Positions 1 to 64,000 of a stretch of 64,000 bases of DNA are shown one piece after another (the first letter of the stretch is position 1; each line of letters opens with the position of its first letter). The stretch spans positions 1,364,001-1,428,000 of the forward strand of contig NC_006047.2 of NCBI RefSeq assembly GCF_000006445.2. The letters are read 5' to 3'. Made by a program: the position numbers and the translations under genes. The notes beneath the pieces were generated by a model, which worked only from the letters and a program-made list of their open reading frames with translations, was not told where the DNA came from and did not search any database. The DNA comes from Debaryomyces hansenii CBS767. Taxonomy: Eukaryota; Ascomycota; Pichiomycetes; Serinales; Debaryomycetaceae.

Positions 1-1
1 T

Positions 2-925
2 GGTGGTGTCTGTTGTATCGATGAATTTGACAAAATGAGTGACAGCACGCGGTCAGTTTTGCATGAAGTTATGGAACAACAGACTATTTCTATTGCCAAA
101 GCAGGAATTATAACCACATTGAATGCCAGAACGTCTATTTTAGCATCAGCTAATCCAATTAACTCGAGATATGATCCAAACTTACCAGTTACTTCTAACA
201 TTGATTTGCCACCTCCGTTATTGTCCAGGTTTGATTTAGTATATTTGATTTTAGATAAGGTCGATGAAAAAATTGATAGACAATTGGCCAGACATTTAAC
301 TGATATGTACCTAGAGGATATGCCAGACAAGGTTACAAATAACTTTGTCTTACCCGTTGAATTCTTAACTTCATATATTCAGTATGCAAAAGAAAATTAT
401 AATCCAGTTATGACAGAAGAAGGAAAAAACGAACTAGTCAGAGCATACGTAGAGATGAGAAAATTAGGTGATGATAGTAGGTCATCTGAACGGAGAGTTA
501 CGGCAACCACGAGACAGTTAGAATCCATGATAAGATTGTCCGAAGCACACGCCAAAATGAGATTATCTGAACGTGTCGAATTAATTGATGTCAAGGAAGC
601 AGTTAGATTAATTAAATCTGCCATTAAAGAATACGCAACGGATCCAATAACTGGTAGAATTGATATGGACATGGTACAGACTGGTACGACTGCGGCCCAA
701 AGAAAGATACAAGAGGATTTGACTCATGAAATTATGAATGTCATAGAGGAAAATAATAATTTGATAAGATTCACCGATTTAGTTGTAAAAATCAATGAGA
801 AAACATCATTCAGAGTGGAAAATCAAGATATTAATGATGCTATCAAAAGATTACAACAAGAAGGGAAAATCATTGAAGCCGGTGATAGTCACAGAAGAAC
901 AATCAGAAAAGTGGCCCTTGTGTAA
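2..925 (+). CDS. CDC54: MCM4 (CDC54) replicative helicase subunit, C-terminal part
   Basis: This is one of the six subunits of the MCM2-7 DNA helicase that is loaded at replication origins and unwinds DNA in the nucleus. The 5' part of the gene lies outside the window, so only 307 residues are visible. They open directly at the Walker B motif (CIDEFDKM, about residues 5-12 of the fragment), followed by the sensor region (ASANPINSRYDPNL) and the arginine-finger motif LLSRFD. The stretch RRVTATTRQLESMIRLSEAH and the following winged-helix C-terminus are typical of Mcm4 rather than the other five subunits. The reading frame enters open at base 2 and ends at TAA 923-925. Family assignment is firm; paralogue assignment is by recognition. 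Confidence 0.93.
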   Translation, partial: GGVCCIDEFDKMSDSTRSVLHEVMEQQTISIAKAGIITTLNARTSILASANPINSRYDPNLPVTSNIDLPPPLLSRFDLVYLILDKVDEKIDRQLARHLTDMYLEDMPDKVTNNFVLPVEFLTSYIQYAKENYNPVMTEEGKNELVRAYVEMRKLGDDSRSSERRVTATTRQLESMIRLSEAHAKMRLSERVELIDVKEAVRLIKSAIKEYATDPITGRIDMDMVQTGTTAAQRKIQEDLTHEIMNVIEENNNLIRFTDLVVKINEKTSFRVENQDINDAIKRLQQEGKIIEAGDSHRRTIRKVALV

Positions 926-1076
926 CAATCTAACGTCTAACTTATTTATTTCTTGGGTGTATTTAATTTTTTACTAATAAATGTTTTAATAATTATTTTA
1001 TCATCAGCGCCATATATTGGGTACACATTACTCCATTAATTATTATTATTGATACTATTTACATGTCTGACCGAAG

Positions 1077-1583
1077 CTACAAGAACTTGTTTGTCTCAAT
1101 TTGTGATTTATCATATTTCTGTGTTTCTGGCTCCGTAGATTCCTTTCGTATTTCATCACCATCACTTTCAGCCATTTTTAAAATTTCATCTATCTGTTCA
1201 TCTAACTCAATATCTGTAACAGTATTGTATTTATTTTTGGTTAATTTATTTACCAATTTCAATTCACGATGGATATCAACATTTTCACCTTTTTCTAATT
1301 TAGCAATTATTTCCTCCAAAATAACAAATTTTGAATTGTAAGTTTGCTCCAACGTTTCTAATTCTCTACGACTATCTATTAGCCCAACTATAGCTGTACC
1401 AAACACAATCGTTAGAAAAATAGATTTAAAGATAGGCGCTTTCACGAGATCCCTAAATGTAGGCTTCTTTCTTATTTGATTCTGAATTTCATTTGTACCT
1501 TTATGTACATTTTTAGTGTATACCTTATTTATGTTAAGGAAGCGCTTATTAGCAATACCGTATCTATGTACTAATTTGAACAT
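1077..1583 (-). CDS. INA17: Probable inner-membrane assembly complex subunit 17 (Ina17-like)
   Basis: The protein has 168 residues. The N-terminus is basic and lacks acidic residues for about 28 residues, which fits a mitochondrial presequence. One membrane segment follows (about residues 51-69, FKSIFLTIVFGTAIVGLI). A long charged helical, probably coiled-coil, segment comes next (LETLEQTYNSKFVILEEII). This layout and the motif around EEIIAKLEKGE resemble Ina17, which with Ina22 assists assembly of the peripheral stalk of mitochondrial F1Fo ATP synthase. The start is an ATG at 1581-1583. The gene converges with MCM4 and is divergent from the next gene. Small proteins of this design diverge quickly, so the name is tentative; another single-pass mitochondrial protein remains possible. 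Confidence 0.6.
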   Translation of the reverse strand: MFKLVHRYGIANKRFLNINKVYTKNVHKGTNEIQNQIRKKPTFRDLVKAPIFKSIFLTIVFGTAIVGLIDSRRELETLEQTYNSKFVILEEIIAKLEKGENVDIHRELKLVNKLTKNKYNTVTDIELDEQIDEILKMAESDGDEIRKESTEPETQKYDKSQIETNKFL

Positions 1584-1764
1584 GATATGCTAGTTGGCCC
1601 TACTTTAACATCTTCGTCTTGTTTTTTGAAGTTAACTTGAGGCTCCAAATTCATTTTCGTGGTTTGCACATAATTGATCTATGGATCGATCAATAACATC
1701 ACCTTTAACATACATAAACTTGAGCAACTCACCAGATAGATTACCAATGGTATTTTGAGCTAGC

Positions 1765-2982
1765 ATGAAAGTTCCAAAAGTTACTAGTATTCTCCTAGTT
1801 GTTTTACTTTCGCTTTCGTTTTTAAACTTTATATTAAAATATTACACTTACTTTGTCCTAATGGTTTCATCTTCCAAAAAACTAACATCCGATGCAAACG
1901 CTATTGCTCAAGAAACCGGCGACGTACCACATCCTCATGAATTATTTGTTCCATTGCTTACATTTATTCCAACAAAATCACCTGTTATTACCAGGCCATG
2001 GGTAATTTTGACAAGTAGCTTTATAGAAGAAAACTTTATCGGGTTAACTATGAGCTTTATGTTACTTTTCTATCTTGGGAAATACTTAGAGAATATGTGG
2101 GGATCAAGAGAATACTCTAAGTTTATTTTGATCAATATTGTTGTTACGAATATTTCAATTTATTTGTATTATACATTGAATTCAATAATTTTCCACTTTG
2201 ATACTGCTCCTCCAGTAGTGATATCATCTATGGGGATAAACATGGGATTATTTGTTGCCATTAAACAAAGAATTTCTAATCACTATTTCCTATTCTTCAA
2301 AGGAAACCTTAGAATACGTGTTTCGTATTTGCCATTCATTTTACTAGTTGCATGTTTCTCATTACAATTATTAAGTGACGATTTTAAGATATCATTTATT
2401 TTATGTCTCATGGATTTCATAATAAGCTGGACTTACTTACGATATTTCAAAATAGGTACAAATGAAAGACAATCCTATTTGTTGCCATTTGCGATCAACA
2501 GAAAAAAGTCCAATAAAAGCAAATTTAAATTTACACCTGTCAGTAATACTAGTAATAAGACACTTGTTATAGACAATCATACATCATCCTTGCATCTTGA
2601 TAGTACTCCATTAAGAGGTGATAGATCAGAACAATTTTCTTTTTACACTTTCTTTCCGGCTCCTTTATCTTTATTAATGAAAGTGCCTACAACATTAATC
2701 TTTAATATCTTTACTCACTATAAAATTCTAAATGAAAAAGATTTTCCGGAATACGAAGATGACGATACGGACAAGTTAATGTTTGAAGACATTGATAATT
2801 TGCAATCAAATTTATTTGGGTTATCTTCATTGAAAGGCGCTCAAGATGTTTCGCCAATTCGTAATGCTAGTTCTAAGTTGAAAACCATTTGGGACTGGCT
2901 AGTCAGTAATCAAAAGGCAAAAGTCGGGATAAAAAATAGTATGGATAAGAGAAGAAAGTTAGCATTAAAAGAATTGGAATAG
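1765..2982 (+). CDS. TMEM115/YOL107W-type Golgi membrane protein (rhomboid-like, DUF1751)
   Basis: The protein has 405 residues with several hydrophobic segments in its first 240 residues: about 9-30, 88-106, 118-140, 150-165, 188-203 and 205-225. The conserved block RPWVILTSSFIEENFIG followed by LGKYLENMWGSREYSKFILI is the signature of the TMEM115/Yol107w family. These proteins are distant, probably non-proteolytic relatives of rhomboid proteins; the human member is linked to Golgi organisation and retrograde transport. I see no rhomboid GxSG serine motif. The C-terminal third is hydrophilic and acidic, hence probably a cytosolic tail. The family call is good, while the precise role is not determined in yeast. 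Confidence 0.82.
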   Translation: MKVPKVTSILLVVLLSLSFLNFILKYYTYFVLMVSSSKKLTSDANAIAQETGDVPHPHELFVPLLTFIPTKSPVITRPWVILTSSFIEENFIGLTMSFMLLFYLGKYLENMWGSREYSKFILINIVVTNISIYLYYTLNSIIFHFDTAPPVVISSMGINMGLFVAIKQRISNHYFLFFKGNLRIRVSYLPFILLVACFSLQLLSDDFKISFILCLMDFIISWTYLRYFKIGTNERQSYLLPFAINRKKSNKSKFKFTPVSNTSNKTLVIDNHTSSLHLDSTPLRGDRSEQFSFYTFFPAPLSLLMKVPTTLIFNIFTHYKILNEKDFPEYEDDDTDKLMFEDIDNLQSNLFGLSSLKGAQDVSPIRNASSKLKTIWDWLVSNQKAKVGIKNSMDKRRKLALKELE

Positions 2983-3138
2983 AGTATGTCAATCTAGAAA
3001 TAGTTTCTGAAGTACAAAATACGAAAATATAACTTTAATGGTTTGAATAGTAAATATTTATATAACATGCATCCCTTTCCTAAGCATTAATTAAGTTTCA
3101 AGAGATTTAGTTGACATTTATTCATAAACAATCTATAA

Positions 3139-5196
3139 TCACGGATCCTGAGTATCATTTAAATTATGCTCTTTCAAACAATTTTTAACGTAACTCAATA
3201 GTAAATCATTTCTATCATACCATTCATTAGTAAAATCATTAAGGTTGTAATTGTATCTAATATTCTGTATCAAGTACTCAATTTGGTTATAATTTTCTAA
3301 TATTAACCATTCTTTAATGGATAGTAAATACCATATTGAGGATTTTCTGAATCTTGTTAATCCTACAATGCTATTATTTTTATTTACCGATAATTTGTTA
3401 GGATTAACATAATATCCTTCTTCTTCATTGCTCTCTTTTACTTCTTCTTCTTCGGCATTGTCTTTTTCGTTGCTCTGATTCTCCGTGTCTTCGTGAATTT
3501 CTTTGCCTGTCTCTAATTTGGACATATCAATCAAGCCTTTGTTCTGGTCGTTTAAAAGAATACACTTACCGAAATGATATCCTAGTCTCTCATATAATAA
3601 TGCTCGTATTACTTGCAGTTTTTGATTATTACCTACCAAATGACTATCGAATTCATTAATACACTTACAAAGGTACTTTTCGATTAAATCATTCCACCAC
3701 CAAGAAATATTGAATGTGGAACACATGCAAAGAAGTAGCTCAATAATAACTAATAAAGTTTTAATATTATAGCTTCTTAAGTTTAATCTAGATTTAAATG
3801 TGTAAGACAAGTTATCCAAGTAAGGTTCAATTATATCATGTCTAATTTTTCTTAGCGTATTTCTGTCGGGTCTTGTTGTGGTTTGATTAATCTGTTGAGT
3901 TTGGGTCAACAACAACGACACAATACACATTTCCTGAGTAGAGGCAACATAAACCCATGCTTTGTCATTAGTGTAATCCTTTCTGATTAATTCATACGTC
4001 GAGTATGCATACTTGAAATCTTTTAATATCAATGACCAGTCTGCCAATTTACGAATTTTTTGTTCTGCTGAATGCTTATGATAATAATTTTCGTTATAAT
4101 TGAATGATGATTCCGAAAAGGAATTTGAATTCAGATTCGATGGCGAGTCATTATTGTTAAAAAGTTTCTTGGAAACCGAAAAGAATCTGCCTGCAATTGA
4201 TTTTTTGGGAGCTAGTATTTGATCGTCCCAAATCCTTATCTTTTTCTCCATGTGTGGTATTAAGAATCGGTTGATATATTCATATACTTTGGTTCGAATA
4301 ATCAAATCGATCTTTTCTGGTATGTTTAAGAAATCCTTCTCTATTGTTTGGATCTTGGACGTCTGCTGCAAAGAAATGCGCTGTAAATCTTCCTCAATTG
4401 TGGAGTTTTCGTTTTTGAATAACTTTACAAATTCCTCTTCATTAATACCACTGACCAGCCCTTCTATGGGTATGCAAGTAGTCTGGATGTTTAGCTGGGC
4501 CTTAATCTCATTCTGGAAGTTTAATAACTCGCTATCGGATGTTTTTTGCGGGTCGTGGAGTATGAAGACGTGCATCAATAAATCATCTATCAGGAAATAC
4601 TTTGGGAAATTGAAATTCCGAAACTCCACTATCGACTTCCGTAAGCTCTCTATAGTTTCGGTATGGAAATCAATCACAAACACCTGCGAAATCGGATGGT
4701 TGAACGTCTCAAACGGAACTATCTTGTTCGACGTAATGATTTTGTTGAAAAAATTAACATACAAATCATACTGGTGGGTCTTGCACGACGCCATGTGCTT
4801 CAACAACATCTCCAACGACGAAATGCTGAATAACAGGGGCATTTTTCCCCCAGATCTGGCCCCTCCGTTGCCTGGCCCCGTCGTCGTGCTCCATGAAGCA
4901 TTGATCACCGACAATAGCTCCGGTAGAGACGGTTCAAACCGAACAGGAAAACTAGGATAGCTCTTGGTAATAAGCTGCGTGTTGGTTATCCGAAATATCT
5001 GATTCGGTACGTGATACTTCGCATTGTTACCGTACGCTTTCAAGATCAGCAATATCGAGGTGCTTTCGTCCTTCAACACCGTCTGCACCATCACATCCGC
5101 ATTATACGACGACTGCACCGAAATCAACGGCGAGAAACTGTGGTGTAGCAAATTCTGTCTCGCGGTATACGGGTCTAGCCCTTCAGGATAATCCAT
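3139..5196 (-). CDS. TRS85: TRAPPIII subunit Trs85 (autophagy / vesicle tethering)
   Basis: The 685-residue protein is close in length to Saccharomyces Trs85. Trs85 is the subunit specific to the TRAPPIII complex, a guanine-nucleotide exchange factor for the Rab Ypt1 in autophagy and the Cvt pathway. The recognisable core is IRTKVYEYINRFLIPHMEKK followed by an RFFSVSKKLF element, a conserved Trs85/TRAPPC8 block at about residues 300-345. The C-terminal part is helical with a low-complexity acidic insert (about residues 567-595). The start is an ATG at 5194-5196 and the first 30 residues are conserved-looking. The gene is convergent with the TMEM115-type gene and divergent from RAX2, sharing a 660-bp promoter region with it. 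Confidence 0.87.
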   Translation of the reverse strand: MDYPEGLDPYTARQNLLHHSFSPLISVQSSYNADVMVQTVLKDESTSILLILKAYGNNAKYHVPNQIFRITNTQLITKSYPSFPVRFEPSLPELLSVINASWSTTTGPGNGGARSGGKMPLLFSISSLEMLLKHMASCKTHQYDLYVNFFNKIITSNKIVPFETFNHPISQVFVIDFHTETIESLRKSIVEFRNFNFPKYFLIDDLLMHVFILHDPQKTSDSELLNFQNEIKAQLNIQTTCIPIEGLVSGINEEEFVKLFKNENSTIEEDLQRISLQQTSKIQTIEKDFLNIPEKIDLIIRTKVYEYINRFLIPHMEKKIRIWDDQILAPKKSIAGRFFSVSKKLFNNNDSPSNLNSNSFSESSFNYNENYYHKHSAEQKIRKLADWSLILKDFKYAYSTYELIRKDYTNDKAWVYVASTQEMCIVSLLLTQTQQINQTTTRPDRNTLRKIRHDIIEPYLDNLSYTFKSRLNLRSYNIKTLLVIIELLLCMCSTFNISWWWNDLIEKYLCKCINEFDSHLVGNNQKLQVIRALLYERLGYHFGKCILLNDQNKGLIDMSKLETGKEIHEDTENQSNEKDNAEEEEVKESNEEEGYYVNPNKLSVNKNNSIVGLTRFRKSSIWYLLSIKEWLILENYNQIEYLIQNIRYNYNLNDFTNEWYDRNDLLLSYVKNCLKEHNLNDTQDP

Positions 5197-5859
5197 AATA
5201 TGCTAAAACTCCTCGTGGTACTTCTTACTATGGACTTGTATCATCATTCATATCCAGGTCCTAACCTGCAAATCTGGTTCTTAGATTCAACCTGTAAATT
5301 TCCTCAGGGAAAACCCGCGTGTTTTTTCTTTCTTTCTTTTTGGCACTTTTGTCAACAAACGGTAAGATCAATTAAGCGAGGTCTCAGACGAGAATGGCGA
5401 AATTGGTTTTAAACAAGCGATTACAGCCCGTATTATGAAACTTATTAATACGACAAAGGATGCAGCATGTCATTGGTATCCTCTGATTTGGTCTGGGTCG
5501 TTTATTGTAGTATTTGACGATGATTTGGACCGGTATTTTTGGAGTGTAATTCCATCTGAAAATATTTTGTGCGTCGTTACCAAAAATTTGTAGTAAACAC
5601 CACTTAGAGCAAATCGTCTAATAATATAATATAATAAATATAAATAATTTTATTGGAAGGTAGCAAAGAGACGATATATTGGAATAGAAACAAACGAATT
5701 GTGCTAGGACAAGATTAATTTATAAGAATACGTCGACAGAAAAGCACATTGAAACTTCGATTTGAGTTTAATTGTAATTTTGACAGATTTTTTAGGAGGG
5801 GACATTGATAACTAGAGAACGAGAGATAACAACAAAAAAATAAAATAGCCGTATTTATA
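5197..5859. promoter_or_regulatory. Divergent intergenic region TRS85 / RAX2
   Basis: The 663 bases between two divergently transcribed genes must hold both promoters. I see a pyrimidine-rich stretch near 5328-5345 and an AT-rich TATA-like tract at about 5620-5652 on the RAX2 side. A 70-codon open frame at 5200-5412 has no recognisable content. No RNA gene or repeat is evident. Confidence 0.4.
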
Positions 5860-8800
5860 ATGTTGGGGGTGTTTATTTACGGGAGAATATATCAGATAAT
5901 ATTGATAGTTGCGTACGTAGGGATGGTACGGGCAGCGATCTTCGAATCGATCGAACAGCCGACGTTGAATTTTGATGATTTTGGTGATAGAATAGGGTTA
6001 TTTGGGTCTTACGACGGGATATCGCTCTACGCGTATCAGAATGCATCGGCTTTCTTGGAGATTGGCGAATCGCAAGAGGATGGCCATCAGAACATGTACA
6101 TTCGAAACCCTGTAAATAATAATAACTTACAACTAGCATCATTCGATGGAGGAGTAACCCAAATGATGCAACTATCGGACGAAACCTTGATAATAAACGG
6201 TAATTTCACCATGTTTAACAATAATAGTATACAAAGCCCCATAATTTACAATATAACTAGCCAGGAGGCCGCGTCAATATTTCCTACTTCCAGCAATGAT
6301 GGCACGCCTACTATCAAAAACGGGGATGTCAAGACTATCTTTATTGATGGCGGATTGGTATACATGGGGGGTGATTTTGAGTTCAACAATACTCACGGAG
6401 TCGCCCTTTACAACTTGACCTCTAAGGAGTTGAAGACCACTTTATTTAAAGGGTTTGGTAAGAATTCCTCTGTCAATGCCATCGCAAAGATCTTTGATGA
6501 AAAAAATGACGATGAAAGCCATGGGTCTATAATATTTGGAGGCGAATTTACCGATCTAGGACTCGGTGATTTACTCAAGCATAACGTGACAAAGAATGCC
6601 ACCAACTCCTCCCTAATCACTGCCGAACAACAAGTTTCCTTAAAATACGGAACCTTCACAAACGACAATGGTGATGGTGATGAAAGTTCCTTAATATGTC
6701 CTCTGTCTAATGTCGGCTGGTCGCTAATTGCGAATCAAGGAGGACAATGGGCGGTTGAGTTACCAGACGAAATGAAAGGTATACTGCCCACAAAAGCACG
6801 TTTATATGTTCCTGAAGGTGCCGATGGTGTCAAGACGTTTAGAATTTATTCTTATCCAAATAATGGTATTATGAATCTCTCTTATATTGATCCAAGTACG
6901 AATGAGTTGACATATTGTGATGCGTGGTGTCCATTACTTACTGTATCAGATTTAAAAAACGCAACTGAAGAAAACAAAGAATACGCCGAAGAATTCTCGG
7001 ATGATGATACCTATGTCGATTCTGATGATGGTTCATTTACCAATTATTATGATCCATCAACGAAGACAAAAACTCTTGGTTATAGCGCTAATTTTCAGGA
7101 ATTTTCCTTTGAGAATAGCATAAGCATTGATAAAGTTGCCGTTACTATTCTAGACTGGTATGGCTCAAAAGGGAAATTATCCGGTTTTGAATTATATCTG
7201 AATTCTATTACTGCCTATGGTAATGATACATTGAATTCTCCCAACTGTGATAGTGATGATAGCGATACTGAAAATAATTTTTCTGAAATTAACGAAGGCA
7301 CCTGGAATTCTGTCAAATCTGTGAGTAATCAACCTCTTTCTGATACTGACTATCTAGTATCAGTTCTTGATTCAGATTCAAATTCAAAACCAAGTATCAC
7401 ATTATACCCGAACATTTCATATTCTGGTAACTACTCTATAATAATGACCACTCCAGGTTGTGTTAATGATGACTCGTGCGACCTAAGATCTATTGTTAAT
7501 GTCTCCGTTATTGACAATGATGATAAAATTTTGTCGTCACAGCTCATCTACCAAAATAATGATTATGATAAATTTGATTATCTATATTACGGAAAATTAG
7601 ATGGATCAACCACTAAAGATGGTAGTAATAAAATTGAGATTACATATCATGATTCTATTATACCTGATACGAATCAATCTTGGGTTGTTGTTGATAAGGT
7701 CAGTGCAGATATCGTGTCTCTAGATGACCAGTATAGCCAAAACATGACTCATAATAATTCTAATAAGCATAAATATGAATTAGCCTATATCAAACTTAAT
7801 GGTTTGTTTGAATATTCATTGGCCAATTTCTCTAATTTTAGAGAAGAACTAGTTTCATATAAGCAAGGAAACAAAACCATTATTAATACCAAAAATGACT
7901 TCGTGGGAAATTCGTCAATAAATTTGCTAAGCTCTAAATTATCTGACAGTTCCATTATTAACCAAATGACGTTATATAATTCTTCTGAACTGTCCAACTT
8001 GTTGGTTTTGGGTGAGTTTGAATCAAAGAATTTGAGCCTAACAAACAATAATTTCATTAGTTTATCCATTAACAGGTATAACACGACATCAAATGAGTCA
8101 GAAACTTCTAGTTCCGATTATAAATTAAGGAAAAGAGACACATCATCTACTATTAATGGCGCAACCTTTAATGATTCTATTTCCAAAATATTTAATTTCA
8201 ATGACGATTTGATATTTTTGGGTAGATACAGCATGGATAATAACGACAATTCATCGGTTGAACTTACTAACATATCAAATGGAAATGAATCAACCTCGTC
8301 GATAAATAATTTTGCTGTTTATTCTGATAATGAATGGTATGGTTTTGGGAATGATTTTATTGATGTTAATTTTGATCAATTCACCAATTTGACAGTTAAC
8401 GATATAGAGATGTTCATATTATCTTCTTCTTCATCCGGAGATACCAAAGTCTGGGATAATTCTAATTTTAAGTGGATTGAGAATAACGAATATCTTTTAA
8501 ATATATCTCATGCCATGAACTTAAACTCCAAACAGCAAATATTAATTGGAACATCATTTTCCATTATGGAATATTATAATAATGATCAACTGTTGCTTAA
8601 AAATAATAACAATTTCAGCAGCTATAATTTTAATATAAATGAAAAAAATTATCGTATAGACAATTCGCTCTATATTAACGACTCACTTATTGTTGTTGGT
8701 GGTAATTTTAAAACATCTTCCGACGTTGTCAATATTGGGTTTATTGATAATACTGGTAAAAATAAAACAATCTCACCTTTAAATGGCAAAATAAATTGGG

Positions 8801-9912
8801 ACGAAAATACGACAATAGACTCATTATATACGGATTCTAATTACTTATTTATCGGCACTAATGGTTCAGTGGAGATTAATGAGTCGACAAATTTGACAGG
8901 AATAATCATATATGACATGAAACATAATGCATTCACTAAATTTCAACCTGCTGAACTTTCGAATAATGGAAATTCAATCTCGATAAACTCAATAGTCTTG
9001 TATGACAAAAGCAATAAATTATTAGTTGGTGGAAATTTCTCGCAGGCTGGTTCTCTAGATTGTACGGCATTATGTCTATATGATCTTGATAATACCAGGT
9101 GGACAAATCCATTCGGTGATAGTGACGACACACTAGACGGGGTTGTCACTAATATTAAATTCCATAAATCAGATGAAGTCTTGATCAGTGGCAATTTAAC
9201 CTACAATGGCGATAAGAGTAATTTTATTACCTACAAGTTCGGCGAATCTTCTGCTAACTCGATTTCAAAACTTAACAAATTGGGATCCAAGCATTTTGTT
9301 GAGAATTTCATTATTTCGGGAATGGATAACAAAGATTTAGACGGAGGTATGGTTGCATACGGTTCAGACTTTATATATGGATATGACGGTTCAAAATGGA
9401 CAAGAATAGATAAAGAAATCAAATATTCTTCTGATACGAAATTCACGGCATTAACATTGTTGGATTTGGAAAAAGCTAATTCTAAAAATAAGGAAGCCTA
9501 TTTTGATAAAAACAAAGTCTTAATTGTATCTGGTGCATTTGAGCTATCCGACTATGGGCTCGTAAATGCTGCATTATATGATGGTACGAACTGGACACCA
9601 TATATTTATTCATCGAGAAATAACAAACTAGGTGAAATTACAACGATCTTAATAAAGGACGATATACGGTTTCAATCGCTGGATGATCTTCTGTCCCCTA
9701 AAAATTTATCTGAAGGGAAGGTTGTGGGTATATCACTAGCTTGCGCTTTGGGGTCTACTACTCTCATAGGTTTGTTATATATAATCCCCTTCCTTGCCTT
9801 GTCGAGAAAAAATAAGGAACATGATAACAGTCAGCGGATTCAAGAAAATGACATGATGAATGCTGTTAACCCAACTGACTTATTACATGAAATTGATTTA
9901 CAGAGAAACTAA
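5860..9912 (+). CDS. RAX2: Rax2, bud-site / polarity landmark membrane protein
   Basis: This 1350-residue protein has an N-terminal signal peptide (about residues 1-25). A very large N-glycosylation-rich extracytoplasmic domain follows, with dozens of N-x-S/T sites and several kelch/β-propeller-like blocks. There is one membrane span (about 1288-1314, ending IIPFLALSRK) and a short cytosolic tail. The block MNLSYIDPSTNELTYCDAWC is the classic Rax2 segment. In Saccharomyces, Rax2 partners Rax1 to mark previous division sites for bipolar budding; in Candida it is a stable polarity mark of hyphae. A dibasic KR near residue 758 might be a processing site. In-frame CTG codons at 6784 and 7198 probably read as serine. 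The identification is solid from architecture plus the conserved block. Confidence 0.93.
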   Translation: MLGVFIYGRIYQIILIVAYVGMVRAAIFESIEQPTLNFDDFGDRIGLFGSYDGISLYAYQNASAFLEIGESQEDGHQNMYIRNPVNNNNLQLASFDGGVTQMMQLSDETLIINGNFTMFNNNSIQSPIIYNITSQEAASIFPTSSNDGTPTIKNGDVKTIFIDGGLVYMGGDFEFNNTHGVALYNLTSKELKTTLFKGFGKNSSVNAIAKIFDEKNDDESHGSIIFGGEFTDLGLGDLLKHNVTKNATNSSLITAEQQVSLKYGTFTNDNGDGDESSLICPLSNVGWSLIANQGGQWAVELPDEMKGILPTKARLYVPEGADGVKTFRIYSYPNNGIMNLSYIDPSTNELTYCDAWCPLLTVSDLKNATEENKEYAEEFSDDDTYVDSDDGSFTNYYDPSTKTKTLGYSANFQEFSFENSISIDKVAVTILDWYGSKGKLSGFELYLNSITAYGNDTLNSPNCDSDDSDTENNFSEINEGTWNSVKSVSNQPLSDTDYLVSVLDSDSNSKPSITLYPNISYSGNYSIIMTTPGCVNDDSCDLRSIVNVSVIDNDDKILSSQLIYQNNDYDKFDYLYYGKLDGSTTKDGSNKIEITYHDSIIPDTNQSWVVVDKVSADIVSLDDQYSQNMTHNNSNKHKYELAYIKLNGLFEYSLANFSNFREELVSYKQGNKTIINTKNDFVGNSSINLLSSKLSDSSIINQMTLYNSSELSNLLVLGEFESKNLSLTNNNFISLSINRYNTTSNESETSSSDYKLRKRDTSSTINGATFNDSISKIFNFNDDLIFLGRYSMDNNDNSSVELTNISNGNESTSSINNFAVYSDNEWYGFGNDFIDVNFDQFTNLTVNDIEMFILSSSSSGDTKVWDNSNFKWIENNEYLLNISHAMNLNSKQQILIGTSFSIMEYYNNDQLLLKNNNNFSSYNFNINEKNYRIDNSLYINDSLIVVGGNFKTSSDVVNIGFIDNTGKNKTISPLNGKINWDENTTIDSLYTDSNYLFIGTNGSVEINESTNLTGIIIYDMKHNAFTKFQPAELSNNGNSISINSIVLYDKSNKLLVGGNFSQAGSLDCTALCLYDLDNTRWTNPFGDSDDTLDGVVTNIKFHKSDEVLISGNLTYNGDKSNFITYKFGESSANSISKLNKLGSKHFVENFIISGMDNKDLDGGMVAYGSDFIYGYDGSKWTRIDKEIKYSSDTKFTALTLLDLEKANSKNKEAYFDKNKVLIVSGAFELSDYGLVNAALYDGTNWTPYIYSSRNNKLGEITTILIKDDIRFQSLDDLLSPKNLSEGKVVGISLACALGSTTLIGLLYIIPFLALSRKNKEHDNSQRIQENDMMNAVNPTDLLHEIDLQRN

Positions 9913-10730
9913 TGACCTTATTTTCATGTATTAAAAGATTATTTAATTTATTTAATCAAATACAACATATCAATAATTTAGAGGCAACGCAGAGTAAATT
10001 CTTCTGTTTTAATTTTACTCGATTCTATTATTTAACCCGGGTACTGTAATATTGGTGGTCTAGTCAAATATCTGAGTTGCATCATATATTATTATTGTAG
10101 TTCATATTTGTTCTTCAATGTTACAGATTTGCAATTAAGTGTGATTAATGTAAATTATAATCAAATTATGAAAACTCAAAGTATACCATTTAAGAATATT
10201 TGCGATTTAAAATATGCTTATATAGAGAAAAATACTCTTGCGGTAGTCTAGTTTACCGTGATAAACTTTAATCAAGAATTGATAAGATAATACAAGGTCC
10301 TCATCTATCACACCTTACAACAATATGAAGTGAACTTCTCCTTTTATGTTCTATTGTCCTTACAGAACTTAGCGTAACTTCTTTTCAGTCTCTACCAATT
10401 GAAATTAATTTCCTTAATTAGATGTAGACAACTATATTTGGGAATACTAACCTTTATTTTCTCTAGTTCAATTTTGTTTCATATCAATGATAAAAGGACA
10501 AGTGATACCGTAATTCTACACAATGTTTAGAAACATTCTCAGGCTGCACACTTTATTTTATAAATACAATATAACCTTTATAAGTAGCTTCATGACTAAA
10601 CAGATTACTCTTTATTTAGTTCCTAAACCCCTTTAATTTCTCTTAAGAGATTCACAGAAACTCGTTTGCAATCGTGTAGCTTGTATAGTGTATGTATATT
10701 AGAGCATTATCACTTTAAGTCTTCAAGGGT
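9913..10730. other. AT-rich spacer between RAX2 and tRNA-Trp
   Basis: About 820 bases hold no credible ORF. I looked for a solo LTR, which is common next to yeast tRNA genes, but found no convincing TG...CA-bounded repeat or target duplication. A short palindrome-like TCTCTTAAGAGATT lies near 10638. Otherwise nothing can be called here. Confidence 0.5.
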
Positions 10731-10802
10731 GATGCGGTGGCTCAATGGTAGAGCTTTCGACTCCAGATCGAAGGGTTGCAGGTTCAATTCCTGTCCGTGT
10801 CA
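10731..10802 (+). tRNA. tRNA-Trp (anticodon CCA), intronless
   Basis: A 72-nt cloverleaf can be folded by eye. The acceptor GATGCGG pairs with CCGTGTC at 10795-10801, with discriminator A at 10802. The anticodon stem TTCGA/TCGAA encloses the 7-base loop CTCCAGA (10761-10767), which gives CCA at 10763-10765. The T-arm contains GGTTCAATTCC. A T-rich Pol III terminator starts at about 10808. Unlike Saccharomyces tRNA-Trp, no intron interrupts the anticodon loop: G37 and A38 follow directly. Confidence 0.95.
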
Positions 10803-10921
10803 ATTCCTTTTTTTGAAAAGATTATTTTTGCGATTTACTCCACAATGTATTACAATGTATTACAAACTGCAAAATGAAAATGTACTAATCTATTTTACGT
10901 ACATATTTAATTATATCGTTT

Positions 10922-13900
10922 CTAATTATCTTCAGGTGTAGCAGACTGTAACTCTTCATCAGATTGATCATCGATATTGAAAAGTCTCGAATCTACTTCA
11001 TCATTTGTCTCTTCCTCATATTCATAATCATTGGGTTCATCATTGAAGTCCTCGTTGATATTGTTAGTACCTTCTTCTAATTCTTCTTCGTAATTATCAC
11101 GGAAATTACCAAATAATTCTTCTTCTTCATCCATTTCTGGAACATGCACGTAGTTTCTATGGCCAGGACGACGACGGAAAAGCAGAGAAGTTACCTTATC
11201 AAACAACATTCTATCAACTTTTCTTAACGTCTTGAAGCCTGCAATTGATGCGGCCACAATCACAATGCCGCCCTTAACTATCTTATTAATTGCCTTATCC
11301 ACCTCATTATTTTCGATTGGGTGAAAGTCATCGTCATCGAGGTCTAGCCTTATTTGTCCAAATCTCTTGAATCCTCCATTACGGCGAATACCTCTCTCAT
11401 AGACAAACCATGTAGCCAATAAAAATACAGCAATAGGGATACCAATAACAGCTAGAAGAGAACCGCTGTTCAATTCCTTTCCATGATGCTTGTTAAACTC
11501 CTTCTGTTTTCCTGGACATGGGTGAACTTTCCAAGTGTCAAAGTTCTTTCCACCGACACAAGTCGATAATGGAATTTTTCTATATCCCGTAGGTTCAAAA
11601 TACTCAAATGCATTTTCTTTCTTGCACATCTCCTTTTTACGATTTGAAGGGGACAACCCTTTAACTAGTTTACAAGTATCATCAGAATCCCTAAAGAAAT
11701 TGTAATCACATTCATAATCTTTTCTCGTACATGAGCAATTCCTAGTAACCTTAAAGCCTTCTATCAACGGAGCACTTCCTATGAAACAATCGTCATGACC
11801 AATAGCACGACGCAAATACTTCGCTTCACGACCAAATAAGCAATTATCAGGCGTTGAAGGATGTGTAGGTGACCAATATTCGAAATCGTCATCATTTGGA
11901 TTGTCGAGATCCAATTGGCATTGTCTCTTATGGATATTAGTGAAGTCAATTGAATAAGAAACCATTTTTCTATCACTCTTTCCAAATATTAAGAATTTTC
12001 TCGAAGTGTCCGAAGGAACAGTTGCTAGGTCTAAGACGTCAATAGGTTCTTCGGCAAACTTATAATCGTGCCACGTATCTCCTTCATCTAGAGAGTACAT
12101 AAGCTTATCTGTTGTCTTTTCTGCATTTACTAAAACTAGAATTGTCCCTCTGTCGCCGTATTCCCACATATAAACACCTTTTTTAATTTCTTTCCAGGTA
12201 ATACCGCCATCTCTTGAAATAAATGTAGAACATTTATCAAAATCTTCTAAATATTCACCAACATTACCTACGGCCATCATTAGACCGATAGCAGATGCTG
12301 ATGAAAATGTATCGCGGTAATCGGCCCTTTCAGTGAATCCATGCAAGTTCAAGGAGCATTTCGATAATGATTTACCATTACATTTATATTTTTTCCCTTT
12401 AGAATCAATAACAGGTGGTGTAATGTACGACCATTCCCCACCATCGTTATGCGTTATTTGAGTTTTCAATTTTTTACGATCTTTCGAATGATCGTTTGCA
12501 ACAATATTAGAAACAATAACTCCTTCAATGCCTTCGATTCTATCGTAGTCGACATATCCAATACGATTTCTGTTCACTTTATCTAAGGTTAAACTATATG
12601 AAGTTCCGTTTGAGTTCGACTTTAGAATTGAACCAAACTCATGTCCATTTTCATTATTTGTAGTCACATGAATAAAAATCGCTTTTGATGCTGAATCCAA
12701 AACAGTATACGCTTGTTGAGAGTCAACATGGAAATCTGGAGGAAAGTCTGCATCGGCAAAAATCTGCCCATCAACTGTCACTTTCGCTTTTAGAGATTGT
12801 TCTGCATCATCTATCGTAGCAGCAACAAGAAAGTTTCCCGTGATGGCGTATCCAACAACATTATCAAAAACTTTCTTACTTTGCTTAAAATAGTCAGTCG
12901 AAGACAATAGCATCAATTTTCTACTAGATTTATCTTCAACTGTGCAATATATCATATTTTTGATTTCATCTGAAACATCTTCAAATACATCAGCTACAAA
13001 GTCACAACTTCTAACATCTTCTTTCAACTTCTGAAAATTCTCCCCACCATCTTCTGTAATATAGGCCACCAAACTGCAATCACGACTAAATGGATTGTCA
13101 CAATTCTCGCTGCTATACCAAATAAATTTTTCGGTATCCTTCTTATCGAAGGATATTATACGTGCACCAATAACATTTGGTTTGGCGGGAGCAGTTTTCT
13201 TCTGGAAAGTATTACCACCATCGATGGAAAAGTAGAACTTTTCCGAATCGGTTATTAAAATAACTTGACCTGGAACTAATCCTGGGTAATAAGTTACAAT
13301 TTCGTCTGACACAGGAATTTTGACAAATTCTACACCTCCATTATTCGATGCATAAGCTACATTGGCCTTGGTCCTTAAGATTATGTTTTCTCCACTATAG
13401 GTTTCACCCTGTTCAACATATGTATATTGCTGGAGTTCACTGTCAAATTCATTGAAGGTGGAAACAATATCGTGCTTGTTACCTTTATTCTTATCTTTGT
13501 CATCCTCGTCCAAATAATCACTGCATTTAAATTCTTTAGTTTTAACAAATTCCTTAGCAGCTTCTTTTGGATTTTTACACTTATTACCAGATGCTAACGC
13601 TTTGTCAGGCAAAGATATCTTTTTCGATTTCTTATCACGACATATATTTGCAAGCTTCTTTTTATCTGGCTTACATTCTTTTTCTTTCGACCTTGAAAAT
13701 CCACTAGCACATTCAAAGTCAATCACTGTACATTCACATGGATCATCGTAGACTTTTACATCTTCAAATAGTTCATTGACAAAACATTGACTATTTTGCT
13801 TCCTTCTTCTGAACTTTTCTTTGTGCCCGTAAATGCAGATTGGTTTATCATTACTAGGGTCGAGTCTAGTGTATATATCTTCAAAATCTTTCTTTGAATC

Positions 13901-15634
13901 ACATTTTTTGCCGCCAAAAGCTTTACTAAAATCAATAGCATATAAAGTTTCAGCGAACGAATAATCTGCTTTATCCTTTGGAGTGCTGTCGATTAGGCCA
14001 GAAAGAATAAATCTTTGCGAAGTGCCATCAACAGTTGTAGTTAAAGTAAGTGGAAAAATAGGTATTTCTAATGCGACATTTTCCCATGATTTTCCTTGAT
14101 CTAATGAGAAGTACATATTAGAGGAATTCATCTTATTTTTTCCGTAGTATGGTATCGCCACAATAATGTTACCTTGGTCGCCAAAAGAAAATAAACATGG
14201 CTCATCCAATGCAAAATCCCAAGAAATTCCACCATCCCTGGATATCCAAGTATTCATTCTATTGATGTCTTTTTCAAGTTTACTACCCTTATTACCAACA
14301 CTAAGTAGAATTCCTGGAGTTGGACCAGTCACAAATTTACCATCTCCACTTTTTTCGGTAGGGTTTAACAAATGTAACGAGCATTCACTTTCAGTAGTAC
14401 AAGAACCATCATTGTTGATTTTCAACAAGTTCCAATCTTCTCCATCATTATACGAAATTCTACTTTTTATATTTTTATCAATACCACCGCCCATAAGCAT
14501 ATCAAGCAAGGTTTTACTCTTCCCCTTATTGTCCTTGATTTCGTCTGCAATGTTTGCTAACCATACGCCGTCTATTGTTTCAACTTTCTGGATAGAACCT
14601 CCTTGCACTTTATCTAATACCTTTGAAAAACTTAAGCCACTTGAATCCGACGAATATACTGTGGATAATGAAAACTTCCGGAAAGAATTAGAGTAATCCA
14701 TAACTGCTAGAAAAATTGACAGTGACGATGATTCCAAGAATGTCATTATACCATAAGAAATATCCACTTTCAAGTCCGCCTCGTTAAAATTTTTACCATC
14801 CTTCGAAACTAGTAAAGATACTTTAGACTTCGTATTGAACTTGTCGTTCTGTACAACAACAATAGCGAAATTTTGTAATACTCTAATGTCAATTATGGAG
14901 CCTGACTTTGCCAACGCATGATTAATCTTAGATTCAGTTTTGAAAAAATCATCAGATGCAACGATATAGGATTCAACAATGTGTCCAAATGAATTAAGCT
15001 TATTTCTTGAGCAATAAATAGTTTCATCCTTACCCACGTCATAGGATTTAGTTGATTTTGCAAATGTACATATACTTGCATCCGTTTGCAAAGATTTTGG
15101 ATTAGATTTAAACCCATCAGTAGTTAAAAAATGGTAATTTACACATTGATTGGAAATCTTTTTATCTTCCGGGCAATGATAAACAACAAAAATGGCTAAA
15201 TCAGGGTTCTTTGCATTGAATAAAATATGGGGAATTGAATTTAAAGTCAAATGTTCTTTTTCATTCTTGGGGTCATAGATTTCAAACTTAGACCAAGTTT
15301 CACCCTTATCATTGGTTACGTACTGGAATTTATCGATAGTGAAAGCAAAAGCCCGATTATTATTAAATGGATCAAACTGGTAGCGAATCACTCTTTCGTT
15401 TTCTGTTTCCTTTACATTCTTCCAACTTACGCCGTCATCGAATGAAATAGCAAGTTTATCTTTCCTCAATACTAAAATATTCGAAGAATCATCAAAGTAG
15501 TTATATTCTTTCGCTATTTCACCTTCTTTCGTCAATTTTATGTCAGGTTTGAAATTGGACTCCGATACAACGTATGCGATAAAGAGTGTAAAAAGAAAAG
15601 CTATGGAACTCCACAGCCTCAACTCAATTCTCAT
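10922..15634 (-). CDS. VPS10: Vps10 sorting receptor (carboxypeptidase Y receptor, sortilin family)
   Basis: This type I receptor carries soluble vacuolar hydrolases from the late Golgi to the endosome. The 1570-residue protein has a hydrophobic signal peptide (about 1-25). Two tandem Vps10 β-propeller domains carry repeated BNR/Asp-box motifs (SxDxGxxW, e.g. SFDDGVSWK, SLDQGKSWE, SLDEGDTWH). Each is followed by a cysteine-rich 10CC module (e.g. NSQCFVNELFEDVKVYDDPC and CECTVIDFEC). A membrane span lies at about residues 1390-1411, ahead of an acidic cytosolic tail of about 160 residues. I place the start at the ATG at 15632-15634. An upstream TTG would add four residues, but the ATG sits directly before the signal peptide. 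A CACGTG box lies 170 bp upstream. Confidence 0.95.
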   Translation of the reverse strand: MRIELRLWSSIAFLFTLFIAYVVSESNFKPDIKLTKEGEIAKEYNYFDDSSNILVLRKDKLAISFDDGVSWKNVKETENERVIRYQFDPFNNNRAFAFTIDKFQYVTNDKGETWSKFEIYDPKNEKEHLTLNSIPHILFNAKNPDLAIFVVYHCPEDKKISNQCVNYHFLTTDGFKSNPKSLQTDASICTFAKSTKSYDVGKDETIYCSRNKLNSFGHIVESYIVASDDFFKTESKINHALAKSGSIIDIRVLQNFAIVVVQNDKFNTKSKVSLLVSKDGKNFNEADLKVDISYGIMTFLESSSLSIFLAVMDYSNSFRKFSLSTVYSSDSSGLSFSKVLDKVQGGSIQKVETIDGVWLANIADEIKDNKGKSKTLLDMLMGGGIDKNIKSRISYNDGEDWNLLKINNDGSCTTESECSLHLLNPTEKSGDGKFVTGPTPGILLSVGNKGSKLEKDINRMNTWISRDGGISWDFALDEPCLFSFGDQGNIIVAIPYYGKNKMNSSNMYFSLDQGKSWENVALEIPIFPLTLTTTVDGTSQRFILSGLIDSTPKDKADYSFAETLYAIDFSKAFGGKKCDSKKDFEDIYTRLDPSNDKPICIYGHKEKFRRRKQNSQCFVNELFEDVKVYDDPCECTVIDFECASGFSRSKEKECKPDKKKLANICRDKKSKKISLPDKALASGNKCKNPKEAAKEFVKTKEFKCSDYLDEDDKDKNKGNKHDIVSTFNEFDSELQQYTYVEQGETYSGENIILRTKANVAYASNNGGVEFVKIPVSDEIVTYYPGLVPGQVILITDSEKFYFSIDGGNTFQKKTAPAKPNVIGARIISFDKKDTEKFIWYSSENCDNPFSRDCSLVAYITEDGGENFQKLKEDVRSCDFVADVFEDVSDEIKNMIYCTVEDKSSRKLMLLSSTDYFKQSKKVFDNVVGYAITGNFLVAATIDDAEQSLKAKVTVDGQIFADADFPPDFHVDSQQAYTVLDSASKAIFIHVTTNNENGHEFGSILKSNSNGTSYSLTLDKVNRNRIGYVDYDRIEGIEGVIVSNIVANDHSKDRKKLKTQITHNDGGEWSYITPPVIDSKGKKYKCNGKSLSKCSLNLHGFTERADYRDTFSSASAIGLMMAVGNVGEYLEDFDKCSTFISRDGGITWKEIKKGVYMWEYGDRGTILVLVNAEKTTDKLMYSLDEGDTWHDYKFAEEPIDVLDLATVPSDTSRKFLIFGKSDRKMVSYSIDFTNIHKRQCQLDLDNPNDDDFEYWSPTHPSTPDNCLFGREAKYLRRAIGHDDCFIGSAPLIEGFKVTRNCSCTRKDYECDYNFFRDSDDTCKLVKGLSPSNRKKEMCKKENAFEYFEPTGYRKIPLSTCVGGKNFDTWKVHPCPGKQKEFNKHHGKELNSGSLLAVIGIPIAVFLLATWFVYERGIRRNGGFKRFGQIRLDLDDDDFHPIENNEVDKAINKIVKGGIVIVAASIAGFKTLRKVDRMLFDKVTSLLFRRRPGHRNYVHVPEMDEEEELFGNFRDNYEEELEEGTNNINEDFNDEPNDYEYEEETNDEVDSRLFNIDDQSDEELQSATPEDN

Positions 15635-16079
15635 TATAGTGCCCAAATATCTCTAGATATTAAATATATTGAACTTTATAGCACGATCAACGAGAATAAA
15701 GCTTGTTTGATGATGATTAAATGTATATATATCTTTTATCAATGGCTCCCTACTAAAAGACATGTTGGCGTCAATTCAACCTCGAGTCAGTAATCAATAA
15801 ATCACGTGAAATGCTTGACTATTCGTTTATCGTTACAATTATTATACAACTATAGACAAAACGTATTATACTATTATAAATGCATGTTCCTTCATCAATA
15901 TACCTCTCTTCATAGGCCTCATAAACATCCACATTTTATGGATAGGAATGATTCAGCATGTATTTAGGTGACCAAAATATAAATAAATTCACTCGCACCT
16001 CTATCGATGGCAGAAATACTAGACATAAGTCTTCTATAGTGTATAGGACTTCTTAATTACATCTTTCTTTTTATTTATA
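15635..16079. promoter_or_regulatory. VPS10 upstream region with CACGTG box
   Basis: The 445 bases between the VPS10 start and the POP8 stop carry a CACGTG palindrome at 15803-15808 within AATCACGTGAAA, the Cbf1/Pho4-type core. No ORF, RNA gene or repeat is apparent. The rest is AT-rich and unremarkable. Confidence 0.4.
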
Positions 16080-16578
16080 TCACCCAAATGACTTATCTAA
16101 CACAAGGCCTAAATGATCATTATTCTTGTTAACACGAACGTAACAATTGACATCATAATCGCCCCCAATGAATTTGCTTAATTTAAAAGTAAATGCCATA
16201 AAACTGTTGATAAATTTATCTTTATCTTCAGGCTGGATTCGTATTATCAGCTTTATTGCCGGTTTTGTTTCCTGTAATTGGAAAATATCAAAATGAGATG
16301 CTTCGCCTACCAAACCGTATAGCTTTCCCAAGCTACCTAGAACAATTGATTTCCAGGTTATCCAGTCTATATTTAAGTCGTTGAATTTATCCTTGTTGTC
16401 ATTTATAAACTGTTGATCTAATATTCTATAAAATGTTAGCACGCTTTTCAAGAAATTATTTTTATTGCATTTACTCGATGCATTTCATTATCAAGTATAC
16501 TTACAGTTCTAAGTTCAAATAATGCCACTCGTATTCATTCACTGAAAACTGTATACCTTCTTTATACATATCAACCAT
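16080..16578 (-). CDS. POP8: RNase P/MRP protein subunit Pop8, two exons
   Basis: The gene is spliced: exon 1 complement(16505..16578), exon 2 complement(16080..16425), 420 nt in all, giving 139 residues. Exon 2 alone looks like a 123-residue ORF with a nonsensical N-terminus read through the intron. Joining restores the start of the family: exon 1 ends with YEWHYLNLEL, and exon 2 carries WITWKSIVLGSLGKLYGLVG and QPEDKDKFINSFMAF. These match the Saccharomyces Pop8 pattern REWQYFKL...MTWRQWLNNALKRSYGIFGE as I remember it. Pop8 is a small subunit of nuclear RNase P (tRNA 5' maturation) and RNase MRP (rRNA processing). The start ATG is at 16576-16578; a second in-frame ATG lies at 16569. A CACGTG box at 16659-16664 lies about 80 bp upstream. 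Confidence 0.75.
16426..16504 (-). other. Spliceosomal intron of POP8 (79 nt)
   Basis: On the minus strand the intron starts GTAAGT immediately after exon 1. It contains the branch sequence TGCTAAC and ends ATTTTATAG nine bases after the branch motif. Length and motif spacing are typical of small yeast introns. The reading phase (2 bases + 1 base) is preserved across the join. Confidence 0.8.
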
Positions 16579-16817
16579 ACATATGTATAGACCCGATGTT
16601 GACCTAGATCATCATCATCATCACCTCTGGTTTTAATTTTCGTTAATAATGGAACTTTCACGTGAGAACTCTCAGAAATCATGCCAAAATGGTTGCTAAT
16701 GTACGGAATAAGAAGCCATAGCATTTTACAATCGATTTCGTAAATTTATCAAGTATAAACTATACTTGCAGTAGGGATTTATTAGACTAAATAGGAATAT
16801 TTGTCCTTTATAGTTTT

Positions 16818-16866
16818 AATTAATTTTTATGTATTTTTATGTATTTTATGTATTTTATGTAAGTTT
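16818..16866. repeat. Short tandem repeat of TTTTATGTA-type units
   Basis: About four imperfect copies of a 9-11 base unit (TTTTTATGTA / TTTTATGTA) lie in the presumed 3' untranslated region of the minus-strand gene ending at 16910. It is a simple AT-rich microrepeat with no known role. The 330 bases from 16579 to 16909 otherwise hold only the POP8 promoter and this tract. Confidence 0.6.
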
Positions 16867-16909
16867 TAAAAGTTTTTATAATCTTTTTCAACAAGTAAAT
16901 GCAAGGAAA

Positions 16910-17779
16910 CTAATGAGTAGCAGAAATTTGAATCTGTATATTATAACTGTCGCAGGATGAAGAACCGACAGTTGTTGAACTATCGTTATCATTAATGCTT
17001 GTTTGACTTGTATTTGGTAGATTATGACTGAAAGGTTTCTGGTGGTGTATGAATGCACTAGCATTTTCTGACATAATGATATCACCTACAACTTCACGTT
17101 CGGGAAAAAATCCAGTAACAGAATATGGGTTCAAAGCAGGTGTGTACTTTCTATTTTTGGGGGTTTGAAAATCCATCGGCCTATTTGAGTTTGGTTTAAT
17201 AGAATTATTTTTATACTTTTTATTTTTGACCTTATCGGTAGTGTGATTTTGCGATTCATTTATGCAATAATTTGTTTGGTTAACCTGCTTAATGGAGTCA
17301 GAAGCTTTAGCAAATTCGTCTTCGAATCGGAATGGGATAGGTATTGCACCTTTTGGTAACGGGTTGCCTGGTTCAATACGAATTATTCTTGATCCTGGTG
17401 GAAACATCAGTAAGTTAAATAGAGGATATTGGATACGTGCATCGTAATAGTTATTATTATTAATCGTTGCCGATAATGCCGATTCATTGTCTTTCAAAGT
17501 TTGTGACGGTATCTTTATTCCAGAAATTCGCCTATCATACGAATATTCTTGGGCAAACCTATTCTCTTTCATGAAGTAAGGAGTATATCCGTTAGAATAT
17601 GTACAATTTCCAGAATTATTTTTAAACTTCGTCAAACGCTTTTTAATATTTTGATGTCCTTTTCCAAATTTGTTGTTGCTTGTGTCAAGAAGGATATTTG
17701 CTAACTCTTGCTTCAAATCTACAACTTCATAATGCCTCAAATGCAACAATTCGTAAATTGTGTATACAATCTTTACCAT
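16910..17779 (-). CDS. Hypothetical protein, Asn/Ser-rich
   Basis: I do not recognise this 289-residue protein. The N-terminal 30 residues (IYELLHLRHYEVVDLKQELA) look like a short helix, possibly amphipathic. A more ordered hydrophobic/proline block sits at about residues 110-155 (YPLFNLLMFPPGSRIIRIEP and NPLPKGAIPIPFRFEDEF). The remainder is Asn-, Ser- and Lys-rich and probably disordered. No signal peptide, membrane span or zinc motif is visible. It is divergent from PRP40 with a 340-bp gap. The ordered block suggests a real gene with fast-evolving flanks. The N-terminal ATG at 17777-17779 is the only candidate start. Confidence 0.6.
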   Translation of the reverse strand: MVKIVYTIYELLHLRHYEVVDLKQELANILLDTSNNKFGKGHQNIKKRLTKFKNNSGNCTYSNGYTPYFMKENRFAQEYSYDRRISGIKIPSQTLKDNESALSATINNNNYYDARIQYPLFNLLMFPPGSRIIRIEPGNPLPKGAIPIPFRFEDEFAKASDSIKQVNQTNYCINESQNHTTDKVKNKKYKNNSIKPNSNRPMDFQTPKNRKYTPALNPYSVTGFFPEREVVGDIIMSENASAFIHHQKPFSHNLPNTSQTSINDNDSSTTVGSSSCDSYNIQIQISATH

Positions 17780-17913
17780 TGTTTATTCAGGATTGGTATC
17801 AGATAACTTAATGTCAGATAGTATAAGATTCTGAAGTGATGTAGAAATGTTTTAGTTTATATGTTCATTTGTGACATTTAGGGTGCAAAAAGAAAAATGA
17901 GAATAAAGATAAA

Positions 17914-17980
17914 ACCGCATGTAGGAATCGAACTTATTGCACGAAAATCGAGTTGGGATATTTGCTGTTCTGCCACAATA
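17914..17980 (-). pseudogene. Possible decayed tRNA gene
   Basis: On the minus strand a B-box-like AGTTCGATTCC (17924-17934) follows an A-box-like TGGCAGAACAGC (17964-17975) at near-tRNA spacing. The T-stem (ATAAG/CCTAC) has two mispairs and the acceptor stem does not pair, so no functional cloverleaf forms. It may be a dead tRNA or a chance match. The 340-bp gap 17780-18119 otherwise holds the PRP40 promoter. Confidence 0.25.
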
Positions 17981-18119
17981 CAAAATCTGAGAACGCGCTT
18001 AAAAAAAGTTTGTCCCATAAGGAAATTGCTTACTATTTGGAAAATGCGAACGTTCTATCTGATTTTATCTTCTTGACATAAACCAATTCAATACCTTTGT
18101 TATATAGAGAAGTTAAAAT

Positions 18120-20099
18120 ATGTCAAATAACTGGGAAGAAGTAACAGATGATATAGGGAGGATATATTATTATAATAAAACTACACAAGAAACAAGTTGG
18201 ACCAAGCCATTAGACACTACATGCGATTGGAAAGCTTATACAACAGATGATGGACGACAATATTACCATAATGAAAATACTGGAGAAACGACCTGGGAAA
18301 TACCTGAAGGTTCTGAAGAAACATTTGAGAAAACAGATGTTGTCGAACATGAGAATAATGAATCGTATAAAGAGAAGGATAAACCAACTTCAGATGAGAC
18401 AAAATCTAGGTCATCTCTTGACCTTGAATTAGAGAAAAAATCAACCATTCGAAACGAACTAATAGAACCACCTCAATTCAAGTCCTATCAAGAAGCTGAA
18501 GATGCTTTCCTAAGCCTATTAAAATCTAATAGTGTAGATTCTACATGGTCTTTTCAGGAGGTAATTTCTAAATTCATTAAAAACCCACTTTATTGGGCTA
18601 TTCCTGATGCTTTACATAGAAGACGATTATATGATGAATATTTGGTCCAAAAATTAAAGGATGAATTAACTAACAAGAGTGCTATTGTAGAGAATTTTGA
18701 AAGAAATTTTTTGCAGGTATTACAAAATTTCGAAAAGAAAGGTCTCATAAAATATAATACCCGTTGGATAACGATTAAGAATATATTAATAGCGGAAGAA
18801 AATCCTATTTTCAAAAACTCTGTATTGTCAGATAATGAAGTTTTGAAGATTTATAATGAGTTTGTAAATGCATTAAAAGAAGCTCGTGAAGAGTCAATTA
18901 GACAGCAAAAAGCACAAGCGTTAAATGAATTGAAGTCATACTTAACCCAGATTAACCCAATTCTAGTGTCGGATAGCGAGAATTGGGATCAGCTTTATAA
19001 CAACTTACAGAACGATGCCCGTTTTAAAGCCAATAAACACTTTACAGTGTTGAATAAAGTTGACATTTTAGAATTATACACAACGGATATATATCCGCAG
19101 TTACTTGGTAAATTGAAAAATGAAATCACAAGCATTGAAAAGAAGAATTACAGATCTGATAGGAAGGCAAGACAAAGTTTTAAAGAGTTGCTCTTAAGGA
19201 ATATTAATATCAATGCCAACTCGCTCTTTGAGAATATCTTCCCGCTTCTAGAGAATGAGGATTGCTTTATAGAGCTATGTGGTAGAAATGGATCTTCGCC
19301 ATTGGATTTTTTCTGGGATGTAGTGGATGAAAAATACCAAACCATGAAATTGAAAAAAGACTTGGTCGAAAATACACTCTCGGGATTGAAAAATAACCCA
19401 AAGTATAGCTATGATCAATTATTGAGCAGTAAAGAGAATTTCATTAATAGTCTAGCGGATTTGAAAGATGAAAGACTATCTGCATTTGACTTCAAGTTGA
19501 GTAACGAGGCGCAGGATGATAACGAGTTAGAAATAATATTTGATAATTTGAAAAGAGACTACGATTTAAAGAATGAAATGTTGAAAACCAGATATAAAAT
19601 GGAATTGGAACAAAGGATAGATGAACTTGCGCACTGGCTCTTTTCTAATCATGACAAGCATGATATAATAAAATTCATAGCCCACGATTCCGACACGTCC
19701 GATGGTTATCCAGTTGCGATATTGATAACGGAAGGCCTGAATAATGCTTCCAAGTATGCTGTGAACACTATTGATAAGCATGCTCTACAGTCTTTATTCA
19801 AATCAAAATTTCAAAATATCGAACAGTATAGGAAATTGGAAACTACATCACAATTGGCCAGTAATAAGGGCATCAGAATACCTATTGAAGACTCTCTCGA
19901 AGGCTCTATAAATGGGTTGGTAAACTTATTGAATGACAATACCTCTGTTCCTGACGAAAAATCCGCATACGCTAATAGAAAGCGACAAATCAGAGATGAT
20001 CATACAGATACGAAAAGGTTTAAACCAGAGAGCAAGGAAACAGATGCTACTGTAAAGCCCAATGGTCCTAAGCATAACCCAGTTTTATTGAATTATTAG
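18120..20099 (+). CDS. PRP40: Prp40, U1 snRNP WW/FF-domain splicing factor
   Basis: Two N-terminal WW domains (about residues 2-31 and 35-64) each have the paired tryptophans and a YYYN/YYHN core followed by T-x-W-x-x-P. A linker leads into a series of FF domains from about residue 125 onward (first: FLSLLKSNSVDSTWSFQEVI) to about 560. The C-terminus is basic. This is the layout of Prp40, which bridges the 5' splice site-bound U1 snRNP to branch-point factors during early spliceosome assembly. At 659 residues it is somewhat longer than the roughly 580-residue Saccharomyces protein. The ATG at 18120 places the first WW domain at the extreme N-terminus, as in the family. Confidence 0.95.
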   Translation: MSNNWEEVTDDIGRIYYYNKTTQETSWTKPLDTTCDWKAYTTDDGRQYYHNENTGETTWEIPEGSEETFEKTDVVEHENNESYKEKDKPTSDETKSRSSLDLELEKKSTIRNELIEPPQFKSYQEAEDAFLSLLKSNSVDSTWSFQEVISKFIKNPLYWAIPDALHRRRLYDEYLVQKLKDELTNKSAIVENFERNFLQVLQNFEKKGLIKYNTRWITIKNILIAEENPIFKNSVLSDNEVLKIYNEFVNALKEAREESIRQQKAQALNELKSYLTQINPILVSDSENWDQLYNNLQNDARFKANKHFTVLNKVDILELYTTDIYPQLLGKLKNEITSIEKKNYRSDRKARQSFKELLLRNININANSLFENIFPLLENEDCFIELCGRNGSSPLDFFWDVVDEKYQTMKLKKDLVENTLSGLKNNPKYSYDQLLSSKENFINSLADLKDERLSAFDFKLSNEAQDDNELEIIFDNLKRDYDLKNEMLKTRYKMELEQRIDELAHWLFSNHDKHDIIKFIAHDSDTSDGYPVAILITEGLNNASKYAVNTIDKHALQSLFKSKFQNIEQYRKLETTSQLASNKGIRIPIEDSLEGSINGLVNLLNDNTSVPDEKSAYANRKRQIRDDHTDTKRFKPESKETDATVKPNGPKHNPVLLNY

Positions 20100-20269
20100 T
20101 CTATAGTATATAGGTGTATTATAAAAATCATGAAGGTCTGCATATAGTTAGTCGTGCCTGTAAGATCATTATTGAATGTATCGGGTAAAACCCATAGTCT
20201 GGAATGGTTAAGTTGTAATAAAACGACAATTCAATCAATAGCTTTAGATTATATATTGAAAATACAAGG

Positions 20270-20901
20270 ATGGTATGTAATATTCATGGAATGATTATTA
20301 ATTGTTGAATCGGATTCGGTCAAATTGAATTAATTTAATTGATCAAAAGATATAGATATAGTATAATAGAAACTAACCAAACTATCAGTCACAATCATTA
20401 AAGCCATACTTAACAGCTGTTAGATCTTCGTTGACAGCAGCAATATGCTTGGAGGACTTTTCTTCACAATTAGTGGAAAGACATAACAGACCAGAGATAG
20501 AAGTTGATAATAGTCACAACCCTGAATTGATATTAAATCCTATGATAATAGCTAGAAACGAGAACGAAAAAATCTTAATTGAGCCCTCTGTAAACTCGGT
20601 TAGAGTTTCTATAAAGATTAAACAAGCAGATGAAATAGAGCAAATCTTAGTTCATAAGTTCACCAGGTTTTTAACTTCAAGGGCCGAAAATTTCTTTATT
20701 TTAAGAAGAGTCCCTATAAAGGGATACGATATATCTTTCTTGATTACTAACTTCCATACTGAACAAATGTTGAAGGATAAATTGGTTGATTTCATCATAG
20801 AATTTATGGAAGATGTTGATAAAGAAATTAGTGAAATGAAATTGTTCTTGAATGCTAGAGCTAGAGTTATCGCTGAGGCATACTTGACCCCATTCGATTA
20901 A
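20270..20901 (+). CDS. ARC19: Arc19 (ARPC4), Arp2/3 complex subunit, two exons
   Basis: This gene is spliced: exon 1 is only the ATG (20270-20272), and exon 2 runs 20389-20901. Joined, it encodes 171 residues, the usual ARPC4 length, beginning [15 protein letters not shown] and continuing [18 protein letters not shown]. Other near-universal ARPC4 blocks are present: [41 protein letters not shown] and DKEISEMKL. Without the intron the reading frame has no ATG start at all. Arc19 is a core scaffold subunit of the Arp2/3 complex, which nucleates branched actin in cortical patches during endocytosis. The gene lies tandemly behind PRP40 with a 170-bp gap. Confidence 0.95.
20273..20388 (+). other. 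Spliceosomal intron of ARC19 (116 nt), directly after the start codon
   Basis: The donor GTATGT follows the ATG immediately. The branch motif ACTAAC is at 20372-20377 and the acceptor CTATCAG ends at 20388. Consensus sites, spacing and exact restoration of the conserved N-terminus all agree. A 5'-proximal position is the usual place for yeast introns. Confidence 0.92.
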
Positions 20902-21047
20902 ATTCTTGATCACTACGAAGACTTTATTTCCTTTTATAGCTTAATTTGGTAGAATATTTTAGTATTGAATTGAACGTACCTATCTACGAAATTATTTACC
21001 TATAGTTCCTAATTTAACCCATATATACATGATTGGATAAAATCAAC

Positions 21048-24000
21048 TCACCTTCTTTCGTCCTTATCTGATTTCAAACCAGAAATAATTACATCATTAT
21101 TCGTAGGAGGTATCTTTTGTGTGTTTGGTGTGTGCGTGATATGCGTACTATCCACATTAGAATTGATACCTGTATTTGTATGATTATCGACAGGCGAATT
21201 ACCAGAAATAGCTCTTCTTGATTCATTTTCTGTGATATTTGTGCCAAATGGCAATTGTTGCTTTATCATAGTCTTAGGAGATAGATCTTGTGAATGATGC
21301 ATAGCTGATGAAATCTGATTTCCAGTTTGTAGATGATGCTGCCCTTGACTTGAATACGGGGTAGATGAATGATTCAGAGGCGAGTCGTAGGGCGAATCAT
21401 AATCATCTCCTTGTCTGCTAATATATTGTTTGTGGGATGAGCTTCTCACCCTACTATTGTCATTATTGCTATTGCTGTTATTATCAATGTCTTGGTTGTT
21501 ATACATCGCGGGACTAGGTTTATTGAAATTTAAGTACAGCGACGTATCTCTAAATGAGAACTGTGGATTATTCGGTTGTATCTCTTGCTGCGTTTGAGGA
21601 TGGTTATATCCACTTGCCGACCCATTAGAGGACATCATTGGCAAGTTTGAGTTATCATTTAATAAGCCAGGAATGTGATTTAAAACTGTATCTAATTCCA
21701 GCAAGACATCACATATACGATCAAATCCTTTGGAAGATATTTTCAATATCCATCTATAGTTGAATATTTGATCCTTATAGAAATCCGATTCTTCTTTATT
21801 TGACGAGGTCATATATAAAATAGCAGCAAAAGTGCAGATTAACGTAAAATTTGAAGAAGAAGAAGAATGCCAGAAAGAATGCATATGCTCAGGTTTTAAA
21901 TCTCTGACAAATTCAATGGACGCCGACAATCTGGTTTTTGCGGCTATACGACATACTTCAACTAATTCCTTCGGAGGCGGATTTCCTGCCAAAGATTGCA
22001 AAAATATAGTAGTGATTATTTTTCTATGCAATGTTAATTCTGTAGCAAAATAAGCCAACTGTAAATACCCATTTGAACATAATTTCCTGGGTTGTACAGA
22101 AGTCATTTGTAAGTCAATAGGTAACGAGTGATACCAGTTACGTAATTTGAGTTGAAGTGGTTTTGCAATTTGTAAAACTTGAGCGATATCGTTGATTTCA
22201 GACATAGCCTTCATTGAATAAAGTTTGTCTAAAATATCTGATAGGATTATTGTCAAATTAATCAAATTCATAAATATTTTCTTCCCATTCTCAATATCTG
22301 AAGAACCTTCCTTCAAGTCTCCATCGCCATGCTTCTCAGGAAAATCCTCATCCACCAAAGAAACAACGACCCAATTAAGTTCATTAATATGGGATGGACG
22401 AGAATTTTTTAATGAAAGCCATTTATCTTCTATGTAAACTGCCCAAGCTAACCTTTTACGCAAACCTCTTTCCCACTTCGGTAATTTCCAACCATTACAG
22501 TTCAAGCCCAATCCTAGTTCTTCAGCTAGCGTAATAACTTGAGAGCACAAAACCCAATCACTGTAGTGTGAGTCACTCGTCAGAGTTGGTGTGTTTGCGT
22601 TAGCTGAGTTTTTCAAAGCTTGGATATCTCGTTCACTATTGTTTTGGATTATGTGCTTACATTGTAGTAATAATAATCCAGCTTGTACAGCACTTAGTTT
22701 TGGTCTTTTCAAGATTTCTAGCAAATAATTATTTAAACCAACTTTTAAAATTAAATCAACATTTGGCTTAGGAAATTTATTTAATTGCGGATCGTAATCC
22801 CACCATTGTATAGCTAAAGCATACACTGCAGCTAATAGTGGTGCACTAAATTCTCTATGCGTTCTTGAATATTTTTCCAAAAAGACTTTCTTGTGAAGTA
22901 TCGGGTAAGATGGGTGTATTATACGGAAATATAAATCAATTAATATCTGACCATGAGGAGCAACGAATTTTTCAACAGTGTCTACATCGTTAGACATATT
23001 TTGATATGAACGAGGGGATTGGTCATCTTTCAAAATAAATTGTGCATTATCACTGACTTTCCTTAAAGAAGTGGAATTACTTAAATTCACTTGTTCAATT
23101 TTACCGGAACCATTGCTTGCGGTATTATTTTTATTGGGATCATTTGCCTTATTTTGTGAATCAATAATCAAATTTAATAAATTTGTATCATACAAATATG
23201 ATGTTGGGCCAACATAGAAACTCGATCTAGGGAATTGTAAGGATAATGTCTTTTGCAACAACGAGTTATTAATTGAGGAATAATCGCGAACAGGAGCAAC
23301 ATCTCTTATTGGAACATTAGGAGCCACTATTACTGAATGTTCGTTTCGTAAGTGGCCCATGGCTGGATTATCCGTATTCTCGTTACCACGTCTATTTTCG
23401 CTGGGTTTTTCATTTGTAGTTTTAGCTCTTTTAGAATCACTATCAGAGTCATAACCAGTTTTTCTCTTCAATGCCAGACCCACATATGTGCATGTCATCG
23501 ACTTAGATTCACATTGGGCACAATTGTTTGTATTAGGGATGATCACACATTTCGTCTTCCTTCTTCTACAGTGGTCACAAGGACGACGTTGCTTGGTGCT
23601 TTTATTCTGTTGCTGAGGAATATTCTGCTGTGCTTGAATATATGCCTGTTGCGCTTTAGGTGTAAAGCTTGATGGTGGTGGATGGGGAATCTGTGGCAGT
23701 TGGTGTTCTGGGGGTCTCGGCCCATTAATTGTTGGCCGCGAAGTTACAAGACCCAGTTTTATATTAATGTTAGGGTTTTCAGCTGGGGTATTGGATTGAT
23801 AAATCATTGGATTGGCTGTTGTTAGGTTTTCCTGCGAGTCAAAATCCATATTATACAATATATCGTTATTAGGATCCATTAGCAAACTAGATGCCCAATT
23901 CGAGTCGAAGTAATTATGCGGAGATAGTCCAAACTCGTTAGGATTGCCATTACCAGGCGGATGCAATCCCTGATTATTATTGCCAATAGCATTTGCATTA

Positions 24001-24131
24001 TTTTTATTATCGTTCATACTGTTTGTGTTGGCACCAATAGGTATGGAATGTACCGGATTCTGAAGTGGGGTGATGTGCTGGTTTTCTTGGTTCACTGGCG
24101 TATTATTCGAAGAATGGTCGCCGCCAGTCAT
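21048..24131 (-). CDS. DAL81: Zn2Cys6 transcription factor, Dal81/Uga35-like
   Basis: The 1027-residue nuclear regulator has a perfect fungal zinc cluster, C-x2-C-x6-C-x8-C-x2-C-x6-C at residues 185, 188, 195, 204, 207 and 214, flanked by KQRRP. A fungal-specific transcription factor middle domain follows (about 395-720), with conserved blocks YFRIIHPSYPILHKKVFLEK and WAVYIEDKWLSLKNSRPSHI. Both ends are long Asn/Gln/Pro-rich disordered tails. The cluster sequence and middle domain most resemble Dal81, a co-activator for GABA, urea and amino-acid-induced nitrogen genes. Many fungal zinc-cluster proteins share this layout, so the paralogue name is provisional. The promoter of the unit-A head gene lies divergently upstream. 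Confidence 0.62.
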   Translation of the reverse strand: MTGGDHSSNNTPVNQENQHITPLQNPVHSIPIGANTNSMNDNKNNANAIGNNNQGLHPPGNGNPNEFGLSPHNYFDSNWASSLLMDPNNDILYNMDFDSQENLTTANPMIYQSNTPAENPNINIKLGLVTSRPTINGPRPPEHQLPQIPHPPPSSFTPKAQQAYIQAQQNIPQQQNKSTKQRRPCDHCRRRKTKCVIIPNTNNCAQCESKSMTCTYVGLALKRKTGYDSDSDSKRAKTTNEKPSENRRGNENTDNPAMGHLRNEHSVIVAPNVPIRDVAPVRDYSSINNSLLQKTLSLQFPRSSFYVGPTSYLYDTNLLNLIIDSQNKANDPNKNNTASNGSGKIEQVNLSNSTSLRKVSDNAQFILKDDQSPRSYQNMSNDVDTVEKFVAPHGQILIDLYFRIIHPSYPILHKKVFLEKYSRTHREFSAPLLAAVYALAIQWWDYDPQLNKFPKPNVDLILKVGLNNYLLEILKRPKLSAVQAGLLLLQCKHIIQNNSERDIQALKNSANANTPTLTSDSHYSDWVLCSQVITLAEELGLGLNCNGWKLPKWERGLRKRLAWAVYIEDKWLSLKNSRPSHINELNWVVVSLVDEDFPEKHGDGDLKEGSSDIENGKKIFMNLINLTIILSDILDKLYSMKAMSEINDIAQVLQIAKPLQLKLRNWYHSLPIDLQMTSVQPRKLCSNGYLQLAYFATELTLHRKIITTIFLQSLAGNPPPKELVEVCRIAAKTRLSASIEFVRDLKPEHMHSFWHSSSSSNFTLICTFAAILYMTSSNKEESDFYKDQIFNYRWILKISSKGFDRICDVLLELDTVLNHIPGLLNDNSNLPMMSSNGSASGYNHPQTQQEIQPNNPQFSFRDTSLYLNFNKPSPAMYNNQDIDNNSNSNNDNSRVRSSSHKQYISRQGDDYDSPYDSPLNHSSTPYSSQGQHHLQTGNQISSAMHHSQDLSPKTMIKQQLPFGTNITENESRRAISGNSPVDNHTNTGINSNVDSTHITHTPNTQKIPPTNNDVIISGLKSDKDERR

Positions 24132-24302
24132 GGTACCTAAATGTGTAACGTTCTTTGCGATTACAACCCTCTATATCTTAGCACCGAACTCTTGGATTTG
24201 GATATTTGAAGAATGAATACGGTAAGTCTTCATCGAATTAATAGTCTAATAAACATTTTCATCTCTTTAATATTTGACCAGAACACGACCTGTCAGAATC
24301 TG

Positions 24303-24360
24303 TTTTTGCGGCCTACTGAAGTTGTTGCAGCCACAGACGTAAAGAAATAGACATATAAAA
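24303..24360 (+). promoter_or_regulatory. Unit A promoter: facing MSE-like pair plus TATA box
   Basis: TTTTTGCGGC at 24303-24312 is, on the minus strand, GCCGCAAAAA, which fits the mid-sporulation element consensus GNCRCAAAW. It faces GCCACAGAC at 24330-24338, a degenerate match. The TATA element ACATATAAAA at 24351-24360 follows. The same order and spacing recur at 27581 and 29528, which is why I regard it as functional. Binding by an Ndt80-type factor is inference. Confidence 0.6.
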
Positions 24361-24402
24361 GGAGGAATGATTGATGTGTAAAAGAAATATTTCTTTACAA
24401 AA

Positions 24403-24494
24403 TCAAGTTATTGTATCGATATATCTTTCAATATAATACATACTTATTTGCTTTTCACCTTTCTTACTAATTTTATTATCAATTTTGCTTTATA
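24403..24494 (+). promoter_or_regulatory. Conserved 5' leader of the array genes, unit A copy
   Basis: The stretch ending at the ATG shares with units B (27662-27780) and C (29614-29712) the order GTTATTGTA, GATAT, CTTT-TCAATA, TTGCTTT, and a terminal TTTATAATG or TTATAATG. Conservation of transcribed, untranslated DNA beside highly divergent coding sequence suggests recent duplication or selection on the leader. Confidence 0.55.
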
Positions 24495-25238
24495 ATGGCT
24501 TCTACTCAAGAAATTCATCATTTACCTGTTCAAGGACAAGATTTCAATATTCAAGGTGGTCATCGTTTGCAGCCTACTAAACCACCAACGTTCACACACA
24601 AGCCACATAAGAAATGTGTTGCTTGTGAGCCAGTTTGGAAACATAAACCACTGAAGAAGTGGAGCAAGCATAAGCTGAATAAAGATGAATGCTCTTCTTC
24701 TTCAAGTGATTCATGTCTGAGTACTTCTTCTTCAAATGATTCGTGTCTGAGATCTTCTTCTTCAAGTGATTCGTGCCTGAGATTTTCTTCGTCAAGTGAT
24801 TCGTGCCTGGATTCTTCTTCGTCAAGTGATTCGTGCCTGGATTCTTCTTCAGGATTCAAGCCAATTTGCAAGCATAAGCCACGTAAGGAATCCCATTTAC
24901 CTGTTAAGTGTTTCGAATCCAAGCACAAGTTGAAGAAGGGGAAAGGTCATTTCGTTCAAGGAAAAAAACCAAACTTAGAATGCAAGTTCAAACCAACTAA
25001 GCATTGTGAAGAGGATGTTCACAAATTGTTCGATTGTGAAGATAGATTTAGAAGGTGCTTAACATGTAAACAAGAATTTACTTGCGAATGTCTTGAACAT
25101 TCTCATTTCGGTTTGTGTGCACTCAGAGTATTCTTGACTAGAAGATGTGATTTTTTTGGTTGTCATAGGTTATGGGAAAAGCCATGGTCAAAGCCAGGGC
25201 CAGATAAATGTCAAACGTCACACGCGACAAAAAATTGA
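24495..25238 (+). CDS. Array head gene A: Cys/Ser-repeat protein (lineage-specific)
   Basis: I recognise no known family in this 247-residue protein. It has no signal peptide or membrane span. The basic N-terminal head contains KPHKKCVAC, equivalent to KATKCPGC of gene B and KHKKCHGC of gene C. The middle (about 67-119) is a tandem repeat of ten residues (DSCL-x-SSSS type, 30 bp in DNA) with a cysteine in each copy. The C-terminal third is cysteine-rich; its RFRRCLTCK block aligns with QYKRCAVCK of gene B. It ends with SKPGPDK, which could be the stub of a lost collagen tail. Cysteine richness suggests disulfide cross-linking or metal binding. The shared promoter and leader mark it as a member of the array. 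Function unknown. Confidence 0.7.
   Translation: MASTQEIHHLPVQGQDFNIQGGHRLQPTKPPTFTHKPHKKCVACEPVWKHKPLKKWSKHKLNKDECSSSSSDSCLSTSSSNDSCLRSSSSSDSCLRFSSSSDSCLDSSSSSDSCLDSSSGFKPICKHKPRKESHLPVKCFESKHKLKKGKGHFVQGKKPNLECKFKPTKHCEEDVHKLFDCEDRFRRCLTCKQEFTCECLEHSHFGLCALRVFLTRRCDFFGCHRLWEKPWSKPGPDKCQTSHATKN
24697..24846 (+). repeat. 30-bp coding tandem repeat in head gene A
   Basis: About five imperfect copies of a 30-base unit beginning near TCTTCTTCAAGTGATTC encode the DSCL/SSSS decapeptide. The copies nearest the 3' end are almost identical, implying recent expansion by slippage or unequal exchange. Confidence 0.8.
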
Positions 25239-25632
25239 GCGAGTGACGATGGTCTCTTTGACATTCAATTTACGGTAGTTGACAACGTCAGTCTTTAAGA
25301 AAGTATTTTGCAACTACTGTATGGTCTAGTTGATATGTTGAATAGAGTTGCCCCAAAAAACTCCCTTATGCGGTCTTGAGGGCATACTGATTCGATGGTG
25401 GGCTTGTAACGGTGAAGAAAAAGGTATCAACATTAAAAGATTGCATGAGATCTGATAATATATGCGCATAAAATCAGTCATATGATTAACTTCCTATATG
25501 GATGTGAATTGCAATCTTTCTAGTGGACATGAAACTTTGAAATTTCAGTTGACAGGTTATTGTTTTATGAGTAAAAAAAAATAATATAGGCCTTTTGAAA
25601 GGGTAAGTAGGTAAGTATTTGTATATTTTTAA
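25239..25632. other. Unit A intergenic segment
   Basis: About 390 bases separate the two unit-A genes. The final part, GGTAAGTAGGTAAGTATTTG near 25601-25621, resembles the corresponding 3' parts of units B (near 28756), C (near 31127) and D (near 31684). The segment is therefore part of the duplicated module. No ORF of note or RNA gene is seen. Confidence 0.5.
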
Positions 25633-26532
25633 ATGCACGAAAAAACAAAATTGAGTTCGCAGAAAAAAATTAAGACCCTTTTAGTTTTCAAACTTACAAA
25701 GGATGAAAAATCAATGTTCAATGAGCAAAAGAAAAGGATTGATATAGTTACAAGGAGACAACATACTTTACCTACCGATATTAATAGACATGTTGATGAC
25801 AGCGATTCCGAGATTACTTGTAGCTCAGTTATGGCAAATAGAACAAGCAGACCTAACGGACAAGCATCAACAATAGCCAACATTCAGGATAATGAAGACA
25901 GTAATGATAGACTAAGGGTAATAGAGTATAATTCTAAACTCCGGTCAAATTACAAGGATGGAAAAAAAGGAAAGAGAAAACGTAAATTAATTGAGTACGA
26001 TTATGGCGAAGAGGATCATGATTTAGACAATAACAATCAACTAATACAACTACCAGAACCGAGATTGAATGTTCAATATATTGGTAGAAGTTCAGATAAG
26101 TCAGCAAAGACGAGCAAAATGAGAACTTCTCCTTTTGCTTCTTATGACTATAGCGAAGATGTAGAAAGCAAAAAGCATTTATGCTCGTTAATATTAGAGA
26201 ATTTTGACAATCTAAACATAATCGAATTATTTAATGAAGAAGCTAATATTTTGCTACAGCTACATTTGTTTCATTTATACGTCTATTCCGTAGTTCACGA
26301 TCAAGATAAAACTTTTTTGGAAACAAATAACGGTCTTTTCAATTCAGGAACATTTATCAAAATACTAAACAACTTACTACAGGTGAACGAATTAAACCAT
26401 AATTTCAATGCAACGTTCACACCGGGCGATAATATAGTGACTCAAAAAAAGAACAAGAAAGAAAGAATTACTGAAAAGATAAACGTGCCTAATATCATAT
26501 TGAAAAGATTAGATATTCCCAACGAAAGTTAA
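25633..26532 (+). CDS. Array companion gene A2: charged protein of unknown function
   Basis: This 299-residue protein belongs to no family I know. The first 165 residues are Lys/Asp/Asn-rich, with a strongly basic, nuclear-signal-like KKGKRKRKLIEY at about residue 112. Residues 175-260 form an ordered, leucine-rich helical domain (HLCSLILENFDNLNIIELFN, FLETNNGLFNSGTFIKIL). The C-terminus is basic again. No signal peptide is present. A partial copy lies in unit B at 28915-29254, lacking about 105 codons and an initiating ATG. The unit-A copy is intact from ATG 25633 to TAA, so it is probably the surviving functional copy. The leucine-rich block is the best-conserved part between the copies, which suggests where the function lies. 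Confidence 0.65.
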   Translation: MHEKTKLSSQKKIKTLLVFKLTKDEKSMFNEQKKRIDIVTRRQHTLPTDINRHVDDSDSEITCSSVMANRTSRPNGQASTIANIQDNEDSNDRLRVIEYNSKLRSNYKDGKKGKRKRKLIEYDYGEEDHDLDNNNQLIQLPEPRLNVQYIGRSSDKSAKTSKMRTSPFASYDYSEDVESKKHLCSLILENFDNLNIIELFNEEANILLQLHLFHLYVYSVVHDQDKTFLETNNGLFNSGTFIKILNNLLQVNELNHNFNATFTPGDNIVTQKKNKKERITEKINVPNIILKRLDIPNES

Positions 26533-26544
26533 AATATATGCTGA

Positions 26545-26975
26545 ATATCCATTTTAATTATTGATAATGTTAATTAGATCATCCTCTACCGATACGATTT
26601 AAGTAAATTAATGCCGTCGTTTGACGAAAATAGCACTTTATAATTTTTAGACTAACAAAGTCTCATATATTTTATTGGCATTACTTGATAAAGGAATCCT
26701 GGCCAATTGAGTATTCAATATCTGACCATATATCGCATTAATTAGTTGTAACACCAAATATACTGGTATCTTAATGCAAACTTGTAAATAATAGCTATCA
26801 ATATGAATATATAATACACAATGTTAATAACACATCAGTAGCCTTTATTGGAATCATTCGTAGTAATAATTGTTTGCCAATGAAAACATGTTTCTGCTCC
26901 TAAAACCACCAACATTATACAACTATTGCAAATTGAACACTGCTACTATTGAGAAGAAAATCCACTTTCCAAAAT
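26545..26975 (-). pseudogene. Relic of SWF1 (unit A copy)
   Basis: This non-coding stretch can be read alongside the 3' two-thirds of the intact SWF1 gene (31811-32944) for about 430 bases in the same orientation. The shared GACGAAAATAGCAC (26623-26636 versus 31929-31942) and the region around ACATTATACAACTATTGCAAAT correspond to the SWF1 cysteine-rich segment. Indels and substitutions leave no open frame. Similarity fades after about 26975. It is a duplicated fragment, not an independent gene. Confidence 0.85.
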
Positions 26976-27570
26976 GTTTTCTCTCAAATGCTTCAAACAA
27001 GCTAGAGTAAAATTAAAGCTTCTGTTTAATAATGTCGTAAAAAATAGCTGTTTTCGAAATATTGACCATGATATCCATTGATGATCTAATTTTGAAGAAT
27101 AAAACGTTGATTTCTTGTTGGCCGTATGTTAAATAACAGCATTTTGAAATGAAGTTGATTAAAAAAATCCATTGTAACGCAAATGGACTTTTAATTGGTT
27201 GATATAAACCAAACTATGATTTCCGGAAGGATACATTTCTTAATTACTGATTTCGATACGACTCTAATTAATAATCCGAGGTCTCAAGAAAAAGTCTTAA
27301 TGATAGCTGACATTTAAGATGATAAAGACATATATAAGACATTGATTAGACAAAATCAACGAATATCTGAACAAAGAAGAAGGATCAAGGAAAAGGTAAA
27401 AAGAAACGAAGGTTAATTCAGTTATGGCGAGTCTAAAAAGACTACCAATAAACTAACAACTACTAAACACCAAATTGAAGGTTCGATTCCTTAATGGAAT
27501 TACAAATACTAAAGGAATATGGAATGAATGACGTAGATTTTATTTTCTTTTGCAATTGAAAGGTAAGATT
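26976..27570. other. Spacer between SWF1 relic and unit B
   Basis: About 600 AT-rich bases have no credible ORF. The segment may include further decayed SWF1 5' sequence, but I cannot align it by eye. A B-box-like GGTTCGATTCC at 27480-27490 has no matching A box or cloverleaf and I do not call a tRNA. Confidence 0.4.
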
Positions 27571-27580
27571 CAAAATTCTG

Positions 27581-27630
27581 TTTTTGCGGCCAACTGAAAT
27601 GGTTGCAGCCACAAAACGAAGCATATAAAA
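27581..27630 (+). promoter_or_regulatory. Unit B promoter: facing MSE-like pair plus TATA box
   Basis: TTTTTGCGGC (27581-27590) and GCCACAAAA (27608-27616) both fit the mid-sporulation consensus GNCRCAAAW, one on each strand, facing each other with 17 bases between. GCATATAAAA (27621-27630) follows. This is the best-preserved of the three copies. The conserved leader continues at 27662-27780. Confidence 0.65.
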
Positions 27631-27780
27631 GCTGTTGTTCTAGTATCTAACCGAAAAGATAATTATTTGTTCAAATAGTTATTGTACTGATATCTTTTTC
27701 AATAACGTATATACTTACTTGCTTTAGCCTTTCATATTAGTTTTGCTTTCAACTTGATTTGCTTTCAGATTTAGTTTATA

Positions 27781-28485
27781 ATGTCCACCCACAAGATTCA
27801 TCATAAATTTATTGATGAGGAAAAATTCCACTTAGAACAACCACCATTAGTTTGCAAACCCAAAGCTACAAAATGTCCGGGTTGCAAAAATCAATATAAA
27901 AGATGCGCAGTGTGCAAACGCCATATTAAGAAGCGCTACTGTCTTCAATGTATCCCAGGACCTCCAGGACGGCCAGGACCCCCAGGGCGGCGAGGGCCTC
28001 CAGGGCCTCCAGGGCCATCAGGGGAAATGGGTGATCAAGGACCTAAAGGGGCAACAGGTGGTCAAGGGGCGACTGGACCTTCAGGAGAAATAGGTGACCA
28101 AGGGCCTAAAGGAGCTGGTGGTGACAGAGGTATCAGCGGGGATACTGGTGTAGAAGGTGACCAAGGGCCTAAAGGAGCTGGTGGTGAAAGAGGTATCGGT
28201 GGACCTCAAGGTGTAGATGGTGACACCGGAACTAAAGGAGCGAGTGGTGGCGGAGGTATCACTGGGGCTAATGGTGTAGACGGTGACACGGGACATAAAG
28301 GAGCTAGTGGTGAAGGAGGTAACACCGGAGCTAATGGTGTAGACGGTGACACCGGACATAAAGGAGCTAGTGGTGAAGGAGGTAACACTGGAGCTAATGG
28401 TGTAGACGGTGACCAAGGGCCTAAGGGACCTCCAGGTATGCAAGGTCCCGCTGGGTTTCAAGGTGTAGAAGGTGATCCGGCTTAA
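27781..28485 (+). CDS. Array head gene B: collagen-like Gly-X-Y protein
   Basis: The protein has 234 residues. A 59-residue head carries three CxxC pairs (C32/C35, C42/C45, C54/C57) in a basic context (KRCAVCKRHIKKRY). From residue 60 to 233 follow 58 uninterrupted Gly-X-Y triplets. The first six are proline-rich, like a nucleation segment (GPPGRPGPPGRRGPPGPP); later ones are rich in GDQGPK and GANGVD. The last half is built on a 21-residue (63-bp) tandem unit. Such a run would be expected to form a collagen triple helix, with the Cys-rich head as a possible trimerising or metal-binding cap. There is no signal peptide. An open frame just past the stop (28487-28579) suggests that a frameshift shortened the C-terminus. 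Function unknown; the MSE-like promoter hints at developmental control. Confidence 0.85.
   Translation: MSTHKIHHKFIDEEKFHLEQPPLVCKPKATKCPGCKNQYKRCAVCKRHIKKRYCLQCIPGPPGRPGPPGRRGPPGPPGPSGEMGDQGPKGATGGQGATGPSGEIGDQGPKGAGGDRGISGDTGVEGDQGPKGAGGERGIGGPQGVDGDTGTKGASGGGGITGANGVDGDTGHKGASGEGGNTGANGVDGDTGHKGASGEGGNTGANGVDGDQGPKGPPGMQGPAGFQGVEGDPA
28227..28410 (+). repeat. 63-bp coding tandem repeat of collagen-like gene B
   Basis: Nearly three copies of a 63-base unit each encode seven Gly-X-Y triplets (GAS GEG GNT GAN GVD GDT GHK). The two downstream copies differ at only a few positions, so they are recent or homogenised. Unit length is a multiple of nine bases, which keeps the triple-helix register whatever the copy number. 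Confidence 0.85.
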
Positions 28486-28904
28486 CGGTGATGTTACTAA
28501 TGGCCAAAGCGATATTGATGGCGCTAACAATATTGAACAGTACAATCAGCACACGCAGGGCCAATGTTCAGATCCGTGATTAAATTCCCCTATGAACTAT
28601 TTCAAATGCAACCCTTTCAATATCATGAGACTACTGCAATAAGCAGACTTTAGTAGTCCGATTTTTATAAATGAAATATTGAAATTTTGGCCTTTCATCA
28701 ACTAGATGAGTATTTGAATATAAATAGAATGATATATATATAGGCTACTTGTATAGGTAAGTATATTTATAATACATGTATAATACAAAACCACTGAAAT
28801 CCCTACACCCATCATAGCTATAGAAAAAAGATGGTTGGAGGGGAGCTATATACAATACCTCATATAGTGATATAATTCCGAGATTCAGTAGTTAGTTATT
28901 ATAA
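28486..28904. other. Unit B intergenic segment
   Basis: This segment includes the out-of-frame extension of gene B up to TGA 28577-28579. Sequence resembling the 3' flanks of units C and D follows, for example TTTCAAATGCAA near 28609, also near 30838. GGTAAGTATATTTATA near 28756 matches the unit-A flank. No separate gene is seen. Confidence 0.5.
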
Positions 28905-28914
28905 ATACAAAGGA

Positions 28915-29254
28915 CAGGTTTAAGGAACAAGCATTAACAATAGCCAACATTCAGGATAACGAAGGCCGGAATCATAGACTAAGTATAATAAAATCTAATT
29001 CCAAACTCCGATCAATTTGTTCATTTATAATCTATTCCATAGTTCACGATCAAGATAAACCTTTTTTGGAAACAAACAGCGGTCTTTTCAATTCAGGAAC
29101 ATTTATCAAAATACTAAACAACTTACTACAGGTGAACGAACTAAATAATAATTTCAATGCGAAGTTCATACCGGGCGATTACATGGCGATTGATAACATG
29201 GCCATTCAAAAAAAGCACATGAAAGAAAGATGCATAGAATTGCAGTCATTATAA
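28915..29254 (+). pseudogene. Companion gene B2: internally deleted copy of A2
   Basis: Two blocks of the A2 gene are fused in frame. The first corresponds to A2 around 25858-25949 (TIANIQDNE...NSKLRS). It joins directly to the block starting near A2 26266 (YSIVHDQDKPFLET). About 315 bases are missing between them. No ATG precedes the joined frame, and a TAG lies just upstream. The C-terminus also differs from A2. The coding frame is otherwise open, so decay is fairly recent. Confidence 0.8.
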
Positions 29255-29478
29255 AAATGTGCTGAATAACCATTCTTATTAGTGACAAAATCATGATCAT
29301 AGATATTTTTTAAATCGTCCTATACCAATTCGACTTATGTCGCTCAATCCGTTATTTGAAGAATAGTGTTTTTAAGCTAATGGACACAGACTCATATTTT
29401 TCATGAATTGGGGCCAATTAAAATAGTAATTATCGCACTTACACTAGTTATAACACAAGAAGATATGGAACCCTTTAA
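29255..29478 (-). pseudogene. Relic of SWF1 (unit B copy)
   Basis: This is a shorter and more decayed copy of the SWF1 3' end. CATGATCATAGAT near 29292 corresponds to CATGATCATAAAT at 31861 in the intact gene. Similarity can be followed through the region matching TATCGCATTCATTAGTTGTG and is lost after about 29478. No open frame survives. Like the unit-A relic, it sits directly behind a companion-gene copy, showing that both were carried in one duplicated segment. Confidence 0.75.
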
Positions 29479-29527
29479 ATTGGCGCAATATCGATGCGGC
29501 ATATACACAAGCAAGCAGATATTCTGG

Positions 29528-29580
29528 TTTTGCGGCTACTGAAATGGTTGCCACAAACGTATTCTAAAACATATAAAAGG
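29528..29580 (+). promoter_or_regulatory. Unit C promoter: facing MSE-like pair plus TATA box
   Basis: TTTTGCGGC (29528-29536) fits the mid-sporulation consensus on the minus strand. GCCACAAAC (29550-29558) misses it by the last base on the plus strand. The spacing is four bases shorter than in units A and B. ATATAAAAGG at 29571-29580 is the TATA element. The conserved leader follows at 29614-29712. Confidence 0.6.
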
Positions 29581-29712
29581 AGGTGTTCGTATCAAGTAGG
29601 AAAGGTAAATTTTGTTCAAACAGTTATTGTATTGATATCTTTCTCAATAACATATTTTGCTTATTTGCTTTTTCGTCTTTCATACTAGTTTTGCTATCAA
29701 ACTTCGCTTATA

Positions 29713-30783
29713 ATGTCTTCCACTTATAATATTCAAGATTCGTTCCCACTTGAACCACTTCGCAAACCCAAACATAAAAAGTGTCATGGTTGCAAAAAGT
29801 GCTTGGGTTACAAACCAGTCCCAGGACCAAGGGGACCCAAGGGTGACCAGGGTGACAAAGGTATACAAGGATTGACAGGACCTGCAGGACCAGCAGGGCC
29901 AGCAGGACCTGCTGCACCAATTAGCTTTCTGATTAATACGACAAACACGAATACTCACAACCAGACCCTTTCCAATACCGATACCAACGATACCACTACC
30001 AATAATAGCCATTCCAAGGATCGCCACGATGCCGATATCGATGTCAATAAGAAACATATCGATCGCCACGATTTCGATATCGATGTCGACAAGAAATATA
30101 TCGATAAGAGTGATAATTCTAAGAAGTTCATTAAGAGTCTTAACGACAATTCCGACAATACCGATAAACACATCGATAAGAGCGATAATTCTAAGAAGTT
30201 CATTAAGAGTCTTAACGACAATTCCGACAATACGGATAAACACATCGATAAGAGCGATAATTCTAAGAAACATATTGATCGCCATGATATCGATATCGAT
30301 GTCGATAAGAAATATATAGATGAGAGTGATAATTCTAAGAAGTTCATTAAGAGTCTTAACGACAATTCCGACAATACCGATAAACACATCGATAAGAGCG
30401 ATAATTCTAAGAAACATGTTGATCGCCACGATATCGATATCGATGTCGACAAGAAATATATAGATGAGAGTGATAATTCTAAGAAGTTCATTAAGAGTCT
30501 TAACGACAATTCCGACAATACCGAGAACAAGAAACACATCGATAAGAGCGATAATTCTAAGAAGTTCATTAAGAGTCTTAACGACAATTCCGACAATACT
30601 GAGAACGAGAAACACATCGATAAGAGCGATAATTCTAAGAAGTTCATTAAGAGTCTTAACGACAATTCCGACAATACCGAGAACGAGAAACACATCGATA
30701 AGAGCGATAATTCTAAGAATATCAATAAGAGCCATAGCGACAATTCCAAGAATATCGATTTCGAGAAAAACATTAAGCATTAG
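29713..30783 (+). CDS. Array head gene C: short collagen stretch plus charged repeat tail
   Basis: This 356-residue protein starts with a head containing KHKKCHGCKKC. Ten Gly-X-Y triplets follow (residues 38-67; GPRGPKGDQGDKG then four GPA). A Thr/Asn-rich linker leads to a long hydrophilic tail (about 105-350) of 24-residue repeats containing HIDKSDNSKKFIKSLNDNS. A related variant, DRHDIDIDVDKKYID, is interspersed. The tail is highly charged, with regularly spaced Ile/Phe, so it could be an elongated helix or solenoid; it is not collagen. No signal peptide or membrane span is present. The collagen stretch is too short for a stable helix alone but matches the start of gene B's. Gene C thus looks like a family member whose triplet tail was replaced by another expanding repeat. 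Confidence 0.8.
   Translation: MSSTYNIQDSFPLEPLRKPKHKKCHGCKKCLGYKPVPGPRGPKGDQGDKGIQGLTGPAGPAGPAGPAAPISFLINTTNTNTHNQTLSNTDTNDTTTNNSHSKDRHDADIDVNKKHIDRHDFDIDVDKKYIDKSDNSKKFIKSLNDNSDNTDKHIDKSDNSKKFIKSLNDNSDNTDKHIDKSDNSKKHIDRHDIDIDVDKKYIDESDNSKKFIKSLNDNSDNTDKHIDKSDNSKKHVDRHDIDIDVDKKYIDESDNSKKFIKSLNDNSDNTENKKHIDKSDNSKKFIKSLNDNSDNTENEKHIDKSDNSKKFIKSLNDNSDNTENEKHIDKSDNSKNINKSHSDNSKNIDFEKNIKH
30107..30770 (+). repeat. 72-bp coding minisatellite of gene C
   Basis: Repeats of about 72 bases encode 24 residues; a shorter interspersed unit around GATCGCCACGATATCGATAT encodes the DRHDIDIDVD variant. Long runs are identical between copies, including AAGTTCATTAAGAGTCTTAA, which recurs seven times. This implies recent expansion or gene conversion. 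Because the unit length is a multiple of three and lacks stops in several frames, long antisense ORFs appear here as artefacts. Confidence 0.9.
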
Positions 30784-30939
30784 TGATACCGTAACCTCAT
30801 TTGTTTAATTATGTGGTCAAATTTCTCTGTGACTTATTTCAAATGCAATCTTTTGATATCACGAGGCGTAGAATAACCTATTATTTAACATTTGAACTTT
30901 GGGATTTATAAAATGAATGAGTTGAAGGTATATGAATGT
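30784..30939. other. Unit C 3' flank
   Basis: This is sequence between the gene C stop and the minisatellite. GTGACTTATTTCAAATGCAA at about 30828-30847 resembles the flank of gene B, confirming homology of the whole unit beyond the coding sequence. No gene is seen. Confidence 0.5.
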
Positions 30940-31123
30940 TGTTGAGAAGTAATTGAAGGTAATTGAAGGTATTTGAAAGGTTGTTGAAGGTTGTTGAAGG
31001 TTGTTGAAGGTTGTTGAAGGTTGTTGAAGGTTGTTGAAGGTAGTTGAAAGGTAGTTGAAGGTCGTTGAAGGTTGTTGAAGGTAGTTGAAAGGTAGTTGAA
31101 GGTAGTTGAAAGGTAGTTGAAAG
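30940..31123. repeat. 10-11 bp GTTGTTGAAG minisatellite
   Basis: About 18 copies of GTTGTTGAAG and one-base variants (GTAGTTGAAAG, GTCGTTGAAG) stand in tandem in the 3' flank of unit C. Unit lengths of 10 and 11 mix. Reading frames through it are shadows. It lies where the flanks of the other units carry only single GTTGAAG-like motifs, so it expanded after duplication. Confidence 0.9.
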
Positions 31124-31159
31124 AGTAAATAGGTAGTATGTTTTGTATATTCAATTAAT

Positions 31160-31530
31160 AAAATGGTTGCAACCACAAAGCGTATCCCAAAATATATTAA
31201 AGCGGTTGATTAATCAATTGGAAACGAGTAGGTCAATTTTATTGATATTCTTTTCAATGAGGTCTTAATTAACTACAAGTTTGGTCTGCAAAGACGAATT
31301 TAAAAGTTGTTCCAGTTGCAGCACCGAAGTAAAAAGTGGTCAGTATCAAAATCATCATGTTAAAAGGTACATCAAAGGCAAAGAAATATCAGGGCTTTCA
31401 CGAGTGACAACCGGATCTCAAGGTTGAGCCACGTAGAAGACTAATGGTCCAATCAGTGAAAGTCATTTGGGGAGCAATGGGACCATAAGAACAACCAGAT
31501 GGATAATGACCAGGTTTAATTCCGTGACTA
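31160..31530 (+). pseudogene. Array unit D: decayed promoter and head gene
   Basis: A promoter remnant (GGTTGCAACCACAAAG, 31165-31180) and AATATATTAAAG in place of the TATA box precede leader-like TTATTGATATTCTTTTCAAT. From 31287 a frame reads CKDEFKSCSSC, equivalent to NQYKRCAVC of gene B, and is then closed by TGA at 31425. Further downstream, fragments such as NGPIS and GSNGT may be remnants of a Gly-X-Y tail. No ATG opens the frame. The 3' flank (GTGACTAAATCTCCCTACGA at about 31522) matches that of gene B. Confidence 0.7.
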
Positions 31531-31810
31531 AATCTCCCTACGAGCATTTTTTTTTTAAATATGCTTAGCTATTACAACAAACAGATTTAACAGCATTTGA
31601 AATGGTGCGATTTGAAGTTACGTATGCAAAATGAATGTAAAATGAATGAGAAATATATACGTACTCCCAAGCTAATCGAAAGATTAAGTAAGTATGCTTT
31701 GTATGTTCGATTATTATATAATTAAATTGGAACTTCGTAGTCTTCGGATATACAGATCCAAAGAAAGAGCTTCAAAACAAGAACCACGGGCAAATGTTGA
31801 GATTAGAAAT
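31531..31810. other. Unit D 3' flank up to SWF1
   Basis: This is AT-rich flank homologous to that of the other units (AAGTAAGTATGCTTTGTATG near 31686-31705). It may contain a trace of a companion gene around 31770 (TTGAGATTAGAAATTC), too weak to call. No ORF is seen. Confidence 0.4.
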
Positions 31811-32944
31811 TCAATTAAGAACTCTATTAAACATTCGTTCTTTTAAATTATCCACAAAGCCATGATCATAAATGTTAATTAGATCGTCCTCCATCGATTC
31901 AATTTTACGTAGATTAATGCCGTCATTAGACGAAAATAGCACATTTTCATTCTTTAAACTAATGAACACAGTTTCGTATGAATCATTGTCGTGATTCATT
32001 ATTACACACTTCTCCACATATTTTTCATTCAAATTACTATCTATGACTTGATAAAGCGAACCAAGGCTAATCAAATACTCAACTTCCGACCATTTATCGC
32101 ATTCATTAGTTGTGACGCCTAGATACAAATATCTCAAATGTAAACCTGTAAATAAAACAGCTATCATTATGAATATAACGCATAGTATTAATAATACGCC
32201 AGTAGCCTTATTTGAATCATTTGTAGAAATAATTGTTTTCCAATAACTTAAAGTTGGAAATTCAGTTTTCGTAGAAGACATCGCTTGATAGCATAAATAC
32301 CCACCGTAACCCAATAGGTTGATATTCGCTATTAAAAATCCCATGAACCATTTATAATTATAGTACCCAACACAATTGTTGACCCAAATACAGTGGTGAT
32401 CAAACAACATTATACAATTATTACAGATTGAACAATGCTTTGATCTTGCAGGCTTGATAATCTCACAAGTGGAACAGTAGTTATCTGCAAAGAATATCAA
32501 TTCGTTGTTTTGGAAAAAGTTATCCACTTTGTCAACGTTACCGGTAGTTATTTTGCCAGGATTACTGAACGTAGCCATGAATGTGTCTATGAAAATGCAC
32601 AAGATTGTAAATGCGATGTAAGTTGAATGAAAGCCACTTTTTCTTACGAATAAAGGTAAAAGTTTATAAACCTTGGTAAAAAATTGATGCAAGCAAAAAC
32701 TAACAACAATAATGTAGAATAACGGAACCAACCATCCTGAATAAAATACTAACTTATTACCAAAAACATGTGAATCAACGTAATTGATCCAAGCAATAAT
32801 ATCATGATTCCATCGTAATATTTTCAATCTTAACTTGTATATCGGAGTGTTCCTGAAATTGGGAGAATTACCGAAGATCACTATACTAATTAATATAGCA
32901 GACAATAATACTATGCATATTATAACAGTAAATGGTAAACTCAT
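31811..32944 (-). CDS. SWF1: Swf1, DHHC palmitoyltransferase
   Basis: The 377-residue membrane enzyme transfers palmitate to cysteines near membrane spans, with SNAREs such as Tlg1 and Snc1 as the known Swf1 substrates in Saccharomyces. The cysteine-rich domain runs from C157 to C191 with the catalytic DHHC at 182-185 (FDHHCIWVNNC). The segment KPARSKHCSICN and the downstream TTNECDKW (TTxE motif) are characteristic of Swf1. Hydrophobic segments lie at about 4-24, 67-90, 106-126, 198-220 and 247-272. The C-terminal NIYDHGFVDNL also fits Swf1. It is convergent with the collagen-like array, and relics of its 3' end occur twice inside that array. Confidence 0.92.
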   Translation of the reverse strand: MSLPFTVIICIVLLSAILISIVIFGNSPNFRNTPIYKLRLKILRWNHDIIAWINYVDSHVFGNKLVFYSGWLVPLFYIIVVSFCLHQFFTKVYKLLPLFVRKSGFHSTYIAFTILCIFIDTFMATFSNPGKITTGNVDKVDNFFQNNELIFFADNYCSTCEIIKPARSKHCSICNNCIMLFDHHCIWVNNCVGYYNYKWFMGFLIANINLLGYGGYLCYQAMSSTKTEFPTLSYWKTIISTNDSNKATGVLLILCVIFIMIAVLFTGLHLRYLYLGVTTNECDKWSEVEYLISLGSLYQVIDSNLNEKYVEKCVIMNHDNDSYETVFISLKNENVLFSSNDGINLRKIESMEDDLINIYDHGFVDNLKERMFNRVLN

Positions 32945-33062
32945 GGTTACATCCTATTAAAAGCTGGAGTGGAAAATTATCGCAGTGCATAAAATACACG
33001 TCTTGAGATTCTATTAAATTTCAGGTTTATTAATACCATTAAAGAAATTACAAGACGGTATC

Positions 33063-34010
33063 ATGAACAGCTTCGATACTTTACGAAAGGAACAAGCTAA
33101 TATAGAGCACCTATTAAGGACAATTCCGTTTAATGACAATTGTAGTGTTGATTCGAAGCATTTTTTAAATATTTATCAACTAACCTATGAAGACATGCTG
33201 AAATTAAATGGGAATGATGTTAAATTCCCGATTGATTCTAATAAATTACTCAAATTAGGCATATCTTTGGGAAACTTGATAAAGTCATTACAGTATGATG
33301 AGGAAACATACTCGCAACAAAAACAGCAACAACAACAAAGATTATTTATGAATAGTTTGGATCCTAAAGCACGCAAAATCAATCCAAACCCCAGGAATAA
33401 TGAACCCTACAACCCATTTAGAGATCAGCAATACAATTACTCAACAAATAATACTGATACAAGTCAACCGATCTATCAATTAAAATTTATCAGGAATTTA
33501 TTAAGTATACTCAAGAATTTTGATATTGGCAATAATTATTCTGTAAGTCAAAAACTACAGGATGTATCATTGAATAGTTCAAATGCAACTATGAATCAAT
33601 ACGATGTATCTACGTCGCCAATCAAGTTAAATTCCAATCAATTGTTGATTGAGAAATTGGAGATTAACATTAATTTAGATACAATATTCATATACAAAAT
33701 GATTATTCAGCTATTTCAGGAAATTTACGCTAATATTGAAAAACACTTACTCCATGTCAGGCAAGCCAGCTCTAATAATGAAGAGATACCTAATAATTCA
33801 CCGAAGGCAAATCCAGCTGTCTTCTCGCCTGATTCCAATAATACCGGTTCGTCAGGGGCGCCAGTTGATGAATACGATAAATTATTGAAAAATGCCATTA
33901 ACAAGGTATCTAATGGATTAATTGATCCATTTACAAGATTAATTATCAACCAAGTTGTACTGCCATCAATTAATGGTCAAGTAAACAACTTTTTGAGTAG
34001 TTTAACCTAG
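33063..34010 (+). CDS. Hypothetical conserved-looking protein, helical
   Basis: I cannot name this 315-residue protein. It has an N-terminal helical segment (about 1-85), a Gln run encoded by CAA/CAG (about 86-93) and a helical middle (IYQLKFIRNLLSILKNFDIG; LEININLDTIFIYKMIIQLF). After a Ser/Asn/Pro linker comes an ordered C-terminal block, NGLIDPFTRLIINQVVLPSI. No signal peptide or membrane span is seen. The defined C-terminal block suggests a conserved fungal protein rather than a spurious frame. It is divergent from SWF1 with about 120 bp between starts and convergent with the MIM2-like gene. Confidence 0.65.
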   Translation: MNSFDTLRKEQANIEHLLRTIPFNDNCSVDSKHFLNIYQLTYEDMLKLNGNDVKFPIDSNKLLKLGISLGNLIKSLQYDEETYSQQKQQQQQRLFMNSLDPKARKINPNPRNNEPYNPFRDQQYNYSTNNTDTSQPIYQLKFIRNLLSILKNFDIGNNYSVSQKLQDVSLNSSNATMNQYDVSTSPIKLNSNQLLIEKLEININLDTIFIYKMIIQLFQEIYANIEKHLLHVRQASSNNEEIPNNSPKANPAVFSPDSNNTGSSGAPVDEYDKLLKNAINKVSNGLIDPFTRLIINQVVLPSINGQVNNFLSSLT

Positions 34011-34030
34011 TGAATATTATTGTAATATAA

Positions 34031-34285
34031 TTAGACAAACCACCAGTTTGCAAACCTTCTCCATATAATATGCGAAAACCTTCTGCCTATAACTTTACCA
34101 ATCAATGGAAATATTATCAAATTAATTAAATTATTTATTTGTTTCAAGCTTTCTTCCCATTGTTCTTGAGCTGTCAATTCATATTCTGAACCTGAATCAT
34201 CGTAATAATAAGAATCTGAATCCGTCAAGTAATCACTGTCTGTTTCACCAAGGTCTTGTTGTATTGGTATATTAAGTTCTGTCAT
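34031..34285 (-). CDS. MIM2: Probable Mim2, mitochondrial outer-membrane import protein
   Basis: This is an 84-residue protein from ATG 34283-34285; an upstream in-frame TTG would add nine residues but is an unlikely start. The N-terminal half is very acidic (SDYLTDSDSYYYDDSGSEYE). A single membrane-compatible segment follows, NNLINLIIFPLIGKVIGRRF, then a basic, Trp-rich tail (IIWRRFANWWF). Size, acidic head and the GKVIGRRFSHIIW block match Mim2. Mim2 works with Mim1 in the MIM complex that inserts α-helical proteins, including Tom receptors, into the outer membrane. Such short proteins give limited evidence, so the call is moderate. Confidence 0.65.
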   Translation of the reverse strand: MTELNIPIQQDLGETDSDYLTDSDSYYYDDSGSEYELTAQEQWEESLKQINNLINLIIFPLIGKVIGRRFSHIIWRRFANWWFV

Positions 34286-34407
34286 TATTTTACTTGTATA
34301 ATTTAATATCAAAGTTAATATGTTGACTAAAAGTACACGATTTTTTGTTGATGAGATGTAGATTTTTGCTAAAAAAATATTCTGGCAATTTTGATTAGAT
34401 CGATTGT

Positions 34408-36060
34408 ATGCTTAAATCAATATTTAAAAGAATTCAAAGAGTCTGGAGAATGGCAGATATAAATATAGAAGAGTTTAACACAATAAAGGAAGGAAAGGCG
34501 GTGGTCTTGACCCCCAAAGAAGACAAGGTTTTTTACAATCCTATCCAACAATTCAATAGAGATTTGTCAGTCATGGGTATTAAGGCATGGACAGAGCTTT
34601 ACATGGAAAGTAAGGCTGGAGAAAGAGAAAAAGCAAACAAGAAAAGAAAACTTGATAATGGTGCAGAGGAAAAAATGGAGGAGAAACCGTTTATCAAAAT
34701 ATTGGAAGCATTATCAGCTACAGGACTTAGAGCCATTAGATACGGGCATGAAATCCCACAGGTAAGCAAAATTGTCGCCAACGATTTATTACCAGAGGCA
34801 GTTAAGTCAATAGATAGAAATATTGAGTATAATCAATTAACCGACAAAGTTGAATCTAACTTAGGTGATGCTATCAAATTCATGTCCAGCACGAATGAAA
34901 AATTCCATGTAATTGATTTAGACCCATATGGAACCGCCACACCATTTATTGATAGTGCTATACAGGGAATAAGAGATGAAGGCTTATTATTAGTGACATG
35001 CACTGACGCCGGTGTTTTGGCCGGGTCAGGATATCCAGAAAAGTGTTTTGCATTATATGGGGGCCATAATTTTGGGAATTCCAATGTAAGCGGCGAGGCT
35101 AACCATGAAGCTGGAATAAGATTAATATTGAATATGATTGCAACAAATGCCGCCAAGTATAAGAAAACGATTGAGCCATTGGTATCGTTATCCATTGATT
35201 TCTATTTCAGGCTTCTTATCAAAGTCAAAACAAGTCCAATCGAAGTCAAACAATTAGCTAGTAAAACCATGCTAACATATTATTGTACCGGGTGTGGAAA
35301 TAAATTAAATCAACCCTTAGGAAGAGTTGTTGAGAGCGGAAAACAAAATAAAAAGTTTCAAGTTCCCAAACTTGTCAATATAAACTCTAAGTGTGAATAT
35401 TGCGAGGGTAATTATAACATAGCCGGACCAATGTGGTATGGAAATTTACATAATGAAGAGTTTATTAATCGAATGTTAAAAGTCAATGCTGATTCTGATA
35501 AGGAAGTTTATTGTACAACTGAAAGGATTAAAGGAATGTTGACCTTAGCTAAGAACGAAATGGAGTTGCCATTTTATTTCAATTTAAATCAACTATCATC
35601 CCTTTTTAAATCTCCTCCAATTCCAATCAATGATTTCTGTAGGAGTGTCGGGAACTTGGGATATAATGTTTCTTTAACTCACGCGAAGAAGAATTGTATA
35701 AAAACAGACGCTCCTTGGGATGTGATCTTAAAAATAAACAGACAGTGGTTAGCCGAATCTAATAAAGCCTTATTGAAAACTTATGAGCAGAAGTTAGCCG
35801 ATTCTCCAGAGAACGAGACTCTCTTATCTAAAATTAATTTCTACAAGGAAAACATAGATGGAAATCCTAATTTGACAAGTGGCATGGTAGGGTACAAAAT
35901 CTTGAAGAATTTGCCTAAGAATGCTAACGACGAAGTCATCAACTTTAACGACGATAACGACGTCAGTCAAAAAATTAACAAATTAAGACATTTGAAGATG
36001 GTTAGGTATCAAGAAAACCCAACTAAAAACTGGGGTCCAAAAGCAAGACCAGGGAAATAA
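34408..36060 (+). CDS. TRM1: Trm1, tRNA (guanine26-N2)-dimethyltransferase
   Basis: The 550-residue AdoMet-dependent enzyme makes m2,2G at position 26 of cytosolic and mitochondrial tRNAs. Visible blocks are VFYNPIQQFNRDLSV (about 45-59), the AdoMet-binding LEALSATGLRAIRYGHE, DLDPYGTATPFIDSA (acidic and D-P-Y active-site motif) and a zinc-binding-like set, YYCTGCGNK with CEYCEG. Two in-frame starts are notable. ATG 34408 gives a basic, hydrophobic presequence-like leader (MLKSIFKRIQRVWR), while ATG 34450 starts MADINIEEF. In Saccharomyces, dual starts of TRM1 supply mitochondrial and nuclear forms, and the same arrangement is likely here. Confidence 0.94.
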   Translation: MLKSIFKRIQRVWRMADINIEEFNTIKEGKAVVLTPKEDKVFYNPIQQFNRDLSVMGIKAWTELYMESKAGEREKANKKRKLDNGAEEKMEEKPFIKILEALSATGLRAIRYGHEIPQVSKIVANDLLPEAVKSIDRNIEYNQLTDKVESNLGDAIKFMSSTNEKFHVIDLDPYGTATPFIDSAIQGIRDEGLLLVTCTDAGVLAGSGYPEKCFALYGGHNFGNSNVSGEANHEAGIRLILNMIATNAAKYKKTIEPLVSLSIDFYFRLLIKVKTSPIEVKQLASKTMLTYYCTGCGNKLNQPLGRVVESGKQNKKFQVPKLVNINSKCEYCEGNYNIAGPMWYGNLHNEEFINRMLKVNADSDKEVYCTTERIKGMLTLAKNEMELPFYFNLNQLSSLFKSPPIPINDFCRSVGNLGYNVSLTHAKKNCIKTDAPWDVILKINRQWLAESNKALLKTYEQKLADSPENETLLSKINFYKENIDGNPNLTSGMVGYKILKNLPKNANDEVINFNDDNDVSQKINKLRHLKMVRYQENPTKNWGPKARPGK

Positions 36061-36616
36061 TCCCTTGTAATATTAGAGCTGCATTAATATATCATATTAT
36101 TTGTACCATCGTAGACTTCATATAATCTTGTTAGTTTGTACACAGCACTATTTAGAATATGAAGGCATATAAGAAGAATGTCAGGTAACGGTTTCTCGTC
36201 AATAATATTCTTATGTCATCGTTTCATAACTATGAGCTATTAACCGGATGACAAACAAGCCGATGCTCTGCACCTAACATTGTAACCTCACCACACTTTG
36301 TGATTGCCGACGGTCAGATTATTATCAAATCACGCCACAAGGTCGGTGCTCCAATACTATGTTGTACGTCACGATCGAGTCATCTCTATATACCTGACTG
36401 GGCACGAAACACGAATTTCAATTATTCCGAACGCACCAAAATTTCCGAATGCCCCACTATTCTTCTTACAATTTTTCGCCCTCCAAAGGCCTACATCAAA
36501 AGTCTTCACTGAAGTATATTACATTAATTAATTAGTGGTCTCTATAAACTATATTATTATTAGTACATTTCTTAATATTAAACCCGCAGTAGCGGATTCA
36601 ACTCTAATAAGTTAAC
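36061..36616. other. Intergenic region with a GC-richer island
   Basis: The 556 bases lie between the TRM1 stop and the end of the small GPI gene. The part 36236-36495 is visibly richer in G+C than neighbouring spacers. It has two overlapping short open frames (70 and 75 codons, different frames) that look non-protein-like. I found no tRNA fold or clear C/D or H/ACA boxes. It could be an unannotated ncRNA. Confidence 0.35.
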
Positions 36617-45651: not shown

Positions 45652-47124
45652 ATGTCACCAAAATTATTAATTGCTGTTGCATTGTTATCTATATGCGAGA
45701 ACATCTTAGTAGTTGGGGGAACAAAAATTATTGGTGTACCACCCAATGAACAAGATCTTTATAACCCAATAGTCAACCAAGAAACAGGAGAGAAAACTTG
45801 GCATTGTCTTGGAGATCCTAAGATAGTATTGAATTATGATCAAATAAATGACAATTATTGTGACTGTCCTGATGGGTCTGATGAACCAGGAACAAACGCA
45901 TGCCCATATGACACCAGTCGAAAATTCTATTGTCATAATGAGGGCCATATTCCTGGACACTTAGAAAATTTTAAATTGAATGATGGGGTATGTGATTATG
46001 AGATATGCTGTGATGGATCTGATGAATACCTAACTGGTAGATGTGAAAATAAATGTTCCGAAATTCATCAACAATATGTTACATACGTACAAACCACGAA
46101 CGAAGAAATGGATATTTCACTTTCAGAAAAGAAAAAATTTCTTTCCATAGCACAAGAGAAGAGAGCCAACGCGGAAAATAGAGTTGAAGCTCTTAAAAAA
46201 GAGCTAGAATCGAGCCTTAGATCAAAAGATAAAGAGATCGAATCGCAATCCCAAGAAGACACACCCGATCAACTGGTTTATTTAAAATTATCTCCTTATC
46301 TCCAAGAATTACAAACGAGCATACAATTAGAAAGAAGCAAACTAGAAGATTACTCAAAAAATATTGCTTTTTTGGAAAGTGTATTGTCTAGCTTGATTAA
46401 AAATTATAATCCCAATTTTAATGACTTAGCTGTAAAGGACACAGTCAATAAGTTTCGCGATTATGTTTCAAATAAAGACGAACAAGAGGAATTTCAAACA
46501 AGCTCAATAAAGGTATTAACCTCTTTAACGGAAGAGTCCGAGAAACTATCGTATAATACTCAAAATGAAAATGTGGATATATTTTATCCTGGAATCAGTA
46601 ATATGATACACTATTATTATACATCATTTGTGAAGTCTTTTATGGAAAGTCCAAAAGACAAAGGCTTGGGCGATGAAGAAGAGGAGACAACTGTTCACAC
46701 TGAAACAGAGGATGTTGAATCATTAAAGAATGAAATTGCAAAAATCAATGAAGATTTGGACAAAGATTATGGAAAGGACGACATCTTAAGGTCTGTACAG
46801 TCACAGTGGATTAAAAAGCGTCTTGGAGGATATTCTTACAACATTGGGTTTTTGGATTCGATCTACCAAGATAGTATTTTGATCGGTAGGTATTCTAGAA
46901 TTGAAGGTAACAAACTTATTTACGATCAAGGTGCAAAATGTTGGAATGGCCCGCGTAGGTCAGGCATTGTTGAAATGATTTGTGGTCCAAACAATGATTT
47001 AATTTCGATTGGAGAGCCAGAGAAATGTGAGTATCACTTGGAATTAATGACACCCATTGTTTGTAATGAAATATTAGAAGAAGAATTACTTTCGAATTTT
47101 AAAATAAATTATGAAAAATTATAG
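45652..47124 (+). CDS. GTB1: Gtb1, glucosidase II β subunit
   Basis: The 490-residue ER lumenal protein supports the glucosidase II α subunit (Gls2/Rot2), which trims glucose from N-glycans during glycoprotein folding. The N-terminus is a signal peptide (about 1-21). Two LDL-receptor-like cysteine modules follow: YCDCPDGSDEPGTNACP and VCDYEICCDGSDEY. Then comes a coiled-coil/acidic stretch (about 150-395). The C-terminal PRKCSH-type (MRH-like) domain has KCWNGPRRSGIVEMICGPNN and YHLELMTPIVC. I see no HDEL-type retention signal (it ends INYEKL), so retention probably depends on the partner. The start at ATG 45652 gives the signal peptide. Confidence 0.9.
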   Translation: MSPKLLIAVALLSICENILVVGGTKIIGVPPNEQDLYNPIVNQETGEKTWHCLGDPKIVLNYDQINDNYCDCPDGSDEPGTNACPYDTSRKFYCHNEGHIPGHLENFKLNDGVCDYEICCDGSDEYLTGRCENKCSEIHQQYVTYVQTTNEEMDISLSEKKKFLSIAQEKRANAENRVEALKKELESSLRSKDKEIESQSQEDTPDQLVYLKLSPYLQELQTSIQLERSKLEDYSKNIAFLESVLSSLIKNYNPNFNDLAVKDTVNKFRDYVSNKDEQEEFQTSSIKVLTSLTEESEKLSYNTQNENVDIFYPGISNMIHYYYTSFVKSFMESPKDKGLGDEEEETTVHTETEDVESLKNEIAKINEDLDKDYGKDDILRSVQSQWIKKRLGGYSYNIGFLDSIYQDSILIGRYSRIEGNKLIYDQGAKCWNGPRRSGIVEMICGPNNDLISIGEPEKCEYHLELMTPIVCNEILEEELLSNFKINYEKL

Positions 47125-47149
47125 GTTATATCTATTCATTAATAAATCA

Positions 47150-47176
47150 AAATATACATATATATATATATATATG
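47150..47176. repeat. TA dinucleotide tract between GTB1 and BUD22
   Basis: An uninterrupted ATATAT-type tract of roughly 20-25 bases fills much of the 54-bp convergent gap. It probably overlaps polyadenylation efficiency elements of both genes. Confidence 0.7.
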
Positions 47177-47178
47177 AT

Positions 47179-48636
47179 TCAGTCGAACTTAATCTTCGTA
47201 CCTTGAAATCTGGCATTCTTTTGCTTTTCTTCAGCGAGCCTCTTAGCTACCCAAGATGGATGCTCTTTTTCAACAGGCTTAGAGATCTCAACAGGCTTAG
47301 AGATCTCAACAGGCTTTTCAACTGGATCTTCAGTGTTAGTTCTCGGTCTTCTTTCCGCCAATGGGGCAGTATTTGAACCAGTAGGTGCACTGTTTATTTT
47401 AGCCTTTAATTCTCTTTTCTTACATCTTTCTTCATATTCCAATCTTTTACGTTCTCTTTCACTCGCAATAATTACTTGCTCTTCTTTAACATGCTTGGCT
47501 TCTTTACCGTATTTTTGGGCCCATATTTTCTGCCTTGCCCTTTGACCTCTTCTATTCTTGCGTTGAGTGGTAGCCTCTTTCACAACTTTATCATTGTCAA
47601 TTTCATCATCTTCATCATCCGAACCACCTGAAAAATAACCATTGGCTAATTCTGGCAACTTATATTCTCGTTTGCTTGAGGTCTTGGCTTCTTGACGCAC
47701 ATCATCTTCGAAGAAACTGTCATCTGAATTACCAGCACTTACATCTATGTCATCTTCCAGATCAGAAGACTCTTCATCTGTCACTTCATTATAATTAACA
47801 TTAGGATCTAAATCAAACTTTTGTTCCTCATCATCTGAATTATTTACTAAATTGTCGTATACGGCAAATTTATCAAATATTTCTTCAGCATCTATACTTT
47901 CATCATCTCCAATTTCTTTTTCATGACCTTTGGACGAATCTCCTTCAACCATATCGTCATCACTGTCATCTTGAACATCCTCGTTATTATCTTCATCAAA
48001 ATCTGATTGGATGTCTTTGCCGACTAGCTTCTTTCTTGCATCTCTTTCAAACTTAGTCAAATCACCTCTCACCATTTTAAACGACCATTCAATCTCACTT
48101 AGTAAAGGCTTAATTGATTTTGTATTCCATAAATTGGATATATAATTGTTCAAGTCTTTATTGGTTTGACAATAGTTTATGAAAAATGCTGATGGGTTTG
48201 ATTTATGCGACTTATCAGTAATTATACTACAAACATCCGATGGCATGTACTTAGGAGGGACTGATTTCAAGTCCTTAGTGATCAAAATTGAAGATGTAAT
48301 ACATTTAATAAGTTTCGAAGTAATCAATTCTTGAATTCTGTCTTCGGCCCCAAAAAATTCAAGTAGACCATTTTTTGAATCAACGTTTTTCCATTTATTA
48401 AGATCAGATTTAATATGCTTGTTAACTTCTTTATTTAATTTTTTATAAGCCCCATAGTATTTCTTATGGAAATGATCTTCCTTCAAGGCCAATATCTCTT
48501 TTTCGGCTTCATCTCTAGATTGAGGCAATTTCTTCAAAAGTTTACTATTATTTCTAGCTGACAAAATTTTTTTTGTATGGGGAAACCTCGGGTTTGATCC
48601 GTGGTACTTCGCTTCGAGTAAATCTAGTTTCCACAT
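47179..48636 (-). CDS. BUD22: Bud22, SSU rRNA processome-associated protein
   Basis: The 485-residue nucleolar protein is needed for 18S rRNA maturation; the bud-site phenotype is secondary. The N-terminal start MWKLDLLEAKYHGSN and helical region lead to a long acidic middle (about 210-335, many D/E runs). A Lys/Arg-rich segment (RKNRRGQRARQKIWAQKYGK) follows. The C-terminal signature HPSWVAKRLAEEKQKN...FQGTKIKF is the Bud22/SRFBP1 hallmark. A short EKPVEISKPVEISKPVEK repeat precedes it. It is convergent with GTB1, with only 54 bp between stops, which are filled with a TA dinucleotide tract. Confidence 0.9.
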   Translation of the reverse strand: MWKLDLLEAKYHGSNPRFPHTKKILSARNNSKLLKKLPQSRDEAEKEILALKEDHFHKKYYGAYKKLNKEVNKHIKSDLNKWKNVDSKNGLLEFFGAEDRIQELITSKLIKCITSSILITKDLKSVPPKYMPSDVCSIITDKSHKSNPSAFFINYCQTNKDLNNYISNLWNTKSIKPLLSEIEWSFKMVRGDLTKFERDARKKLVGKDIQSDFDEDNNEDVQDDSDDDMVEGDSSKGHEKEIGDDESIDAEEIFDKFAVYDNLVNNSDDEEQKFDLDPNVNYNEVTDEESSDLEDDIDVSAGNSDDSFFEDDVRQEAKTSSKREYKLPELANGYFSGGSDDEDDEIDNDKVVKEATTQRKNRRGQRARQKIWAQKYGKEAKHVKEEQVIIASERERKRLEYEERCKKRELKAKINSAPTGSNTAPLAERRPRTNTEDPVEKPVEISKPVEISKPVEKEHPSWVAKRLAEEKQKNARFQGTKIKFD

Positions 48637-48812
48637 ACTCTAATAGTTTATGCTAAAGTAAATCTCTACTTATTTAGTCTATTATTGCAAACTATTAAAT
48701 AATTATTGAACTAGATGAGATGAGACTAAATTTAATTTTTTTGATGCGATCATAAACTTTGCTCAATTTGATTGTGAAAAATTATGGACCATTAAACGTC
48801 AGGCATAACAAA

Positions 48813-50186
48813 ATGGCTAATATAGATAAAGAAGTGCTAGCAAGTCAACCTGATGAAATATCCAAAGATCAAAAGAGAAGAAAGTTAAATAAACATGAAA
48901 AAAAGGAACGTACTCACCTACAATGTGAATATTTTATAGCTAAAAAGAATAGAAGATGTTGTATGCAAAGGAAAGCAGATCGCAAATATTGCTCCGAGCA
49001 CCTAGTTGATAATAATGAACCAGATAAAGGTGAAAGAGTTCCATGCCCATTAGATAACAATCATAGTGTGTGGAGCAAAAATTTGACTAATCATTTAAAA
49101 AAATGTAATGCAAAGCCGAAAGAAAACGAAGAAATATGGTACGAGAAAGATCTCAATACGAAGCTTGGAGTGGACATTACAGAAGACTCGTTTAAGAATG
49201 ATGGTAATGATAATGATAATGAGGATGATGATCTCAATGAAAAAGAATTATACGAAAAGTATATACCTATCTTGAGAAATATAAAAGACCATTTTGAACC
49301 TTTAGGTTTTAGTATTAGTAAACATAGTGGGCTAAAGAATCGATTGTCTGAAGTATCTAACCAGAAGCATGCAATACAACAATCATCGTTGATAGGGAAT
49401 ATGAAAAAGAGAGGGTTGTTGGATATAAATAAATTTTATTTAGAGTTTGGCTGTGGAAAAGGAGAACTATCAAGATTTGTTAATTTGAGTGTCCTAGAAG
49501 ACTTACAAGTCAAAGACTTAGCTGGAAAATCAAAATATGGGTACGGATTTATCGACAGAGGTGTAAATAGAATGAAAATGGATTCCAAAATAGTAAAAGA
49601 TGCCAAAGAAAATACCATTGAGGTAAATATCACAACCAAAAGGTCAAAGATAGACATTAAAGACTTGCATGTTGATAAATTTTTAAAAGATATAGACCCA
49701 GAACATGTGGTTGTCATTTCAAAGCATTTATGTGGGGCAGCGACAGACTTGACTTTCAAGCTGTTACTTAATTCGTCATTATTACAAGGAAACAGTGATA
49801 AATTCGGCGGGCTTCTAATTGCAATGTGCTGCAGGCATGTGTGCGCATATGATCAATTACTACCAGAATCAAGAGCATTTTTACAAAGCAAAGGATTTCG
49901 TTCATTGAGTTCATTCAATATTTTGAAAAAAATAGTCTCATGGGCTGTTTGCGGTAAACGGGATGGCACCAATGAAGAAAGTACGGGAGAGCACATAAGT
50001 GGATTAACTTTCAAGGAAAGAGAAGAGTTGGGATTAGTTGCACGTAGATTAATTGATGAAAGTAGAGTTTTTGCCATGAACCTTCTAGTTAATCCATTAG
50101 GATTCCATACAGAAATGTTCTGGTACGTTGAAAAGGAAATCACTCTTGAAAATGTATGTCTCTGCATCATTCCTGATTCAAATTGA
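48813..50186 (+). CDS. TRM13: Trm13, tRNA 2'-O-methyltransferase (position 4)
   Basis: The 457-residue AdoMet-dependent enzyme methylates the ribose of nucleotide 4 in tRNAs. Zinc-binding segments at the N-terminus are a CCCH-type CEYFIAKKNRRCCMQRK...YCSEH and a CHHC (U11-48K type) VPCPLDNNHSVW...NHLKKC. The methyltransferase domain follows, with LEFGCGKGELSRFVNL as the AdoMet-binding loop and VVISKHLCGAATDLT as the conserved HLCG block. RHVCAYDQL matches the late motif. I start at ATG 48813 (MANIDKEVL). An earlier open frame exists, but it would need a TTG start and adds nothing conserved. Two bases of spacing detail cannot be resolved by eye. Confidence 0.93.
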   Translation: MANIDKEVLASQPDEISKDQKRRKLNKHEKKERTHLQCEYFIAKKNRRCCMQRKADRKYCSEHLVDNNEPDKGERVPCPLDNNHSVWSKNLTNHLKKCNAKPKENEEIWYEKDLNTKLGVDITEDSFKNDGNDNDNEDDDLNEKELYEKYIPILRNIKDHFEPLGFSISKHSGLKNRLSEVSNQKHAIQQSSLIGNMKKRGLLDINKFYLEFGCGKGELSRFVNLSVLEDLQVKDLAGKSKYGYGFIDRGVNRMKMDSKIVKDAKENTIEVNITTKRSKIDIKDLHVDKFLKDIDPEHVVVISKHLCGAATDLTFKLLLNSSLLQGNSDKFGGLLIAMCCRHVCAYDQLLPESRAFLQSKGFRSLSSFNILKKIVSWAVCGKRDGTNEESTGEHISGLTFKEREELGLVARRLIDESRVFAMNLLVNPLGFHTEMFWYVEKEITLENVCLCIIPDSN

Positions 50187-50316
50187 AGTCAATACAACTT
50201 GTAAATAGGATTTACGAAATTAATTATCAATATATTAGATACGAAAATATATTTCATAGGCTAGAACTAAAATTTGTAACTAAAACCAAACAGGTAAGAA
50301 GTAATGGTTCGCGAAC

Positions 50317-50820
50317 TTAAATCTTATCTTCAGAAACACCGTGTTTCCAGATGGCAACGTAAGGAGTAGTACCATCTTCACGGTAGTTCAATAAGACAAC
50401 CATTCCATCTGGGTCCATTGATTCACCAGTGTAGAAGTCCCAGTCACCGAAAGAACTGACAACCTTCTTGAAGTAGGTCTTGGCACCATTTTCGAAAGCT
50501 TCAATAGCTTCTGGGTTCTTTTCAGCTAAGTGAGCCTTGACTCTCTTCATGTATCCCTTCATGTAGGTCATGAAGGACTTCTTGTCGAAAGAGGTTTGTT
50601 GTAATCTGAAGGAGTAGACAACGTTGTTAACGGTTTCAGTGCCATCTTCTAAATCTTCACCACCTTCTTCAGCAGATGGGTTAGCACCAATATCAACATC
50701 GCCGTTGTTGACATTGACCATGGCGCAATCAGCTTCATAGACAACATCATCAACTAATTTGACGTCGTAAGCGTCAGATAATAACTCGTCTCCAGAAATA
50801 ACGTCAGTGAAAATAATCAT
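50317..50820 (-). CDS. TMA19: Tma19, translationally controlled tumour protein (TCTP)
   Basis: This 167-residue, ribosome-associated cytosolic protein is highly expressed and responds to stress. The start MIIFTDVISGDELLSDAYDV and the segments TNDVVYSFRLQQTSF-like (here VNNVVYSFRLQQTSFDKK) and FYTGESMDPDGMVVLLNYRE are TCTP hallmarks. Codons are strongly biased towards a small preferred set (AAG, TTG, GAA), unlike neighbouring genes, as expected for high expression. A CACGTG box (50911-50916) lies about 90 bp upstream of the start, in an otherwise AT-rich promoter. Confidence 0.97.
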   Translation of the reverse strand: MIIFTDVISGDELLSDAYDVKLVDDVVYEADCAMVNVNNGDVDIGANPSAEEGGEDLEDGTETVNNVVYSFRLQQTSFDKKSFMTYMKGYMKRVKAHLAEKNPEAIEAFENGAKTYFKKVVSSFGDWDFYTGESMDPDGMVVLLNYREDGTTPYVAIWKHGVSEDKI

Positions 50821-50910
50821 ATTGCAATCGTATGTTGTTTGCTAAGATTGGACGGAAATTATTCAGGAATTTCCAATTGATTTTATATAGACAAAATTTT
50901 TTTTTCAGCG

Positions 50911-50916
50911 CACGTG
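50911..50916. promoter_or_regulatory. CACGTG box upstream of TMA19
   Basis: A palindromic CACGTG within GCGCACGTGAGC lies 91 bases before the TMA19 start. It is the core of Cbf1/Pho4-class sites. Similar boxes precede POP8 and VPS10 in this window. Occupancy is inferred only. Confidence 0.4.
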
Positions 50917-51088
50917 AGCATCATGGATGTTAATGAAGCATCTCCTACAATACGAGATCTATTACCCGACCTAAATAAGTTAACTTCCTAAACCAGAAGG
51001 AAACGCAAAAAAAGTCTCAATAACGTTAGAGGGAATAATATGGTCTTAAGATTGTTCATTAATGTTACAAATAATATTACATATTCGT

Positions 51089-53701
51089 CTATATACGTGC
51101 AAAGTGACCAGTAAAGGCCTTTTTTAACCATTCTAGAAGTCTGTCATAGACGACGATATTTCCGTTATGATACCTTATAGAGTGGTCAGAGTCAGGGAAT
51201 ACCATGAAATCGAAATTTTCAATTGATTCCAAATTGAAGTCGTCAATAAGTTTCAAAGAATTTTGAAAATGGACGTTGTCATCACCAGAACCGTGCATAA
51301 TAAGGAACCGGTCTACGTTAGCAAAGTTGGTGACGTTGTGTATGGACGCAATCTGATAACCCTGTGGATTATCCTGGGGTTTTCTCATGTACCTTTCTGT
51401 ATAGATAGAATCGTAAAGCTTCCACTTTGTTACTGGAGCAACGGCAGCACCATACGAGAAGATATGGTCCTCGGAGTCGGTTTCAAGGGTTTTCAATGTA
51501 AGGAATCCTCCATACGACCAACCCCAGATACCAATCCGCAGACGATCAACGTAGGGTTTCTGGCTCCAGAGTTTTGCTGCAGCTATTTGGTCTAAAGGTT
51601 CAAAATGGCCCAACTTGTCTCTGACAACAAATTTGAAGTCAGATCCCATTTTTTCATTATAAGAGTTGAATCCGGTACCTCGTCCATCAACTGTGACAAC
51701 AATACTATCCAATTCGGCCGCGACGACAGAACTGAACGAGATTGCAAAATTTTTAGTGACTAACTGAGATCCTGGTCCCCCGTAAACAAAAAATAAGACT
51801 GGATACTTGTAGCTTGGGTCGAAGTTTAATGGTAAAGTTTCGACTGCATTAGCCTTGATTTCTTCACCCGATATGTCGTCATAACCTAAACTGACGACGC
51901 TGTATCTGACTTCAGGGATTACGTAGTTTTTTAAATTATTTGACAATTCCTCATTAGATTCAATACTCTTAATATCCGTGTGTTCATGTAAATCAATTAA
52001 CTTTTGATACGGTACCTTTGGACCTTGATAATTGAGTAGCAAATATCTCGACCCAGACGAGAAAGATCCTGAATACCAACCCTCATTTGAAATATCGGTG
52101 ACGTTTTTAATAACAGGTAATTCCTGTTGATTAACAATAGAGTCATATAAATTCACAGAATGTATATGTCTTTCGATAGATGATTTAAAAGTGCTAATGA
52201 AGTATATTTCATTAGTATTATAATCAAATGAGGCGACACCATCCACTACTTCCCATTGCCCTTTGGTCAAAACTATTCCATCAGGATTTTCAGGAGGTGA
52301 AAAGTATGCCAAATGATTGTAACCATCGATAACAACAGTGTCAATGTAACCATCATTTATACGACCCAAAGACTGGTTTTTTGGAACGTACAACGTATTA
52401 GATGTGATTTCAAACCACGAATTTTTGGCATTTTGCTTCCTAACTAACTTAGATTTATTAGTGTCAGCAGTTACAAGATAAATCTCTAACACATCACTTG
52501 CTCTATTGCTAATTTTTACCAATAGGAAATTGTCCGAAACCCAAATAACCTCAGTTATAAGCCTGTCTTCAATTTCACTTAAATCAAAGCCCATAACCTT
52601 AATATTATCAGTCAGTCGTTTTGCGACAGAATTTAATTCATACACAACAAGGTCCACAACAGGATTTGCATAACCAGCTTTTGGATATTTTATTTTTCTA
52701 TATTCAGGGTAATCTTCATAATTCTCTTGTACATAATACGGTATGGAAAATGTTGGAACTAAAGTATCGTTAGTTTTCAAGAACGACAATTTATCACCTT
52801 TTGGAGACCACCATAAAACGCTGTCACCAGAAAAAACTTCTTCCTCATAAACCCAGTCCGGAATGCCATACAAAACATCAGAGCTTCCATCAAACGTAAC
52901 CTGTTCAATATAGCCATCTTGGAGATATTTAATATAAATATTCTGTTTATAAACAAATGCCACATGCGACGAAGTGGGCGACCAACTCGTGATTGATAGT
53001 TTATCTTCTTCGTTATATATTGGCTTTATGTTATTAGACGCCACATCTAAAGTCCAATATATAGCGAACGATGAATGTCTCCAGTTTTGGGTAGTGTTGG
53101 TTTTAAGAATAGCTTTTGTTAAATCTGGCGACGCTGTTAAACTGTCTATGTCATATATGATGTTATTATATTGAAACGATGAATCGTTGTACAAAGTATA
53201 CTGGTAGCCGGAATCAATAATAGACTTAATTAGATATCTAGTATCATCTTCATTCTCTTCTTTCAAAACATAGGTACCCTTGTCGTTATTGATAGATTCC
53301 GGCTCCCTTATCCATTGTAATTCCTTATAGTGCGGTTTGAATAACCCATCCCGTACGGCTGAAAAGTTTAATAACACCTTATTACCGTTATCAAAAGAAA
53401 GCGGCCTGTTCAAGTTTAGTTGCTTATCACTACCATTATTCAATAATGGAGGTGAAATCTTTTTTAAGTAACTTTCTATTCGTAATGTGGCTATTTGGTT
53501 TTGTTGAAATCTAGATATTGTTAATATTAAGAATGCTGTACCCCAAACCAATATGCCTAGCAAGACACCTCCATAGAACAAGTTCTTATACCCATTATCC
53601 ATAAATCCTTTCTTATTAGGTATTTCTTCATGATGCTCAACATCATATTCGTCCTTTTCACTTTTAACACTCTTGGAGTGGTTATACTCCGATTTTATCA
53701 T
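51089..53701 (-). CDS. DAP2: Dipeptidyl aminopeptidase, Dap2/Ste13 type
   Basis: The 870-residue type II membrane serine peptidase belongs to the DPP4 (S9B) family. A charged cytosolic N-terminus is followed by a single anchor (about 40-62, LFYGGVLLGILVWGTAFLIL). An N-glycosylated eight-bladed propeller region and a C-terminal α/β-hydrolase domain complete it. The catalytic triad is S729 in GWSYGGF, D807 in GDDNVHFQ and H840 in SDHSIRYH. The propeller motif DWVYEEEVF supplies the DPP Glu pair. Dap2 sits in the vacuole membrane and Ste13 in the late Golgi, where it trims mating pheromone. Sequence alone does not separate them; the short cytosolic tail slightly favours Dap2. The start is the ATG at 53699-53701, not the TTG upstream. 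Confidence 0.9.
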   Translation of the reverse strand: MIKSEYNHSKSVKSEKDEYDVEHHEEIPNKKGFMDNGYKNLFYGGVLLGILVWGTAFLILTISRFQQNQIATLRIESYLKKISPPLLNNGSDKQLNLNRPLSFDNGNKVLLNFSAVRDGLFKPHYKELQWIREPESINNDKGTYVLKEENEDDTRYLIKSIIDSGYQYTLYNDSSFQYNNIIYDIDSLTASPDLTKAILKTNTTQNWRHSSFAIYWTLDVASNNIKPIYNEEDKLSITSWSPTSSHVAFVYKQNIYIKYLQDGYIEQVTFDGSSDVLYGIPDWVYEEEVFSGDSVLWWSPKGDKLSFLKTNDTLVPTFSIPYYVQENYEDYPEYRKIKYPKAGYANPVVDLVVYELNSVAKRLTDNIKVMGFDLSEIEDRLITEVIWVSDNFLLVKISNRASDVLEIYLVTADTNKSKLVRKQNAKNSWFEITSNTLYVPKNQSLGRINDGYIDTVVIDGYNHLAYFSPPENPDGIVLTKGQWEVVDGVASFDYNTNEIYFISTFKSSIERHIHSVNLYDSIVNQQELPVIKNVTDISNEGWYSGSFSSGSRYLLLNYQGPKVPYQKLIDLHEHTDIKSIESNEELSNNLKNYVIPEVRYSVVSLGYDDISGEEIKANAVETLPLNFDPSYKYPVLFFVYGGPGSQLVTKNFAISFSSVVAAELDSIVVTVDGRGTGFNSYNEKMGSDFKFVVRDKLGHFEPLDQIAAAKLWSQKPYVDRLRIGIWGWSYGGFLTLKTLETDSEDHIFSYGAAVAPVTKWKLYDSIYTERYMRKPQDNPQGYQIASIHNVTNFANVDRFLIMHGSGDDNVHFQNSLKLIDDFNLESIENFDFMVFPDSDHSIRYHNGNIVVYDRLLEWLKKAFTGHFARI

Positions 53702-54062
53702 ATTCCACAATAATTATGGAAGATTAATTATACAATATATCTTATAGAATGAATATACCGATGAGTAATAATAAATAATAAGAAATAATAATAGTCAATC
53801 AAATATATGCAAACATAGAAAAAATGGCTGGTTATTTCCTTTTGTGTTTAAGACTACTGTTCTAATTAGAAAAATTATATGCGGATTATGAATTAATTAT
53901 ACAAATTTTGATATCTATGTATAGGTTTATAAAATACAAATAAATTAGTGTACACGGTGAGAATGAAATAATGATTACTTTGCATAGTCACTTAGAATAA
54001 GATAAATCGGTTAAAATCGACATACATCTATCATCCACGAAGTTGGTTAACAAGCCTTATGA
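53702..54062. promoter_or_regulatory. DAP2 upstream region / SLN1 3' flank
   Basis: The 361 AT-rich bases contain runs of AATAATA (53765-53790). Nothing beyond promoter and terminator function can be supported. Confidence 0.35.
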
Positions 54063-57000
54063 TTAAGCTTGAGCACTCTCTGGCTGTAACGTAGGGCTGA
54101 GCTCGGTTATAATTTTTCTCAAATTAGACCTACGGATTGGTTTGGCTAAGAATCCAGACATGCCACAATTAAGACATTCTTTGACGTTTGTTTCGTCAGC
54201 AAAAGCAGTCAAAGCTATAATTGGATTCTTAAATTGTAAATCATTTCTGATCCTCTTTGTTGCCAACAAACCATCGATTTTTGGCATTTGAACATCCATT
54301 AGAATAAGATCGAATAGCCCGGATTCTTCATTAATATCCTTTACTAATTCGATTGCCTCTGCACCATTACAGGCCATTGTAATGTCTGTGAATCCTTCTA
54401 ATTTTAACATCCTTCTGATAACCTCTTGGTTAACCATGTTATCTTCAGCAACTAAGATCTTTAAATGTGACAATTCGTCTGGAACGTTATTCGGTGTTGT
54501 CGCTCCTTCGATTCCTTGAGAGCTAGCCGTTCCTGTTGAAGATTTTGTGAGTAAGTGTGGCTTTTCAAAATCGCTCAATCCTGGTAAATCTAAATCTCTT
54601 TTCCTACCTGGATTCGGCGTTGTAGAACCACTTGAAATACCATTGATTAACTGCGTAATATTGCCATTTAATAATTGGTCATTTGCACCTTTTCTTTCAG
54701 TATCAGGACCAGGTTTAGTCTCAATACAATTAAGTGAACTGTCTATTTGACCAACTTCTCCGCCATCTTTTACATCTCGCATATAATCACTATTACCAGA
54801 ATTATCATCACCACTTTCATCAATCAAGCTTACTGCCTTAGAATTTAAGTCTGATGTATTCGCAGCTTTAAATTGGTCACTTTCGGGTTCAATATCAAAT
54901 GCAACCTTTCTATTAACTTTAGATTTAGGATTAAATTCGTCTTCACAAAACTGGAACATATCTTCTTCGTCGACCATTATTTCTCCACTTTGAGGCAATG
55001 GAACAATAAATGTAAATGTCGATCCTGAGCCAATTGTTGATTTCAAGGTTAAAGTCCCATTCATCATTTCTGCTAATTGCCTACAAATAGATAAACCCAA
55101 TCCAGTACCACCATAGCTCCTTGACAATGTTTGGTCTCCTTGGATAAATGGATCAAATACTTTTTCTTGCATAGCAGGTTCGATACCTGGACCCGTATCG
55201 GTTACCTCAATTTGAATGGCCCAAGTTTTAGGCTCATATAGTTTTTTGATTTTATAAACCTTATCTTCCTTGATGACTTCATTAGTTGAAAAGCTAGAGC
55301 TAATGCTTCCTGTACCTTGATGAGACAGTCCACTTGTTATGTTACGTGAAATAGCCGTTGTATAGCTTCTTGTGTGGCCATCCACTTTTGACGAACCTAT
55401 ACTGGAGGTCTCATTAAATGCATTAGAGATCAGGGTTTCATTCATATTTTCCATATGACTACCACTGATGTCATGAATCGATTGGTCTGCCGATGTTCTG
55501 CCTTGAAGATTAGATTTGGTCGAGACACTTGACAATCTTCGTTGACTGGGTATCATATTTTGTTTGAATTGTGCATTGAAAATTGTGTTTTCATATTCGG
55601 CAGTTGACAATGTCAATATACTTGAACTGTCATTGTTTGTATCAAAAGTCTTGTCCTTGCCCGAAAAGGTAGAAGATTTGTCGCTGGAGTGTTTTTCTTT
55701 GTATTCGTCAGATGTATCGGGATTTCCATTGTCATAATTGGAATCAACCTTTTTAGATAATATCGGACCATCGTCTGCAAATTTTCTAGTGTGTCTCAAA
55801 ACATGAACTTTCTTATGTTGTTGTTTTTCTGAATTAACTTGATCGTATTCACCCAAAAGTTTGAAAGAAACATCAACCGAACCATCAACTGGTGTAAACT
55901 TCAAACTATTGGATACTAGATTCATTACGATCTGAATAATCCTATTTGAATCACCATATAGAACTAATTTTCTAATTATGTCAGGCTTTAATAAAATGTT
56001 GAGGTGCACTCTTTGATCCATCGCTAATTTACTGAAAATAGACTGCACTTGATACACAACCTCTAGAATTTGAAAATTGGATTTCTCTAATTTCGATCTG
56101 TTTAAAGTATTTTTGGAATACGTCAATAATTCTGTCAAAATATGCAATAATAGTTCACCAGAACGGTAAATCAATCTCAAGGATTCTTGGATTCTTGTGT
56201 GATCATTCTCGTCCATCGCAATAGCTGTCATTCCTAAGATACCATTTAATGGCGTTCTTAATTCGTGTGAGATATTAGCTATAAAAACTGTTTTTGCTTC
56301 ATTTGCAGATTCTGCTTCTATCTTCAGAGCTTCTAATTCCTTCGTTCTGATTTTAACTCTATCTTCTAAATGGGTATATTGTTTATCTAATTCTTCTGTC
56401 ATAATATTAAATGCTTCAGATAATTCTGTTAATTCATCTTTGAAAAATTTCTTAGAGCTTGATATCTTTGTGGGTAATCTAATAGCAGTTGAGTAAACTG
56501 ATGAGGTGTTTGTAACATCAGAAATAACACTATTTCTTTTACTTGACGCGCCACTATTAGGATGCATTGAAGGTGGAACAGGCGAACTATCCGGCAATCC
56601 TTTTTCATTAGCATTTTTCTTTTTTTTGGACCTGGTGATAGATTCTGTGGCTTCTTTCAATTTTGTAATGGGTCTCACAAACCATACCGCTAACGGAAAT
56701 GTAATGAGACACATAAAAACTCCTGTACCAATTACAACTCCAATAATAATGTTTCTTAATTTTACAACAGGAGTTAAGAATTGTGATCGTGGTTGTTCCA
56801 CTATGACTGTCCAATATAATTGGGGATCTAACTGTATTTGGGTGTATCCAATAGCGACAGAATCACCATTATAAGATTTAACATTGGTGGAAGAACCAGC
56901 AGTTTTCAGTAATGCTTCTTCTACCAGTGGAGCCGAGTCAATGGTGTAATTATGGTTCGGTAATAAACCATCCTTACTTACCGGGAAAATTGTTTCAAAC

Positions 57001-57752
57001 TCAGTTGGCACTGATGCGCTAGATGTATTTGCCTTAAATGTTGGTCTTATTAATGCCACTGTATAGTCATCTGTACCATCATTCGTGTTTGTATCACTTA
57101 TTGCAAGTTGTATATTTTTTGCGCTGGCTACAACAGTCAAATAACCTGCAATTAAAGGATCTGTCAATAGAATCGAAGTATTGGCATACACGGGCAAAGT
57201 TATCCCCATGAAATATGAACTAGAAGGATCTGATGAATTACTTTGTGGTCCAGTTATATACCTCGTTTCATCAACACCTGAAGTCGAAAATTGACGTGTT
57301 GCACTTGCTACATCCAACGGAAACAAATCACCCATGGTTGAATTCGAGACCATAGAAACATTATTATAACTCTCGGCCATTATGTCAAGATCTAAATTAT
57401 ATAGTCTAGCTGCCGAAAACAATTCTGATGATGCTAGGAACTGATCTAGCGCAGTGGTAGATCCTGTGAATACTGATTTGGTATTATTTCCTGCCCTGTA
57501 AGATGAAAGTGGTGCATATATGGATTCTTTAGTTGTTAACCAATATATTTGATAAAAAACATACTCGACTGCTTGTTTAACTTGGGTGGTCTTCAACTGT
57601 GATATGACTTCTAATCTTTCTGCCCGCAAATCACTCAAGTTCGAGCTGAAATATACTCCTGTCACTATTCCCAATATTAAAAGGGAAAACAACGATGAAA
57701 AACACACCAATATAATTAATTGGGGTCTAATACCAATTTTAAGCCGCTTCAT
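54063..57752 (-). CDS. SLN1: Sln1, hybrid osmosensor histidine kinase
   Basis: The 1229-residue plasma-membrane sensor regulates the HOG pathway through Ypd1 and the Ssk1 and Skn7 regulators. There is one N-terminal membrane span (about 12-35), a glycosylated extracellular sensor domain (36-333) and a second span (334-359). A linker/HAMP-like and coiled region follows. The dimerisation domain has the H-box ISHELRTPLNG, phosphoacceptor H496. The kinase domain has the N-box IVMNLVSNSLKFTP, G1 EVTDTGPGI and G2 GGTGLGLSIC, with a long insert between N and G1. The receiver domain starts LKILVAEDNMVNQ, with phosphoacceptor D1153 in LILMDVQMPKIDG. All key residues are present and size matches Saccharomyces Sln1. 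Confidence 0.96.
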   Translation of the reverse strand: MKRLKIGIRPQLIILVCFSSLFSLLILGIVTGVYFSSNLSDLRAERLEVISQLKTTQVKQAVEYVFYQIYWLTTKESIYAPLSSYRAGNNTKSVFTGSTTALDQFLASSELFSAARLYNLDLDIMAESYNNVSMVSNSTMGDLFPLDVASATRQFSTSGVDETRYITGPQSNSSDPSSSYFMGITLPVYANTSILLTDPLIAGYLTVVASAKNIQLAISDTNTNDGTDDYTVALIRPTFKANTSSASVPTEFETIFPVSKDGLLPNHNYTIDSAPLVEEALLKTAGSSTNVKSYNGDSVAIGYTQIQLDPQLYWTVIVEQPRSQFLTPVVKLRNIIIGVVIGTGVFMCLITFPLAVWFVRPITKLKEATESITRSKKKKNANEKGLPDSSPVPPSMHPNSGASSKRNSVISDVTNTSSVYSTAIRLPTKISSSKKFFKDELTELSEAFNIMTEELDKQYTHLEDRVKIRTKELEALKIEAESANEAKTVFIANISHELRTPLNGILGMTAIAMDENDHTRIQESLRLIYRSGELLLHILTELLTYSKNTLNRSKLEKSNFQILEVVYQVQSIFSKLAMDQRVHLNILLKPDIIRKLVLYGDSNRIIQIVMNLVSNSLKFTPVDGSVDVSFKLLGEYDQVNSEKQQHKKVHVLRHTRKFADDGPILSKKVDSNYDNGNPDTSDEYKEKHSSDKSSTFSGKDKTFDTNNDSSSILTLSTAEYENTIFNAQFKQNMIPSQRRLSSVSTKSNLQGRTSADQSIHDISGSHMENMNETLISNAFNETSSIGSSKVDGHTRSYTTAISRNITSGLSHQGTGSISSSFSTNEVIKEDKVYKIKKLYEPKTWAIQIEVTDTGPGIEPAMQEKVFDPFIQGDQTLSRSYGGTGLGLSICRQLAEMMNGTLTLKSTIGSGSTFTFIVPLPQSGEIMVDEEDMFQFCEDEFNPKSKVNRKVAFDIEPESDQFKAANTSDLNSKAVSLIDESGDDNSGNSDYMRDVKDGGEVGQIDSSLNCIETKPGPDTERKGANDQLLNGNITQLINGISSGSTTPNPGRKRDLDLPGLSDFEKPHLLTKSSTGTASSQGIEGATTPNNVPDELSHLKILVAEDNMVNQEVIRRMLKLEGFTDITMACNGAEAIELVKDINEESGLFDLILMDVQMPKIDGLLATKRIRNDLQFKNPIIALTAFADETNVKECLNCGMSGFLAKPIRRSNLRKIITELSPTLQPESAQA

Positions 57753-58323
57753 CCTAATTCTATATTATCTTAATTCAGCGACCATGTACTGTCTCAAGTG
57801 CTATATTATTCCCTTCCACAATATCCATAAAGTACCTAGGTATATAAAATTGATATGAGAGGTAATGCTGTTTTAATAATAACTAAAACACAATACTTTT
57901 TGTAGGCTTTTTTTTATATCACTCTAACTTCTCCTAATTTGTCTAAATTCCTTAAAATGCAAAAGTAGCCCTACCTACTATGTTTGAGTTGATACAAGAA
58001 TTCTATGGATAAAAACCTATGTCTAATTTGCTTGCCGCCTTACAATCCCGGTTTCTTTTACCTTAAGCTTTTCTTAGAAAATATCAATTCAAGGTATATG
58101 CAGGAAACATCAAAATTTCATTCTTAGTCTGTTCGGTTGGATCCTTTCAGCCCAGGTTTGTAACTGCATACGCCCAAACACTAGGTTTCTCTAAGTAAGT
58201 TAAGTCATGTAGATGCTATATAGACTAAGTAATACTGGAGATTATGACGACATATTGTGAAATATTAAAAGGCTGTAGGTTGGCTAAGGTTATAGGTAGA
58301 TGAAGAATTAAGATTTCACAAAT
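57753..58323. other. Region between SLN1 start and tRNA-Leu
   Basis: The 571 bases comprise the SLN1 promoter and the tRNA upstream region. I found no LTR-like terminal repeats or credible ORF. Nothing further is called. Confidence 0.4.
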
Positions 58324-58407
58324 GGAGGGTTGGCCGAGTGGTCTAAGGCGGCAGACTTAAGATCTGCTGGACAGTTGTCCGCGCGAGTTCGAACCTCGCA
58401 TCCTTCA
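58324..58407 (+). tRNA. tRNA-Leu (anticodon TAA)
   Basis: This is an 84-nt class II tRNA. The acceptor GGAGGGT pairs with ATCCTTC plus discriminator A (58407). The A box is TGGCCGAGTGGTCTAAGG. The anticodon stem GCAGA/TCTGC encloses loop CTTAAGA, which gives TAA. A long variable arm (GGACAGTTGTCC) precedes the T-arm GAGTTCGAACCTC. No intron. A T-run follows at about 58413-58417. It decodes UUA, the dominant leucine codon here. Confidence 0.95.
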
Positions 58408-58865
58408 TTATTCTTTTTATATCCTGAGGTATAATGATACCCTTATTGATGTATATAGAGTTCTTTTTTTTCGATAATTGAACAAATAATTCCAATATTA
58501 TGATTGTCAACTTTGGAGAACTATGGCTAAGTAAAATAGGGGTTTTGACGATAAAAAAATAACCCTATACGTATATGATATCGGCTTAACTGGTTTTGTG
58601 TTATTTTGACCGGATCTTCATTGATAATTTTCCTTAGTTTTTAATCTTTTATATATCGAACCCATAAAATATCAGAAAGATATTCATAAAATACTTCCTT
58701 TTTGCAATATTTTGCGGATATTAACAAACCCTTTCAGTCAGTGGATAGAGTTTTCAGGTTTAGATTGTTAGTTGACTTCTTAGTGTGCTAGTTTGTAGAA
58801 ATTAACAGAAAATTATTGATCCGTATCAAGCATCGTATCTGAATGATAATAATAAACACAACCAT
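58408..58865. promoter_or_regulatory. Upstream region of the yapsin-like gene
   Basis: The 458 AT-rich bases include T- and A-runs (58463-58471, 58553-58562). No RNA gene or ORF is seen. It presumably holds the promoter of the gene at 58866. Confidence 0.35.
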
Positions 58866-60734
58866 ATGAGATTTTTTTCTGTTTCATTTTTGCTATGGTT
58901 TTTCTTAAGCCTACATATGACTTATGGAGATGACCAATCCAAATCAACGTCTTCTAGCTCTACTAATGCTAGAGTAAAACTAACGTTGGATCTAATCACG
59001 TTAGACGATGGAGCTGCAACTACTACTTCCACAACGATGACTAAAACCCCAGTTCCAATGAGTCGCGAGACAGAAGATTCATATGATAGAGAATTGGTTA
59101 AGGTTCTTTTTACAATTGCAGAAAATGGAATTTACTATGATGCCAATATGAATGTGGGAGATGAAGAATTAGGTCTTCGATTAGATTTAATACAACCGGA
59201 TGTATGGGTGATGAATACCAACGATTTCTATGAATGCAGCTACATAGACGAGTGGATTGCATCTGAAGTTTCAGAATTCGGATCTTCTTTGCCTGTGCTG
59301 GTAACGGATGCACCAGAGTATGTTGCAACTGCTTGCGCTCAACAAGGTGTTTATACTATGGCATCTGATGATTCGGTTTCTATGGCAAGCCCAACAAAGC
59401 CAAATATCTATAATAACCAGCCTTACTCGATACCTTACTTGAATAGTATTAATGTTAATGGAGTTTTTGCTACTAATAACATCTCGTTTATTATTGGAGG
59501 CAACAAGAAGATTTCTATAAGGGATTTTACATTTGTAAATGCAGTGGATTCCAATGTATTTGTTGGTGGGTTGGGCTTAGCTGGTAACCCTACTGGTTCA
59601 GGCTTTTTAGATTCATTAGTTGCAAACGATGTTATTGGCTCAGTTGGCTACTCGCTTTGGTTCAATAATTATTCTAATCCAAAGAATGCGATGGCTGAAT
59701 TAATTCCCGGTGTGGTTGACACTAAATACTATTCTGGAGACTTTTTTGAGTTTGATATCCCCGATCATGAAGGTTCGCAATCTTCAGCGGAAGACATGGG
59801 GATAGACAATTTGAGATTGCCAATCTTACCGCTTTTTGACGTAGAAGTTGAAAATCAAAATACTCATAGAACTCTTTCACTTAAATCTGATGCACAAAAT
59901 TTCCCGGTTTTATTAGATTCTAGGACAGTATTTAATTACTTGCCTTTATACATGATTGTTAATTTAGCAATACAAACAAATGCATCCTATAGCAGTGAAG
60001 TTAATAGATGGGTGGTGCAGTGTGACCAGATTTCAAATTTAAATGCTACTATGAACTTTAAATTCGGTGACTTAAGTGTTAAAGTTCCATTGGATGACTT
60101 CTTGATTTCTGCAAGCTACAATAACCGGAATTTAACGTTTACTACAGGAAAAAAAGCTTGTTATCTAAGCTTTTTACCGAGTTCAGCATCTGGTTATACT
60201 GCATTGGGATTACCTTTTTTAAGGGCCATATATTTAGCTGTCGATTACGAAGGGGGAAAAATCGCGGTGGCTAAGTCAAATCATAATCTTGATGTGGTCG
60301 AAAAGGATTATTCTAATACCAAAGAAACGGAACAGTATTCAACATCTTTAGCTGATTTAGAATCTGAAACGGGCGGATACTCGAGTAATCATACAGTTCA
60401 TAAATCAATCGCATATATTCAATCGGGAAAGATCCCCTTTGCAACTAGATATAATAGTACAGAAAATTTTACGCTAACATATGTTCCTCTGAATTTCACG
60501 AAATTTGGGGATCCATCAATACCTGCAGTTTTATCTGGAATCATAATTAAATCGGGTAATGTTTTCGTCACTGAATCTGATGGATTTAGTTCAACGGAGA
60601 GCCAAAGCACCAGTAAAAAGAATTCTGGAAATAGGGTTGAACCACCTGTCATTTTTGATAAACACTTATCCAAGAAATTAATATCCTTGAGTGTGGGAAT
60701 TTCTACCTGTATCATTTGTATTATATTTTTATGA
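58866..60734 (+). CDS. Yapsin/SAP-like aspartyl-protease homologue, catalytic motifs altered
   Basis: The 622-residue secreted protein has a signal peptide (about 1-21) and a C-terminal hydrophobic tail (about 604-622) fitting GPI anchoring. The pepsin-like fold is recognisable: LRLDLIQPDVWVMNTNDFYEC corresponds to the usual LxLDTGSSDLWV. VLLDSRTVFNYLP corresponds to the second site ALLDSGTTLTYLP. The aspartates D107 and D351 remain, but the essential glycines and Thr/Ser environment are changed (DTG to DLI, DSG to DSR). Proteolytic activity is therefore unlikely. Other yapsin landmarks survive, such as GLGLAGNP, GYSLWF and a C-terminal TALGLPFLRAIYLAVDYE. It may act as a wall-associated binding protein or a dominant regulator. 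No frameshift is present, so it is maintained as a full gene. Confidence 0.85.
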   Translation: MRFFSVSFLLWFFLSLHMTYGDDQSKSTSSSSTNARVKLTLDLITLDDGAATTTSTTMTKTPVPMSRETEDSYDRELVKVLFTIAENGIYYDANMNVGDEELGLRLDLIQPDVWVMNTNDFYECSYIDEWIASEVSEFGSSLPVLVTDAPEYVATACAQQGVYTMASDDSVSMASPTKPNIYNNQPYSIPYLNSINVNGVFATNNISFIIGGNKKISIRDFTFVNAVDSNVFVGGLGLAGNPTGSGFLDSLVANDVIGSVGYSLWFNNYSNPKNAMAELIPGVVDTKYYSGDFFEFDIPDHEGSQSSAEDMGIDNLRLPILPLFDVEVENQNTHRTLSLKSDAQNFPVLLDSRTVFNYLPLYMIVNLAIQTNASYSSEVNRWVVQCDQISNLNATMNFKFGDLSVKVPLDDFLISASYNNRNLTFTTGKKACYLSFLPSSASGYTALGLPFLRAIYLAVDYEGGKIAVAKSNHNLDVVEKDYSNTKETEQYSTSLADLESETGGYSSNHTVHKSIAYIQSGKIPFATRYNSTENFTLTYVPLNFTKFGDPSIPAVLSGIIIKSGNVFVTESDGFSSTESQSTSKKNSGNRVEPPVIFDKHLSKKLISLSVGISTCIICIIFL

Positions 60735-60776
60735 TTCACCTTAGCACAGAAATTTAATGAATATGTATATTAGATC

Positions 60777-60790
60777 AAAAAAAAAAAAAA
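60777..60790. repeat. A14 homopolymer
   Basis: An uninterrupted run of 14 A lies between the yapsin-like gene and YMD8, in the convergent 3' region. It is a simple slippage-prone tract. Confidence 0.7.
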
Positions 60791-60871
60791 TTTAACGCAT
60801 TTCTATACTGTACAAGATATAAATTTATATATATGTCGGCGATTTCCTAAAAGCCATTTGAAAAAGATCGA

Positions 60872-62215
60872 CTATAACTTTTTCATTTCTATGCTATCAA
60901 CTTTTGAATTTGAATTTATGTCCACTTTTGACGAGCCAACTGACACTTCGTCGTCTTCAGTTTCATCCTTGCCATTTAAGCTTGAATATCCCTCTAATTC
61001 TTTGCTTTGGTTTTCTTTGAATCTGTAATAGTTGTACCAAATAATATCAACAAAGGTAATCAATAATCCTAAGCAGTTAATAAAACTCAACTTGTCTCCG
61101 AAAATCAAAGCACTTAGAATAATAGTTAAAAGCTCCTTAAAAATCCCTGCTATTGATAATGTAATAACTTGTGCCACTGATAATAGCTTAAATTCACACA
61201 AAGTCATCATAAATGCTAAGATACCTGGTATAAGTATGAGCAAAATTGTTCCAAATACACCTTGTAATTCCCAGATAGGGGATTGAATAAAGTTAGACCA
61301 TCCTTCAAAGCCCAATCCAAATAGAAACAATGTTAAACACATGGAAGGTGAAATGTAGAATATTGTTGAAATTGAGTTGTTCGTATAGTCATTATGTTTC
61401 AATAAAATTTGAGTAAATGACCATCTTAATCCAGACATCATGGAGGCACCAAGAACCAACAATATTCCGAAATTAGTGCGATCATCTTCTGGAGTCAGAA
61501 CCAGCCCAACGTTTTGAGGCTTCTTGACCATCATAATTACCGAACCTGTCATTATTAAGACGATGACCAATAATCTCCAATGAAATTTTTCCAAACGAAA
61601 AAGTAACCCGAAAAGCAATACAAACATTAGTGACGATGCCTTCAACATAGTATATAACGATAAAGAAATGAACTTGAATGATACATTGGATAACCCAATG
61701 TCACCAGCAGATGCAAGCGAACAAGGAAATATTTGCTCTAAATATGTGAACAAGTCAATTCTGAAAATAGACAAAAAAGATATGAATTTCGAATTCAGAT
61801 TACCAGATCGATTGACATTATTACTATCATGGCTCTTCATATTTATCGTAGGCCTCAACTTCGGCTTTATCCATAATACCAGCCCGCTTAGAATCATTAA
61901 GCAAAATTGGTGGAAAGAGGTAACCAATATTGGAAATTTAAAATTAAGCCCATTCCCAAACATCCACTTATTATATATGGAAATGGATAATGAAAAAATG
62001 TACCATCCGAGGATATAGATCAGAGCTTCAACAGTTTTTGTTTTATGAGTTGTGGGTGTGTATGTTGTAGGCGATGTCATGCTTGCTTTATGTGGTTTTG
62101 AATCGTGATTATCGAAGCTATCTGCTCTAAACGACGGCTTTCTCGATATGATTTTAGATGGCGATAAACTGCTATAGCTAGCACTTTCGTTTGGATTTGG
62201 TGGTATTATGGGCAT
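60872..62215 (-). CDS. YMD8: Ymd8-type nucleotide-sugar transporter family protein
   Basis: This 447-residue multi-pass membrane protein belongs to the triose-phosphate/nucleotide-sugar translocator superfamily. A Ser/Pro-rich cytosolic N-terminus (1-62) precedes about nine to ten membrane segments (from EALIYILGWYIFSLSISIYN to FINCLGLLITFVDIIWYNYY) and an acidic cytosolic tail. The characteristic SISIYNKWMFG (the TPT-type YNKW motif) and SNVSFKFISLSLYTMLKASS blocks are clear. Length and motif order match Saccharomyces Ymd8, a putative Golgi transporter of unknown substrate. The starting ATG (62213-62215) precedes the disordered N-terminus. It is divergent from SEC1 with 222 bp between starts. 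Confidence 0.82.
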   Translation of the reverse strand: MPIIPPNPNESASYSSLSPSKIISRKPSFRADSFDNHDSKPHKASMTSPTTYTPTTHKTKTVEALIYILGWYIFSLSISIYNKWMFGNGLNFKFPILVTSFHQFCLMILSGLVLWIKPKLRPTINMKSHDSNNVNRSGNLNSKFISFLSIFRIDLFTYLEQIFPCSLASAGDIGLSNVSFKFISLSLYTMLKASSLMFVLLFGLLFRLEKFHWRLLVIVLIMTGSVIMMVKKPQNVGLVLTPEDDRTNFGILLVLGASMMSGLRWSFTQILLKHNDYTNNSISTIFYISPSMCLTLFLFGLGFEGWSNFIQSPIWELQGVFGTILLILIPGILAFMMTLCEFKLLSVAQVITLSIAGIFKELLTIILSALIFGDKLSFINCLGLLITFVDIIWYNYYRFKENQSKELEGYSSLNGKDETEDDEVSVGSSKVDINSNSKVDSIEMKKL

Positions 62216-62437
62216 TAATAGTCTGAATTATATCCAATTATACCATCAATTATCTTTGAATTGCTTTAATTGTATACTTGTTCTTTTGTTGAATATGGTG
62301 AAATAAAATATAAAATCGTATGGGGTCCTTTTATCCCGATTACATAATCAAAGCACAACCTGAATTTTGGAAGAAGTAGTATCTTAACAACACTGGAGAT
62401 TCGATCAGATTGAAAGAAAGACTGAACTAAAGCAAAT

Positions 62438-64000
62438 ATGTCACATAGGAACACAGATCCGTGTTCGTTGATAAATTTGCAGAGACAATATATTTTGGAT
62501 CAAATTAAAGGTATCCAAGCGCAAGGTACGCTATATGCATTAATCATTGATGATAGAACTGAATCGCTCTTGAACCAGGTAATATCGAAAGATAGCGTAT
62601 TACGAGTTGTCACCTCCATAGAGAAGTTGGATACGAAACGTCGACAACAATCGTTTATTGAGGCAATTTATTTTGTTGAATTGACACCCTATACCATTAA
62701 ATGTATGATAGCAGATGTCGAGACCAATAGGTACAAGAAAGGACATGGATTATTCTTGCCTTTGGTTCAGGGAGAAATGGAAGTATCACATTTGTATAAC
62801 TCACCAAAATTCATGAATAATCCGAAGGTGTTGAATTATTTCAATAATGGGGAAAGTGTTAACTTTATTAATTCTAGCTTTCACCCGATTGAGAGTAGAG
62901 TTTTTCTTGCCGACGATAAGACGCCCAACTCTATGCCAATATATTACAACGAAAACTGTGCTGAATTGGTGTTGCCACAAATCAGAATTGCAGCAAAATC
63001 TTTGGTTAATTTGATGGTTTTAACAGGTGAATACCCGTTGATAAGGTTTTATTCACCACAGAATCCTACTCATAAAGCATCTAGACTTCCTGAATTGCTT
63101 GCGGATGAATTTCAGAGACAGATTGATAATTACGCTCGGTTAAATCATGATTATCCGCCACCATCTATTCAAGATAAACCAAGATCGATCTTATTGATTA
63201 CGGATCGTACGTTGGACTTGTTTGCTCCATTATTACATGAATTTAGTTACCAAGCGATGGCAATGGATATCGTACATAGTCTAGAGCGTGATGGTGTTTA
63301 TTGTTTCAAATCTGAGAATGAGAAAGGTGAGGTGAAGGAAGTCAAAGCAACTCTAGAAAATGAAAATGACGAAGACTGGGTTAGTTTAAGGCATTTGCAT
63401 ATTATCGAAAGTTCTGAACTTATTATGAACAAAATTAACGAATTGATTAAAAAGAACCCTTTGATGGTCGACAGAACCAAGGCGACTACTTCAAGTGATT
63501 TGATGTTTATTGTTGCACACTTAAAAGGGTTTGACGAAGAAAGAAAACAAATTACATTGCATAAAAACTTGATTGATGAATGCCTTGATATTAATGCTAA
63601 TCGTAAATTGGCTGAATTTGCTGCAGATTTCGAGCAGAATTGTACTGCTGGGGGAACTAGTTTCGAAGGGGTCAAGAATAAGCAACTTGCAAATGATTTG
63701 ATTGATTTATTAGCTAGAGATGATTTGCATGTAAATGATAAAATGAGACTAGTTTTAATTTACGGATTATACAGAGGAGGTTTGATCGATGCAGATTTTG
63801 TTAAGCTAGTGAAATTTATAGGTGTTAGAGATCGCCAAATTATTTCTCTTATATCACGTTGTTTCACCAATTTGCATAAACTAGGCTTTCCGGTCATTAA
63901 ATCGAGCGTTAAAGATAAACCTTTGAAAAAGGAACTGTTTCATACGATTAATAATGAAGGAACTTATAACACTTCGAGGTTTGACCCAGGATTGAAAGCT
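62438..64000 (+). CDS. SEC1: Sec1, Sec1/Munc18 exocytic SNARE regulator (5' part)
   Basis: The gene is open to the window edge: 521 codons from ATG 62438, with no stop. It is a member of the Sec1/Munc18 family. The start NLQRQYILDQIKGIQ with IEAIYFVELT, then VFLADDKTPNSMPIYYNENC and SILLITDRTLDLFAPLLHEF, are hallmark blocks of the family's domains 1 and 2. The style (PNSMPIYYN) fits plasma-membrane Sec1 rather than Sly1, Vps33 or Vps45. Sec1 binds assembled Sso/Sec9/Snc SNARE complexes and promotes vesicle fusion at the bud. About 200 C-terminal residues are expected beyond the window. Confidence 0.88.
   Translation, partial: MSHRNTDPCSLINLQRQYILDQIKGIQAQGTLYALIIDDRTESLLNQVISKDSVLRVVTSIEKLDTKRRQQSFIEAIYFVELTPYTIKCMIADVETNRYKKGHGLFLPLVQGEMEVSHLYNSPKFMNNPKVLNYFNNGESVNFINSSFHPIESRVFLADDKTPNSMPIYYNENCAELVLPQIRIAAKSLVNLMVLTGEYPLIRFYSPQNPTHKASRLPELLADEFQRQIDNYARLNHDYPPPSIQDKPRSILLITDRTLDLFAPLLHEFSYQAMAMDIVHSLERDGVYCFKSENEKGEVKEVKATLENENDEDWVSLRHLHIIESSELIMNKINELIKKNPLMVDRTKATTSSDLMFIVAHLKGFDEERKQITLHKNLIDECLDINANRKLAEFAADFEQNCTAGGTSFEGVKNKQLANDLIDLLARDDLHVNDKMRLVLIYGLYRGGLIDADFVKLVKFIGVRDRQIISLISRCFTNLHKLGFPVIKSSVKDKPLKKELFHTINNEGTYNTSRFDPGLKA

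Follow-up and report, generated by a model that had tools for sequence, protein, structure and literature searches.

Proteins with Gly-X-Y repeats are scattered across life, and the birth of such repeats is hard to watch. In Hydra, the minicollagens are secreted animal proteins in which a short collagen stretch lies beside a Cys-rich domain. A collagen of fungal fimbriae has been reported (Celerin 1996, as referenced in PMC2852846), and the MCL1 protein of Metarhizium contains a collagen domain and is called, in PMC7776561, so far unique to that genus. Yeast tandem arrays with gene relics and coding minisatellites were described by Despons et al. 2010 (PMC2822764), where Debaryomyces hansenii had the highest share of tandem genes (4.4%) among nine yeasts; neither 'collagen' nor 'DEHA2E' occurs in the main text of that paper. 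Among the literature matches listed, no title or abstract opening dealt with collagen-like gene arrays of budding yeasts.

Here we describe an array of this kind in D. hansenii, a yeast that occurs in food and tolerates salt. In the array, the probable parent stands beside a copy with a collagen tail, another that is collagen only in part, a dead copy and the relics of neighboring genes. Collagen-type sequence is unusual in a budding yeast. The window, that is the whole stretch of DNA which was analyzed, is 64,000 nucleotides long (C5:1364001-1428000); feature coordinates below are positions within it, and genome searches covered 12,181,948 bases in 8 contigs.

Layout of the array and its repeat tails

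The locus consists of four adjacent homologous units with relics between them, and is thus a tandem gene array. Units A, B and C carry open reading frames of 247, 234 and 356 amino acids respectively, and unit D is broken. Unit A starts with a leader (24283..24494, plus strand) made up of a promoter with the CATATAAAAG TATA-like block and a 5' leader, followed by gene A (24495..25238, plus), which encodes a Cys/Lys/His-rich protein. It has a 30-bp (10-residue) Ser/Cys repeat present in 5.3 copies (24693..24850, plus), and a C-terminal Cys domain at residues 155-210 (24957..25124, plus). CTG is read as serine in the clade of D. hansenii, a change that affects A at 7 residues and C at 1. The decapeptide repeats of A, with their DSCS motif, agree with this reading.

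Leader B (27561..27780, plus) precedes gene B (27781..28485, plus), where a Cys-rich head of 59 residues is followed by 58 Gly-X-Y triplets without interruption. This product matched the Pfam Collagen family PF01391 with 76.6 bits against a cut-off of 27.2 (1.2e-21), and its predicted collagen stretch has 33 charged residues of 174, 5 GPP triplets and 0 KGD/KGE pairs. Most of the tail is encoded by a ladder of in-frame minisatellites with 9/18-bp and 63/126-bp periods (27955..28428, plus). Leader C (29505..29712, plus) and gene C (29713..30783, plus) come next; the predicted protein has a short head, 10 Gly-X-Y triplets (counted by eye) and then Asp/Asn/Lys/Ser repeats of 24/26 residues (72/78 bp) with nine anchors, every one of them in frame. 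C scored 23.6 bits with PF01391, which is below the cut-off, and the five Pfam Collagen matches in the genome were all at this locus (four in B and one in C). In all 14 tandem-repeat rows within A, B and C the period is a multiple of 3; a non-coding array beside C has steps of 10-11 bp. A comparison of the terminal codons of A with the other genes, as a possible source of the collagen sequence, was not convincing (scores reached by 20 of 500 shuffles with C and 143 of 500 with B).

Unit D (31156..31640, plus) is a broken, B-like copy with traces of leader, head and flank, and each of the three frames of 31270-31560 is interrupted by stops; the score of its protein trace against B was reached by 0 of 2000 shuffles. 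The tails were as the first-pass annotation had described them, a decapeptide repeat in A, triplets in B, triplets plus a 24-residue repeat in C and a decayed frame in D, and its picture of a yeast tandem family holds, with common leaders and with repeat-rich ends that differ between members and are collagen-like over some length in two of them.

The repeated block was wider than the first-pass annotation had stated and, besides the gene itself, took in two passengers, an ORF of 299 codons and a DHHC gene in antisense orientation. The passenger ORF is intact in unit A (25633..26532, plus, 299 aa, without a Pfam family) and has a partial relic copy in unit B (28875..29213, plus), with an ungapped identity of 0.77 between the two (0.86 and 0.78 in two parts). 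An intact DHHC palmitoyltransferase gene of 377 aa (31811..32944, minus; PF01529, 3.3e-33), whose product matched ZDHHC9, a protein of solved structure, by sequence at 4.6e-22, is the source gene of two broken copies between the units. The relic in unit A (26566..26944, minus), recognized by DNA alignment and by a protein match containing stops, has an ungapped identity of 0.80 to the intact gene, and that in unit B (29235..29404, minus) an identity of 0.73. The two DHHC relics have an ungapped identity of 0.73 to each other, taken from an alignment of 154 columns that includes gaps, and among all these identities this is the only one free of constraint on both sides. Such relics can be used as a rough yardstick, or clock, for divergence within the array. 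Outside the window, 2.0 kb before its start, a Rad51/Dmc1-family match was found at C5:1361274-1361999; PMC10699112 gives DEHA2E16742 as the DMC1 gene of D. hansenii, a tag that places it on chromosome E.

Relationships of leaders, heads and the gene A family

The first-pass annotation had seen a shared promoter, 5' leader and 3' flank and had spoken of conserved control DNA. By alignment, the homology of leaders A, B and C is not in doubt (z = 21.5 for A-B, 26.7 for A-C and 28.0 for B-C). In D only a leader trace is left, with a relation to those of B and C (z = 8.5 and 10.1) and not detectably to that of A (z = 1.8). Whole-genome DNA and pattern searches with the leader returned A, B and C only, the trace in D being below the reach of these searches. 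A shared 3' flank was borne out for B-C (z = 8.8), was weak for A-B (4.6, or 8.0 with longer stretches), B-D (3.9) and C-D (3.3), and was absent for A-C and A-D (0.2 and -0.7). The ungapped identities of the leaders (0.77 for A-B, 0.75 for A-C, 0.83 for B-C) are about equal to those of the decayed relic comparisons, which span 0.73-0.86, so shared ancestry can suffice for the likeness, which does not support conserved control DNA. For A-B, the leader is barely above the relic-relic DNA or the A-B 3' flank (0.71). The B-C pair is opposite in direction to the other comparisons, with a leader well above its 3' flank (0.67), and given this difference there may be selective constraint on the leader. 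Invariant leader columns cluster modestly near the TTTTGCGGC block and the CATATAAAAG block, to a degree reached in 102 of 5000 permutations with a 30-column window, 331 with 20 columns and 441 with 10, and the TATA-like block and a TTATA before the start are retained in A, B and C. We considered leader likeness as proof of common regulation and rejected it, as the relics are about equally similar.

A head common to all four units was only partly recovered. At the DNA level the heads of B and C aligned with z = 7.5 over 40 bp, followed by B-D (5.7), A-C (3.3), C-D (1.8), A-B (1.7) and A-D (-0.7); the likeness is clear for B-C and faint or missing in pairs that include A. For the head proteins, the alignment score was reached by 20 of 2000 shuffles for A-B, 0 for A-C and 9 for B-C. 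In profile-profile comparison with hhalign the heads were not aligned, and residues 22-46 of B were paired instead with the tail of A (probability 6.6%, P 0.0056). The start of B (residues 1-22) matched full-length A at a score reached by 47 of 2000 shuffles, and the four A relatives P0020-P0023, which are introduced below, at 232, 10, 11 and 0. The Cys-rich part of B (residues 23-59) gave 3, 7, 4, 2 and 0 of 2000 against the five A-type sequences; the match has its end within the C-terminal Cys domain (RRCL(T/I)CK...CECL) of A, P0020, P0021 and P0022, and in P0023 it lies in a Cys-rich stretch just ahead of that domain.

Sequence profiles of segments of A gave a similar picture. A profile of residues 155-210 gave 14.3 bits for the head of B (equalled by 0 of 2000 shuffles) and 8.0 bits for D (11 of 2000), while profiles of residues 1-60, 120-160 and 200-247 gave the head of B at most 1.3 bits, the N-terminal profile yielding 1.3 bits with 85 of 2000 shuffles as high. 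The 14.3 bits are low in absolute terms, since one B shuffle reached 20.0 with the N-terminal profile, and the register of the match differs between hhalign and the pairwise shuffle alignment. In DNA the match is weaker, its score being reached by 0 of 500 codon shuffles and 4 of 2000 dinucleotide shuffles; when the Cys part was taken by itself, 18 of 2000 reached it. On these moderate statistics, the Cys-rich head of B appears akin to the C-terminal Cys domain of A more than to the head of A. A plain model in which A and B have the same head was rejected on the two profile scores. B thus looks like A minus its middle, and D is probably the same. The head of C scored 8.9 bits with the N-terminal profile of A (9 of 2000 shuffles), and its score with the C-terminal profile was reached by 104 of 2000; being closer to the N-terminal profile, it may fall outside the deletion account. 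Its match to the head of B was reached by 5 of 2000 shuffles.

A protein search with A returned five clusters among 2150 candidates. P0019, on a 1.56-Mb contig, is 96% identical to A (with its CTG codons rendered as Leu), and P0020-P0023, on other contigs, are 64, 56, 42 and 35% identical and keep the start, the Ser-rich middle and the C-terminal Cys domain of A. Because relatives at 35-64% identity have its layout, A is probably the ancestral, or parent, member of the array. A search with residues 1-100 of B passed 11 of 7225 candidates, among which no yeast B was recognized and none was above 60% identity; with a profile built from B plus residues 1-110 of C, 2729 of 7996 scored candidates passed, and the 120 matches listed, most of them unnamed, contained none above 60% identity and no recognized yeast B or C. 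Absence from these searches is weak evidence, as differing gene calls or the length window may hide relatives. When A, B, C and the leaders were searched against the D. hansenii genome, this locus alone was returned, bar one weak match to A on contig C4 (E 0.012). None of 77 pattern stretches in viral contigs was confirmed as an A-family relative, the best PDB sequence match to the A family had an E of 0.85, and the AlphaFold model of A was uninformative with a mean pLDDT of 42.3.

Tests for selection on the tails, rival explanations and a proposed history

Six 63-bp blocks of B, in a run picked for being uninterrupted, were compared by codon position. Positions 1-2 of the Gly codons varied at 0 of 14 sites and those of the X/Y codons at 19 of 28 (p 2.7e-5); third positions of the Gly codons varied at 2 of 7, and the contrast of these with Gly positions 1-2 gave p 0.10. 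The pN/pS ratio for five B blocks was 0.88, with one wrong frame lower (0.186/0.269 = 0.69), and that for the repeat of A was 0.47, with a similar wrong frame (0.144/0.292 = 0.49). As wrong frames match or undercut the true frame, pN/pS does not support selection. The evidence on the tail of B leans towards a constrained triple-helix sequence.

It is quite possible, if somewhat doubtful, that as duplicates B and C are dying or not expressed and the collagen is a chance reading of a G+C-rich minisatellite, which is compatible with the duplication history. D is dead, the pN/pS of the B blocks is high and undercut by a wrong frame, the ORF of C is also open in antisense over almost its full length, and an allele of A was recognized in the protein database and none of B or C. 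The +1 frame after the stop codon of B is moreover open for 30 codons, which may reflect a frameshift at the end of the gene. Set against this, the glycines of B are constant between blocks, the TATA-like block and the pre-start TTATA are kept in all three genes, and the repeat anchors of C are all in frame. The converse, that B and C are expressed, selected and non-secreted proteins whose collagen-like ends arose recently from an in-frame 9-bp minisatellite behind a Cys-rich domain, we regard as rather unlikely, though well within reason. Control by an Ndt80-like factor, with the products being wall proteins induced in sporulation or stress, is improbable. The leaders of A, B and C each contain GCCGCAAAA, which we take to be a match to the mid-sporulation element (consensus gNCRCAAAW), B has a second match, and a 24-25 bp block with GCCGCAAAA occurs in the genome at these three leaders only, the pattern having been derived from those sites; the element is suggestive. 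The window, however, has 11 matches where 9.9 are expected (a count attained by 42 of 100 shuffles), the three copies are inherited and not independent, the clustering of invariant columns is modest (at 30 and 20 columns alike), and none of the proteins has a hydrophobic start.

The first-pass annotation had gone further and viewed the locus as a generator of structural-protein diversity, with tails swapped or re-expanded behind conserved control DNA. There are three open members with common leaders and differing repeat types, the B-C leader is more alike than the B-C flank, and tandem repeats are prone to length change. But the leaders are about as similar as relics, own-genome searches found no tail donors, and the one tail type that occurs on two heads is collagen, in B and C, where it is perhaps inherited. 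The head of B, in addition, seems to come partly from the tail of A, and these results do not support calling the tails 'interchangeable'. The pattern is explained by minisatellites that grew in frame after gene duplication, this analysis gave no hint of a programmed generator, and we consider such a generator highly improbable. Less credible still, to the point of being barely worth entertaining, is a bacterial, viral or animal source from which the collagen part was acquired horizontally. The named protein matches were animal and bacterial collagen-like proteins and one phage tail protein; matches of this sort follow from Gly-X-Y composition, and the tail lies within a local duplicate and has a repeat ladder from 9 bp to 63 bp.

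We think it likely, then, that the array arose by tandem block duplication, passenger decay and in-frame minisatellite growth in D. hansenii. The sequence itself demonstrates the duplication, the relics and the in-frame repeats; we infer the order of events that follows, and likewise that the proteins are made. A block of gene A, the 299-codon ORF and the antisense DHHC gene underwent tandem duplication. The extra passenger copies decayed, the Cys-rich genes of units A, B and C remained open and that of D died. B has probably lost the middle part of A, leaving the start peptide ahead of a relative of the C-terminal Cys domain, behind which a G+C-rich 9-bp minisatellite may have grown into the 63-bp blocks that read as collagen. 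C carries a shorter collagen stretch, with a second and different minisatellite tail behind it. If the proteins are made, we suggest tentatively that a non-secreted Lys/His/Cys-rich domain gathers chains through Cys or metal contacts, with a rod or disordered tail of drifting length; the assemblies would then be intracellular or unconventionally exported.

If B and C are expressed, selected and of recent origin, the locus would provide a datable origin of collagen outside animals and bacteria. Should the cell make B or C, the birth and folding of a collagen-like protein in yeast could be tested directly in D. hansenii. Even if neither is produced, the array offers a clear case of coding minisatellites reshaping tandem duplicates.

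Comparison with known systems

The Hydra minicollagens resemble B in layout alone, and are secreted proteins of an animal. For A, B and C the highest 11-residue mean hydropathy among the first 60 start positions was -0.16, 0.26 and 0.41, and on hydropathy, the one measure used in place of a dedicated predictor, the N-terminal signal peptide of secreted animal-type collagens is lacking. Streptococcal Scl1/Scl2 and Lcl have Gly-X-Y stretches as B does, and B matched their NCBIfam models with 73.0-79.5 bits, but these are bacterial surface adhesins and the scores are far below the curated cut-offs (325-500 bits), which places B outside the LPXTG collagen-like adhesins of the Scl1/Scl2 type. MCL1 is a protein of an insect pathogen and is described as acting in immune evasion (PMC7776561), and is likened to B by its description only; the fimbrial collagen is comparable to the products of the array only in being a report of collagen in fungi. 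The arrays of Despons et al. (PMC2822764), as described there, have tandem copies, gene relics and coding minisatellites, and so does this one. It is an array of a known kind whose possible product is unusual, the collagen-like ends having probably grown in place.

CTG codons and profile matches in two open array members

In gene A, an open member of the tandem array (24495-25238, plus strand), the serine codon CTG accounted for 7 of 247 codons, or 28 per 1000, compared with 37 of 11018 codons (3.4 per 1000) in 15 other ORFs of the window. Five of these seven CTG codons were located in the DSCS repeat, a 10-residue Ser/Cys repeat (24693-24850), and CTG is a rare codon whose copy number in gene A was raised along with the repeat. 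Two profile matches were taken for low-complexity noise: the clumping factor ClfB profile matched gene A at 4.5e-5, a score well short of its cut-off, and the WHD_MCM8 profile matched gene C, another open member (29713-30783), at 4.7e-5, also below its cut-off.

Antisense frame and minisatellite around gene C

A 366-aa ORF on the minus strand (29680-30780) lies antisense to gene C and covers nearly all of it, remaining open because the repeats of gene C are without stops on both strands. Between gene C and the broken copy D there is a non-coding minisatellite, TTGAAGGT (30920-31121), with steps of 10-11 bp.

Other repeat-bearing genes

An 84-aa minus-strand ORF (36617-36871), hydrophobic at its start and end, contained GASNGT(A/V)G repeats in units of 24 bp, and has the appearance of a GPI-type small wall protein. 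The minus-strand gene at 39556-41376, encoding a flavoprotein-domain protein with a PF02441 match, contained a repeat region, TCATCATCG, predicted to code for an Asp-rich stretch; the protein resembles the Hal3/Sis2-type salt-tolerance regulators.
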